Positions 1 through 64,000 of a stretch of DNA of 64,000 nucleotides are shown one piece after another; positions within the stretch are counted from its first letter, which is position 1; each line of letters begins with the position of its first letter. The translations under genes and the position numbers were made by a program. The notes beneath the pieces were generated by a model. It was not told where the DNA came from and ran no database searches. It worked only from the letters and a program-made list of their open reading frames with translations. The DNA is from Amia ocellicauda (Eukaryota > Chordata > Actinopteri > Amiiformes > Amiidae), in assembly GCF_036373705.1 (NCBI RefSeq), contig NC_089858.1, positions 37,039,137-37,103,136 of the forward strand. The letters are read 5' to 3'.

Positions 1-2127
1 TGTATTTTTGCTTTCATTCTGCAAAATGTTTTGTGTCTGCACATCAGTGTGTTTTGACAGGGGGTGTTTTTGAATAGGGTTTCACTGTAGAAGAATGCAA
101 CATTTTCAGTGGAGACAAATACTGTAATCCATTTACACAACTGATGTACGGATGCGCAGGGTTCTGAATGATAGATGAAAGGAATAGGAGGGGATCATAA
201 TAGGACTTCCTGTGGGCAGAAGCTTTTTCTACCTCTTTGACACACCACCAGCATGGTCATAAAAAGCAGAAACAGTAAATTGGGTACAATCCTCAGTCAG
301 GTAACTTGAATTATGAATTATGTTCAAAGTTATATCAAATATCCACTTTCTGCAACTTTACAATGTTATTCCGATACAAAAAGCAAGCTTTAAATATCAC
401 TGTGTCCAACTTCCTATCTTGCCACTGTTGAAAAGGATGCTATATATAACCAGGCTAGACTGGACTTCCGCATTGATGGGGTGAAAGTCCATAATCCTGA
501 ATTATGATAAGTCACACACAGCCACAAAGCTGGACAGTGGCCTGGTTAGAGTCTGACCTCCACCGCATATAACATCTCAGGACTGAGCTAGACTGGTGCG
601 GAGTACAAATCATATGCCACATCTGTCACTGCACTACAAGTGCTGTGGAGGCAATGGGTTTGTATTACACCAGTGCTCTAATGTGTTACAGTGTTAAATA
701 CACTGTGAACCTTTGTTTTTATATTATAGTTGCATATGAAGAACAGAGCGCCTGCTGTTCATTTTCTATTACCTATCTAGAAACCTTTGCTTTTATTCTT
801 CTAGCTACTGCTTGGAGGTTCACAAGGATTTCAGAGGGGGTGTTTTCTGAAATCCTAAAGGTTTTTAATACAGTCTAGACTGACCGAGAGGGGGAACTTT
901 TAGTTTGCAACAACGTGAAAGAGACAAGATGCTGGAACTAGGAATGTGATGGCCCATTCTAATTTTTTATACATTTTGTGTAATTTGCAGTTGGTTTGGT
1001 TTTGCTTCATTTCAGTGATTTCGGAAGTGCAAGGCTTCACTGTAAACAGACTGTGTTGAGTATAAACTGTGCTTTCCTGTTGTCTCCATCTCAGAGCAGT
1101 CTTGGAATTAGGATGCGTGCCCAGCAGCACAACTTCTGGTCGAAACAAAACAAAACAAAACAAGAACAAACAAAATAAAAACAAATTGCACAGAATAAAC
1201 AAACATGAATAAACACTGTCCTTCCCATCAACATTCCTCATGTATAACTCTCAGCCCTGTATCTGAAGTAGAACTGTGCCTACCGGTTCTGGGTAAAAAG
1301 GTAGACTGATGCCAGTCCCACGTTCCGCTATTTCTGCTTCTGCTTATCTATGTATATATGGAAGGTATAAACCAAAATGGCTCCTGTGGTTCCAGCGATA
1401 TACGTGATGAGGCCTGAGGCAAAGGGTTATACATTCAATTATTAAAATAATTAATTAGTCAGCACACTCACTGTCACGCCAGACCTTCCTGAAAGAAGTA
1501 ATTCCCTTAGATGAAATAGCCTCTGGGTTCCCTACAGTCAATATTAAGCCTTCACCTGCTTTGCGGTGAACACCACATTCAGAACAGAAAGAAAAACCAA
1601 AGCTGGCCACATCTCAGTGCTGTGTCCAACAGTTGTGTTACTGTTAGGTTTCTCTTACAAATCCATGGGTTTTCTGAACACAGCCCAGGTGTCAATGAAA
1701 GGGAACTATGGGCTTGTCTGTTTGGTTCAGGTATTCGTTTATTGAGTGTGACACACACTTGAGTGGCTAAGTGATAGTGTGTTACCTTATTACATAACGT
1801 CAAGATTTGGCGAAGTGAAAACGTCCTCGACATAAAATAAAGGCCGTAGACGTCTGCACAGCAATGCCAGTATGTTTGCTTTGGGTGTAACACCAACAAA
1901 AATGTCACTATCTGGTCACACCTCTCCTACCACAGCAAGCGAGACAGCCATGGCAGCATTATCAGAGTCAGTCCTTCATCCTGGAATAACAATTCATATC
2001 CCCCATAAAGAACTATGCATGTGTTTGCGAATTCATACACACATACAGTATATTAATATTATGTGTTATACGACTTTGAGTACAGCATATAGTACACACA
2101 CTGTTGGATACTTACTGAATAGGCCTA
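1..2127. other. GRK intron 1, distal part
   Basis: Non-coding sequence lying inside intron 1 of the minus-strand GRK gene whose first exon is at 4501-4552. I looked on the minus strand for the expected second GRK exon (a basic Lys/Arg-rich stretch, then the start of the RGS-homology region) and saw none, so intron 1 probably runs past the left edge. Short open frames here lack splice context and resemble no family. The stretch is A/T-rich with no recognisable repeat until the Tc1 element begins. Confidence 0.5.
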
Positions 2128-2355
2128 CAGTGAGGAAAAAAAGTATTTGATCCCCTGCTGATTTTGTTTGTTTGCCCACTGAAAAATAAATGATCAGTCT
2201 ATAATTGTAATGGTAGGTGTATTTTAACAGTGAGAGACAGAATAACAACAAAAAAATCCAGAAAAACGCATTTCAAAAAAGTTATACATTGATTTGCATG
2301 TTAATGATGGAAATAAGTATTTGATCCCCTATCAATCAGCAAGATTTCTGGCTCC

Positions 2356-2443
2356 CAGGTGTCTTTTATACAGGTAACGAGCTGAGACTCTCTTAAAGGG
2401 AGAGCTCCTAATCTCAGCTCGTTACCTGTATAAAAGACACCTG
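2356..2443. repeat. 32-bp-arm palindrome inside Tc1 copy A
   Basis: The arm at 2356-2387 and the arm at 2412-2443 are perfect reverse complements (32 of 32), separated by 24 bp. The palindrome lies between the inner terminal repeat and the transposase start at 2486. In copy B the same feature has 44-bp arms and a 9-bp loop, so copy A appears to have lost about 10 bp from the end of its left arm. It could fold as a hairpin in DNA or in the transposase mRNA leader. Confidence 0.85.
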
Positions 2444-2485
2444 TCCACAGAAACAATCAATCAATCAGATTCCAAACTCTCCACC

Positions 2486-3489
2486 ATGGCCAAGACCAAA
2501 GAGCTGTCCAAGGTTGTCAGGGACAAGATTGTAGACCTACACAAGGCTGGAATGGGCTACAAGACCATCGCCAAGCAGCTTGGTGAGAAGGTGACAACAG
2601 TTGGTGCGATTATTCACAAATAAACCCAAAACCCAAAATAACTGTCAGTCTCCCTCAGTCTGGGGCTCCATGCAAGATCTCACCTCGTGGAGTTTCAATG
2701 ATCATGAGAACGGTGAGGAATCAGCCCAGAACTACAAGGGAGGATCTTGTTAATGATCTCAAGGCAGCTGGGACCATAGTCACCAAGAAAACAATTGGTA
2801 ACACACTACGCCATGAAGGACTGAAATCCTGCAGCGCCCACAAGGCCCCCCTGCTCAAGAAAGCACATGTACAGGCCCGTCTGAAGTTTGCCAACATCTG
2901 AATGATTCAGAGGAGAACTGGGTGAAATTGTTCAGGTCAGATGAGACCAAAATCGAGCTCTTTGGCATCAACTCAACTCGCCGTGTTTGGAGGAGGAGGA
3001 ATGACCCCAAGAACACCATCCCCACCGTCAAACATGGAGGTGGAAACATTATGCTTTGGGGGTGTTTCTCTGACAGGACAACTGCACCGCATCAAAGGGA
3101 CGATGGACGGGGCCATGTACCGTCAAATCTTGGGTGAGAACCTCCTTCCCTCAGCCAGGGCATTGAAAATGGGTCGTGGATGGATATTCCAGCATGACAA
3201 TGACCCAAAACACACAGCCAAGGCAACAAAGGAGTGGCTCAAGAAGAAGCACATTAAGGTCCTGGAGTGGCCTAGCCAGTCTCCAGACCTTAATCCCATA
3301 GAAAATCTGTGGAGGGAGCTGAAGGTTCGAGTTGCCAAACGTCAGCCTCGAAACCTTAATGACTTGGAGAGGATCTGCAAAGAGGAGTGGGACAAAATCC
3401 CTCCTGAGATGTGTGCAAACCTGGTGGCCAACTACAAGAAACGTCTGACCTCTGTGATTGCCAACAAGGGTTTTGCCACCAAGTACTAA
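2486..3489 (+). pseudogene. Tc1 transposase pseudogene (copy A)
   Basis: The frame opens with MAKTKELSK and runs through the N-terminal helix-turn-helix region until a stop near 2621. The protein signal then continues in other frames to the family C-terminus (ANKGFATKY) at 3489. A second frame break sits after LKFAN at about 2898, at the same place as in copy B. A short deletion near 3070 breaks the GCFS region. The catalytic triad is still readable: SDETK, then QHDNDPKH, then NPIENLW, with 34 residues between the last D and E (DD34E). No functional transposase can be made from this copy. Confidence 0.92.
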
Positions 3490-3673
3490 GTCGAAGGGGT
3501 CGAATACTTATTTCCCTCATTAACATGCAAATCAATTTATAACTTTTTTGAAATGCATTTTTCTCTCACTGTTAAAATACATCTACCATTAAAATTATAG
3601 ACTGATCATTTCTTTGTCAGTGGGCAAACGTACAAAATCAGCAGGGGATCAAATACTTTTTTCCCCCACTGTA

Positions 3674-4159
3674 CATCATTTTGGTTTTAAGTTTTGCATA
3701 TTTGTGCCGTCTAAACGGTAGACACCCTTATTTTTTTGTAACTAAATAGAAAGTCATAGCCAGTTTGATTTGACAGGTCACGACTCTAAATTCAGCCAAT
3801 ATATTGTACAGTAAAATTGTTCAATCCTTTTGGTGTGGCAAACCAGCGACCAAAATAATAAAAGTAAATCCCACATACAGGTGCAATGGATCTAAGTGTG
3901 TCTTGTGGTGTGCAGAACACATCTCAGTCACCACAGAGAAACGACAAACAAGAAATACATCAAATTAAAAAAAGCGCATGAAGTTCCCAGCTAGGCTACC
4001 CACCACATCTGGCTAAACTGTATTCCTGAAACGGATGTGAGTGTCAGATTTGTTTTCCACTGCAGATCGACTTAAGTCAAGCAGTGACAAGGGTTGACAG
4101 CTCCGGGAAGCCACAGAAGTCACTTTTTATCCAACACGACATAATCGATACAACTCTCG
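3674..4159. other. GRK intron 1 next to the promoter
   Basis: About 490 bp of GRK intron 1 between the Tc1 element and the GC-rich palindromic repeat. It is A/T-rich on the left and becomes GC-rich toward 4130. I see no gene or repeat in it. Confidence 0.4.
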
Positions 4160-4284
4160 GGTCGCGTTGGTGTCGCGCAGATTTCCGCACTTGTGCGCAG
4201 ATCTGCACAATCCCGGCGCCCCCGTTGGCGGAGCCGCGCAGACCGGCGCAGAACAGCGGAAATGTGCGCTACACGAGCGCGACC
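4160..4284. repeat. GC-rich palindromic repeat, copy 1
   Basis: The ends are inverted repeats: GGTCGCG at 4160-4166 pairs with CGCGACC at 4278-4284. The similarity continues inward for about 30 bp (GTGT, GCGCA, ATTTCCGC) with a few mismatches. The middle contains GCGCAGATCTGC and GGCGGAGCCGCGCAGAC. In inverted orientation the middle closely matches 43050-43120 in the RNF122 promoter region. It looks like a MITE or similar dispersed unit; I found no clear target-site duplication and do not know the family. Confidence 0.6.
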
Positions 4285-4500
4285 TCTGGGCTGACCCGAC
4301 CCCCCAAGAGCGCATCGCCGCGCTGGTTACATCACCAGATACCAAATCACCCCTAGGAATCCAACCAGGAACCGGTTGATCTAGACTTCACCACGCAGAT
4401 AAAGACACATCCTGACCGCATTTATTGTATCAAGACCACCTGACAGATGCGCCCGTCTGTCTATTGACTTCACTAGCGAAATAAAACACACACGTCTTAC

Positions 4501-4552
4501 CTTCTCTCGCCTTCAGAAGTACCGTGTTGGCCACTATATTTTCCAGCTCCAT
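4501..4552 (-). CDS. GRK4/5/6-family G-protein-coupled receptor kinase, first coding exon only
   Basis: Read on the minus strand from the ATG at 4552, the exon encodes MELENIVANTVLLKARE and ends one base into a glycine codon at a GTAAGA donor (4495-4500). This peptide is the highly conserved N-terminus of the GRK4/5/6 group. In that family it forms the amphipathic helix that docks on the activated receptor; the rest of the protein (RGS-homology and kinase domains, C-terminal membrane-binding region) would lie left of the window. The split glycine matches the known first-exon boundary of human GRK5. An ATG in the same frame upstream, at 4672, is not used by the family. GRKs phosphorylate active GPCRs so that arrestin can bind. 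The peptide alone cannot tell GRK5 from GRK6 or a fish-specific paralogue, so no symbol is given. Confidence 0.9.
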
Positions 4553-5600
4553 CAATATCCACGCTGTAGAGGACCGCAGAAGATGGAAAACCCCAAACTG
4601 AAAGTGGATATGGTCGATACTGACGTCGGGACCTGCAGGTCGGATGTCTGCTACTCTGTGAAAGAACTTCAATTCGGTTCTTTTCTTCTTCTGTTTCTTT
4701 TTCTTTCGTTCTCAACCATTCGCGTCAAGGTGCAGACCCGCTGATCTCCGAGACTGTGTCGTGCACATCAGTAGTCAGTGCTCTGCAATGTACGCACGGT
4801 CCATGCAGCGCTCTGGGAAGACATGTCCACTTCGGGGAACGGGTGAACACAACACGCATGGTCTCACAATGGCAATGCACTCCCACACCGAGGTCTACAT
4901 CTTGCACCGTGTGCTTTATTGTCCACTGGCCATATCTACGCGCTCCGGGTGAGGTCTGGAAACCTGCGATCACAATGCCGAGTTTGGGAAGTACTGGGGG
5001 GCTGTCACAGGCACATCGTGCTCCCCCTCTCGGTGCGCAATCAAAGCAAGGCTCGTTTTTCTTTCTTTTTCTACGGGCTTGTGGGCTCTGGCTGAGGTCC
5101 CAGCGGCTCCCCTCGTCCCTGGTCAGTTTGGATCAGGTTGCGCAGGTACGGTTTCCTGTCGGCTTAAGCAAAAGAGCGCATCTGTGCGTGTGTGTAAGCG
5201 TGTTGCCCGACCCTGCACCGCCGAGTCCACCGCCCGCACCGCAGCGCTCGGAAGAGGCGGACCCACGGCCGCTCCTGACGCACGGACGCCGAGAGAAGAG
5301 GCAAGCCTGCCTGTCACAGACATCTGATAGCAGTTTTTTTTTTTTTTTTTTTTTGGTCAAACACCCCCGCACACACTGCCAAAGGCAAGCGGAGGAGGGA
5401 CGGGGGGGGAGGGAGACCTCGGCCAAGGTGCGGCGAATTACATGACGGAACTCCCGCGAACGAAGCAGAGTTAGAATCACTGTACCCCACTGGACAACTT
5501 GAGACGTTCATAAAGCTCCCCGGGGTGCACCGTCAGCTCTTACACTAGAGGTCTGTGGGGTGTTTCTGCCTCCGTGTATGTGTGTGTGCTCTGTGAGTGT
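4553..5600 (-). promoter_or_regulatory. CpG-rich promoter and 5' UTR region of the GRK gene
   Basis: The sequence from about 4130 to 5480 is much richer in G+C and CpG than its surroundings and lies directly upstream of the minus-strand GRK start codon, as expected for a CpG-island promoter. No TATA box was convincing and the start site was not located. A 20-bp T run sits near 5334-5354. Long open frames on both strands here are by-products of high GC content. Confidence 0.55.
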
Positions 5601-7139
5601 AGTGCACGTTTTACGTTTGACTTAAAGTTAGTTTGGAGGTGTACAGTGTGGTAGCCGGAACCCTAATGAAATGGATGCGTTTGCGTTGTAGTGCAAGCTC
5701 GGCAATATTTTCCCATATCCATTCATTTATGTATTCTTTATTTATCGTACTGTCGGGACACATATTGAGATTTTCCTGCGGCAAACAAAAGCCTCCTGAC
5801 ATAGGCATGGCCATCTCGGCAACATGGAGTAGTGAAGTCGTTAGAGAGTCAAAGTTCAGGTTTGAGGACGTAGGGCCAAAGTCTGAGGAGAACAACACAA
5901 AACGCCGGGTTATTTTTATCTCGGCCGTCCGTGATTGGCGGCTGTGCTGAGGAATTCAGGCAGGTAGACGTTCGCCCGAGGCTTGCGTTACTTACGTCAC
6001 AGTTTTTGTAGATAGTGAATCTATCAACGCCTCCAATAGGCAATAGTACATAAGTAAGTTATGAAAACATGCATATATTCCAATGAAATCAATAGATGCA
6101 CAATACTATACGGTGTCTAAATGTGTCAATACTTCTTTGAACAAAGTGCAGTTTTGGCTCATTTTATGTCATTCTTTTCTATAACTGGAACATATACACA
6201 CCTTTTTAATAGAATTACCGGAATATTAAAGTTGATATGCATATAGCTTCATACTGCTTTCAAACATTGAAAAAAAGTTAAACCGCACATTTATTCAGTA
6301 AGGCCAAGTGTGACCCAGCTTCTTGGTAAACTATACCCAAGGGTTACAGTTTCAGCTGGCTTTCTGAAACACTAAAAGCATGTGATCGCCACCTAGTGTA
6401 AAAATGTGATCACATTGGCATAGGACGCACAATGAGTGTAACAACACTACAGCTGTACTGCACTGGTGGGTTCAGCCTGTCTCGGGTGTCTCTACAGCAT
6501 CTATTGCTAATTAAGAAAAAGGTAGTATATACATCCAATGGATTAAGTAAACAATACAAAAAATATGACATCTCAAGCACCTGATAACACTTTGCTGAAG
6601 AAATTACTAACTCGGGCTCTTGTGGTGGGAAAATGTACTTTTATTATTTCTTTATATTGTTGATGGTTTCATATTAATTCCATTTGGTCTGTAAAGCAAT
6701 CATTAGTTTGTATTTACTCCTTTCTGGGGGTTACTTTAATGACTAGTTTCTTGGATTGCATACAGCTATTGTCATTGAGTTATTTTAATCAGCTACTGTC
6801 TTTAGGATCAGCTAAAACAGTATAAAGGTTGTGCATTTTGGGGAAGAGGCATTTGGTTAAGGACTTGAAACAATGTCTTTGATAAACATCTGCTGCCTGA
6901 ACAATGCTGACCAGCGCCAATCAACACATCAAACACAACAGCAACAGTAATACACTCAGGTCTATGTTAATTATGCATGTGGTAAATCTATTGGCACAAC
7001 TGTATGTTAATGAGATGTAGCCACTGCAACCTATTGTCTGTTTGAAGATACAAAAAGGCTTCTCCAACTCACATCCTTAGTTCTTTTCATAATTTCATTT
7101 GAGAGGAGAGCTCCTCCTTGTACTTATAAACATGTTACT
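5601..7139. other. Intergenic, no gene seen
   Basis: A/T-rich sequence between the GRK promoter and the LINE remnant. No exon, known repeat or regulatory site could be supported by reading both strands. The short open frames here resemble nothing I recognise. Confidence 0.4.
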
Positions 7140-7806
7140 TAATCTGTAAATTGGACCCTAAAAACATCTGGGTCAGATGGCCTAGATCCTTTCTTCCTTG
7201 AGGTAGCAGCCCCTATTATCGCAGAGCCTCATCTTTTTAACTTATCATTTCACTCTTCAGAAAATCCAAACGCTTGGAAGGCAGCTACAGGTCCTTTATT
7301 TAATGGGGGAGATCAAGCTGATCCTAACTGTTATAGGCCAATTTCCATCTTGCTTTGTGTTTCAAAGGTGCTGGAAAAACTTTCTTGATGTTAACAGTAT
7401 CCTCTCTGATATACAATCTGGTTTCTGTTCTAGTTTTGGATGTTTCACTGCAACCCTAAAAGTCTTAAATTATGTTACCGTGGCCCTTCACACAAAGTAA
7501 TGTTGTGCTTCTATATCTATTGATTTGGATAAAGCCTTTGATCAGACCATTCCATCCTTGTGGGCCGCCTAACGAGTATTGGTGTCTGTGAGAGGTCTTT
7601 GACATGGTTCACTAACTATCTCTCTCAAAGGGTCCAATGTGTATCACAACATCTGCTGTCTCCTACCTGTAACCAAGGGTGTATCACAAGGCTCGATTTT
7701 AGGCCCCACACTTTTTTCTCTCTTTCTCTCTCTATATATTTATTTATTTATTTATTTATATATAAATAACATAACGCAGGCAGTAGGAACCTCTCTCATT
7801 CACTTA
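7140..7806 (+). pseudogene. LINE reverse-transcriptase remnant, upstream part
   Basis: Conceptual translation in shifting frames gives reverse-transcriptase landmarks of a fish non-LTR retrotransposon: SGSDGLDPFF, WKAATGPLF, DPNCYRPIS, SKVLEKL, LSDIQSGF, GRLTSIGV, WFTNYLSQRVQCV and VTKGVSQGSILGP. Several frameshifts and stops interrupt it. A (TTTA)n stretch at about 7737-7760 breaks the region after the GSILGPTLFS motif. The frame reaches SLIHLY just before the expected YADD box, where a DNA transposon end is inserted at 7809. The remainder resumes at 9383. Confidence 0.8.
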
Positions 7807-7808
7807 TA

Positions 7809-7970
7809 CACTACCCATCAAAAGTTTTAGAACATTTTCCCAGTTTTTTTTTTTACATTTAAGCAGTTCAAGTCCAGTGAATAACTTGAAATGGTACAAA
7901 GTTTAAGCGGTAAACTGCCAGAGGTTAAAAAAAAAAGTTTAGGTTACCAAAAATGTACATTTCAGAGTTA
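7809..7970. mobile_element. Fragment of a second Tc1-like element (left end)
   Basis: The sequence after TA (7807-7808) starts CACTACCCATCAAAAGTTTTAG, which I recognise as a terminal sequence of a fish Tc1-like family. It is followed by A/T-rich subterminal sequence. It interrupts the LINE frame exactly at a TA and is itself interrupted at TA 7971-7972 by the DD36E element. Its right end is not clear: GGTAGTGTTA near 9230 may be a decayed terminus, and about 190 bp before the LINE resumes are unassigned. Confidence 0.6.
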
Positions 7971-7972
7971 TA

Positions 7973-9193
7973 CACTCACCTAAAGGATTATTAGGAACAC
8001 CTGTTCAATTTCTCATTAATGCAATTATCTAACCAACCAATCACATGGCAGTTGCTTCAATGCATTTAGGGGTGTGGTCCTGGTCAAGACAATCTCCTGA
8101 ACTCCAAACTGAATGTCTGAATGGGAAAGAAAGGTGATTTAAGCAATTTTGAGCATGGCATGGTTGTTGGTGCCAGACGGGCCGGTCTGAGTATTTCACA
8201 ATCTGCTCAGTTACTGGGATTTTCACGCACAACCATTTCTAGGGTTTACAAAGAATGGTGTGAAAAGGGAAAAACATCCAGTATGCGGCAGTCCTGTGGG
8301 CGAAAATGCCTTGTTGATGCTAGAGGTCAGAGGAGAATGGGCCGACTGATTCAAGCTGATAGAAGAGCAACTTTGACTGAAATAACCACTCGTTACAACC
8401 GAGGTATGCAGCAAAGCATTTGTGAAGCCACAACACGTACAACCTTGAGGCGGATGGGCTACAACAGCAGAAGACCCCACCGGGTACCACTCATCTCCAC
8501 TACAAATAGGAAAAAGAGGCTCCAATTTGCACAAGCTCACCAAAATTGGACAGTTGAAGACTGGAAAAATGTTGCCTGGTCTGATGAGTCTCGATTTCTG
8601 TTGAGACATTCAGATGGTAGAGTCAGAATTTGGCGTAAACAGAATGAGAACATGGATCCATCATGCCTTGTTACCACTGTGCAGGCTGGTGGTGGTGGTG
8701 TAATGGTGTGGGGGATGTTTTCTTGGCACACTTTAGGCCCCTTAGTGCCAATTGGGCATCGTTTAAATGCCACGGCCTACCTGAGCATTGTTTCTGACCA
8801 TGTCCATCCCTTTATGACCACCATGTACCCATCCTCTGATGGCTACTTCCAGCAGGATAATGCACCATGTCACAAAGGTCGAATCATTTCAAATTGGTTT
8901 CTTGAACATGACAATGAGTTCACTGTACTAAACTGGCCCCCACAGTCACCAGATCTCAACCCAATAGAGCATCTTTGGGATGTGGTGGAACGGGAGCTTC
9001 GTGCCCTGGATGTGCATCCCACAAATCTCCATCAACTGCAAGATGCTATCCTATCAATATGGGACAACATTTCTAAAGAATGCTTTCAGCACCTTGTTGA
9101 ATCAATGCCACGTAGAATTAAGGCAGTTCTGAAGGCGAAAGGCGGTCAAACACAGTATTAGTATGGTGTTCCTAATAATCCTTTAGGTGAGTG
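7973..9193 (+). mobile_element. Complete DD36E Tc1/mariner transposon
   Basis: A 1,221-bp element with 29-bp perfect terminal inverted repeats starting CACTCACCTAAAGGATTATT, flanked by TA duplications at 7971-7972 and 9194-9195. It contains a single uninterrupted 346-codon transposase frame. Perfect ends plus an open frame suggest a recent insertion, in contrast to the decayed LINE and Tc1 fragment that host it. The spacing of the catalytic residues places it in the DD36E group of Tc1/mariner, a group reported in several animal lineages. Confidence 0.95.
8121..9161 (+). CDS. Tc1/mariner transposase, DD36E, apparently intact
   Basis: 346 residues, a usual length for the family, from ATG 8121 to TAG 9161. 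The N-terminus has the paired helix-turn-helix DNA-binding region ([20 protein letters not shown] at about residues 21-40), followed by a basic linker. The catalytic RNase-H-fold core shows D in WSDESRF (about residue 155), D in [10 protein letters not shown] (about 248) and E in [10 protein letters not shown] count 36 residues between the second D and the E. The C-terminus, KAKGGQTQY, is typical. It would excise and reinsert the element at TA sites. There are no stops, frameshifts or missing catalytic residues. Whether it is expressed cannot be told from sequence. Confidence 0.93.
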
Positions 9194-9382
9194 TATACTG
9201 TTACGACACCCTCTTAAGCATTATTTGGTAGTGTTACGTGCAGCTCCTGTGCATAGAAGTTACACGGTATTCCTATAATGCGCACATCGTTTGAAAGCTT
9301 ATTGTCTTGGCTACCAGCGCGTTTCACTCTCAAACACATCCGATTTACAGTTTCTGTGTTGCCTGCCATTATTCAGCCTGTG

Positions 9383-10471
9383 TTATACTCAGCTTGTCCC
9401 TCCCCTGAATTTGTGCTAAATGTTCTGCAACAAAGTTTTTTGAGTATCCAGCAAGCTTTCTCTGCCCTTAACCTTATTCTAAACATCTCTAAAACAAAGG
9501 TCATGTGGTTTGGTAAGAAGAATATCTCATCTTCCCCTGGTGTGATTACTACAGCTGAGGGTGTGGAGCTTGAGTAAGTCTTACAAGTACTTGGGAATTT
9601 GGCTAGACAACACACTGTCCTTGTCGCAGCACATCTCCAAGCTGCAGGCCAAGGTCAAAGCTAGACTTGGGTTGCCCTACCGCAATCTTTCATCTTTTAC
9701 CCAATCTGCTAAACTCACCCTGATTCAGATGACAGTTTTACCCATGCTAGATTTTGGAGATGTAATTTACAGGTCGGCAGGTAAGTGGGCTCTTGAGCGG
9801 CTAGATGTTCTCTACCATTCAGCCATCAGATCTGCCACCAATGCTCCTTACAGAACACATCACTGCACTCTGTACACCTCCATAAATTGCCAATCACTAT
9901 ATACCTGATGCAAAATCCATTGTAGCTTATTTACAAAACCCTCTTAGGCCTTACACCTGAGATTTTTGCATCCTTCCTCCTCCATTTATAGCCCTCACTC
10001 TGCTAGTCATATCCTAAAGCAAGCACATCTTTGGATCGCTCTTCCTTTCAGTTCTCCGCACCTAGCGATTGGAATCAACATTCAAAAAATTATAAAATGA
10101 TCTACATTGCTATTTTTAAAGACACAATCACTAACATATTTACTGATACTTGCAATTGCTTCATTTGATGTGCCAGTTTACTGTAGTTCAGGTGTGCTGT
10201 TCTGTTGTTACCTATAATGTTGTACACATATTTGTGTCCTGCTGTATTGTTTTTGTCTGCTGCTAGGTCTATGTTTTTAGGTGTAGTTTTGTGGTATCTT
10301 TCTCTGTGACCGGTTAGGATGTTTCTTGTTGTGTACTGGGTGGTTTGTCTTTTTTTATTTAATACCAATACCCATACCCTACAGGAGACTTTTTTTTTTT
10401 GCCTCCTGCCAGGCTGTTATTTTAAATAAGAATTTGTTCTTAATTAACTTGCCTGGTAAAATAAAAAATAA
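9383..10471 (+). pseudogene. LINE remnant, downstream part and 3' tail
   Basis: The LINE resumes with CPSPEFVLNVLQQSF and continues through SKTKVMWFGKK, SYKYLGIWLDNTLS, LTLIQMTVLPMLDFGDVIYR and RSATNAPYRTHHC, all C-terminal reverse-transcriptase landmarks, with frameshifts near 9575 and 9905. Weak similarity goes on to about 10080. The end, AAATAAGAATTTGTTCTTAA at about 10424 followed by CTTGCCTGGTAAAATAAA, is the widespread fish LINE 3' terminus with an A-rich tail. The element is dead. Confidence 0.8.
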
Positions 10472-11432
10472 ATTCATCGGTGCATCCTGAGAATTTCTGA
10501 AACTTTTACCTCTACAAAGTGAGGTCCATGAGGTCTGTGGAGGCTCCATGGATTAATATAATTTATAACCACAAATCCAGGTTTTCCCAGTGATGGGACC
10601 CATCCAAAACATTCTCAGAATTGTATCTACTTCAATCCTGTGGTGGTACTCCTGCAGCAGCTGATTCAAAGTTACCAGTATCGCTGCACTGAAGGTGATT
10701 TACCTCCTGGTTTTTGAAAATAACTAGTTTTTACTGGAGACTTATGATAAGATATAAATGGGGGGGGGGGGGGGGGGTCATTGGTGCAAAAAGGTTAAGT
10801 ATCCCTTGTCTAAATCAATTCAGAACCGACAGCGGTCCCATGGTTGTAGATATTGACGATCGTATACAATCTATGAAACCAATTGGACTTTAGCTGTCCA
10901 GCTCCAGGAATGCAACTATTAAACCTTGTAATTAAAACTAGCTTCCCCCCACCTCACTCTCTCCACTGTGGCAATAAGTCTAAAAAGGAAACCACGCAAA
11001 GCACTGACCTTGGGAGTAAGGCAGGTTTTTCCGATTGTACAGTATTGTAAACCAAAACTGTGTTCACAAGAATGAGAAAGCTTGAGAAAAGACTACATGT
11101 CCCTGCCATTGTCCATCTCACCATGGCTTTGGAGAGCCAGAGATACGGACACATACTTTACCGTAGTTGAGAACTCCATCTCGATTAACCGTTCAAGACT
11201 TGTATGCAGGAGAAAGACCCACTGAAGTAAAGGAATATGCTAGAGGAGTTCAGAAATTCACTTGCAAAATGGCCACAGGAGTGAAATAAAACCAATACAG
11301 GCATATCTTCTGTGACCTGTAAAATGGCCATCACTCCTCCAGCAACCACTTGGAAATGAAACATTGACAATTATTAACAAAATAATAAGATTCATCATCG
11401 TTTAGTTTCTTTACAGTTCTTAGATTGCTCTC
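10472..11432. other. Intergenic between LINE and LSM1 3' end
   Basis: No gene or repeat family recognised. It includes an unbroken run of 18 G at 10760-10777, which could form a G-quadruplex or reflect slippage. In human, STAR lies on this side of LSM1; no STAR exon was found here on either strand. Confidence 0.4.
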
Positions 11433-11438
11433 TTTATT
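11433..11438 (-). terminator. Probable LSM1 polyadenylation signal
   Basis: TTTATT on the plus strand is AATAAA on the minus strand, about 450 bp beyond the LSM1 stop codon. It would give a 3' UTR of roughly 460 bases. Position and motif only; no transcript evidence. Confidence 0.5.
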
Positions 11439-11881
11439 TACATGGTAACCAAAAAAGAAAGCCACCATTAATTCAACTTGACGGCATAGTACAAAAAACT
11501 ATAAGTCATTTTCAATGTTTTGTTGTTTTTTTAGAAACATAATATCAAAATAACTACAGCAGCTTAATACAAGTGCTTTTGTTGCATTTGCCCTCAAGTC
11601 CAATGTGACATCAGATATCAAAGGTAAAGAAAGACGCTGGTTCAGATCCATTATTTTCAATTAAATTAAAATGGTATAATTGAAGACAAAATGAAACATT
11701 CCCGGCTCTATTTTTAGGCATGTCATTGTCGTTCCGTCCCCCCACCCCCCTCTTCTTTTTCTCTCTCTGACCATTATTAAATGTCCTTTTCTTTTGATTT
11801 CCCCCAAAAATGTTGCCATCTGATATTAAAACTGAAGTGTCCGGTTAAAAAAACAAAAACAAAACCCAAAAACAAAACGGA

Positions 11882-13966
11882 TCAGTATTCGTCCAACGTG
11901 TCTGCTCGTGGGAGAGAGAGTCCACGGTCCTTAAGTGCTTGGAGTTTTACTTTCTCCGCCTCCTGTTTAGCTTGCTGTTCAGACCTCTGCTCTTCCAAAA
12001 TCTCTTCGATGGATACTTGCTGCAGGACTGTGTCACTCTCTTTCTCCAGGTCCTGGGAGTCAAACAAATCAAGTCAGGCTCTTAAAACATTTAAAACATC
12101 AAAGAGTGGGAAGAAAAGTCCCACAGATAGTAATTACAGGCCAGATGTGTAAAATAGCTGTCATGCATTTCACCTTTAAACCCACCCACACATTAAAACA
12201 GATTACATAATATAATAAATCACCCAAATCTCCTAAGCGAGTGTATGCTTTTGTGGGGAGTTTAGCAGATTTTTTTATTTTTATTTTTTAAAGGGGCACT
12301 TTGATTATCTGCAAAGTAGTCTGCAATTTAAATAGTTACCTTACAGAAACTAGCATTACACAATTTGATCTCCAAAGGTTTAGACTTGGCCCCTCTCTCC
12401 TCACTTCACCCCCTTAAATCCAGTCTACTGAAGCTTGTGACTTCATACACTTAATTTATCAGTCCAGAACTAGGAGTCATATTACTACACAATTTCTTAG
12501 CAGACTTAAAATTGTTATATCATGTTATTTTTTACAATTACCCATTTATACAGCTGGGCATTTACTGGAGCAATCTAGGTAAAGTACCTTGCTCAAGAGT
12601 ACAACAGCTGTGCCCCCACCCATGACCCTGTGCTCCAGAGTCCAGAGCCCTAACCACTACTGCCCTATTATTAAACTATTATTGCCCTATCATAGCAATA
12701 CTTCTGTCTTCATTGCCTAAAGTTACCACCACTGCTTTCAAGTTCTGCAAGCAGAGACAACCCACTTACGATTTCCCCAAGCAGAACCACATTCTCCCCT
12801 CTCACGATGAATATTCCTCGAGGGATGTCTCCATATTTCTTGCCAACGTGGATGCGCTCAACTGTTTGATGAAGGACTAAATTTGCTGCAAACAAAAAAA
12901 AAAAAAAAAAAAGAGATGAAATGATTTATGACAAACTAAAGGTCTGGGTGTTAAGTGCTGGTCTACAGAACACAAACTGAACTATGCTTTGCCAGGCACT
13001 GCTAACAACTCTGCCACCAAAAACAGGGTATTTCTAAATAAGCCTGAATAAACCAGGAGAGTGCCCTGCTTCCAGAGGCCCAGAATAAAACCCTGCCTGT
13101 GCATCTAATCACAGCAGAGTCCCCCTGAGATCAATTACACTGGAGTTTTACTTCTGTAACCTACACCCGGTCTGAAGTTGGGCAGTCAGAGCAAGATTGA
13201 GTTGCTGTTATACTGCACATTATATAATTGCAGCATTTCTCCACTCACAAATACCTTTTACACTTTCGCTTTTCTATATTAGGCATCACAGGCAAATACA
13301 TCAAATCTGAAATCAAACCAAGGGAGGGTGCAAACAGCAACACAACACTGCATTCACTGATTAGGCCAATATCGGCGGGGGAAATCAATATGTAAAATTG
13401 AAGTTTTGACCACTGAAGCTGCGGCACAGACATGCACACTAACTCTTGCAGGTGTACTTACATACCAAACTGATCGATGCTTCTCAGAAACCCAATTAAC
13501 GTCCTGCCGTCTCGCAAGAGGACTAGATGTTTTTCTGCAAATAGAGAAGACGAAATGAAGCAGCGAAGAGGCGTGCGCATAAGCTTACTGTGGCCATTGG
13601 TCTTCATCGCATCCATTAACAACACTGACCAACATATTCTGCTATTCAGCCATTAACCCCATAGGCACGTTTCATCACGCAGGGTGCAAAGCCAGCTCCC
13701 CATTTCATAACACACCGCATACGCTCCTACAGTCACTTTTCTTGTCGTCTTGAAACGCTTAGCACAGACGAGTACCATTTTATGTCGTGCAAATAACTTT
13801 TCTTTTACGTCCCTCGCGTTTCGATATGGGAGAGAGAGAGAAACACTGCTTCACAACTCAAGTGCTTCACAATGCATTTCGCCTGTTACCCCCACCACCT
13901 TGAATCCCATTTTGACTCACTATCAATGTCTTCAATGAGACTCGCTGTCCCCGGCATGTAATTCAT
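11882..13966 (-). CDS. LSM1: U6 snRNA-associated Sm-like protein LSm1
   Basis: Four coding exons on the minus strand: 13921-13966, 13466-13534, 12770-12885 and 11882-12052. All have GT-AG junctions and consistent phase, giving 133 residues, the human length. The start reads MNYMPGTASLIEDIDKK. The Sm1 motif covers about residues 16-43 (HLVLLRDGRTLIGFLRSIDQ) and the Sm2 motif about 64-77 (FIVRGENVVLLGEI), with the RNA-contacting Arg-Gly at 67-68. The last exon encodes the charged C-terminal helix ending RADTLDEY. LSm1 defines the cytoplasmic LSm1-7 ring, which with PAT1 binds oligoadenylated mRNA 3' ends and promotes decapping in P-bodies. It is head to head with BAG4, as in human 8p11. No defects seen. 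Confidence 0.98.
12530..12668. repeat. Dispersed fish repeat in LSM1 intron 3
   Basis: The stretch containing ACCTTGCTCAAGAGTACAAC and AGTCCAGAGCCCTAACCAC resembles a motif found in very many fish genomes. The evidence is recognition of the motif; the family name is uncertain. It sits between LSM1 exons 3 and 4 and does not touch the splice sites. Confidence 0.5.
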
Positions 13967-14999
13967 GGTCCTGAGTAGCGGTCCACTATGCTATCTGGAT
14001 GCTGAAATGTTAATTTTAAAGAGCCTTATTTTTCCGTTTCAGCCCATGAATCATTCAAAATGTGTAGCCCTCTCGCAACAGGAAGTGCGGGTCCGAGAAA
14101 AGAGCAGCACTTCCGCTTTAATTTAACCCTTTAATTTAACCTTTGTGAACGTGTTGTCACTTTGAGGGAAATAACCTGCCTCGTTGCGTTAGTTTAATTT
14201 CTACCCACTGTATTCACTCAGCGCTACAGTACAGTTGGTATGGCCAATAAAGCCGGGATTTAAGTGGCGTATTATGTACTTAATTAATTATTTCAAATCA
14301 CAGTTTTTCTCGTTTACAACTTTGTGCACATCAAGATAACCTTGGCACGCATTAACCTGGTTGTCCTTGTTTTGAGATGTAAACTGCTTTGATCTGTGCA
14401 AGCTATAGATTGAATCCATCATTTACTTTTGAGTGATGAATACGGGTTAGGTAAACTAGGCATGTATGCAGGCACAGATATCACAACTGTAGAAGTAAAA
14501 CGGACCCCTGTGTTGTACAATACCAAGAGGTGAGCACGTAGTTTAAAGACACTTAATAAGATGTCCATTTCGTGGGATTGTTACAAGTCCCTAATTGTCT
14601 CTCGGGACGCTTCACTCGGCTCATTTGTAACGTCCCCTTTAATAACCCCGGCCCACAAAAAGTTATGCACCAGAAGTGACGTCATTCCGCGACCCACCCA
14701 AACCCCCCGCTTGTCGTTGATTGGGCAGCTCCCAAGTAAAAGGCGGGATTTATGGTCACATTCTGGAATCGTATTGGCGGAGGATTGCACCACTGACGTA
14801 AGCGGAGGGTGCCCTTATGTGACAATCGTCGGCCAGGACGAGGAAAGCCGAGCTGCCGAATCTTAAAGGGGCAGTAGTTATCGTCCAACCGCCCCCCCCC
14901 CCCACCACCCCGTCCCTGTTTTATATGGTGCTTTTTTATTTTTAAACGTGCAGCTACGACTGTGGAGCGGAAAGAAGGTGTTTCGCAGCACAGCCAGGG
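13967..14999. promoter_or_regulatory. Shared LSM1-BAG4 bidirectional promoter
   Basis: About 1 kb separates the two divergent start codons. On the BAG4 side it contains a full CRE (TGACGTCA, 14677-14684), inverted CCAAT boxes (ATTGG at 14720-14724 and 14773-14777), a GC/E2F-like GGCGGG (14742-14747), a second CRE-like TGACGTAA (14794-14801) and TTCTGGAA (14761-14768), a two-unit heat-shock element. A C-rich run lies at about 14890-14905. No TATA box is evident. The arrangement suits housekeeping expression of both genes with possible heat-shock input to BAG4; the binding claims are inferred from motifs. Confidence 0.6.
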
Positions 15000-17900
15000 A
15001 TGTCAAGTTTGAAAAGCCCAGGAGCAATGGCGTACGAGTCGGTGGGTAGCGACAGAGCTGCGGTCAATGGTGGAGAGAACCCAGTGCAATCCAATCCGAA
15101 AGGAAGCTGGCCTCCTTATAGCAGCTACTCGGGAAATAACGAGGGGTCCGCCGCGATGGTGCCCGGGAGCGGGCGAGACGTGCCCAGAGACTCGAGTTGC
15201 GATCGCCAGTTCAGAGACCGTGCACACAATACCGGGGAGCTAACCGATGCACTGACTCGATCCGAGTTCATTATGCAGTGCATGTCTGAAGATCAGTGCT
15301 GATTGCCAATGCACTTAGATTAAGACACTACATGTCCTCGTTTTGACGGTGTTTCGGATATAAGCAGCTGCTTATCTTCAGAAGTAACTGTACGTTTGAA
15401 CCAGAAGCACGTTTCATTTGAATAGATGCATTAGATTTGAATAATGAATGCGCAGTGTGCATATAGGTGTGTATATATATATATATATTTAGTCTCCGGA
15501 GTATTTTTTTGTTTGGTCCTAGGTTCATGATTGTATTTTGAACAATGCAAACAGTTGTCTCAAAACGACAGAAATCAGATCGTGTCCCAGGCAGGAAGCA
15601 CTGGTTTTCAATCTGGGAAACTTTGCGCTGTACACAGATGATCAGCTGATTGAGTTGTCAAGGAGCTTGTGGTTAAATACAAAAAATAAAACTTTGAAAT
15701 GGTTAAACTGTAGGAACGCAATACGCTTTGGTCAGTAGATTAGGGGATACTGTTGCTATTAAAATATTTAAAGATGCACAGAATTAAACAGAAATCTGTT
15801 GGCATACGAAACGCTAGTTATTATATTGTTATAGTATTGCAGTTAATGCTGTGTGTTGGCGCTTGTAGTTATTATGCACACTGTGTAACTGTTGCTTACG
15901 ATTCCAGCAAAAATAATACTTCTAACCATCAACACTGAAACGCATTGGAGAGAAAATGGGTAATACAGTAATGCTAGGATATGATTTTGATCTTTTCAGT
16001 GTGTACAATACAATGAATAACCAGCTTTGAACAAGTTTGAAAATCTCAATTGATTTGGGGATTTCCCCTAGCCTGGAATACATGGGGAATCTTCTTTGTG
16101 TTGCCAGTGCAGTGTTCACAGACCATACAAAAGACAAGAAACTGAATTAACGAGGAACACAAAGTGGATCAGATCCTCTCAGACCCACCCTTTAAGCTGT
16201 GCAAAATCTAACAATAGAAAGACACTGACAGTGGAAAACAAGTATGTTTACATGGCAACTTTTTGTGGTGTGGTAGCAAGTGACAACATGCTGGCCAAAG
16301 CAGCAATGTAAATTACAGAGCATTGAACTGTCCCCTCCCAACTGCAGGGTGGCGAGAGGAGTTTGGGAGGGACTGGTTTTACTGGGACATAAAGCTTTGT
16401 CAGTGTAACAATTGCAGTATCCTGTTTTTTGCTCCCCACAGGAAGCAGTACCTTACCCTGGATATCCTTCCAACTTCTGGTATCCACCCTCCCATTCGGC
16501 CAGTCCATATTCCAATGCATATCCGGCAGGGTCAGAGGTCAACGGGCATGCAGCCTATAACCCGCAGGTATGGTACAGAGTTAAAACCTCTCATCCTGCA
16601 CAGGGCCTGTCCTGGAATCTCAATGGTCCCCAACTCTCCCCTCTAGAGACCAATACATTTTAACAACCTCCGCAGCAATCATTAGTGAGGCTCGCCAGGG
16701 TGTCTGCCTGTGTTGAAGGTCATTTTGAGTTTTGCGAACAACCCTGCTAAGGAAACGGGCAGTTGAGGGCTGGAGGCCCAAAGTTGTTTGGCTTGTGTTT
16801 GTGGGCTGGAGCAGAACCAACACAGATGTAGAAGCATCTTGTCTTGGGATGCCTGAATAAGCACACTCTGTGACTAAATGAGCACAAGAATGGCACCCTG
16901 GAACCGTCCCCCGGCCCTTCGAATACACTAAATCCCTTCTTGCAAAGCAATGATTTTGTTCCACAAGGCTTGTATAATCGATTAACTTCAAACTGGCAGC
17001 ATCGCCCTTTACCGTAGGCATAGGGTGTAGAAAACACAGGAACCTTTTGTCCTAAGTATTGTAAGTAGGTCTAAAGTAGACAAGAATACTGTAAGAATGA
17101 TTCCAGGAGTGACAAGCAGTGGTTGGGAGTAACTGTTCAATTGTGCTGTAAATATGAGGAATTAAAAAACCCTTCATTGCCATATGCAGTTCAGAAGTGA
17201 TGTTTGTTTGTCCATCTCTTCTCAGGCACTTCTCCCAGGTCTCCTTTGCCTGCCCTGTCGAAAGTGTGTTGGTATATAGTTTTCTCGCTCACTCTTGGGT
17301 TCCATTTGCTTCACAGGCGATCCCCGGCTACCCTAACGGAGTCTACAGCCCGGCACAATACCCCAGTCCCCTCCATCCCACGAACCCCTTCTACTGCGGT
17401 GACGCCCCCCCAGGACAGCCCCCCTACCCATCCCAGGGCTGCCCCGAACCCCGGACCACAGGACCGGGGGGACACCCGGTCCACCATCCCCGGTACCCCG
17501 TCCAACACTGCCAGGGGGTAGGCCACTGTTGTTTGTTTTCCTTTGCTCTGGACAAGGCTCGTCTGCAGTGCGTAGTGTGTCATGGTGAAACGCCAGCAAT
17601 TAAATTGTGTTCCAGCCTGCCAATGATCAACCACCTACAGCTGTTGTTCTTGTTGTTCTTGTTCCTTTTATTTATCTGGGTGACTCAAGAAGGAACTTAA
17701 TAAGCTGCTGTGTGCAAAGATAATGCATTGTGGAGTGGCTAGGAAGGAGAGTGTGTAATACAGTGTAATAAATGCATTCTAGGGTCCTGGATACCCAACT
17801 GGACCCTATCATCACTACGGGGACGGAGTTCATCCTATGCCCCAGAACCATGCATATCCCACCCAGCCTGGACTGCACTCGAGGCCCCCAGCGGAGGCCT

Positions 17901-18823
17901 GGTCGCACACTGGGGGCTACGGGCCGCCACCACCTCCGCCCCAGCAGCAGCAGTGGCCGCAAGGACCCCAACCTCCGCCGAGCCACTACGGGAACCCCTT
18001 CCTCTCCCCACAGCCCCCATCCTGGCCTGGTCCCGGCCCGACCGCGCCACAGTATGACCCGCAGGTACCTGCTGTCGAGCAGTGTAGCTTGCCAAGCCCT
18101 GACTTGCAAAGCTGAGCTGGGGTGTGGTTGGTTACTTTGGTTTCTAAAGCTTTGAGGAACCCGGTGCCATCCTCTTGTGTGCATAGCTTCTTATGTTGAG
18201 GAGACGCACAAGGGAATGTGGTAGCTGGAGATTTGATCTGGTGTTCTGGAGGGCATCAGGGAGAAAAGTTGAGAATGTAACCCAGTCTAGTTGTGCTCAA
18301 AGGTTCAAGCATAGCTCATGTTTCTGTAATTTCTCTGTTTCTTTTCTTCTTGGTTTACAAACAGGACCCTCAGTATGCAGGCTACCCCCACCCAAAACGG
18401 CCTCCTCAGCCCACTGGACCTAAACCCCGGCCGCCGCATCCCAGCCCAGGACAGGCCGGGGAGTACAGCGCGCCCCCTCAGCTGTACGTGAAGACCGGGA
18501 AGGCCCAGGACCCCACACCCTCTCAGGGGGAGCCACCGCCGCTGCCACAGGGACCCACCGGCCCCCCGCTGAGTGACAACCCCAGCCTGGCGCACGTGCA
18601 GCAGGTGCTGGCCCGGGTGGAGCTGCTGCAGGAGGACGTGGATGTGTTTGTGGGCTACAAAACGGACAAGAGCTACCGCTATCTGGAGGAGCTGCTCACC
18701 AAGGAGCTGCTGGAACTCGACTCCGTGGAAACCAAGGGGCAGGAGGCCGTGCGGCAGGCCAGGAAAGAGGCCGTGCAGAAGGTCCAGGGCATTCTCGACC
18801 GGCTGGAGAGGAAAGCTTTCTGA
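15000..18823 (+). CDS. BAG4: BAG family molecular chaperone regulator 4 (SODD)
   Basis: Exons: 1 from ATG 15000 (donor unresolved), 2 at 16442-16567, 3 at 17317-17517, 4 at 17783-18064 and 5 at 18365-18823. Exons 2-5 all start in phase 0 and have AG/GT borders. Exon 2 (EAVPYPGYPSNFW) aligns with the human exon-2 start. Exons 2-4 encode the long disordered region rich in Pro, Tyr and Gly, including a PPPPPP-QQQQ run. Exon 5 ends in the BAG domain (last ~80 residues; DVFVGYKTDKSYRYLEELL, then ELLELDSVET), the three-helix bundle that binds the HSP70 ATPase domain and speeds nucleotide release. BAG4 also silences TNFR1-type death receptors in mammals. Possible phase-0 exon 1 donors are after 15041, 15158 or 15179, giving about 369 to 415 residues. 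The N-terminal part diverges strongly from human. Confidence 0.95.
15180..16441. other. BAG4 intron 1 (approximate)
   Basis: Non-coding, A/T-rich sequence with a short TA microsatellite at about 15474-15489. If exon 1 ends at 15041 or 15158, the intron starts correspondingly earlier. No other exon was seen. Confidence 0.5.
16568..17316. other. BAG4 intron 2
   Basis: 749 bp between the GTATGG donor at 16568 and the acceptor ending at 17316. Open frames on both strands lack splice or family support. No repeat recognised. Confidence 0.6.
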
Positions 18824-19950
18824 ACGCGTGCAGACGCATCTTCCCCACACTCACCCCTAGCACTGCCACAGTGACCCACTTCTCCAATAAACCCCCACTT
18901 GTTCCCAGCCCACTCCCACCCACACTGCAGTTCGGTAGGAAGGGGCGCCCCTCTCTTATTTGAGGTTTCCCCAAACACCACCGTAGCGGTCATGTATTAT
19001 TTTCACTTATTATTATTATTTTTGTTTTGTTTGGGTGGCCTACCAGCATTGGCAGAACCTAGAGGAGCTGCTGGAGATTCCTGTTTTGTTTTGGTCCTCA
19101 TCTGCTCTCCTTTGTTTTGTTTTTTTTCCTTCCCCCCTGCTAAAGCATGTCCTGGCCACTTATTTTCCACCTTTAAAAGCTGCGTTATTCTTTCCACAGT
19201 GTCACACTCGTTGATTGATCGCCCCCAATGGAGAGGGTGAGCGCTGATGTGTGTAGCTGTAGCGGTGGGGGTGGGCTGTGAGAGTAGGCCTTCTAAATGC
19301 GGACGTTGAGAGAGGGAGGACGACGGGGTATGCTTGTGTTCCAGCAGCTAACAAAGTCAATCCGAGGAATCGACAATCTTGCATCACTTCCTGTGTCTTA
19401 TTGACACTCCCCACAGAGTAGGTACCCACTCTTCCAATGGGCTATTCTGGCCAAACGTCAGAAACCCATGTCCAATACTTTGATCATTCCTTCAACCAGC
19501 CCGGATGTCAATTTACAATTTTTCCTTAATGCAAAGCTTGAAGGAGGGAGGGAGGGAGGGAGGGAGAGAGGAAAAATCTAAACAAAAAACAACCTGCCGA
19601 TATTTTGAAACTACCAAATGAATATCCCAGAAGAGTGTTTTTTTTATAGACTCCTAGATGCACCAAAGTCATAATTTCTGTGATCGTACTGTTAGAAAAG
19701 TATTTTTACATATTTCAATCACCAAGGATGTTGTTTTTATTTTTTTAAACGGGTACCATAATATTGGCAGGTGCTATTTGTTGTCTCCCCACCCCTCCAC
19801 ATGAAATAACTGCATGAGCTTTGCATGGGGGAAACATGTTAAGTGTGACCGATTGTTATGTCTCTTCTCTTTGTACAGTAAGGTCCCTCAGAGTCTCAAG
19901 GGACAGCCGCTATGTAAGCCATTGGATTCTTTAATAAAAGATTTCAATTT
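18824..19950 (+). terminator. BAG4 3' UTR with two poly(A) signals
   Basis: AATAAA occurs at 18886-18891, only 63 bp after the stop, and again at 19933-19938, after about 1.1 kb. The region between is T-rich, contains a GGGA microsatellite near 19543-19565 and no coding signal. Alternative short and long 3' UTRs are plausible from the two signals. Confidence 0.5.
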
Positions 19951-20412
19951 GTACACAACGATGCGTTATATTTGACACATAGAAGGCAGCAATCGCAAGT
20001 ACCAGTGTCTCCTGTGAGGGGATTTCCTCTTAACCTAAAGAAACCCAAACAGTCTCCAGTGAGATTTGCTATTATTTATATTTTCAGAATGCTTTACACA
20101 ACAAGAGAAGCACCATCCGTAGAAATGGAGCCAGTCTGTGATGAATCTTTTGATCTCAAGACAGGCGCTCATTTGGGCTTTATATTTTTTTCAACCACAA
20201 GAGGTCGGTGTAGATGGTTTAATTTCGGAGACGAACCACATCAATGCAGAAGGTTGTATGCATTATAGCTTAGACAGTTTGACAATTTGTGTGTCTGTGT
20301 GTGTGTGTGTGTGTCTGTGCACGCATGTATTTGTACATGTGTATGTACCAAGTGTGTGGAGGCCTCTTGCTTATAACCCCCTGCTATCCCTATACCAAAA
20401 ATTGCACTTTGT

Positions 20413-22060
20413 ATTATTATTATTAGGGCGCCAAGCAAAGAAGTAGCTGGACCACCTTTTGTAATTGTTCGGATTATTATTATTATTCCGCCATATATTT
20501 CAAATGGCCATAAAATGAAAACTACTGGACAGAAACTCGCCAAACTTGCTATGCTTGGTATATGTCTAGATGATGTTGTCCCTTAACAAATTTGGAGGTC
20601 GTATGCCATATTGTTTGGTGCCAATATTGGATTAATGACAATTATTAGACAATATGCAATCATCTTCTTCTCCAAAACCACTAATGGGACAGATTTGAAA
20701 CTTGATGCAAACCACCTTTGTTATGACCTATATTCACATTTGTTCAAGACAAGTCGATCTGTCACATGGTTTGGAAACCAAATTGGATTGGTCAAAAATA
20801 TTCAATCTTCTTCTGTGAAACCGTTAGGCGGACTGAAGTGAAATTTTGCACACATGACCTTGGCTTGGTCCTCTATCAGATTTGGTAAAAGCAAGATTCA
20901 TTAACAACATGTCTACTATGACAAAATCAATTCAAAATGTCTTGTCCATAAAATTAAAAGGACCATGAAATGAATACATCATAATAGAAACTTGCCAAAA
21001 TTGTGTTGGTAGATACCAATAGCAGGTTGTCCCACAAGAAATTTTGGGGGTCATGCATCACATGGTGTGCTGCCAATATTGGATTAAGTGACAATTATAA
21101 GACAATATTCAAACCTCATCTCCTTCTATGTTATGAGCTATATTCAGATTTGTAAATGTAAATTGGTAAAAAAGATTTATAAAACTAAATGTACTTTACA
21201 AACTATAGCTAATCTTCATTACATCCTACCACACTGGCTGTATACCTGCTCTTGAGACAGAGCACATGCTCTATCAATCACAGACAATGCCACCACTTGC
21301 AGGGACTTTAGCACAGACCACATACTCTGAAACTCAACCATCACACCAAGCTTGCAGAGGGATTCAATCACAGGAACGCTGATACATGCAGGTGTTGACA
21401 TATATATATATATGTCATATACATATACAGATATGAGAACATCTCTTAGTCTGGCAGGTCATGCCTTTACCCACTGCACCACTGATATTAAGATTTGGAT
21501 CTATAATAGAGTACATTTATGAAGCGATACATGTTATACATTCACGTGGACCTCAAAAAGAGAGGGCGCTGTACTACCAATACAAATTTATCTAATAGTA
21601 ATCTATACAAATATTTAAATAGTTAACACTTTTATATTGTCTATGTATTAATTGTAAGAATACAAAATACTTTAGTTAATGTAGTATATTGCAGGGTACA
21701 CCATATATGTTGTAATATATGTGAATAACATATCACACTCATATAAATGGTGACTCATTTTACAAACTGAAGTTATGCTATAATTACTCCCTTCTCACAG
21801 GCATAGGATAGTTTGGTGATACATTACAGAGATATGTTTGGCAGCTTTATAACTTTATTAGTTTCAATATTCATGTACTAGCATTATCTGAAGGCATACT
21901 ATGAAGCCTGCACCATTTATTGTTGCAGTTAGATCACTGCACTGTTGCATATGAGACCTGGGTTCAAGTCTCATTATCACTGAAACCCTAAAGGATATTA
22001 AATATGCCATATGCGTGGCCCCCTACATTGCTGCTTGCAGCTGTATCTATTATTAGATAG
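20413..22060. repeat. Long dispersed repeat between BAG4 and DUSP26
   Basis: It begins with ATTATTATTAGGGCGCCAAG and TTGTTCGGATTATTATTATT and ends near CTGCTTGCAGCTGTATCTAT followed by TATTA. I associate both ends with a dispersed repeat common in fish genomes. The interior has recurring phrases (for example CAATATTGGATTAA at about 20622 and 21074, and GTGACAATTATAAGACAATA at about 21088 against 20636) that suggest internal duplication. No intact coding frame. Family name not known to me. Confidence 0.5.
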
Positions 22061-22622
22061 CAGACAAAAGACAGTGAATGTCCTGGAATAATGTGAAAAT
22101 AAAGCTGCAAGTCTTCCTGTAGCTACAAAAAAACGAAAAAGAGAAGTCACATTAGAGTAGCCTATATTAACTGGTTCAACTGGTTGTCAGAAGCCTTATT
22201 GTATTTAAGCACAATTCTATATTCCCAGTCCTGCACTATTATTATATAAAAATCCACCCCTGGAACATCCATCACTTATTAATAGATGCCTGTGGGTGCT
22301 GTGAGATACACATCACCTGATAGATCTTTAGAATGATTTCAGTCCATTTATTTTTGGTGGGGGCTTATTATATGACGGGGCAGGATGACACGGTTGATAT
22401 AAACAAACTCATCAAACCGGCCCCAATGCTTAAAATAGCCAGCTCAGCATGAGAGCAAAAACATGGCAGCTTGTAGACTGCTGGAATAAAAAATGGTCCC
22501 AGGGCTGACAGACACCGAACTGCAGAGGAGATAAGTGTAACCTGGGGACATTGATTTAATAACATTGCATACCGATGACGCGCAACTGCACTGCATTTCA
22601 TAGCACTACATAACACCCCCAT

Positions 22623-22625
22623 CTC

Positions 22626-22672
<47 letters not shown>
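22623..22672. repeat. CT microsatellite
   Basis: About 25 CT units with one CCT interruption near the left end. Intergenic, upstream of DUSP26. Confidence 0.9.
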
Positions 22673-22674
<2 letters not shown>

Positions 22675-23790
22675 TCTAAGATACACGAAAGTGTGGCTGT
22701 CAGTTGCGTTGGCAGTGGACAGATTGGCTAACTGTAGAAGCCTGTCATTTTTTGGGGGATTTATTACACCATAAACAGGCTTTCCCGCAAACACAAAACG
22801 TTTGGACGACGTTGCTGGAAAGTTGTATTAAGGCTGTCTTATAAATAACGTTGCAGCAACGTCACACTGTTAGCTAGGATGACAGCAGCCGTGATTGGGT
22901 GTAGAGAAACGGGCATGAAATAACCCCGAGAGAAACAGTAATGTGTGGACGCGGGAGTAAGCAGGTAGGTTATATAATACAATATACACTAACTGCGTTT
23001 TGTATTTGGTTATTTCGGTTTAATTGAACCGGGATGCGTGTATTCGTGGCTCGACGTGCAATTTACGCATTGTGACAAGTATAAAAAATATCCAGATGCG
23101 GGAAAAGCATCTCGTAAATAAGAGGACCCTCTTAAAGCTGTCTCACTAGGGAGATGTTAAAACGTGTGACCGTAAACAGATCCACGCAATATGGTTTAGT
23201 CTTATTTTGTAGCAATTTGTATTAATAATAAATAAACCTAAAACATGTATTGTTGTAATCTGTAATGTACAGTGTTACATTATTAGAAAATATCTGCGAC
23301 AAACACTTCAATCTGTTGGCTACTTGTTACTTCGTCCTTATGTATTAACCTGATCGCAATTATGTAACCAACTCCTCCTGTAAAAACAACAATCACAAAA
23401 TTGTAAAACGTGGTGTGCATACACAGTAGCACGTTTGTGTCGTACATAGAAATGTAATAGTAATGAAAGATCACGATAATGCGAAAATAGGCAAAAGCGA
23501 GGCAACGGGGGTAGAAGCATGAATGAACAGCTGCAATGAATGGATTTACTAGAAGACATGGATGGATTTTCCAAAAAGTCGTGTTCTCAATATGAAAAGA
23601 AAATCCCACTTTCTACAACTAAGAATGAGCTTCCTAGAGACCCAATTCTTAAAACAGTAGTATAGCTTTGTGTTCAATTATGAGGAGGACACTGGTTATT
23701 GGTTAATTGATTAATTGGTTGACTTATTTTGACCATTTGATTGTGTGTTTTGTCAGCAGAAAGTAATGTTCCCAGGATCAAGTGTCTCCA
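22673..23790 (+). promoter_or_regulatory. Likely DUSP26 promoter and 5' non-coding region
   Basis: The GC content and CpG count rise at about 22860-23060. A donor-like CAG|GTAGGT at 22964 and an acceptor-like TTTTGTCAG ending at 23756 would allow a non-coding first exon spliced 34 bp upstream of the DUSP26 ATG. Inferred from motifs only. No other gene seen in this stretch. Confidence 0.35.
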
Positions 23791-26417
23791 ATGGCGTTTA
23801 TGTCAAGATTCTCCCGGAGCAGCTCAAGGTCTCCCAACAGAAAGGACTCGGACCGCAGCTCCCCTGTCCTGTCGGTCTGTGAACTGGAGCGGCTGCTGTA
23901 CACTGGGAAGATCGCCTGCAACCATGCCGACGAAGTATGGCCCGGACTGTACATTGGCGACCAGTGAGTCCTCACCTCTAGTCTTGTCCCTTTGTCCTGC
24001 GCCCCTAATTCCCTGTGTTGAAGTACCAATATAAGCTAGTATTATATCACATGATTACATTGCCAAAGGAGTTATGTGATTAATTATATATGTATAACAT
24101 GAAAGTAAAAGTATAAAATAAGTAATTGCCTAGGACTGTGAAATTCTCTTTCAGTCTGAGTCTCCTGCAGTGTATGGAAAGTGTGCCTTATTGTTACTAT
24201 GTATTTAACATGTCAAATACCGATCGAAGACAAGACACTGTACATACTTTAAATCTTGAAAGAGTTCTCTCTTATTTTAGGCAAATAATTCGTTTTGAAG
24301 GTAGTAAGATTGGTAGTGTAACTAGCAACCTGAAATATAAGAAAACATTGCCTGAAGCTTTCTTTGTTTTCAATTCATATTTATAAGTCAAGTATCTTAT
24401 CTCAATGGCAAATACCTATTCTTAAATAATGCTGGAATTGTTTCGAACACATTGGCTTTGAACAGTAGCCACTTCCATAACCGAGGAGGCCTGTCCGGAG
24501 TGACTACAGGATTTCTTTATTGGGTTTAAAATAAATATATATATACAGTAAGTGTGATGCCTTATTAACATTTGAAAGCTGCTACGACAGCTGCTAATAA
24601 CAAAGGGTTTCACAGGGATATAGCCGCTGACCGACGTGAGCTGACGAAGCTGGGGATTACCCACATCCTGAACTGCGCTCACACGAAGTGGCGAGGCGGC
24701 GCGGAGCACTACGAGGGCATGAACATCACCTACCATGGCATCGAGGCGCATGACTCGCCCACCTTTGACATGAGCGTCAACTTCTATCCCGCGGCCGAGT
24801 TCATCCACAAAGCCCTGAACAGCGGAGGTAAGACCCCCCAGACCTTTAACAACAATTGTGCACAAACGAGGACTAGCAATGCTTCCAACCTGCACTTATC
24901 AATTCCTTAGTTGTAGACGGGAGGGAGTTTTTCAGATTTTCCCACTCCCCTTAGGATACAACCTAAAACTGTAATGATGCCGTTTAATATTGATTACATT
25001 GTACTTATTGTACTTATTCCAATGTTACAAGCAAACTTGCTCACAGTATTATACTAAGCAACCTAGCAGTATTTTTATATCGGGTGTTGTCAAACATTGC
25101 AAAGCCAGTAGGGCTGCCTCTGATATCTTACAGGGCCTCAGTGTGGCTGTGAATATAGTGTGCACAATAGGACAATGTTTTATTACATTTTGTATCCTTT
25201 CCCACAAATGTGAAACTAAATAAATACATTAATTATACCAGAAACAGACACACTACGCTTTTAGAAGTAGAAGTCCTTCTATTGCTTCTTTATACACGTC
25301 ATATCCCTATCTGACATAAAAAAAACTTGAATCAGGAGATAGCAGCCTTGTAGCGCCCTCTACTGGTACATTATATGAAAGCGAAAGTAAGAATAATGCT
25401 ATGATAGGGCGGTGGTTCCCAACCCTGGTCCTGTGGGAGCCCCTACCCTGCTGGGTTTTGTTCCAGCCGAGCTCTCAATTACTTAATTGAACCTTAATTG
25501 AAGTAATTTTATTACATTTGACTCTTTAAATTGTCTAATTGATAAAAAGTTGGTTCCTCAATAAGATAATAAGTTCCCTATACAATTTTATACTTAAAAA
25601 ACCCTCCTGTTTCAAATAATTGAAAGGGTCTGATTTAGGAAATTGTTACTTCAATTAAAGGTTCAATTAAGTAACTGAGAGCTTGGATGGAACACAAACC
25701 AGCAGGGTAGGGGCTCCTCCAGGACCAGGGTTGAGAACCACTGGTATCGGGCATGCGTTTCAGGTGACCAGGGAGTAAGGTCCAGACTAGGAGACTACAG
25801 TATAGATCTGAGACACAGTTATTTTTTCTTATTATTATTGGAAATAATTATTATTTTGTTGGTCACACAAAAACATACCTGCAGCTCTCAAGATTATAAT
25901 TTAAAATACAGAAATGGATATCAGTCCACATCACCACCCATTCAGTCAGTGGCTTCAGGATTGGGGTTAGTTCTGTTTTTTTCACATTCCAATTCCGTTT
26001 GTAATTCCATTTTCAGTTCAACTCCTATTCCAGCAGGGCCTGTTATGTCAAGGGCCAAAAGGAATTGGAATTGGAATGCGGAATGGGTCTGAAAAGGGGA
26101 AATTGGAATTGAAACAGTGGAATTGACCCCAACCCTGGGCGCCTGGATCGAACACACGTGATGGAGTGTGCAGTGCGGGGTGTGCCCATTGGCTTGCGTT
26201 GTATCTCCCGCCTGCAGGGAAAATTCTGGTCCACTGCGCGGTGGGAGTCAGTCGTTCTGCCACCCTGGTGCTGGCCTACCTCATGATCCGCCAGAACATG
26301 ACCCTGGTGGAGGCCATCAAGACTGTGAAGGACCACCGTGGCATCATCCCCAACCGCGGCTTCCTCCGGCAACTCAACGGGCTGGACGGCATCCTCAGAG
26401 ACAGCCGCAAGACCTGA
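23791..26417 (+). CDS. DUSP26: Dual-specificity protein phosphatase 26
   Basis: Three coding exons, 23791-23963, 24616-24827 and 26218-26417, in consistent phase, encode 194 residues (human 211; the difference is mostly an N-terminal extension). The start [15 protein letters not shown] matches the human internal [15 protein letters not shown], and an in-frame stop at 23764-23766 limits the frame upstream. [25 protein letters not shown] and EAHDSP (likely general acid Asp104) precede the signature HCAVGVSRS with Cys135 and Arg141, then the AYLM motif. Members dephosphorylate phospho-Tyr and phospho-Ser/Thr; DUSP26 is an atypical DUSP without a MAPK-binding domain, enriched in neural tissue in mammals. 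All catalytic residues are present. Two related inverted-repeat elements lie in intron 2 and downstream. Confidence 0.97.
23964..24615. other. DUSP26 intron 1
   Basis: 652 bp, from a GTGAGT donor to a TTTCACAG acceptor. A/T-rich; nothing else recognised. Confidence 0.7.
25410..25742. repeat. hAT-like MITE in DUSP26 intron 2
   Basis: A non-coding palindromic element of about 333 bp. The left end GGTGGTTCCCAACCCTGGTC and the inverted right end GACCAGGGTTGAGAACCACT pair, and the similarity runs inward (CAGCAGGGTAGGGGCTCC; TCAATTAAGTAACTGAGAGC) for some 80-90 bp. The flanking 8-mers (TGATAGGG and GTATCGGG) match at 5 of 8 positions, compatible with a decayed hAT target duplication. Non-autonomous. 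Confidence 0.8.
25975..26135. repeat. GGAATT-rich low-complexity block
   Basis: Repeated ATTCCAATTCC on the left and GGAATTGGAATTGGAATGCG on the right make an imperfect inverted, low-complexity block in DUSP26 intron 2, ending about 80 bp before the exon 3 acceptor. Similar AATTCC-rich sequence is common in fish repeats; no family assigned. Confidence 0.5.
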
Positions 26418-26469
26418 GAGGAGGCCGTAGTACAGGCTAAAGAATACTATCTTGAGAAAATCTTGACCT

Positions 26470-26470
<1 letters not shown>

Positions 26471-26516
<46 letters not shown>
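26471..26516. repeat. (CT)23 microsatellite in the DUSP26 3' UTR
   Basis: 23 uninterrupted CT units, starting 54 bp after the DUSP26 stop codon and therefore probably transcribed in its 3' UTR. Confidence 0.9.
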
Positions 26517-26521
<5 letters not shown>

Positions 26522-26643
26522 CTTATTTATTTTGCTTTGCTTTTGAAAGAAATGCATTTATAATAAGCAGTCAGGTCTTTGTAGCCTAGCTAGGATCTGG
26601 AGCATCCTTAACATTTCAAAGGTGCTTTACGAGTCAATGTTTT

Positions 26644-26803
26644 GGTCCCCAACCCTGGTGTCAGAGGACCACGGTGTCTGCTGTATTTATTTTCAGCCGA
26701 GCTCTCAATTGTTTTCAGCTCTTAAACAGATGGAGGTTGTGCAATAGCTCAGAGTGGAAAGCAGGAGACACAGGGACTCCTCTGAGACCACGGTTGGGAA
26801 CCA
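26644..26803. repeat. Second inverted-repeat MITE, related to 25410-25742
   Basis: Arms of about 40 bp at 26644-26683 and 26763-26803 are imperfect inverted repeats. The left arm contains CCAACCCTGGTGTCAGAGGA and the inverted right arm CCAACCGTGGTCTCAGAGGA. It shares the phrase CAGCCGAGCTCTCAATT with the MITE in DUSP26 intron 2, so the two belong to related non-autonomous families. Confidence 0.7.
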
Positions 26804-29800
26804 TGACTCTGGAAAATGTTCCTACTGTTGTTGCTCAGATCTATTTTTATTTTCATTCGCAAATGATTCTGATTACTGATCCGCCACTGCCAAGAGCTCG
26901 TGTCAATACTGACGAGATTAAGAGGATAACTTGCCGTGCATAAGTTGCTCCTCATTCCATCAGAAAAGAGGAAAGAGCTGTCAAATTGCCTGGATTGTTG
27001 TCGACGCTCCTGTGCTTACATTTGTACATCTCAGCTTCGTAACAAGGTGTGGACTCAATCTAAGGTATAGCCACCATCACTTAACGGGGAGCAGGGACCT
27101 CGTCCTCAAATACTGAAAACATCCAACAGCATTCCTGAGATTTCAGTTTCCCAAGACGCCCCTGTTGCCCCACTACCAGCCTTGATTGGCATATCAGAGA
27201 TTGAACCCTCTCTGTTACAGTTTTAAAGACATTTTTCCTTATATAGAACTATGACTATAAAAAAATGCAGAGATGACCAGGAGGGAAGTTTTTGATAAGC
27301 GAAAAAACAATTCATACAAATTAAAGCAACGAACGTAGAGCAAAATATCCAGTTTTCCTAAAACATACCTCAAGTACCTTGCCATTTTCTGGCCAGATCT
27401 GAGTTTCCTTATTTATTTTTCTATTTTATCTACTTCTCTTCTTAAAATCTCCAAGATATTGAGATAATATTTTGTAGCGCAGAGCTGTGGCCAGGAGAGA
27501 GGCCGCTCTTTTCCAATGTAGCAACTTTGTAGATAGACGATTAGCCTTAGGAGTTACATAGTAACCAGTGATTGTACCTTGTTGTCCAGTCCAATGTAGA
27601 AGTCTTTTCTTTTTGTGGTGTAGGCAGAGTCTGATCCAGCCTTGCAGGTGGGAGAGAATTGGCAACGAATTAAACTGGCTAGTACCCAGATAGGCAGCAC
27701 ACGTCGAAAAAAGACCAGTTGATTATGTGTGGTGCTGCAGTTCAGTTGGCATGTGTTTTCATTTACGTTCCTGTTGACTGAGTTAAATGGGAGCTCGGGA
27801 GTAGTTCAGAAAATGTTGCCCTCTTTCTCTTAACTTGTTGAAAGTCCCGGCTCCCAGGACAGAAATTAAGTGACTCTTCAAGTATTAAAAATGATTTGAA
27901 TTTCATCCAAGGAGACAGTATTTTCCCTGCCATAGTCCAGTGTAGTAAACAAAACTATCGTCCTGTACAGTGTCTTTGTATTGTAGTTGGTTACGTTCTT
28001 TCTATTACACAAACCCACTGTTATATAAATGAATGTTTCTTCTAACTTCCCCAGGGAATTTTCCCGTGAGGCACCAATTGGGATAGATTGATCCGGGCAC
28101 GTGTGATTTGAAACGGTGGCATCAGATTTAAAAATAAATAAATAAATCTGCCTTGGTTAATGCCAAGACTGTGCAATATTGTGCAAGAGATATGTAAAAG
28201 TGCAGATTGGCACTTTTCCGAATGATCGGGGAAAATTGTGCTCTGTGGGTGTCGCTGGATTTTCTGTTTTTTGAAATCCAGTTTGAAAAGCAGTTTGGTC
28301 AGGGAATTTCATTAGCTTGTGGAATGAGGAAACCGAAGGCTACCTTTCGCAGTCGAAATCAGTGTGTCTCTTGTCAATCCTGTCTCAAATCCGTGCATTT
28401 TTTTCTGCTGGATCTTAGAAAACAACGACTTTAAAATGTCTTATTTTTTTACATTAAACCCATCTCTATCCTGCATTTAAAGAGATGTATTTTGGTTTAA
28501 AATGTGGATTTAGAGTTTTAGAACATTTAGTGGGTTTGGAGTTGAAAGTTTGGAGCTGGTTCTTTTTGTAGCATTAACACTGCCTTTCCTACAAGTCCAC
28601 AATGAACCACTATCCGTGCATCTTGGAAGCATCTAAAACCTCTTACGCATAAACTGCCAGTACATGTACTGTCTCTCTATGGCTTTGCAGAATCTGTTCC
28701 CAGAATTCTCTCCACAGCTGAAATACACTGGCATTTGTGGTGACTCCAGAGGGTTAAATGGTGTATTTTTGCATTCACTTTTTTATATTGTTATTTAGTT
28801 TTTATACCTGGTCACTGCCAACACTGTGAAAAACACACTGACACAGGGGGATGTTATTTTTCAAGGCAGGGTCTGCGTTTCTAGTGGTCAAAGCAGAGCT
28901 GGCTATTTCAGTCAAAGGGGTGTGTTTCTGTCAATGCCTTCGCCACACTTCCTCTGAAGAGCGAGCTGTTAGTCTTTCCACTTGACTGGCTACCGAGAGG
29001 AGGAGTGAACCTTGATCCCAGTGAAGGGCCTTGCAAAATAACTGACAGACGTTTTGTGGGTCGGAAAGCTGTCTGTGAATCAGAAGATTACTAATTTAGT
29101 TTGTAAATCGCAGCCTGCAGTATTAACATAAGAATAATTCTAACCAGTTATTTTCCCTCTCTGCCTTTTACTACAGTTTTCCTCTAAGTAGACTGATTTA
29201 CCTTACCTTTTCACTGTGCTTGACTGTGCTAAACTAGGTTAAGACAGTGATATACCTATACCAGAATAAGCATATGATGTAGATTATGCTAAATTAGGCA
29301 CCACAGAGTCTAGTGTAGGACAGTAAGCAAAATCAAAGAGGCAAACTGTGGGAAAAGGATTATATCTGACGAAAGAGGCATCATAAAGACCATGTGCTTT
29401 TCTTATATGAACTATAAATAGATGATAGGGTGGTTCTTTAAGATTGTGGGTCTAATGCCTTCAAAGCACCTTGTGATTTTACAAGAAAACAAATCCGTAT
29501 AGTATTGTGAGTTAATGGAGACATTCATCTTACAAATTATGAGAGTGGGAGGAAACTGAAAAAAATAAGATCACAGACAGTGACTGGAAAGTCAACAAAC
29601 AGGTTGCTGTGTTCTTGTGAAAGCTTACAGATATAGGATCCGGAACATACGTGCAAAGCTATTCAATCACTCTAGAATTAAATAAAAGAGGTCTCATTCA
29701 TTTAAAGAAGTATTAATCCAGCAGGATCGTAGTCATTTATTGTATTTTTATTTTTTTAATTGTGTGTACAAATGAGACTGGTGCAGATTTAAAATGGCTG

Positions 29801-31329
29801 CCTGGATTTGATGTTTACCACGTATTTACAGGTGTCTGTGTACCCGTATATACAGTGTACAGGGTGTTGATTAGGTCACAGGGTGGAGTTGGAGGTTATG
29901 AAAAAGCTTACTTACTTACTTACTATCCAAGCTATCCACTGCGGGGGAGCGTACAACACCATTACCGTGCAGTTGTATCACTTACATGCAGTATTGTATG
30001 GCAGGCCATTTAGATATCATTAATCACTAATATGATTATGGATATCAACAATTCTGTTTTTGAAATTAGAAATACATTTGTTGATAACAGCAATTGTCAC
30101 ATTTTATATCAAGAAATACAATTGCTGATATTAAAAATACAATTTTTGCAATTGTTGATAAAAGCAATTCTGTTTTTAATATCAAAAAATATATTTCTGA
30201 TATCAACAATGTGAGACAATTATTGATACCAATTTGATGATTAAATGTTAAAATGGCTTGCCATAATATTGAGGTATTTATCACTGAGTATCTGAGGAAG
30301 AAAAAGAGCTGCAGTAACACGCGTGAAGATAATGTGAATTCAGACTTCAGTAATGGAACCATCATTTCTAGCACAAAAGAAGACTCCCTTGAAAAAAGCA
30401 CCCCATCTTTGGCCCTGACTACCACCCTGTGACTCTACTGCTTGTGTGTGTCTTTTGAAAGTAGATGTGTTTCAGTGTTTCCTGGCTATTGTTAGTAAAC
30501 TTCTGTGCCATTTCAGTTTTCAGTTTCATTACAGTTTTAACTCTGGAGAACATTCTTACTTTAATTTTTTTTGGAAAAAATAAGAAAAGAACCTTTAATA
30601 TGAATACTTGAATTATTTATATTGATCATGGTATCCTTTTTATACCATCCCAGCCTGGGGAAACAGAGGTTTGGAGTTCATATGCCTTAACTACATTCAT
30701 GTACTTGTTGGTTTTAAGTATAACTCCCTTGTTCTAACTGGGTTCTTTGTTACCTGTGGTAATTGTTTCTTGGTTGCTTTTTTCCTGATGCTTTTTATAA
30801 ACCTGTGTACTGTAGAAACTGTATATGGAATAAACCTGTAGAATCAGCTGAGACTGGCGTGCTTTGTTTTGAGGATTGTCATGTGTGGTTTCAATCATGT
30901 TGCTTCAGAATGCGGAACATTCATAAGAAATCACTCTAAACTTACAATCCTGGGTTTTCCTTTCAAAGGCCTCAGCAGTTTTTGGTTGCTGTTGCTTCAA
31001 TTTCCCCTTTTCTCACAAAATCTTCTTTATTCATCAATTTGATTTTATTAATATACAAAACAGAATGCTTGTTTTTTTCTTTCTTTACAGGTTTTATATA
31101 TCCGAACACATTAAGCAGTACAAAAAAAACAAACAGTTCCCCTTTACGCTCACTAAAATAAATTTAATATTTTTATTTTGCTTATCACAAATTAAAACAT
31201 TTTCTTGCATATTACAATTAATTACTATGATTTACTTTTCATTACTGCATATTGACTTGGATTTACTTGTTCTATCATGATTTTGCGTAAACCAAGTGGA
31301 TAACTTTAATTTCTTATCAGCTGTTATTA
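26804..31329. other. Long stretch downstream of DUSP26, no gene seen
   Basis: About 4.5 kb with no exon I can support. It may include DUSP26 3' UTR: an AATAAA at 30829-30834 is followed by a GT-rich stretch, a good polyadenylation context, but it lies 4.4 kb from the stop. Open frames, the longest about 119 codons, are A/T-driven and lack splice context. The ATATCA-rich block at 30035-30232 is listed separately. Confidence 0.4.
30035..30232. repeat. AT-rich degenerate repeat built on TTGATATCAA-like units
   Basis: Variants of CAATTGTTGATA, GATATCAACAATT and TTTTAATATCAAAA recur about every 30-40 bp on both strands. The unit core is self-complementary, so the block can fold into many small hairpins. 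It looks like an old satellite or MITE cluster. Confidence 0.6.
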
Positions 31330-31613
31330 TTTTTATTTCTTGGCAGACGCCCTTATCCAGGGTGACTTACAACATAAGTCCAATACAGTGAGGGAAAAAA
31401 GTATTTGATCCCCTGCTGATTTTGTACATTTGCCCACTGACAAAGAAATGATCAGTCTATAATTTTAATGGTAGGTGTATTTTAACAGTGAGAGACAGAA
31501 TAACAACAAACAAATCCAGAAAAACGCAATTCAAAAAAGTTATAAATTGATTTGCATGTTAATGAGGGAAATAAGTATTTGATCCCCTATCAATCAGCAA
31601 GATTTCTGGCTCC

Positions 31614-31710
31614 CAGGTGTCTTTTATACAGGTAATGAGCTGAGATTAGGAGCACTCTCTTAAAGGGAGTGCTCCTAATCTCAGCTCGTTACCTGTATAA
31701 AAGACACCTG
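31614..31710. repeat. 44-bp-arm palindrome inside Tc1 copy B
   Basis: Arms 31614-31657 and 31667-31710 are complementary with a single mismatch (a G-T type change) around a 9-bp loop. It lies between the inner terminal repeat and the transposase ATG at 31753. The same palindrome occurs in copy A with shorter arms. Confidence 0.88.
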
Positions 31711-31752
31711 TCCACAGAAGCAATCAATCAATCAGATTCCAAACTCTCCACC

Positions 31753-32758
31753 ATGGCCAAGACCAAAGAGCTGTCCAAGGATGTCAGGGACAAGATTGTA
31801 GACCTACACAAGGCTGAAATGGGCTACAAGACCATCGCCAAGCAGCTTGGTGAGAAGGTGACAACAGTTGGTGCGATTATTCGCAAATGGAAGAAACACA
31901 AAATAACTGTCAGTCTCCCTCGGTCTGGGGCTCCATGCAAGATCTCACCTCGTGGAGTTTCAATGATCATGAGAACGGTGAGGAATCAGCCCAGAACTAC
32001 ACGGGAGGATCTTGTTAATGATCTCAAGGCAGCTGGGACCATAGTCACCAAGAAAACAATTGGTAACACACTACACCGTGAAGGACTGAAATCCTGCAGC
32101 GCCCGCAAGGTCCCCCTGCTCAAGAAAGCACATGTACAGGCCCGTCTGAAGTTTGCCAACATCTGAATGATTCAGAGAACTGGGTGAAATTGTTGTGGTC
32201 AGATGAGACCAAAATCAAGCTCTTTGGCATCAACTCAACTCGCCGTGTTTGGAGGAGGAGGAATGACCCCAAGAACACCATCCCCACCGTCAAACATGGA
32301 GGTGGAAACATTATGCTTTGGGGGTGTTTTTCTGCTAAGGGGACAGGACAACTGCACCGCATCAAAGGGACAATGGACGGGGCCATGTAGCATCAAATCT
32401 TGGGTGAGAACCTCCTTCCCTCAGCCAGGGCATTGAAAATGGGTCGTGGTGGGGATTCCAGCAAGACAATGACCCAAAACACACAGCCAAGGCAACAAAG
32501 GAGTGGCTCAAGAAGAAGCACATTAAGGTCCTGGAGTGGCCTAGCCAGTCTCCAGACCTTAATCCCATAGAAAATCTGTGGAGGGAGCTGAAGGTTCGAG
32601 TTGCCAAACGTCAGCCTTGAAACCTTAATGACTTGGAGAGGATCTGCAAAGAGGAGTGGGACAAAATCCCTCCTGAGATGTGTGCAAACCTGGTGGCCAA
32701 CTACAAGAAACGTCTGACCTCTGTGATTGCCAACAAGGGTTTTGCCACCAAGTACTAA
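31753..32758 (+). pseudogene. Tc1 transposase pseudogene (copy B)
   Basis: From ATG 31753 the frame is open for 137 codons, covering the whole helix-turn-helix DNA-binding half, to a stop at 32164-32166 right after LKFAN. The protein signal continues in another frame (SDETK, then [11 protein letters not shown], then [10 protein letters not shown]) to ANKGFATKY, with further stops near 32388 and 32618. The break after LKFAN is at exactly the same nucleotide position as in copy A. Not functional, though it could still encode a DNA-binding fragment. Confidence 0.92.
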
Positions 32759-33610
32759 GTCGAAGGGGTCAAAAACTTATTTTCCTCATTAACATGCAAA
32801 TCAATTTATAACTTTTTTGAAATGCGTTTTTCTGGATTTTATTGTTGTTATTCTGTCTCTCACTGTTAAAATACACCCACCATTAAAATTATAGACTGAT
32901 CATTTCTTTGTCTGTGGGCAAACATACAAAATCAGCAGGGGATCAAATACTTTTTTCCCTCACTGTACAAAGTGCAAGAATACAGTTCAGTAGGCATCAA
33001 ACATTACAAATTCAAATTTACATTATACAAAGAAATTCAAAGTATAATACATTTTACAACTTCAAATTTATACAGGTAAGTACAGTAAGTGAGGTCATAC
33101 ATCCTGGATGGTGAAAGCTAAGTGCTGTCAAGATGTAGGGTCACAGTCAAGGGCTACGGGAAAGGGAGCAAGGAGGAAATCAATCAATAATACAAGTATT
33201 AGTAACGCAAGAAGCATGATAAAATGCTGTGAAGTGCTATTTTTCAGGGATTAAAACGACTAATATTACAAGTACTGTCTGAAAAGATGTGTCTTGAGTA
33301 AGCACCGGAAAGAGGTCAAGAACTCTGCTGTTTTGACTTCGGTGGGAAGGTCATTCCACCATTTAGGGGCCAGTAATATATTTACTTACATTTTACATGA
33401 TTAGCATGTAAAAATAGTGCACATTACTAAGAATTACTTGTAGAATGCACACGTTTTATATACACCGATCAGCCATAACATTATGCCCACTGACAGGTGA
33501 AGTGAATAACACTGATAATCTCGTTATCATGGCACTTGTCAGTGGGTGGGATATATTAGGCAGCAAGTGAACATTTTGTCCTCAAAGTTGATGTGTTAGA
33601 AGCAGGAAAA

Positions 33611-34036
33611 ATGGGCAGCGTAAGGATCTGAGCGACTTTGACAAGGGCCAAATTGTGATGGCTAGACGACTGGGTCAGAGCATCTCCAAAACTGCAGCTC
33701 TTGTGGGGTGTTCCCGGTCTGCAGTGGTCAGTACCTATCAAAAGTGTCCAAGGAAGGAAAAGCGGTGAACAGGCGACAGGGTCATGGGCGGCCAAGGCTC
33801 ATTGATGCACGTGGGGAGAGAAGGCTGGCCCTTGTGGTCCGATCCAACAGACGAGCTACTGTAGCTCAAATTGCTGAAAAATGTAATGCACCAGTCAGGG
33901 TGCCCATGCTGACCCCTGTCCATTGCCGAAAGCGCCTACAATGGGCACGTGAGCATCAGAACTGGACCACAGAGCAATGGAAGAAGGTGGCCTGGTCTGA
34001 TGAATCACGAGTTCAAGGTGTTGACTTGGCCTCCAA

Positions 34037-34078
<42 letters not shown>

Positions 34079-34079
34079 T

Positions 34080-34110
<31 letters not shown>

Positions 34111-34388
34111 TTTTTTCTTTCTTGGCAGACGCCCTTATCCAGGGCGACTTACAACATAAGTGAAGTGTAAATTCCCCAGATCTCAATCCAATCGAACATC
34201 TATGGGATGTGCTGGACAAAAAAGTCCGATCCATGGAGGCCCCACCTCGCAACTTACAGGACTTAAAGGATCTGCTGCTAACGTCTTGGTGCCAGATACC
34301 ACATCACACCTTCAGAGGTCTAGTGGAGTCCATGCCACGACGGGTCAGGGCTGTTTTGGTGGCAAAAGGGGGATCTACACAATATTAG
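33611..34388 (+). pseudogene. Broken DD36E-type transposase
   Basis: Translation in shifting frames gives [19 protein letters not shown], then WSDES with the first catalytic Asp, then a direct jump to EFKVLTWPPN. The segment that should carry the second catalytic Asp is deleted. [13 protein letters not shown] with the catalytic Glu and the C-terminus VAKGGSTQY follow after the inserted retroposon tail. There is a frameshift within the first few codons. Dead. Confidence 0.88.
34040..34168 (-). repeat. Short retroposon tail inserted in the DD36E remnant
   Basis: On the minus strand: GTAAGTCGCCCTGGATAAGG, then GCGTCTGCCAAGAAAG, then a (TAAA)n and a (TAA)n tail. It is flanked by AAATT at 34035-34039 and 34169-34173, a plausible 5-bp target duplication. 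Removing the insert and one duplicate rejoins the WPPN and SPDLNP codons. The CGCCCTGGATAAGGGCG hairpin resembles 3' ends recognised by LINE reverse transcriptases. 5'-truncated SINE or LINE copy. Confidence 0.75.
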
Positions 34389-34422
34389 GCAGGTGGTCAT
34401 AATGTTATGGCTGATTGGTGTA

Positions 34423-35077
34423 CATATGCTAGTTTTGAGTCATTGTAATGATTAATTTAAGACCAAACAAGTATTTTGTGTGTAGTTACAATATCGTAAA
34501 GGACTGAAATATAATTCTAGTATTTAAGTGTTATTACTTATGCATTTTGAGGGAACCAGGACAGCTCACATGCATACACTTTACATTGGCTAGTGTGCTT
34601 TGATATAAACTATACAATACTATAATGCAACAATCTACACAATGATGCAAAATACAGTATGTGTTATTGTAGCAATAACAAAAACAAAAGCAATATAATA
34701 TAACAACAGGATAGTAATGCAATCCATGTTAAATACCTGAAGGAAGTCGCAATATACATGGATTGCATTACTATACTATACTATATTACTAATAACGGCG
34801 ATGTGATTCACTGCTAAATTACATAATTTTTTTTTTTTTTTCTGTCCTGCACCACTAGTTCTGCAATCTTGTAACAAAACAACCCTGGACATTCCTGCCT
34901 TCCGCCTTTCACCCTCAAGTTCACCCTTGACTACGACATAAACTTCCTCCTCGCCTTTAAACCCCTCCTCCATTCACCACCGGTCTAATAAACACTGTGT
35001 TGTCTTCGGCTATGAGCATTGCACTGGGTATAGCTTTAACAACAGCATCGTGGCAGAGAAACACAAAGTGCGACAAA
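34423..35077 (+). promoter_or_regulatory. GGH upstream region
   Basis: Between the transposon cluster and the GGH start codon. It contains an 18-nt direct repeat of the type ATGGATTGCATTACTAT (its inverse occurs at about 34710-34727) and a T run near 34829-34841. The GGH transcription start is probably within the last 200 bp, but no TATA or CpG signal is strong. Confidence 0.3.
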
Positions 35078-38000
35078 ATGACGACTTGCTATAATCTGCT
35101 GCTTCTCCTGATGCTCTCCTGGGTCTGTGACGTCACCCTGGCGGCGCATCTCCCAAAAGGGCACAACAGCAGACCTATAATCGGTGGGTACATTTCTATC
35201 CATGCTACACTTTGCTCACACACTACACAGCATCAGGGAAAGGCACATTGATCAGGTTGTGTTGTGTGCTTTGTGTGTAACAAGCTTTTCTGTCCATTTC
35301 GGCTAGTGCAGCAGTATAATTGCCACTCGGCTATTGTTTCATCTAATTTTATGGTGCCAAAGCTGCGACCATTTGAAATATGCATGCCATCATTCATATG
35401 CAAGAGGCTGACTATGATGTGCATATATCAATGTTTTCATTCAGGGCAATACTGGCAGTTTAAACAAGTGAATCTGTGCAGTGGGACATTTTAGTAGAGT
35501 CTGATTAAAGAACAATACCCTACATTGAACTTCAATGAAAAGCCGCCGCTAAGGGTGTACAAAGCTACTCCAGTAAATGTCATTTGTTCTTCTTTGAACA
35601 GCCCTGACTCAGAAAACACACAGATCTCATGAGCTGACTCAGTGACAAGCCACCTAGTAATTATAACTCCCGGTGGCCACTGACTCATGAGCAGAAACTC
35701 CACAGACAGGTTTCACTGCTCTTCACATGGCTGTTTTTTGGCGGGGATTAGTGAAAAGTATTGGTTTACATTTCTCAAAAGATGCATCTCTTTCCCATCA
35801 TTAAAATAGGAACCAATCATGAGAAAGACAAAACAGGTTCCTAAAAAACAACATATGAGGAATGAGAAAAATATTGTTTTGCAGTTCATTATTATTATTA
35901 GTAGATTGTTTAGACTACGTGTAAGGACACATGACTGTGCTTTTGTCTCTTCTGCAAATTGGTGTTGGGTTCAATCACAAAACTTTCTTTGCATATAAAT
36001 GCAGGTTATGCAAACACATTGTGAAACTCTGCAACCTCAGTATCAAAGCCTGCTCTGGACACAAATTATAGTTACACAACAGACCTGTATAACACCTCGC
36101 CCTGTCACAAGTGCTTTAGCCTTTTCCTTAAACATTACACTGTGATAAATTAACATGAATCTTAATGGTCAGAATATATGTATTCTTGTAGTGATCCCTT
36201 TCTTCTGTTAGATCTGTGTTTATTTACTGTTAGTTTGTTTTTAGTTTATATTGTCACTTTTTTGTGCAGCCAGATTGTCTGTACAGAAATGAGCCAATTT
36301 CAACAAAAGCAAAACAAACAAACAAAAATCTGTCAAAAGAAAATATATGTTGTCTTCTCTATTTATCTGTCCTTGGAGGTCATCCTTTCAATCACCTGAG
36401 CTGCAAAATCCTAGACAAAAGATAGAGAAGTCTCAGACACACCGCCAGCTCTTTCCACGTCTAAATGATGGATTAATGAATCAGATAATTAACTAACTCA
36501 TTTGGAAAAGTCTTGTCCCAGTCTTGGACAACAGTGACAAGAGTGAGGTGTGATTTTATGTTTATTTTGACTCTGATACCTGACTAAATTATATAAGACA
36601 TTTCTTTGAAGGAATGTGTACAAGAGTGTTTACATCAAAAGAAAATCAGTATTTGAGCTCTACATTGGCTGTATTAACACTGTGGTCTGTCTCTCCCATC
36701 AGGCATTTTGACACAGGAAGTCGTTGATGATGTCATGAAGCCCTTCGGGAAGACGTACATACCTGCGGCGTATGTGAAGTTCATCGAGTCTTCTGGGAGC
36801 ATGGTGATACCTGTGAGGTAAAAACAAGAGGAGGGAGGAGAGGTCAAAAGTATACACAAAGAAAACAGGTGCTAAGATGGCCGACAAAGTGTGATTGAAA
36901 GTCAGCACGTTTTTTTTATTTTTTGTTATATAGATAATACCAAAGAGGAAGTCCAGTAAATGGTGGGAGAAATATATTAAACCGGCCCATAATATAATTA
37001 TTATCTCCAAATAATTAGTGGTGAAAGAAGCAGTTTTTCAAACAATATTTTTATTCTGTGCTTTAATAATCACCCCAAGACCCCTGAAGACCCCTGTGGA
37101 TGACACATTCTGAATAACTTTTAGCTGTAATGTTTGTTGCATAAACATAACTGTTCAAATGGTCTTTGACCCACCTGCTAATAGCAAACTAGAAACCTGT
37201 ATTTCATAGTTATAATCTTAATTAGTAGGAGAAAGAAATATCGGACACAATATGAGTAGAGGTTTTGTAGTTTTCCATTAATGAGTGGGCCAAAGTTTGG
37301 ATTTTTTCTCAGTATAGATTTTAATAATTATCATTAGCAGGGAAATAATTCATTCCTTTGAATTTGATTTGTAGATTCAAGTGTATCATGTATAATTGTA
37401 TTGAATCGTGTTATTGTTTTATTGTAGATTGAATCAGACACTTGCTGAATATGAAAAGATCTTCAAGTCAATAAACGGGTAGGTGACTTTCATTGCGATT
37501 CAATAAGCCTGCTGTGAAATGTTCTGCTACCCCGATTTTGGTTTTCACCTCCTTTAGCTAAGGCGTATAATCACTCCTTAATCATGAGAGAGTGTCTGAA
37601 ATCCAGTTCTATTAATAAATCCATGGTCTCCATTCCATCTTAGTGCGCATTTGTTACGTTGTTATTTCCAGTATGATTGGGATGACATTGAAGAATGATA
37701 GCTATGAATCAGTCTAGGCTTAATTAATTGACTATGACTCAACGTGGTTGGCAAGAACACAATGCATTATGTAATTACTTTAATATATGAGTCTGTGCAA
37801 CATTTTGTATGAAATTGTTTTACTCCTGTGTGCCTTTTCTTCTTCCCTTATTAGTCACTTTGTCTGTTGTGTACCTGCTGTTTTAGTACTGACCTATATT
37901 TCTTGCTGTTCCTTGTTTTTTTATTTGCTGTGAGCTTGTGTTACACCTCGTGTTCTTTCTCGTATACAGACTGCTGTTTATTGGTGGTGCGGCTGATTTG

Positions 38001-38131
38001 GAGACCTCGGATTTTGCCAGAGATGCAGGCATTTTTTACAAACTTGCTCTGAAGGTACGCTCATCCCAGAGGTTGTTTTGGTTAGTTTGATCTTTAAGGC
38101 CCTGTCTAGCTGACTTGTTAATTCTGAAATT

Positions 38132-38167
<36 letters not shown>

Positions 38168-41100
38168 CCCATCAGGCCAATGATGTTGGGGACCACTTCC
38201 CAGTGTGGGGGACCTGTATGGGGTTTCAACTGCTCACGGTGCTGGTCGCTGAAGAGAATCTGCTGACCAAGACCACAGCAGAAAACCTGGCCTTTCCTCT
38301 CAACCTCACAGCAGGTATGCAGAAGGGGGGGATGCATTTATTTATGAATTTATTTAATGATTATTATTTTTTGATTTGTACTCTGTTTCGTCACCTAGTT
38401 GGATATTTGAATAAGAACTAACTGGAGGGAGAGGAAATTGCATTCATTAGACTAATAATCTTTATTCCCCAACGTTTTTTTTTAAGGCATTTGCTGCTTT
38501 CTACCACTAGAGGGTGCCATTGTGCATTTGTTCTTATCCTCGCAGATAAACCATGCATCTTGTTAGCTGGCGTTTAAGAAAGACAAGACTCTTAAAATCT
38601 CAGCTGGGGCAGCATCCTTTGATCCACGCTCTGTTAATTGTTGGGATTTGTAGGGGAAGTTGCGCGTAGGTCAGGAAGTATATTTAGATGCCGTTCACAG
38701 CAGTCAGGGAGCTAATGACGGACTCATTTCCTGCGACTGACAGATAAGTTTCCCCAAGAGTTTTTGGGTGAAAGGATAGGTGTGTCTTGACACAGCTAAA
38801 AATACATCATGGTGGCATTCAATAATGACCAAAATAAGCCCATGCTTTGTCCATATACACTTGTAAACAGCTCCAGTTCACACTGAGTTGGTGACCTGCC
38901 TACCCTCTGTGCTGTTATTTTAGGATTTACATCATGACTTGTTAAAAAAGAAATCAATTGGGGTTATACCAGTTAAACTAGGTTTTAGGGCTTTGTCTGT
39001 CTGTGATTTATAAATATATGACCCCAAGAGTGAGGCTAAAAACTGCAGGCTAAAGGTATTTCGATGGGCATTGTGTTGCACTACAAACTTTTACAAAAAT
39101 GTTTAAAGAGAATGTGTATCTGACGTCTACTTTGGGGATTTTTGGGATGCTCACTGTTAGAGTCAAGGGAAGCATTCGTCATAGGAGGTCGTAATTTTCG
39201 CACATTGTGCCCCCTCAGCTGCCAGGTCAAGCCGAATGTTCAACAGTTTCCCACCTGACCTCCAGAAGGCATTGTCACGGGAACCGCTGACGGGAAATTT
39301 CCATCACTACGGCATCGCGGCAGAGGTAAATGTCAGTTTGTCAGCCATTAAGAAAAGGGATACCCCCCGACAGGAAGCAACCTTCAATAAAAAGTGTCCC
39401 CCCTTGTTGTACAGCTGCTGTATACAGACACAATGATAGGGATAAAGACGTCCTCCTCTTTCATTGCTTTATTTTGAGAATATCCACTCATAATAGTGAG
39501 ATGTTGTCTTTCTTCCATACAGACATTCAAAGGAAATGAAAAATTGGAACGATTCTTCTCCGTCCTGTCCACAAACGTGGCTGAAAATGGCGTGGAGTTT
39601 GTTTCCACGATGGAAGGTAATTCCTAGCAAAGTCACACACACCCATAACATGAATCAAATAATACAATGTAACGAATTGTGACCAATGGCATTACAAAAA
39701 AAGCTATTGTGAGCAGACGAAATACAAAACACCGTTATATGGCTTGAGCTATTTGTACATTAACACAAGCAGTTTCTGTTCTGTGTGAAAATCTGTGTTT
39801 ATAAAATGTGTTTATGAAATGCCGTATGCACTTATCCATGTTCAAACTTCACTCTTTAGGCAGGAAGTATCCATTTTATGGAGTCCAGTGGCATCCGGAA
39901 ATAAACCAGTTTGAGTGGGATCGCAGTATGACCATCCCCCACTCTGAGAACGCGGTCCGTGTGTCATCTCTACTGGGACAGTTTTTTATCAATGAAGGTG
40001 AGACATTTTGCCTTTGTGCCACTTAAGCCCTGTCTGACCGAGTGACTGAAAGCTGTATACAACTGATGATTGTGAAAGATTGGGAACATACATTACACGA
40101 CGCCCCTGCAAACATATGTAGAACGCTTTGGCACAATTACACACTCGCCACACACCAGGGGATTATTGAATATGCTAGTGTATTACATTTGTGGGGGGGG
40201 CGGGGAGCTCTTTGTGGGAATCAGATACTTTTTTTTCGTGTGTCAGCTGTTTTTCCATGTCGTATAAGCCTGGAAAGGCGCTGACGTACACACACAGCCC
40301 AGTGAAACCGCACTCGTCACACAAGCATCAGATGCCTTTTCTTCAGTCTTCTTCAGTTTTTTTCTTTTTGTTATGCTTTAAAGCCAGTGTTGGTTGCTGG
40401 TAGGCTTTTCAGCCGCAGAGAGAGCAGACTTTCTCTCTGAGGAGTGAAGGACCCGCAGCCAACTCTTGGGCAATCTCCCCTCTGTTGCTCCTGCTGTTCT
40501 CTCTCATCTTCCCTCTCCCGCCACCCACTGTGTCCTCGGAAACCAAAGGACGGCTGACACAGTTTGCAAGACCTGCCAGAAAGGGTTCACACTGCAGTGG
40601 AAAATAAAATCCCAATCCTCCCAATCAATGTACTTCTATATTTATTTATTTGGCACAGTATGGCCATTAGGTTATGTTCAATGGATGGATAAAGCCAGGT
40701 ATGTGATATATATTAGACTAGACTGTTTGGAAGTAATGTTGATCGGAATGTCTAGACACTGGGCTCCCACAATGCACCAGTGTCTTGCAATCACCCACTG
40801 AACATTGTTGTCTCATCACAATCGATTTCCAAACCAGCGAGACTCGCTCAGCTGGGGACAGTGAACCAACAATCTGGTCTGACATGCTCGTGTGACATAA
40901 TGGGCTTCTGGTTTTGCAGAATAAGTGCTCTGGGTTTGTGCATGCACACTGATGTGTAAATGCAGCTTCTCTCGATTGCAGCAAGGAAAAGTTCCCATCG
41001 CTTCGCCACGCCCAAGGAAGAGGAGGCCGCCCTGATCTACAATTACACCCCCATGTACACAGGCAACTTCACCGGCTACGAACAGGTCTACTTCTTCTGA
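35078..41100 (+). CDS. GGH: Gamma-glutamyl hydrolase (folylpoly-gamma-glutamate hydrolase)
   Basis: Nine exons: 35078-35183, 36703-36817, 37428-37478, 37970-38054, 38176-38314, 39219-39325, 39523-39616, 39860-39997 and 40982-41100. All are GT-AG and in phase, giving 317 residues (human 318). Residues 1 to about 23 ([17 protein letters not shown]...) form a signal peptide; the upstream in-frame ATGs at 34997 and 35012 would bury it. PIIGILTQ opens the class-I glutamine amidotransferase-like fold. The nucleophile is Cys133 in VWGTCMGF and the catalytic His is His244 in VQWHPE, matching the human positions. N-glycosylation sequons occur at NQT, NLT and NFT. The enzyme trims poly-gamma-glutamate from folates and antifolates in lysosomes and is also secreted. 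No defects. It lies between DUSP26 and RNF122, unlike in human, where GGH is on 8q. Confidence 0.98.
35184..36702. other. GGH intron 1
   Basis: 1.5 kb from GTGGGT to a CCCATCAG acceptor. Open frames on both strands are not supported by family or splice evidence. No repeat recognised. Confidence 0.6.
38135..38162. repeat. (CT)14 as polypyrimidine tract of GGH exon 5
   Basis: 14 CT units end 13 bp before the exon 5 start (38176), so the microsatellite itself supplies the polypyrimidine tract of this acceptor. Length variation could affect inclusion of the exon that carries the catalytic cysteine. Confidence 0.85.
38315..39218. other. GGH intron 5
   Basis: About 0.9 kb between exons 5 and 6, GTATGC to CCCCTCAG. 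Nothing else recognised. GGH introns 2-4 and 6-7 are likewise featureless apart from the CT tract. Confidence 0.5.
39998..40981. other. GGH intron 8
   Basis: About 1 kb. It includes a G-rich run near 40192-40200 and an AATAAA at about 40604-40609 that, being intronic, could only matter for premature polyadenylation. No gene seen. Confidence 0.5.
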
Positions 41101-42359
41101 GAAGCCCGAACGCACGACTACACTGCCCTCACCGCTTCACTGCCTCAGGTTGCCCGGCCCGCAGACAGACACGAAACGGTCGAAAAACGCAACCAAAACA
41201 AGACTCTTGCCTCGGATCGTCCTCATGAATTGCTTCTCAAACAAGAGCGAGAAATCACACGAAAGGCCTCCACACTTGCAACCTTGCTCTCACATTGCAC
41301 ATTCACACACCAGTATTTCAATGACTTGACTGAATAATTCACATTTTTAAGCAGTCAGACAGTATTCCTGAGTCTATACATTGCTCGGGCTCATGGAGAA
41401 CTTGGACTGTTCTGCTTTGGGGTGTCTTGGTTTACTTATCAAATGTTTTTTCTCTAGAGACTACAGAGAACGGATCGTTAAAGCTAGAAATACTGCAATT
41501 AGTTGCATAAGTTCCTGTAATAACAGCTGTGTTATCTACTAACTTTTTTTAAAAAAAGTGTAACAAATGTGAGACAGATAGTAATTTTGTTCCCAAAGAT
41601 GCCTGTGTGTAAATATACTGCAGCTGTTAATGGGTTTGGGTAGGGATGTGATCCAATGACAGGGAGATGGTTATTCTTGTTGTTCAGAATCTCTCAGGAA
41701 ATGCATTTTGGTGCATTTTTCTTGTGTACTGTCCTTGTAAATGGCTTTAGGACAGTAACAACTGATACTGATAAAATGCATTTTTTATATAGTAATAATA
41801 TACACCACAAAAAAAAAAAAAAACGGACTCATCACAGTGTAGAAAAAGTGGTACGCTGACTTTAAATGTCCTGACTTCATATGCATTTGGTATTGTGGAA
41901 GTTCGTATGAATTCATGTTATCGATTAGTTGTGATGAAAAGTGCAGGATTCCAGGAAAAGAAGGGGAACTTAAAAAATATATGAATGTGTCAGAACTGAG
42001 TCATTTAAAAGTTTGTGCTTTTTTCAAAAAAGTATAGAGATATGTGCTTTAGTGAATGCAGTATATATTGGTCGTTTTAAACCACCACTACTATTACTTT
42101 TGCTGCTACAAATAATCATAATAATAATATAATTTATGGATGTATCCAATTGTCTTAATATTGTATATAGAAACTGTAAAGTTTGACAGAAGACGTGACC
42201 CAGCATTTAAGTTAGTCTGAAGCACTAATTAATTAATTGGACAGCTGGGGAGGGACAGAGTGGCGTCCAGGGCAGTGGCCGGCCTCTTTGACACAACAAT
42301 ACACCATTGTTATTAGAGAATGTCGCATCCTGTTGTTAATTACTGTAGGTAAGTTAACT
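41101..42359. other. GGH 3' UTR and GGH-RNF122 spacer
   Basis: About 1.26 kb. No canonical AATAAA was found near the GGH stop; an A-run at 41809-41823 after AATAATATACACC may mark an old or variant 3' end. No exon or named repeat recognised. Confidence 0.35.
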
Positions 42360-43160
42360 AAGTAAGAAAAAAAGCCACCAATAGCACACCGTCACAGAGC
42401 TGGAGGCGGGCTGTGCTGGTCCAAGCCTTCGGCAGAGCGGCAATGCAGCCTCGACCAGATTGGCTGAAGTCTGTGTCGCTCACCTTGCGTGAGGCGGGGG
42501 TGCAGAAGAAAGACGAGATCCCCCCCCCGCCTCTCCTAGCCAGAGCCCGGCGGATCTCGCCTGAGCAGCAGAGCCGAGCTGCGTGAAAACAAACCAGGGC
42601 TCCGGAGCGGACAGAGGTGGGAAAACCAGCGGCAATGGCGCGGGCCACACGACACCCTGGGCAGCCCGCTGTGTGAGGGAGCAGCCCTGGCACCTGGCCT
42701 GACACACCGGCTGTGTCATTCTCTGGTGACGGCCGGGGCTCTTTCTGCGAACGGTGTCAAGAGGATCCTGGTTTCGCCGCGGCGCAAGATTGCTGCATTT
42801 TGTTCGCGGGTGTGGGAGCTGACGCCGTTGCCGCTTTGTTTCCCGGCGTGCAGACGCGTCCCGGGCGGATTGATGCACCCGCTCCAGTGGTGTAACGGTG
42901 AGCCGATGCTTGACCCGCCCGTGCGCGTCTGAGCTGCTGCCCGCCCGCTCGCTGGGACTCGTGTCGGCAGCCCGTGGTGTCTCCGCTGGCTTCTCAGTTT
43001 CCCTGGTGTCGCTTTGCTGCGCCGGCTTTTGACGGGGCTCGCTGGTCGCTTTCCGCACGTCTGCGCGGCTCCGCCAATGGGAGCGGTGGGAGTCTGCAGA
43101 TCTGCGCAGAACTGCGCTGCAAGGACGCGTCCAGTAATAGTTCCGAGTTCTTCTTATAGG
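42360..43160 (+). promoter_or_regulatory. CpG-island promoter and first exon of RNF122
   Basis: GC- and CpG-rich sequence surrounding the short first coding exon at 42873-42897. The RNF122 reading frame stays open upstream to about 42726 without an ATG. No TATA box. The GC-rich palindromic repeat copy 2 lies inside this island, downstream of exon 1. Confidence 0.65.
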
Positions 43161-43373
43161 CTAAATATGCGTCTGCCCTTCTTGATTTGCCCCAGCCTAC
43201 ATAGCCTCGTACACAGCGTGTATATGAGTGTGTGTGTGTGTGTGTGCGCAGAGGTCTGTGCTCCTTTTCAAACCCTAAATGGAAGCGGTTTTGAGTTATT
43301 GTGTGGAACCGCTGTTTAGGCGACATCTGCACTAAGTGGGTGTGCGTCTTTCAGTCTTTATTTCCTGCGCATG

Positions 43374-43421
<48 letters not shown>

Positions 43422-46400
43422 GCTTCCCTTCGCGACTCAGTTCCAACGTTGGCTAATTATATTTTAGATTTTGCCCCCCTTTTCTTCTTTGTTATGAAAT
43501 GGGACCTGTCCCGTCTGGAGCACGGCGAAGCACTTCAAAGTTGTGTTTTTGTTCTTGTTCTTGTTCCTTTTCTTTCTTTCTTTCTTTCTTTCTTTTTAAT
43601 TAGCGTCTCTCAGGCTCCCAAAGCCGACACAGGTGGGCGAAGGCAGTCATTTGCATCTCCGTTAGCAGTACGCTGGAGGTGCCACACAGGCAGACGCACT
43701 GATGCTGGCAAACAGTTACTTTTTAAAGCGCCCACCTACTGAGCACGGCAGCGGTTTCAGTGGGGGGTCGATAATCTCGCCCTTCCCCCAGAATCGGCCG
43801 ACCCAGATGGTGCTGAATGCCCTCGATAATGTGGGTGAGCAAGAAATCGCAAATTGGGTAAATAATTCACTGCCACAGTCCAACTAGGTCGGTCTCTTCA
43901 GCATCATAGGCTGAAGGAGGTGTTGAATCCAAGCCATTGTACCTAAAGGCGCCTGCAGAGGGACTGGATAATGAATAATCCTCATTGTCCCCCCTTGCAT
44001 CTCAATGGACGTGCCGTCTGCAGTGTTGTCAGTAAGGTGATCCAAGTGCTTTGTGTTTACACAATAAAGAGACAAGGGGGGTAATATTACCATCTGAATA
44101 GCTGGAGTAGGGTGACTATACAAGAGCAAAGAAATACCCGTTGGCGCACCTGGGTGTGTTGGAGTCTTGCCATCAATTATGTGATTATTACACACCAGGT
44201 TCTTGGGGGGGTTCCAAGTGTGCAGAATTGGGCCATATGGCCTGGTTAACTGTTTCAAGCTTGGAGATCGCATGCAGAAGTGTAATTTTATGATCTGTTT
44301 GTCCATCTGCATCCCACAGTGGCTGTCATTTCCTTTTTGTGTGTATTAGGAATGTCTACTTGTTGGTGCCCTTGTACAGGTCAATTTTCATATATCCACT
44401 AGAAAGGAGAGCAGAAATGTCCAGCAGCATGGAAGTCATAACTTACATTTAATCTGTTCTACTATTTTAAACTTCTGCTCTACTGGAGCAAAAAATTAGA
44501 CCTCATTAGATTGGTACTTTACATCCCCTTTTAATGCTGCCTCACTGTGCAGCTCTTTTGTTTTTATTCAGGTTCCTCCTCTAATCTTTTTGCTTAGACC
44601 AAACCCAGCGCTGGATACTTCTTTATCATCGTTTGACAGGATGCTAGACACCGTCCTCGAAGGCTGTGGTTTGCTGTAACATATTGCTAGACTCCTGTTG
44701 TGGTGCATAACCTGTTGTTAAAAATAGCTTGCAGGTTGTGATGGAGTGGAAAAAAGAATGAAAGACAACACGGGACATTCAACAGACGTTAGAGTGTGCC
44801 CTGCGGTGTCCGGAGTTCTCTTGCGGGGAAGTGATGAAAGCGACGGATAATTATTTTGGATCTCTCCCACTTCCAGGTCATTGTCTGTGGAAAAAGCAGA
44901 GTCCGAAGTGGGATCGCCTCTGTGAAACAGCATGCGTTGAACCAGTGCTTTGCAGCTGTTAATAAGAACAATGTTTTACCTGATCTTTAGCAAGATGTGT
45001 CTTTTCCTTTTGGTTTTATTGGGGTTCTTGAAAAGCCTGTTGTTTTAATGCAGTATTTAGGAGGGTGGTGGTGGTGGTGGTGGTGGTGGTGGTGTGGGGG
45101 GGTTCTGTTTGCTGGAAAGGTGGCTTGTGCCAGTACGGTGTGTCTGTTAGCAGATACAACAGCAGTAAGTTGACACAAAGGCTTCTATTGTTCCTGCTAG
45201 GCCCGGGCTAAAAGAGCTGGATGTGGTTCACCAGGCCAGTGCAGATAGACTGAATCAGAGGGCAGTTCGTGTACAAAGAAATGCAAGTACAGTGGAAAAT
45301 CTGTCAACTTGGCATAAATATAAGCCTTGTGAACAATAAAAAAAAAATAAAAAAACAAACAAACGGCACATTCCAGCTCCCACCTCCACCCCCCAGCCCT
45401 TCCCTTTGTAGTTTTATTAGCCTGGATCTGAGTTGGAATTTCAAATGCTTATGACTCTTGCTTAATTCCTGTATACAATGTTTTTGGGCCAAGAAAAAGG
45501 TCAGGCGAAATTGCAGGAGGAATCTTGAATAGTTGTTTGTGGGAGTAGCAGCTGGCCTTATTTTTTGTGGATCCTCTATTGGGAAGTCTTCCTAAACTGG
45601 TTTTCCATTGGGTTAATTGTGTAAAAAAAGTCTAATCATCTTTGGAGGACTAATTTGGGTCTAAGAAGAGAAGAAGAAGGAAGAAGAGGAATATTTTAAA
45701 AGTAGGACCACGTTTTGGATGGAGACTAGAAGAGGGTTTTTGTATTCTGGTTGTGTTGTATCAATACATAGCTCATTTGATTAATATTTCAGAATTAACC
45801 TGTAAACTGCAGAACTGTATGGGATGTCACACGTCTAATAATTTGTGACATCTGTCTGAGAAACAATATCGGGAGTACTTGAAGAAAATCGTGGAAATGG
45901 GGAAAGCACAGTGAGCCACACACAACAAATACATTATATCAAGTTAGACATTAAGTTAAGTGAAGAATGCAAATAAGATTGAAAAAAAGCCGCTTTCCCT
46001 TGCAGAGCAGAAGGCTCAGGGTTTGTCCGCCGCTGCATTTGAATACAAAATCAAAATAACAACATTAATAAATGACCCTTCGATTGAAAGGGACCAGATA
46101 TCTATAAAAAGACTGTTCTTCAATGAAAACAGTTGCCAAGATCGCTTGGTCATTGAAGCGTTAATGTCCTCCAGTTGCTTCCTGCCTAATTTTGTGTCTT
46201 CAACGCTGGCATCAAAGTTTAAAAGAAAATTGCAATCCTCTGGGGCTTTTTAATATTTGATAAAGGAATCTGACAAGCTGAATTAGTGCATTATTGTGTG
46301 AGTGGAAGAGCTTTGGCTGGCACTTACTGAAGCCGCCATTCACAGAAGAAGCTTCATATATGTATGTATATTTGATCAATTAGTGATTGCTTCCTAGTTT

Positions 46401-49400
46401 CAGTGTCAAGTTCACAGTAGCAGCTTCGGAGGTTTGTGTGGTGGAGCTTTACTTGTATCATGTTTAGCGTCACTAAAGTTGCTTTAATGGCAATAGATGA
46501 GTACAAGGTCGGTAATTAAATACACCTCGTGCTAGATCGGCTGTGCGTCTTCATCCTATATTCATTTTGATGTGTGTTTGTGTTTGTGTATGAGTCATTC
46601 AGTAAAATCAACCACATTAATTTTCACTACAGCTGGAGGAAATACAATTATAAAGAAAAAGCAGACATCATTGGTATTTTGGATGTAGTGCCGAGACTTG
46701 CCCATTTAGATCACAGTTGTAATGTTAGACCTCTGTCTGGTTTGATTTGCAGACGCCAAACATGTGTCCTGGCCAAACTATCCACCTAATAGATTTTCTT
46801 CACAAGATCACAGCAGATGGTAGGCCTGTACGTTAGAAAACAGACCCCTTTGTTTTGGAGAGACTGAATTAAGTAAAGTTTTGAAAACCATGAGCAGCTG
46901 AGACTCTGACAAAAGGGGAGCGTGTGCATCGTGGGCCGCCTTTGACCTCAGAGCTCCGTTTCCGAATACTGATTTGCACAGACGTGTTGCCGCAGAACTG
47001 AGATCCCTCGACAAAGCAGTTATTCCAGTCATTCTTGGCTGAAGCCTTTGATTTGGGGAGAGACTCCGTGTTTAAAAGTCCACGTCTTTCCCCAGTTCGT
47101 TTTGTAGATCGTTTTACACCAACACGAGCAAAGCGGAGACCTCTGTGTCAACCTTTGAGTAAGGCATGCTTAAAAAAAAAAAAAGTGCTAAGCAACCAAA
47201 CAAACGAATGCCAATGGAGTGTGTTGCCATTTTTGTGCTCCTGCTGCGTCAAATCTAGCTAGTGTTTGAAAAGACCTTCTTATATAACAGGTCTGCTGCA
47301 GAAAGGGTCGGAAAAAGGCTAGTTTAGTCTGTTTAAATCCAACTAAACTTGTTACCATGGTACCTACCTATGTTACTACTACATAATACTAGTGCTCATG
47401 TGAAAAAAGCAAAGAAAGGCCAGAAACATAACAGCAATGACAAGAAGAGAGCAGCAAAAAAAAAGATGCATCCAAGAAGTGTGATAACTTTTAAAGAGCG
47501 AAAAGTTAAAACGGCACAAATAATGGGAGGCCTTCATATTGCAGTGGACCGATAAGCGCTCCTGGTGATATTAAACATAAACATAAGCGACTGGTGACTC
47601 CCCCTGTGGAAAGGGGGGAAACGCTTTGTGTTCATTGCAGGGTTGGGGATCCACTGCCATAGCAACAGCGCTGGCCTCCCGGGAGGCCGATGTAGGTCAG
47701 CGGCCAGCGCAGATGTGTTTTCACAGACCCGGAGACGTGCTGCACGCCTCCTTGACACGGCTCTGCAAAGGCCTGAATCTCTTTATCTCTCCACACGGGG
47801 CGATTCCAGACTCCTCCGGTTAGCCTGCTTGGCAAAGGCGGGGGCTGTCGGTGTGTCGTTTATTTATTTTGTTACTTTTGCAAGCGCTGCACGGAGATCA
47901 CACGCTTCGGCATGAGCGATTAGAGTCCAGCGCCGATGTGCTGAAGCGCTTTTGCCTTCAGTAAAAATTTATTATGTGGAGCATTGGTTTTTTTTTTTTT
48001 CTTTATACTGCAGTTTACACAAGCATTGAGGTTTTGTGGAAGTGTAAGCCCAATCCCCCTGCCCCAAGCTTCAGCTTCAGTTATGTTTTTAAAACCCTGT
48101 AGCAGTATGAAAAGGTGCATGTTGGCTGCAAGGGCCTTCTTGTTGTAGCCCTTGTTGAGATGTGGCTTTCAATCATCATATGATTTCCTGTCGATTTGTT
48201 TTTTTTTTTTTTTTTTTTTTAAGTTACCTTTTAAAAACACCAACAAAAAATCCCCACTGGATTTATTTTGCAGAACCTTGTCCATTTTGTTTCCTCACAT
48301 TGAAATTTACAGATGCACCATACAGGGCCTGGTTTTAATACAAGAATGAGAATGAAACCGGTCTTTGTCCACAGACGTAGGTGCCGCCTGTGTTTTGGTT
48401 TGAGGGCTGTGTAACTTCCCACACACAGATGTACGAGCGAGGGCAAGGTTAACCCTTTTCACTGTGGACAAAAGGAGGTTCTATTCATACAGTTAAATTG
48501 AATTGAATCATCTTTACATTTAACATATAATCCAGGAGTCAGTTTGACGCACGCAGAAAATCTGGTTTTAGTTATTATTATGGAAACATTTCCCACTCTA
48601 GCTTCCTGTAAGTGTAAATGACACAAATTGTGACTGCAATGCCTGGCAGTGTGGCATTGTTTCATGTTCCAGGATGTAGCTACATCAGCTACTGGCAAAT
48701 TACAGGCAAATATCTATATCTGTGTGTATATTATATTGTGTTTGTATATCGACCTCTTTTTTTCTTTCTTTCATATGTAATAAAGCACAGTAATTTGTAA
48801 TTAGCTTTCTTCATCTCTCTCTCTCACACCCTCACCTCCATTCTCTAAAAACCTGGTTAAGAGGGTGCTGCTGTTGATCCCAAAACATAGCCATGTGTGC
48901 CAGATGGGGACTTTCCTCTCTATAGGTTTGTTAACAATTACTGTCCCATTAATCTGGGAGGTTTTTAGTGTCCTTTTGAAGGACGTGGAAAAACAGGGGC
49001 ATCGTAAAGAGTATTGTAGTGAAGACTCTTAACAACACAATACTGGAAAAAGCTCTCAAGTCAAATCGTGCGATGAAATGTCTTCTCAGATTCTTCGTGT
49101 TTGGGTGCATTCAGTGATTTGTTTTAAGGTGGCTGCAGCTAACTGGCACACAGATGAGCTTTGAATTGCCCTCAGTTTCCTAATAAACAGCACCATTTAA
49201 GCTCGGAGAGATAAGAGTGGTTGATAAACTCTCATTTCACCTCAGTATGGGGTGGCTGGATAATAAACTGCCAGTCTATTTTACATCTTAATCCCCTTTG
49301 AGGAAAGCGCTCTTTCACGCCTTGTTTATCCCTCAATAAGAAGGAAGGAAAGATGCGTCTTGATTTGTACACCTCTCTATTTTCTGTTGAACCGAAGACA

Positions 49401-52400
49401 CGTTTCCTTTGTGTCTTCCGGCTGCCCGTGTGGGAGGTGGAGAGAGGATCGGCACATGCAGGTCTCTGGTATTGTGTTGCCCCTTGATGCAGCTGGAGTT
49501 GCCCTTTAGTAATCAGCCTGTGATTGTGCGAGTATCGGAAATCTAGTGCTTGCGTTCGCTGTGTTTTTTGTCGGTTTTGTCTTTGTTACGCCACATAGGC
49601 TCTTTTGAATGAGTGCATTAGCTTAGCGCAAGCCTGCCGGACCTGAAGCGGTGGTGATGGCTCCGTTCTTTGGCCACGCAAACAGCAGCTTTGTAAACGT
49701 GTATGGAGGTTGCCTTTTGTTCTTGCTCTGTGCTCTGAGCCTAAATCTGCCCTTTGAGATGCTAGATGCTCCTTCCTCAAAAGCCCCCCGTGCTCAGATC
49801 TCGAGAAGTGCGCAGGTGTCTTTGAACACCCAGGCACTTCTGATTTAATCTGACGTTACAACAGAAAACCACTCTCAAAAGGCAACTTTGACTTGTCTGT
49901 CATTTACTCTTTATCTAGCCACACTTGTTGTTAACTGACAGGAATTAGAGAGCACCCCCATCCAAAGTTGAAAAGATATTGGACTTGATTGAGAGTCGGC
50001 ATTGATTCAAGTTTCCTCAACCCATCTCGTTCGGTGTAATAATACTTCGCAGGCACACAGTTAAGTCATTGTCCAATCAGGAGGTGATCTGGTGCATGCT
50101 ATTATAGCTAGGTATGAGACCAAGAGATCTCTTTTATGTTTCTTGGGGATATTTACAGCGCTGGTTGCATTTGGAGTGCATTCAGGGCAGATTTCTTTAT
50201 TAAATACCATTGAGGAGCACAGGAAGTTCATTGTGGAGGCAGGGATGGTGGCAGCATGTTGACAGCACTTTGGGTCACATAGTCTACCTCACCCTTTCCC
50301 TGTTCTTTGATCTAAAATGGAAAAATTGACTGCCACCCTATCAGACAGAACACGATGCGGAGTACTGAGAGAAGTAGACGCCCAGTCTCTCCTTTTTCAT
50401 CCTGGCGCTTCTGATCTCGCTTTTTGTAAGTGTTTTTGTTGGCCTTTTCAAAATGCCATCCCTTCCACCTTTCGCCTTCTCGCATGTGAATAAAGCGGTG
50501 AACTCTGGGGAAAGTCAGTGTCTTCTGTAAAATGAAACGCATCCACTGAGGATTTTCCTCCAGTTATGACTGTCACTTCCCTTGAAGTTGCCTGGAGAAG
50601 TACAAGAAAGAGAGGACGCTGGACCACTGTGAGAGACTTCGATGATAAATGAGACGAGTGCAGTGATCTAATGGGAACCTTTGAGAGCTCAGATTCATTT
50701 AATTATTTTTTCGAATCAGAGAAATGGCAACTGAACTGTGAAGAGAACCCACGGAAAGTCTTATCTCTAAATCATTCATGTTTATGCTGTAGTTATGTTG
50801 AGTTGAGCGCGTCAGGGGAAAAAAAAACGTAATCTAAAAAAACAAAAAACATATCCTTCCTTAGTGCATTTATTTTTTTCTTTACAGCCATGAAATCCAA
50901 CTGGGATCCAACCAAGACTCTAAATAGATTAACAAGCCTTTATTGAGCTGTGCAATTTCCTTTGGTCCGTTTTGCAGTACCTCATTATTTAACTTGCAAG
51001 CCTTTGTATGCTGTCTTTCTAGAGTATGACGGGTGACTCTGGGTTTCACTATTCTGGTGTGGGCTTGTGGGGGCTACTTCTTTTCTTTTGAGAGTTGTAT
51101 TTGAACAGATGTAAAAACAGGTGAATCTGAGACTGCAGTGTTTTCAGACATTTCCTTTATCTCTCTCGCACGAGGTCAATAGCATTTCGGCCGAGACGTG
51201 TAGCAGAGCACCTTTCACACAAATGTTCTCTTTCTCTGCTCTTTAGGATCTCCAGTTACCTTTTAACGCCAGACACAACACTCCTTTCCATTAAACAAAG
51301 CTGACCTGCTCAGTACTGGTAGAACTGGCTGTGCTGGTATAGTCAAAATAACAAAACTTTAAATAACCGCTATCAGACCAGATTAATCGTTTTCCTGTTC
51401 TTTTTTCCATCGCATACAGTGTGTGGTCCACAGTGGGGTTTCATCCGGTCTTGATAAATGTTCAACTCTCTAACTGAAAGCTGCTTTTTTGACAGTGGAC
51501 AAGATACAAGAGAGCCCACTGTGTTTAATGCAGTGTAGGCCTATTTCCCTCCTTAATGGCTGTTGGAATTCCTTGAATAAACACTGTGCTGTTCGTCTCG
51601 CAGCTCAGTGAAAGATGCCCCCTGCGTCTCCAACTCAACCACACTTAATTCATCTCCTGCGCATCACATTTTACTGCAGGGTTATTGTTTATGACTGATA
51701 ACTTGCTGATTTATTGTAGTTTTATAACTGGGTGTTATCACCCTGCGTAGACAAAGGTGATTTTATATTACACCTTTCTATTCTTAGTTTAGTTTCCTCT
51801 GATAATGATGTAACAGTGAGGGTTCAGACTTCCTGCCATGCCCCTGTGGTTTTGTGTACCTATGTAAAAGAATAAATCTGAGTTATCTGTACTTACCTGC
51901 TTGCTCTGGGATCTGGTGCCCGGGGGGGCAGTAGGGTGGGGTAGAGGTGCCCCATCCTTGTTTTAAATATCTGGGGTGGCGTAGACTGTATTGATGAATG
52001 CTTGCTGTCATTACCACCCATGACACTATTGCGTTTTTGTAAGAAAGCTGCGTTGATTGGCATATACTTAAATGGGAATTTGGTCTTGTTTCCTGTGTTA
52101 ATAGGGCGGTCTATTCTGATGTTTTTTTTTTTTACTGGCCTTGAAAGACTAGTGGTACTGCAATACAACAAAAGTAGATTAAATGAACAGGTGCCCCAAT
52201 ATGGTCCTACTGGCCTAGAGAATGGCTTTTGTATATCATGTTGGTTTTATTTCCCCCCATTATTTTTCAAATGAGGGGCTGTGAGTGTCTAGAAACACAG
52301 AGTGTGTTATATAAAAGTGCCATGGGGTTGCCAGGTTACAGGAAGTTATGCTTTCTGGTATCCAGATTCACAGAGGGATATTACTGCACTTGATGATCCC

Positions 52401-55400
52401 TGCCGACGAAGCGCGCAAAAACCCCTGAGCACTAAAGCAAACCGGCACAAACACCTCCTGTATCTGGTTACGCAGCTGGACAGGATGTGATGGGCAATGA
52501 AGGAAAGCTGAAGTCACCAGGAGACTGTCCAGATGACTTCCACCAGCTGTTATAAACCTTTGGGGGCCTAAAAACCCCTGCTTTCAGTGCTAAAATCCAA
52601 AAAACGGACGAGGACCAGGACCGTCTATCTGTTACGCAATGGCAAAAAACGACAGCAGGTGAATTTAACCCCTCTCACCGCTGTGCAAGATGTTTCCTAG
52701 TGGCTGCTGTCTGACTGCGTGTGCACAGGCCTACTTCAAAGTCCAGTCTGCGCTGAGCTCAACGAGTCTGTTGCCGCCTCGGCTGCAGTCTACAGCACCC
52801 TACACCCTTTCCCCCGATCACTATCTTCAGAGACAAGAAAACCACCGGCGCTTCCTCTCTGAGTGAACCCGTCTATCACTGCAACCTCGAAGCTTATCCA
52901 TCGCAACAGTCTCAGTCGTTTCCAGGTTGTCCATTGTCTGCTCATACCATAAATGTACACAACTCAGACTTTGCGTTCCATTTGCGAGGGTTTGCGTTTC
53001 TGTGTTTATGGGGCGCAGGTAGTCATTACTTCATGCACTATGCAGTGTTTGGAGATGAAGGTGATCAATAGAATCATTGGCAGACACCTCAGGCAGGTCT
53101 TAACTTTGGTTTCAAGAACAGAACTTGAACTTTGAGACAGCCACATAGGGTTAGCAAACAGTTTCTTAATGGTCAATTTGAGATACTCGGCTTTTACTAA
53201 GAAATGTCATCCAATATCTATCTTAAATGGTTACTCCACAAGAAGTTCACGTCTGATTTACAGAAATTGTAAATTTTTTATTCTTTTTTCACATCTTGCT
53301 TTCACTCTCGCTATGCGTCTTGATCTCGTGTGGGTCTTGAACTGAGAGTTTGTTTTCCATGGGAGTAGGTGGTTTGGGGGGGTGGGTGTGGCTTGTTGTG
53401 GTGAGGTGAAAACCATTACAGTGCCTCAGTTTGTGTCACCCATTTATTTTGTTCCTACAGACCATGTTTTCAGTGAACTCCCCAGCCTATGATGAACCAG
53501 CATTCAGTACCCAGTTGCAACTCTCACTAATAAAAAGCTTTCAATAATGCTTTTGAAGTTTGATTTATTTTCAATGCTATGCCGATGTGCACACACTTCA
53601 AACATGGAAAGACTAGCAGGGCTGATATTCGAGAGACCGAAAATGGCAGATGCGTTTAATTTAATATCTATTTTTTATTTTTATTGGATTTTGCCAAGGT
53701 TACTATATATCTTAGAGCTGCAGAATGAAGTCACAAGTGGAGGGGTTATGTGGTGCACCCTGTCTGATGTCTGTGCTCAGTTTTCTTCTTATTCAGCAGT
53801 TTCCTCCTGTATGCCTCTGTTTTATCGCTTTGCCATTCAGTCTTCTCTGTATTGTGTTGCGCTGCAGCTGTGCCATAGGAGATCTGACCTTGAGTTAATC
53901 TGTGGAGGGGATATGCGAGTGCTTATTAGTTGGTTGGATTCAAATACATTATCTGACCTCAATGCATTGTCGCTGTCTCAGTCGTGTATATCAGGTGTGC
54001 TTGAACTTTATTGATAAGATCAATTCAAACTGCAAAGAACCAGCATGAGTCATTGTCTCCATCAAACCCCTTCACCTGACCACAGTTAAGATCTCAGACT
54101 GAACTCCTTTAAGTGCAGAGTTGCGATGGCTCGCATTGATGATAATACTGCCTCTCTCAGTTTTGTTTTAGAAGAACCAGAAATAGCGTGGGGGTGCTTT
54201 TCACTCTGTGCAGAAAGAACACGTGTCATGTGTGGCGTTGACTTTAAAACCAGCACAGTTTGGTGGCACCAAGGAAGTAACCAGAGGCATTGAGGGGAGC
54301 AGGTTGTGCAAACAAAGAAACAAACCACAACAAAACAAACTACACAACCAGCAATATTAAACAGCATAACAGCTCAGTTATCTGTAACTATCACCACATT
54401 TCTGCTAAACTCTTGACCTACCCCTGCATAATTTCTAATCCACCACTTTCTTTTTGGTACTAGATTTTAGTTTGATCTAATCTGTGGTGTGTACTTCTCT
54501 TTTTTTAGAAAATTGTGAGTCGCCCTCTGGGTAGACAGCGTCTGATAAGAAATAATAATGCATACTTTTTGAATACCTCATAGGCCCTGACTCCGCAAAA
54601 GTTGTGCCTTCCCTTATTTTGTTTTTTTCGTTGTTTCTTCTTCCTCACTCTGCCTGCGGATCATTTTGAGGTTTCTCAACAGAATCTCTTGGTTGACTTT
54701 AGGGCTTGGTTACACAGCCGACTGAAAGACTGTTGTATGCTTTAGCAGCTATCTTGGATTGTTTAACAGGGTGACAATGCCCTGTACTTCCCTCTTGGCA
54801 GGCTGCAAAGTTTGGCAATGGGTGCCGTGCCATCCTGTGCCACACCAAAATCGGTCTACATGGTAATGGGGAAAGAAAACTGACTGAGTAGGTGTGTATG
54901 TAGGACCTGGGCCAACTTGGATAATTGCAGTTGTCGGGGTGAGTCGCCTTCAAAGCAAAAAGGAGCGTAACGGGGGAATCATTATTTAAAAGTACGTAAA
55001 GGAACCTTTTGGTCACATTCAGGAGGGAAAGCTGAAAGAAATCCGAACTCTGCAGCTCAACTGGATTTATTTATTTAATTATTTATTTTCTTCCTCATGG
55101 TCTACTGTGGCTTTTAATATTGTGTAGGATCTGATAATGCTTTATCATGTTTTAATGCTCTCTGTTAAAGTTTTACCCTGGCAGCTTCTGTTTCACGGCC
55201 CGAGCAGCAATTTCCTCTATGTATGCGTCAATAAAGCCACAGAATTGCACATGCTTCTTGCTTTTATTGTTCACGCACTGTTAACCTTCGCGAAAATGGC
55301 CTGAAGATGTACGTTCTGGCTAGGACCCATAGCAGTGCATATGTACATATTTGCATATATTTAGAAATCTAGGCTAATCCTCATTTCAATTTTCTCTCCT

Positions 55401-58400
55401 AGGGTGCTTCTGTGGTTTGGGGCTGATTTACTCCAATAAATCGTGCACGATGCCTCCAATCACCTTCCAGGATCTCCCTCTGAACATCTACATGGTCATT
55501 TTTGGGACCGGGATCTTCGTCTTTGTCCTGAGTTTAATTTTCTGCTGCTACTTTATAAGGTAAGGCCATCTTTGGAGGGCGTTTGCACACAGTAGCGGCG
55601 CCAGAAATGTGTTTTGAGAGAGGGGGAGGGCAACCACAGGTATTCATTAGAAGTGAAGTCTGAGACGAGAGCGCTGCAGGTTTCAGCGTGTCAGTCAGCA
55701 TCAAAGACCGGAAGAGGCCGAACCTTGGCGTGGTATCTGTGTTGCATAATGATCCCCCATAAACGGGATCCACAAGAAAAAATCTGGGTTAGGACCTCGG
55801 AGAACAGGAATGGGGGGAGAGAGACAGAGACAGATGGCTGTAGAAGTCAGACTTTGTGGTATAGCCATTCATGAGCTTTCCGTTTGCGAGCGATGGGTTT
55901 TGTTTCCGCTGTTACCCCCTGTACATTCACCCCTTTCACGAAAGCCCCTGGGCCTGTTCAACCATGGCATGGCCCACTGACTGACTATCCCAGGTCTCCA
56001 GATGGCTCAACAGGGGCACAGGCCTGACAGGAAAATAGGTTTGCCGGGTTTCCAAGTTTCGCGCAAACACACTGGCATCCCTTTGGCCACCCAAGCGGCG
56101 AAAGAACAAAAAAAGTAAAAGACAAAATGTCGCCACCTGAGAAATTGGATAGCCTTGGAATGGCTTGAAACAAAAGCATGCGTTTTTCTTCCACTTGGTG
56201 TACCAACCACCTCGCTCTCTCTTCCCCTGAAGGAGACAGAGACTTCATTATAGAAAGTGCTTCGCCGGCAAGGGAAGACTCGAGGCATCAGGGAGGTAGT
56301 GGAGCCTTTATCACTATTATTTGGCACAATAGCCCCCATTCAGCGCTGTTCATCGCGGCTGTGATGGGCGACTAGCTGTTCCTGGAAATACATCGATAGT
56401 CTCTGCAATGTGAGACAGATCTAGCTTTGTGACCGAGCCAGACGCTTCCATCGGGCAGCTGGTCAACCAAATGAGATGGGCTTTGGACCAGAGCCAACAG
56501 AGCTGTGCCTGAATTAAACTACCCCCATCTTCCACCCCCTTTCCTCCCCTAAAACTACCCCTGCCCCCACCCTCCCAAGGTCAGTGAGCTGGAGGCCACA
56601 AGTGTGCCAGTGTGTGTGCGAGACCCTGGGAGTGGAGAGAGTGAGACAGAGAGATACAGGGGGTGGGTGGGAGGTTTGGCAGCCAACTGCAATAATCAAT
56701 ACCCTTCTCTGTCTCTGACTAGCCAGCCAGACAGGAGGAGCACAAAGTGTAAGCATGAAAATCGTGTTCTCCATGCCAACCGATGCCACTGCTGCAGTAA
56801 TGGCATTCACTCCAGGCATTTATTATGCCAAACCAAACAATATGAACTTCTTGCTTAATCCCCCCGTAAAGCAAACAAAGCAATCTAATCAGTCATTCCA
56901 ATCACCCATTAAAAATAATAATAAAAATAACCTTCTGACAGAGAACAGTGCTGTTGGCTAGGTGGTTTCACTACCGATTTATGCAGCATTCAATACATTT
57001 TGCAATTTTATTTCACGTGTCCCTCTCTCCACAATTTCCTAGGACATCTTTTTCCTAGAATTCCCCTCCTCTCAGTTGAGCTCTAGGATTGAAAGAATTG
57101 GCTTCAGATCTTTTTTTCTTTTACACATTCTCTGTTCTGTTGATCCTCACGCTAGGCCTTTGGGTAGCTCTGCCAGAGGGTTTACTGGCACTCTCTTGGA
57201 TCTCAGCCCCTGCTTAGCTGAACTTGACTCTCCAGTCTCCCTCCCCTTTCCACACAGCAGCGACACTGAACAATGAACTCCCCCGTGAGCCGCTCAGCAT
57301 TGTGTGAGGCACAGGAATCGCGCAGGAAACGCGAAGGCAGGAAGTCGCCCTCGCGAAGCCCTTGAGACGGACGTCACAGAGCATGGGGTCTTGTCAGGGG
57401 TCGGTGTTGAGAGGAGAAACCACGTCCGAAGTGGAGACTTGTGTTTTCGGTGGCAGGTCTCTTCAGAGGGTTTTCTCTAGGTTGTCAGAGAGGTCTTGTT
57501 TGGTTTTGTTTCAGACTTTGAGGGGGATGCCAGTGTTTCCTGCTTGTTTGTTGTTTATAAATGACACAACTCTTAAGCGTGTGTGTTTGTTTTATAAAAG
57601 AGGTGATGAAACCCCTTCACAATTGACAAATCAAGGTGTTAATGTAGATTGACAATAACAACAATAACTATAAATCGTTACTGAAGGCTTTGATTTTTGA
57701 AATTAGTTTCACTGCTTTTGATGCCTCCCACTTCACCGTTCACAGAGGATTTTATTTTTATACTTCGACCTTGTTTTTTTTCCCCCAACAGTGTTAAAAT
57801 GATTCACTCAGGTTTTGTTTTTGTGATCTTTTCAATTCCTTTGATGTTCAGCCCGTTACAGATTTGGAACCCATTTTGTTTTTCTCTCTTTATTATTGTT
57901 CACTGAAATGTAGTCGGGTCATCTCTCATCTCTCCCGGTTTAAAATCACATCCTACACATCCTGTGTGTTTGTAAATGCAGCTGATTCATGTACATTTTA
58001 AAGTGCACACAATGACTCAAATCACATTTCAGGGTGTGTTTTGAACAGGATGCTATACATTTGCAATCTTTAGTTTAACCAAATGCTGCTCCACTCAAGG
58101 AAAAGAGAAAAAACAGGTTTAATGAGGTTGACCCCAAAATCTGATCATCTTTGATTGGATAGAAAGATAAACTCATAATTTGGCATTTTAAGGTTATTAA
58201 AGCTTTATCATGCATCATAAAATTTGAAATGAATTCCAATCTTTCATTTCGTACTTCTTACGTCGTCCTAATATGGCAGAAAAAGACCAGAGTGCCAAAG
58301 GAGGGAGAGGGAAAGTCAGTCTAGGCAGGCCTTATCGGAGGCCATCCAACTAAATTAGATTTTAATTGGCTCAGTGACTCTTCTCCTTATCGCTCCCCTC

Positions 58401-60495
58401 TCTCTCACTTTTCCTGTGGCGCGGTTGGGCTGTTACGACAAAATGGTGGCCAGAGTTTATGAATGCCAGGTACTATTGTGCATCTGCTTATTTTTGCTGG
58501 AACAGTTCTCCTGTATGGGATGAAGTGATGAAAGCAGAGGATTACAGCTCTTGGCTTTGTAACGCAACAAGTAGTGAAATTGCAGGATACGGCGTAAATG
58601 CAAATAGCTGACTAAGAAGGGAGAGTTTTGAGTCACCTGTGAAGCCCAGGACGGTAACACAGTGACCAGAAATACTTCGTTTTCATTGACATCACTAAAA
58701 CCTGGAAGAGCAAACTGTGTTTTAAAATGCACTGTAGTGAAGCACATGTCCCCAGCCTCAATAGAAAAAAAAAAAAAAAAAAATGTATCCCTTCAGTCAA
58801 AGTCGCTGGAAGATTGAGTGTGTCGGATCCCAGGTCAGAGAGAGATGGAGTCAGATTGGATTACAGTCAGAGTTCTACAACCACCATGTTAAATCTCTGC
58901 CACTTTCTGTGTTGTTCTCGTGGTTGTGTTCATATTTTCATGCCAGTTACACTGACGTCACACCCCAGCAGTCCCTGTTTCGTCTTAAACTTAAAAGGAC
59001 TTCCCTTTATTTAACATTGAACTTGCTAGATTTAACCTTTTCTATGTAATGTTTTTGTTAAAGGCAGTACAGTCTCTCTTTTAACGTGGCATTCGATGGT
59101 TTGAACCAGTTTGAAATATGTTTTGCTGAACAATTGCTGTATATTCAATTTTACTCCATGTTGTAATCGCTTGTTTCAGTGATGCCACTTTTTTGGATTA
59201 AGCACAGTCTCCCATAAATCATATGTGAGTGAGAGTGAAATCACTTGCAACAGTACATGCAATGATATATAGTCCAAAAGAGAGAACATCACAGTCCAGT
59301 ACCTGTAGCAATTTGAAAGGATTTAATTTATATTCCCAAAAAATAGAGAATTGGCATCTGTTCTTTAGCTCATATAAGAGGCATTTGTACATTAATTCAT
59401 GATTTAAAGAACAGAAAAAAACAGGATAAGCAACAGAAGCAATGTAGGAGTCCACAACCTGTCAGAAAAATGTGTTGCTTCCCAACTGCGGGTGTGAAAA
59501 CGGCCCCCTCTCGAGAATCTGTTCCTCTCTTCTTTCTGACTTCTCTCTTCTTTCAGTTTCTCTCCCTCTCTCATTCTGTGTCTTTCTCTCGTTGGGTCTG
59601 AGAGGGTCGGGGAGTGAGGCTGCCTGGGCTCACATCCTCCCGTCAAGGCCGGCGATATGGAGAAGTGTACACACACAGCCTCTCCAAATACAGCACTTCC
59701 TCAGACCTTAACTACTTCCGAACTGAAACAATTCGGAGCCCAAGCAAGGAGATCTTATCAGCACGCCGTGTTCCTGATGTTATTTTTGGCTGCTGACTTG
59801 GATTGATTGCTTAGACCTAAACATAGATTTCTACTCTTTTCTTCTTTGTTGCACAAAATATATTCTGCCCTGGGTTCCCAGCCAGCTATTCGTCCTTTAT
59901 TCCAATGTTTCCAAGAATTGTCATGTAACGGCATTAGATCATCTTAAATAATAGTAAACACTGCAGCTGCCAAATGTCATACTCTGTGCCATCTCAACCC
60001 CGAGGCCGAATAATGGCTTAGAAAGGGAAAAACAGCCTGAGCCTTTAAAGAATTGTTTTAATATGTTGTTGTTGTTGTGGTGCCATCTTAACACACGCAC
60101 ACGCACATGCACACACACACACGGAAGAGGGGTATAATAGCCTTTGAAATACAAGCTGGTATCAATTAGATTTTAACTTTTTTATTTTTTAATAAATCTG
60201 CCAAGGGATTTAAGAGAAATAAAACTTTGACCCTGGGATTTTCATATTAGTGTGATTCCAGACATCAATCTCCCTCACAAGTCTTCCAGTTTAAACATGC
60301 AAGCTTTTACGTGATTGTCTCCCAATGCGAATAGGCTCAAAAAGTGCTAAGTATTTAGACCACCTTTGTCAAGGTTTATTAACCATTTTGAAGGATCCTT
60401 ATCCTGTCCAAACTCTTCAAAAACTGCATGCTTGGGCCCATTTTAGTTTCAGAGTGACCTAACATAACCTGGATGTTTTTCCCTGATCTAAAACA

Positions 60496-60526
<31 letters not shown>

Positions 60527-63500
60527 TTCCTTCTGCATCTCCATTTATTTTTGTTTCTATAGGCAGGTAAAATGATAACACACATGTAATAGAACATCAC
60601 TATATATTTTTGAGGATTTATGTAAAAAGTTGGGCTTGACCTAAAATGTAATTCTTGTAAGAAAAAAAAACTCTCCTTTGAGACTTTGCAGTATTTCGTT
60701 TTTTGGAACTAAACCCCTGGATAATGAAGTAATTTCCCCCGACCCCTGTTAGTAGGAGTGTTATTAAGGGGGAAGACTTCAGAAAGCTGGCTTAAAAAAA
60801 TCTTTCTTTCCCGTGAAGCTTGTGGCACATTACCCTGGTGATGAATAAGCAGGTGTTTACGAAAGCTCTCTCTGATTCACAGGAGAGTGGTCTCGATTCT
60901 GCTGTGTGGTTTTTCCTTTTGTCTGTAGGGCTTACTCATCTCAAATCACTTGTACACACCGCCCTATGACTGCTGTAAATCTGTTAGTGACTGCTGACTA
61001 TCTTGCTTGTTTCCTTTGCAGTCAGAGGAATTTCAGCAGCTTGACATACACAAACAAACACACAACACTGTTATCTATTCTTAGCATTGGTGGAGGATTA
61101 AATGACTTCCTTTAAGGGCCCTACGCCCGCATCCTGGATAAAAACAAGGTACCTTCAGATCAATACAGTACAGTAAACTTCATAACCAAAGCCAGTAAGC
61201 TACTAGAAAATTAATTGTACTTCTTTCTTTTTGGTTGGTCATTTAAATCCTTGCCACAGAATATTCCACAAGCTCCCTGCTGGTCTGGATACAAATATTT
61301 GTGTGTACATTGCAAACCTATAGGTCTGGCACCTAATGACCTTGGTTGAACTCTGAGTTTCCTCACAGGCCAGCCCAGTCACGTTGCTATTTTTCACCTT
61401 TAAGCGGAACCTTTAATCCGGAGCATAAAACAAACGTGCGGAAGAAAAGCTCTGAATGGGGTAGCCAAAAGTAAAATGCACAAACTTATGCCACTTTTAC
61501 TGAAACTGAGACAGAAAACAGACAGGCTGAGACAGAAAAGGTAGTTTGGAGGTCAGTGAGTATCATGCTTTTGCAAAACCGCTGTGGGTTTCTGTGGCAG
61601 CCCTACGACCAAGCTATTCTCACCCCTGTCTCTTCTTTCTCTCTCTCTTTTTTTTTTTTTTTTTTTAATCTTTTCACAGTAAATTGAGGCACCAGGCCCA
61701 GAGCGAGAGGTTTGGCTACAAAGAGGTAAGCGCAGCACTTTTTTTATTTTTTATTTTTTGCTCCCCTTATTGTCTCTCTTGGCACATTATATGTGTGCTG
61801 ATGTTTGCAAAGTCTGCTGAGCTCAGTAATGACAGGAACTACAGCTCTTGGTGACATTTCCTGAGCAAGAAGATGGAAGGACCAACTTACAAGCAGCCTA
61901 TCTCCACATGAAGCAGGTGTCTCCACCCTAGAGAGCTCTGAGGCCTTCTGAGTTTCATTCCTAACCAGATCTCCATTATTATTGTATTATCACCATCACA
62001 ATTATTATTATTGTGCATAGCGTGATTGGGATGCCATCAGGGTATAAAACAGGAAGCGCATCATGGTGAGGTTTGAGCGGCCGCACCCCCCCACCAAAGA
62101 TTGACCTCGGTAGGTTTTTGGCCACCTTAACCAGAAACTGCATCCAAAACCTAGCCTGTGAAATGTGCTCTAACCCAAAGTTAATGTTAAAGTCAGTTTC
62201 CTGTTCGCCCACCATTTTGATGATCTCACTTAATCTCAGTCAGTCTTCTTGGTTTGAATACAAGTGTGTTTTTTGTTGGGTTTTTTTGGTTTCCACTCCC
62301 ACGCCACCAGCCCATTGTCACAGCTGGAGTCGATGCTTTTGTTACTGAGGGCAAGAAGGGGAATGTTAATCCATATCCTCAGGCATTCGGCCATATAACG
62401 TGCTGAGGCCTATGCATGAGAAAAACAGATGCTGTGAAGCTTGTTGCTATTTGAGCTCGAGTGCTTGAAGCTGGACCAAATGAGCAGTTTAAAGAGAAAT
62501 TAAACAAACAAACGCACAATAATTACATGGGCAAAAAGTCATGTCTGTATTGCAACAGAAGTGGACACAAAAGCTCTTACAGGCAATGAGAGAGATCTAG
62601 GTCAGGGGCATCAAACTGATTTCCTGGAGGGCAGTGCCTTTTTAATTTTGTTTCCAAGCAGTGCCTAGCTTCATAACTGGACAAATTACACAATTAAGTG
62701 GACACATTAAACACCTCTCTGCAGGCTTTGGAAAGATCTGTGGGAATTGTGATTCTACAGCATATTTTAGGCTATCATATGATAACATAAATGTGTGTGT
62801 ATAGATAGATATATAGTCTAGACTGCCATTCCAAGTTCCAGTAACATTTGCAGTTTTTACAAATGTTATTCCCAATGTCTCCATTATAAAAGGATGTCAC
62901 ACACCCTCTTTTCTTTTCTTTTTTCTTTTTATGTTTTGGCAATCTGCATTAACGCATGCAAAACCACCATTCTCATTCCACAGGTCGTTTTAAAAGGAGA
63001 TGCCAAGAAGTTGAATCTGCATGGGGTAAGGTCCACATTTCATACCCTCTGGAGTATTGAGATTGAAATAGACCTGAGCTCCAAGCCAGAAAGTCATCAG
63101 TCCTCTGTGTAAATACTAACCCGCCTGCCAGAAAGACAAGAAAAAAGGATTGTGTGGATTTGCAAAAGAACTGCAACAAATGTCCAGCTCTTTTAGAAAA
63201 CTAAAGCCCTTCCAGTCTGCTGTTATTAATTCATATATCCACACACACACTTGCTACACATTTCTTGATGGTTATGTAAATCAGCATCCTTTAAATGGCT
63301 TGGCAAGTTGGTCCATACCCCTGAATCTCTTTGTGTAGAGTAGTGCCTGCTACATTATGTATGAGCTTGCATAAATTGGTGAATATTAGGATCTCAGGAA
63401 CAGTCTCTTTGCTCAGGTTGAAAAGCCCAGATTGAAATGTTTGTTGTAGGTTTTGATTTGATACTTTGTTCGTTTGTTTGCTTGTTTATCACATAGATAT

Positions 63501-63702
63501 CTGGGAATATGAGCAGGCAGTGTTTAGTAGATGAAGAATTCATATTCGTTGTAGGTAAATGTGGCTCCTTATTATGGAAATATTTGAAATCTCTCTCTCT
63601 CTCTCTCTCACTATCACAGCAGACATGTGCGGTTTGCCTGGAGGACTTCAAAGTGAAAGATGAGCTGGGAGTGTTGCCATGCCAACATGCCTTCCACAGG
63701 AA
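42873..63702 (+). CDS. RNF122: RING finger protein 122 (E3 ubiquitin ligase), 3' end beyond window
   Basis: Exons: 42873-42897, 55403-55559, 61680-61725, 62984-63025 and 63620-63702 (ends AA|GTGAGT). All phases agree, giving 118 of about 155 residues. Exon 1 encodes only MHPLQWCN plus one base (human MHPFQWCNG). Exon 2 carries [14 protein letters not shown] and one membrane segment (about residues 37-60, [20 protein letters not shown]). Then [30 protein letters not shown] and the first half of a RING-H2 domain follow: Cys93, Cys96, Cys111, His113 and His116. The last zinc ligands lie right of the window. Human RNF122 is an ER/Golgi-region membrane E3 ligase reported to act on innate-immune sensors. 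Identity is near-complete in the membrane and RING parts. Confidence 0.97.
43050..43120. repeat. GC-rich palindromic repeat, copy 2
   Basis: Contains TCTGCGCGGCTCCGCCAA and CTGCAGATCTGCGCA, which match the inverted middle of the repeat at 4160-4284 with few differences. It lies about 150 bp downstream of the RNF122 first-exon donor. The palindromic ends seen in copy 1 are not clear here, so this copy may be partial. Confidence 0.55.
43375..43420. repeat. (TTA)n microsatellite
   Basis: About 15 TTA units in RNF122 intron 1. Confidence 0.9.
43568..43595. repeat. (TTTC)n microsatellite
   Basis: Seven TTTC units in RNF122 intron 1. Confidence 0.85.
45064..45094. repeat. (GGT)n microsatellite followed by a G run
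   Basis: About ten GGT units then GTGGGGGGG. A G-rich stretch able to form G-quadruplexes in the sense RNA of RNF122 intron 1. Confidence 0.85.
54515..54559 (+). repeat. Retroposon 3' tail in RNF122 intron 1
   Basis: GTGAGTCGCCCTCTGGGTAG, then ACAGCGTCTGATAAGAAATA, then an ATAATAAT tail. It is a diverged plus-strand copy of the tail found at 34040-34168 and near 31340, which were in the opposite orientation. Confidence 0.65.
55560..61679. other. RNF122 intron 2
   Basis: 6.1 kb. No exon or identifiable element; A runs at 58768-58784 and 60502-60525 only. Open frames of up to about 110 codons are not supported. Confidence 0.5.
61645..61669. repeat. CT/T tract at RNF122 exon 3 acceptor
   Basis: A CTCTCTCT stretch followed by about 20 T supplies the polypyrimidine tract ten bases before the exon 3 start at 61680. 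Confidence 0.8.
61726..62983. other. RNF122 intron 3
   Basis: About 1.26 kb. The stretch ATCAAACTGATTTCCTGGAG near 62610 resembles part of a dispersed repeat, but too little remains to assign it. Nothing else seen. Confidence 0.45.
63591..63608. repeat. (CT)9 as polypyrimidine tract of RNF122 exon 5
   Basis: Nine CT units end 11 bp before the exon 5 start at 63620, the exon that encodes the first RING zinc ligands. Confidence 0.85.
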
Positions 63703-64000
63703 GTGAGTAGCGAATGGGATTGCGATGGGGTGACTGCTCCAGGTTTTAAGGGCTACAGAGGCTGAAGCAACGGACTGCAGTTAGCTGCAAGGAAAGACTT
63801 TAATCTCGGCCGTCTGTCTGCGGCGCCTCAAATAAAATATTCAGGATCCCAAAATGAAACTGCTGCCTTAAACCCTCATATATTTCAGTGCCAGAGCTTT
63901 GCATAGAATCTGTACAGTCAGATTCAGATTCCTGTACAGGCAGGAGAGAATTATACATTATACAATATATTTTAAAATGTGGTTCACGTTCCTTAAATTT
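63703..64000. other. RNF122 intron 5, start
   Basis: Follows the GTGAGT donor. The exon with the rest of the RING domain is not within the window. Confidence 0.6.

Follow-up and report, generated by a model that had tools for sequence, protein, structure and literature searches.

The window, a stretch of 64,000 nucleotides from contig NC_089858.1 (here C9) of Amia ocellicauda, contains the first exon of an intact GRK gene, which is very probably the fourth GRK4/5/6 ohnologue of the two early vertebrate genome duplications (2R), located in the FGFR1 paralogon. We base this reading on the intact gene and its conserved motifs, on its map position and on its placement outside the GRK5 pair in AU tests. 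The genome searched comprises 988 Mb in 385 contigs, the others being referred to by number in the same way.

Structure of the gene

Exon 1 consists of 52 bp with the sequence ATG GAG CTG GAA AAT ATA GTG GCC AAC ACG GTA CTT CTG AAG GCG AGA GAA G, followed by the donor sequence GTAAG. It encodes MELENIVANTVLLKARE and provides one base of the following codon. An 18-residue bait for the N-terminus of GRK5 matched it with 100% identity over 18 residues (E 8.5e-8, 264 kb searched). The search included 200 kb to the left of the window, where the later exons were located by further baits and their borders then fixed. After exon 1 come fourteen more coding exons, all on this strand and in the correct order and phase; each is preceded by AG and followed by GT, and the introns are of the GT-AG type. 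The match of exon 1 is therefore not due to chance. The spliced frame of 15 exons (1,674 bp, 558 codons) is free of stop codons, and on this ground we rejected a stray exon or a pseudogene. Human GRK5 has 16 exons according to the accessible text of PMC5020398. No exon 16 with a variable tail like that of human GRK5 was found on reading past exon 15.

A previous sequence-only reading of the window had recognized the 52-bp exon by its conserved GRK4/5/6 N-terminus and its donor phase, had placed it beside LSM1 and BAG4, and had proposed to look for the rest of the gene to the left. The exon stands as described, the kinase exons are present within the assembled 15-exon frame, and both neighbors lie in the window, LSM1 as tblastn matches and BAG4 with its BAG domain. 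The coordinates of all features are given in Table 1.

Table 1. Features of the GRK gene and its surroundings on C9 (window positions count from the first base of the window)
Feature	Position	Strand	Remarks
AEBP1-like gene	C9:36919204-36924506 (36.919-36.925 Mb)		distance to the GRK gene about 80 kb
ASH2L	C9 36.982-36.986 Mb	plus	found with a longer ASH2L bait
STAR	C9 36.988-36.991 Mb	minus	
GRK gene	C9 37.0047-37.0437 Mb	minus	
GRK gene, exons 2-15	C9:37014748-37004716	minus	24.4-34.4 kb to the left of the first base of the window
GRK gene, exon 1	window 4552-4501	minus	start codon 4552-4550; GT donor 4500-4499
Tc1-like element, second copy	window ~2120-3670		shorter frame
LINE reverse-transcriptase-like stretches	window ~7160-10100		by eye
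Tc1-like transposase	window 8121-9161	plus	346-aa frame, by eye
LSM1	window 13966-13916, 13535-13464, 12886-12770, 12067-11885	minus	tblastn, 82-97% identity to the bait; 11885-13966 are match limits, exon borders approximate
BAG4 coding region	window 15001-18823	plus	start inferred by eye, exons read from sequence; reading frame ends at 18823
BAG domain of BAG4	window 18596-18811 = C9:37057732-37057947	plus	PF02179 match

Neighborhood on C9

Human 8p11 carries ASH2L, STAR, LSM1, BAG4, DDHD2, FGFR1 and TACC1. A comparison with C9 shows that the GRK gene occupies the gap between STAR and LSM1. To the right, at a distance of 0.75-1.3 Mb from the GRK gene, C9 contains matches to TACC (37.80 Mb), DDHD (37.85 Mb) and FGFR (38.30 Mb). 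The FGFR match is 90% identical to an FGFR1-like bait, with one TAG reported within it. In the 264 kb around the GRK gene, baits gave no match for FGFR, DDHD2, PLPP5, NSD, LETM, TACC, RGS10, TIAL1, INPP5F, EIF4EBP1 or a short piece of ASH2L. ASH2L is placed beside star only in tetrapods and spotted gar in the 10-species comparison of PMC9141715, as far as its accessible text goes.

The AEBP1-like gene encodes a carboxypeptidase and has an odd insert rich in Gly, Arg and Glu in one matched stretch. The window also contains mobile elements. The longer Tc1-like transposase frame is apparently intact and lies 3.6 kb from exon 1 of the GRK gene; it was read as such by eye, with DESR, QDNAPCH and NPIEHLWD blocks. 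This Tc1-like element interrupts the LINE reverse-transcriptase-like stretches.

Other GRK genes of the genome

Searching the genome with one late exon gave hits at seven loci, and each of the seven candidates was scored. Four of them are of the GRK4/5/6 type (C9, C26, C19 and C11, with 100, 91, 91 and 76% identity); the remaining three, on C6, C20 and C7, reached 48-57% and were read as GRK1/7-type. Compared with the human proteins, the gene on C11 scored best with GRK6 (848 bits, GRK5 756) and that on C19, by a narrow margin, with GRK4 (769 bits, GRK5 763). The C19 gene and human GRK4 are also paired in the tree described below (UFBoot 98). Over exons 6-15, the C26 gene shows 88.0% identity to human GRK5. 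Since separate GRK4 (C19), GRK5 (C26) and GRK6 (C11) genes are present, the C9 gene is an extra copy. Among solved structures, the best matches of its protein are GRK5 with 1000 bits, GRK6 with 928 and GRK4 with 859, and the alignment with human GRK5 spans the full length (residues 1-557).

The sequence-only reading had allowed for a GRK5 or GRK6 that was moved to this location by a chromosome rearrangement. Such a gene would share the family resemblance, but both turn up elsewhere (C26 and C11). With all three relatives found at other places in the genome, a relocated GRK4, GRK5 or GRK6 is refuted, and the probability that we assign to relocation of GRK5 or GRK6 is negligible.

In the same genome, 16 of 38 RGS-domain matches fall within 0.5 Mb (C25:22.50-23.00 Mb), some of them reading through stops. 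This local cluster comprises perhaps eight genes, if each has two exons.

FGFR paralogons and duplication history

With the FGFR bait we obtained seven matches, which fall into four loci on C9, C26, C19 and C11. These loci and the GRK4/5/6 genes pair one-to-one by chromosome (4/4), for which the chance is about 3 in 100,000, assuming about 29 chromosomes of equal size (contig numbers run up to C29). Only the FGFR on C9 was named by identity to the bait; the names FGFR2, FGFR3 and FGFR4 (C26, C19 and C11) were taken from the linked GRK genes and not from a tree, and the pairing is independent of them. The nine TACC matches, all above the cut-off, are restricted to C9, C26 and C19; two of 14 prokaryote controls also matched in this search, below the cut-off. 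DDHD matches (13) were found on C9, C26, C23, C28 and C27, and BAG matches (six) on C26 (one), C9 (one) and C27 (four). On C26 the BAG match is located 52 kb and the first DDHD match 155 kb from the GRK5 exon. GRK5 is thus accompanied on C26 by another FGFR and its own BAG gene, and the C9 gene by an FGFR1-like gene, BAG4, LSM1 and STAR. The linkage to the FGFR2 paralogon that characterizes the GRK5 group was not found for the C9 gene. Comparing neighbors across the FGFR paralogons, as proposed by the sequence-only reading, places four GRK4/5/6 genes on four FGFR-bearing chromosomes, one copy in each paralogon, as in a 2R quartet. Nordstrom 2008 (PMC2453138) treats the FGFR of this paralogon, and the accessible part of that article makes no mention of GRK.

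The distance between FGFR and GRK amounts to 15.0 Mb on C26 and 15.7 Mb on C19, and stays within 1.3 Mb on C9 and 0.4 Mb on C11. The spacing of about 15 Mb counts against a tidy paralogon picture; the C26 and C19 paralogons have undergone large internal rearrangements. The four BAG-domain matches on C27 follow one another within 1.5 kb (C27:19582465-19583922), consistent with a BAG5-type multi-BAG protein.

A Hox13 bait gave 54 matches in all (150/157 candidates scored). Four of them have 88-97% identity, and the next drops to 61%. Hox-like matches form four groups, located on C10, C7, C3 and C22, and each group contains one of these four. A teleost would carry about six Hox13 genes. From the single set of four we conclude that the genome most likely did not pass through the teleost duplication. 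This bears on a different origin of the C9 gene, namely as a copy of GRK5 from the teleost (third) duplication, which is the explanation given by Mushegian et al. 2012 for the second GRK5 of zebrafish. The accessible text of PMC3307776 describes two zebrafish GRK5 paralogues, one of them fast-evolving, and attributes them to that duplication. The score of the C9 protein, which is closest to GRK5, agrees with this published view; the Hox13 count and the different neighbors of the C9 gene and GRK5 argue against it. With only four Hox13 matches in the genome, we rejected a teleost-duplication copy.

Phylogenetic position

The tree covers exons 6-15 (415 columns, about 410 residues) and comprises eight sequences: human GRK4, GRK5 and GRK6 and, as outgroup, a solved GRK1, these four taken from printed alignments, and the four proteins of Amia ocellicauda, the one fish included (fish GRK4, GRK5 and GRK6 in the following are the genes on C19, C26 and C11). 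This region was set by the sequence obtained, which covers GRK4 and GRK6 from exon 6 and GRK5 from within exon 3. Within it, the C9 protein is 79.8% identical to human GRK5 and 79.5% to fish GRK5, the latter two being 88.0% identical to each other.

We applied the AU test to thirteen topologies, using seven models (JTT+G4 and six others). Trees in which the C9 gene nests with fish GRK5 were rejected (p 0.0011-0.027 for three trees and seven models), as was its placement with human GRK5 alone (p 0.0105-0.0305, seven models). Placements with fish GRK6 (p <=1.6e-4) and fish GRK4 (p <=6.7e-4) were rejected in all seven models, which is a further argument against relocation. For a sister position to the whole GRK6 pair or the whole GRK4 pair, p ranged from 0.025 to 0.046 and from 0.017 to 0.051, respectively. 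A position basal to all three of the other genes lies inside the AU confidence set, as does that of a sister to GRK5; the basal one has the best likelihood in 7/7 models. With GRK1 as outgroup, the two deep branches receive ultrafast bootstrap values of 60 and 67. By the SH test, no tree that nests the C9 gene within GRK5 was excluded (p 0.195-0.237 with outgroup, JTT+G4; p 0.07 and 0.096 without). When GRK1 was omitted, the best of five trees joined the C9 gene to the GRK5 pair (aLRT 95.5, UFBoot 96). The AU values were then 0.008 for fish GRK5, 0.030 for human GRK5, 0.053 for the GRK6 sister and 0.023 for the GRK4 sister position, and the SH values over the alternative placements ranged from 0.07 to 0.25. 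A nesting with human and fish GRK5, the mark of a GRK5 orthologue, is thus contradicted by the AU test, the SH test not being significant.

Individual sites were also compared. Thirteen of them unite human and fish GRK5 against the C9 protein and the other five sequences. The C9 protein shares five residues only with fish GRK5, four only with human GRK5 and seven with both; three are shared with the GRK6 pair and two with the GRK4 pair. The five residues common only to the C9 protein and fish GRK5, together with the SH tests, are compatible with a GRK5 copy from the teleost duplication. The 13 sites and the AU rejection of the fish GRK5 nesting in 7/7 models oppose it, and we give this origin a small probability.

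The basal placement, which the best tree with outgroup shows with weak support and which all seven models prefer by likelihood, would be expected if the C9 gene were the sole survivor of a duplication before 2R, for instance of a tandem copy. One GRK4/5/6 gene per FGFR chromosome, however, is the outcome of a single ancestral gene passing through two doublings. In addition, the split of the C9 gene and the GRK5 pair from GRK4 and GRK6 in the tree without outgroup agrees with the BAG and DDHD neighbors common to C9 and C26. A pre-2R origin therefore has, to our judgment, a very small probability.

At sites that are invariant in the other six GRK4/5/6 sequences, the C9 protein is changed in 15 of 250 cases, including W175V. 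Leaving out one sequence at a time, the corresponding counts are 5/240 for human GRK5, 4/239 for fish GRK5, and 5 for human GRK6, 5 for fish GRK6, 16 for human GRK4 and 7 for fish GRK4 (of 239-251 sites). Judged from these counts, the C9 gene looks faster-evolving than GRK5 and GRK6 and about like human GRK4.

Taken with the separate GRK4, GRK5 and GRK6 genes and the pairing of one GRK gene per FGFR chromosome, the AU tests support a fourth ohnologue, which the sequence-only reading had put forward as a candidate: kinase exons follow exon 1, and the AU test rejects a nesting within GRK5 or GRK6, although the SH test does not exclude it for GRK5. The AU results and the equal distances to both GRK5 proteins suggest that the duplication predates the split of ray-finned fishes and tetrapods, without confirmation by the SH test. 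To judge from one paper's sentence on human, mouse and chicken, the C9-type gene would have been lost in the amniote line.

Protein motifs and proposed function

The C9 protein has the architecture of the subfamily, with the GRK N-terminal helix and an RH domain that is split around an AGC-type kinase domain. Its first 25 residues are identical to human GRK5. The kinase motifs GKGGFGEV, ACKK, YRDLKPEN and ISDLG are present, the basic patch KRKGRSKK is retained, and the activation-segment-tether (AST) region, RAVYCKDVLDIEQFST, matches GRK5. The N-terminal helix, P-loop, ACK lysine, YRD, DLG and AST are all there, and the catalytic core residues are intact. In exon 15, PRRSLLDRLFRRH matches the GRK5 helix segment and keeps its amphipathic pattern; exon 16 and with it the true C-terminus were not found. 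Human GRK5 and the GRK5 on C26 have the same domains as the C9 protein and about 80% identity to it from the kinase domain to the C-terminus. The C9 gene differs from them as a separate lineage by the AU test, in its chromosome and neighbors and in the number of changed invariant sites (15/250 as against 5/240 and 4/239). The C-terminal amphipathic membrane helix of GRK5 is described in the accessible text of PMC3307776, where the fast zebrafish paralogue is said to be without a C-terminal motif; the C9 protein, in contrast, has the helix segment.

Based on these motifs, the product of the C9 gene would most likely be an active, membrane-bound receptor kinase. We propose that it works as GRK5 does, with activity, receptor choice and expression all being predicted. 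The N-terminal helix would dock on the activated receptor, and the RH-kinase unit would then phosphorylate the receptor tail. The basic patch together with the C-terminal amphipathic helix would hold the enzyme at the membrane. Arrestin would subsequently end receptor signaling.

Fish grk5 genes in the literature

According to the accessible text of a paper on flatfish (PMC9141715), grk5, lsm1 and bag4 lie downstream of star, and this grk5 is absent in human, mouse and chicken. The fish gene between star and lsm1, which is listed as grk5 there (Ensembl/Genomicus), has the same position as the C9 gene and is almost certainly its orthologue. The locus is therefore already known under the name grk5. 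The paper uses it as a synteny marker under this name, and its accessible text carries no remark on non-orthology to GRK5. Our literature search found no statement that the star-linked fish grk5 is not GRK5, and no title on a fourth GRK4/5/6 ohnologue in a search without most subscription journals.

Zebrafish Grk5l has been used to study how the heart develops, how left-right asymmetry arises and what variants of human GRK5 do. It is described as the closest zebrafish homologue of GRK5 in the text accessible to us. The reported residues and the linkage to aebp1 lead us to favor, on balance, the view that Grk5l is the orthologue of the fourth ohnologue that is absent from humans, and not of human GRK5. 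According to PMC5020398, in which variants of human GRK5 were tested by means of Grk5l, the zebrafish protein carries Ser at the position of human residue 464 and Arg at that of residue 549. The C9 protein has Ser at position 464, where 7/7 other aligned GRKs have Pro, and Ser at position 549, where the six GRK4/5/6 sequences have Gly. Both proteins thus have Ser 464 and both are changed at 549, although to different residues. Positions 464 and 549 both belong to the 15/250 sites changed in the C9 protein, which for two random invariant sites has a chance of about 0.003. Position 425 is neutral (Ser in Grk5l, Ala in the C9 protein, Thr in GRK5), and positions 298 and 304, with the same residue in the C9 protein and GRK5, are uninformative on Grk5l.

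As to the linkage, the accessible text of PMC9925722 states that ray-finned fishes have two aebp1 genes, with grk5 and grk5l lying upstream of them, and attributes the two blocks to the teleost duplication. In Amia ocellicauda the AEBP1-like gene on C9 is close to the GRK gene, and the one nearest to GRK5 on C26 is about 2 Mb away. The AEBP1 copy most like the human one is located at C18:9.50 Mb, and the late-exon search gave no GRK on C18. Both fish genes, grk5 and grk5l, may perhaps be of the fourth type.

Significance

The C9 gene belongs to a known family, in which it is well placed, and our literature search did not find its identity noted. With this gene, a single genome contains the full quartet of GRK4/5/6 genes that 2R would be expected to produce. 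With respect to naming, the star-linked fish grk5 is, on present evidence, not the orthologue of GRK5. If Grk5l is of the C9 type, fish tests of human GRK5 variants use a paralogue that is absent in humans, and fish "GRK5" phenotypes would have to be attributed instead to a GRK type lost in amniotes.
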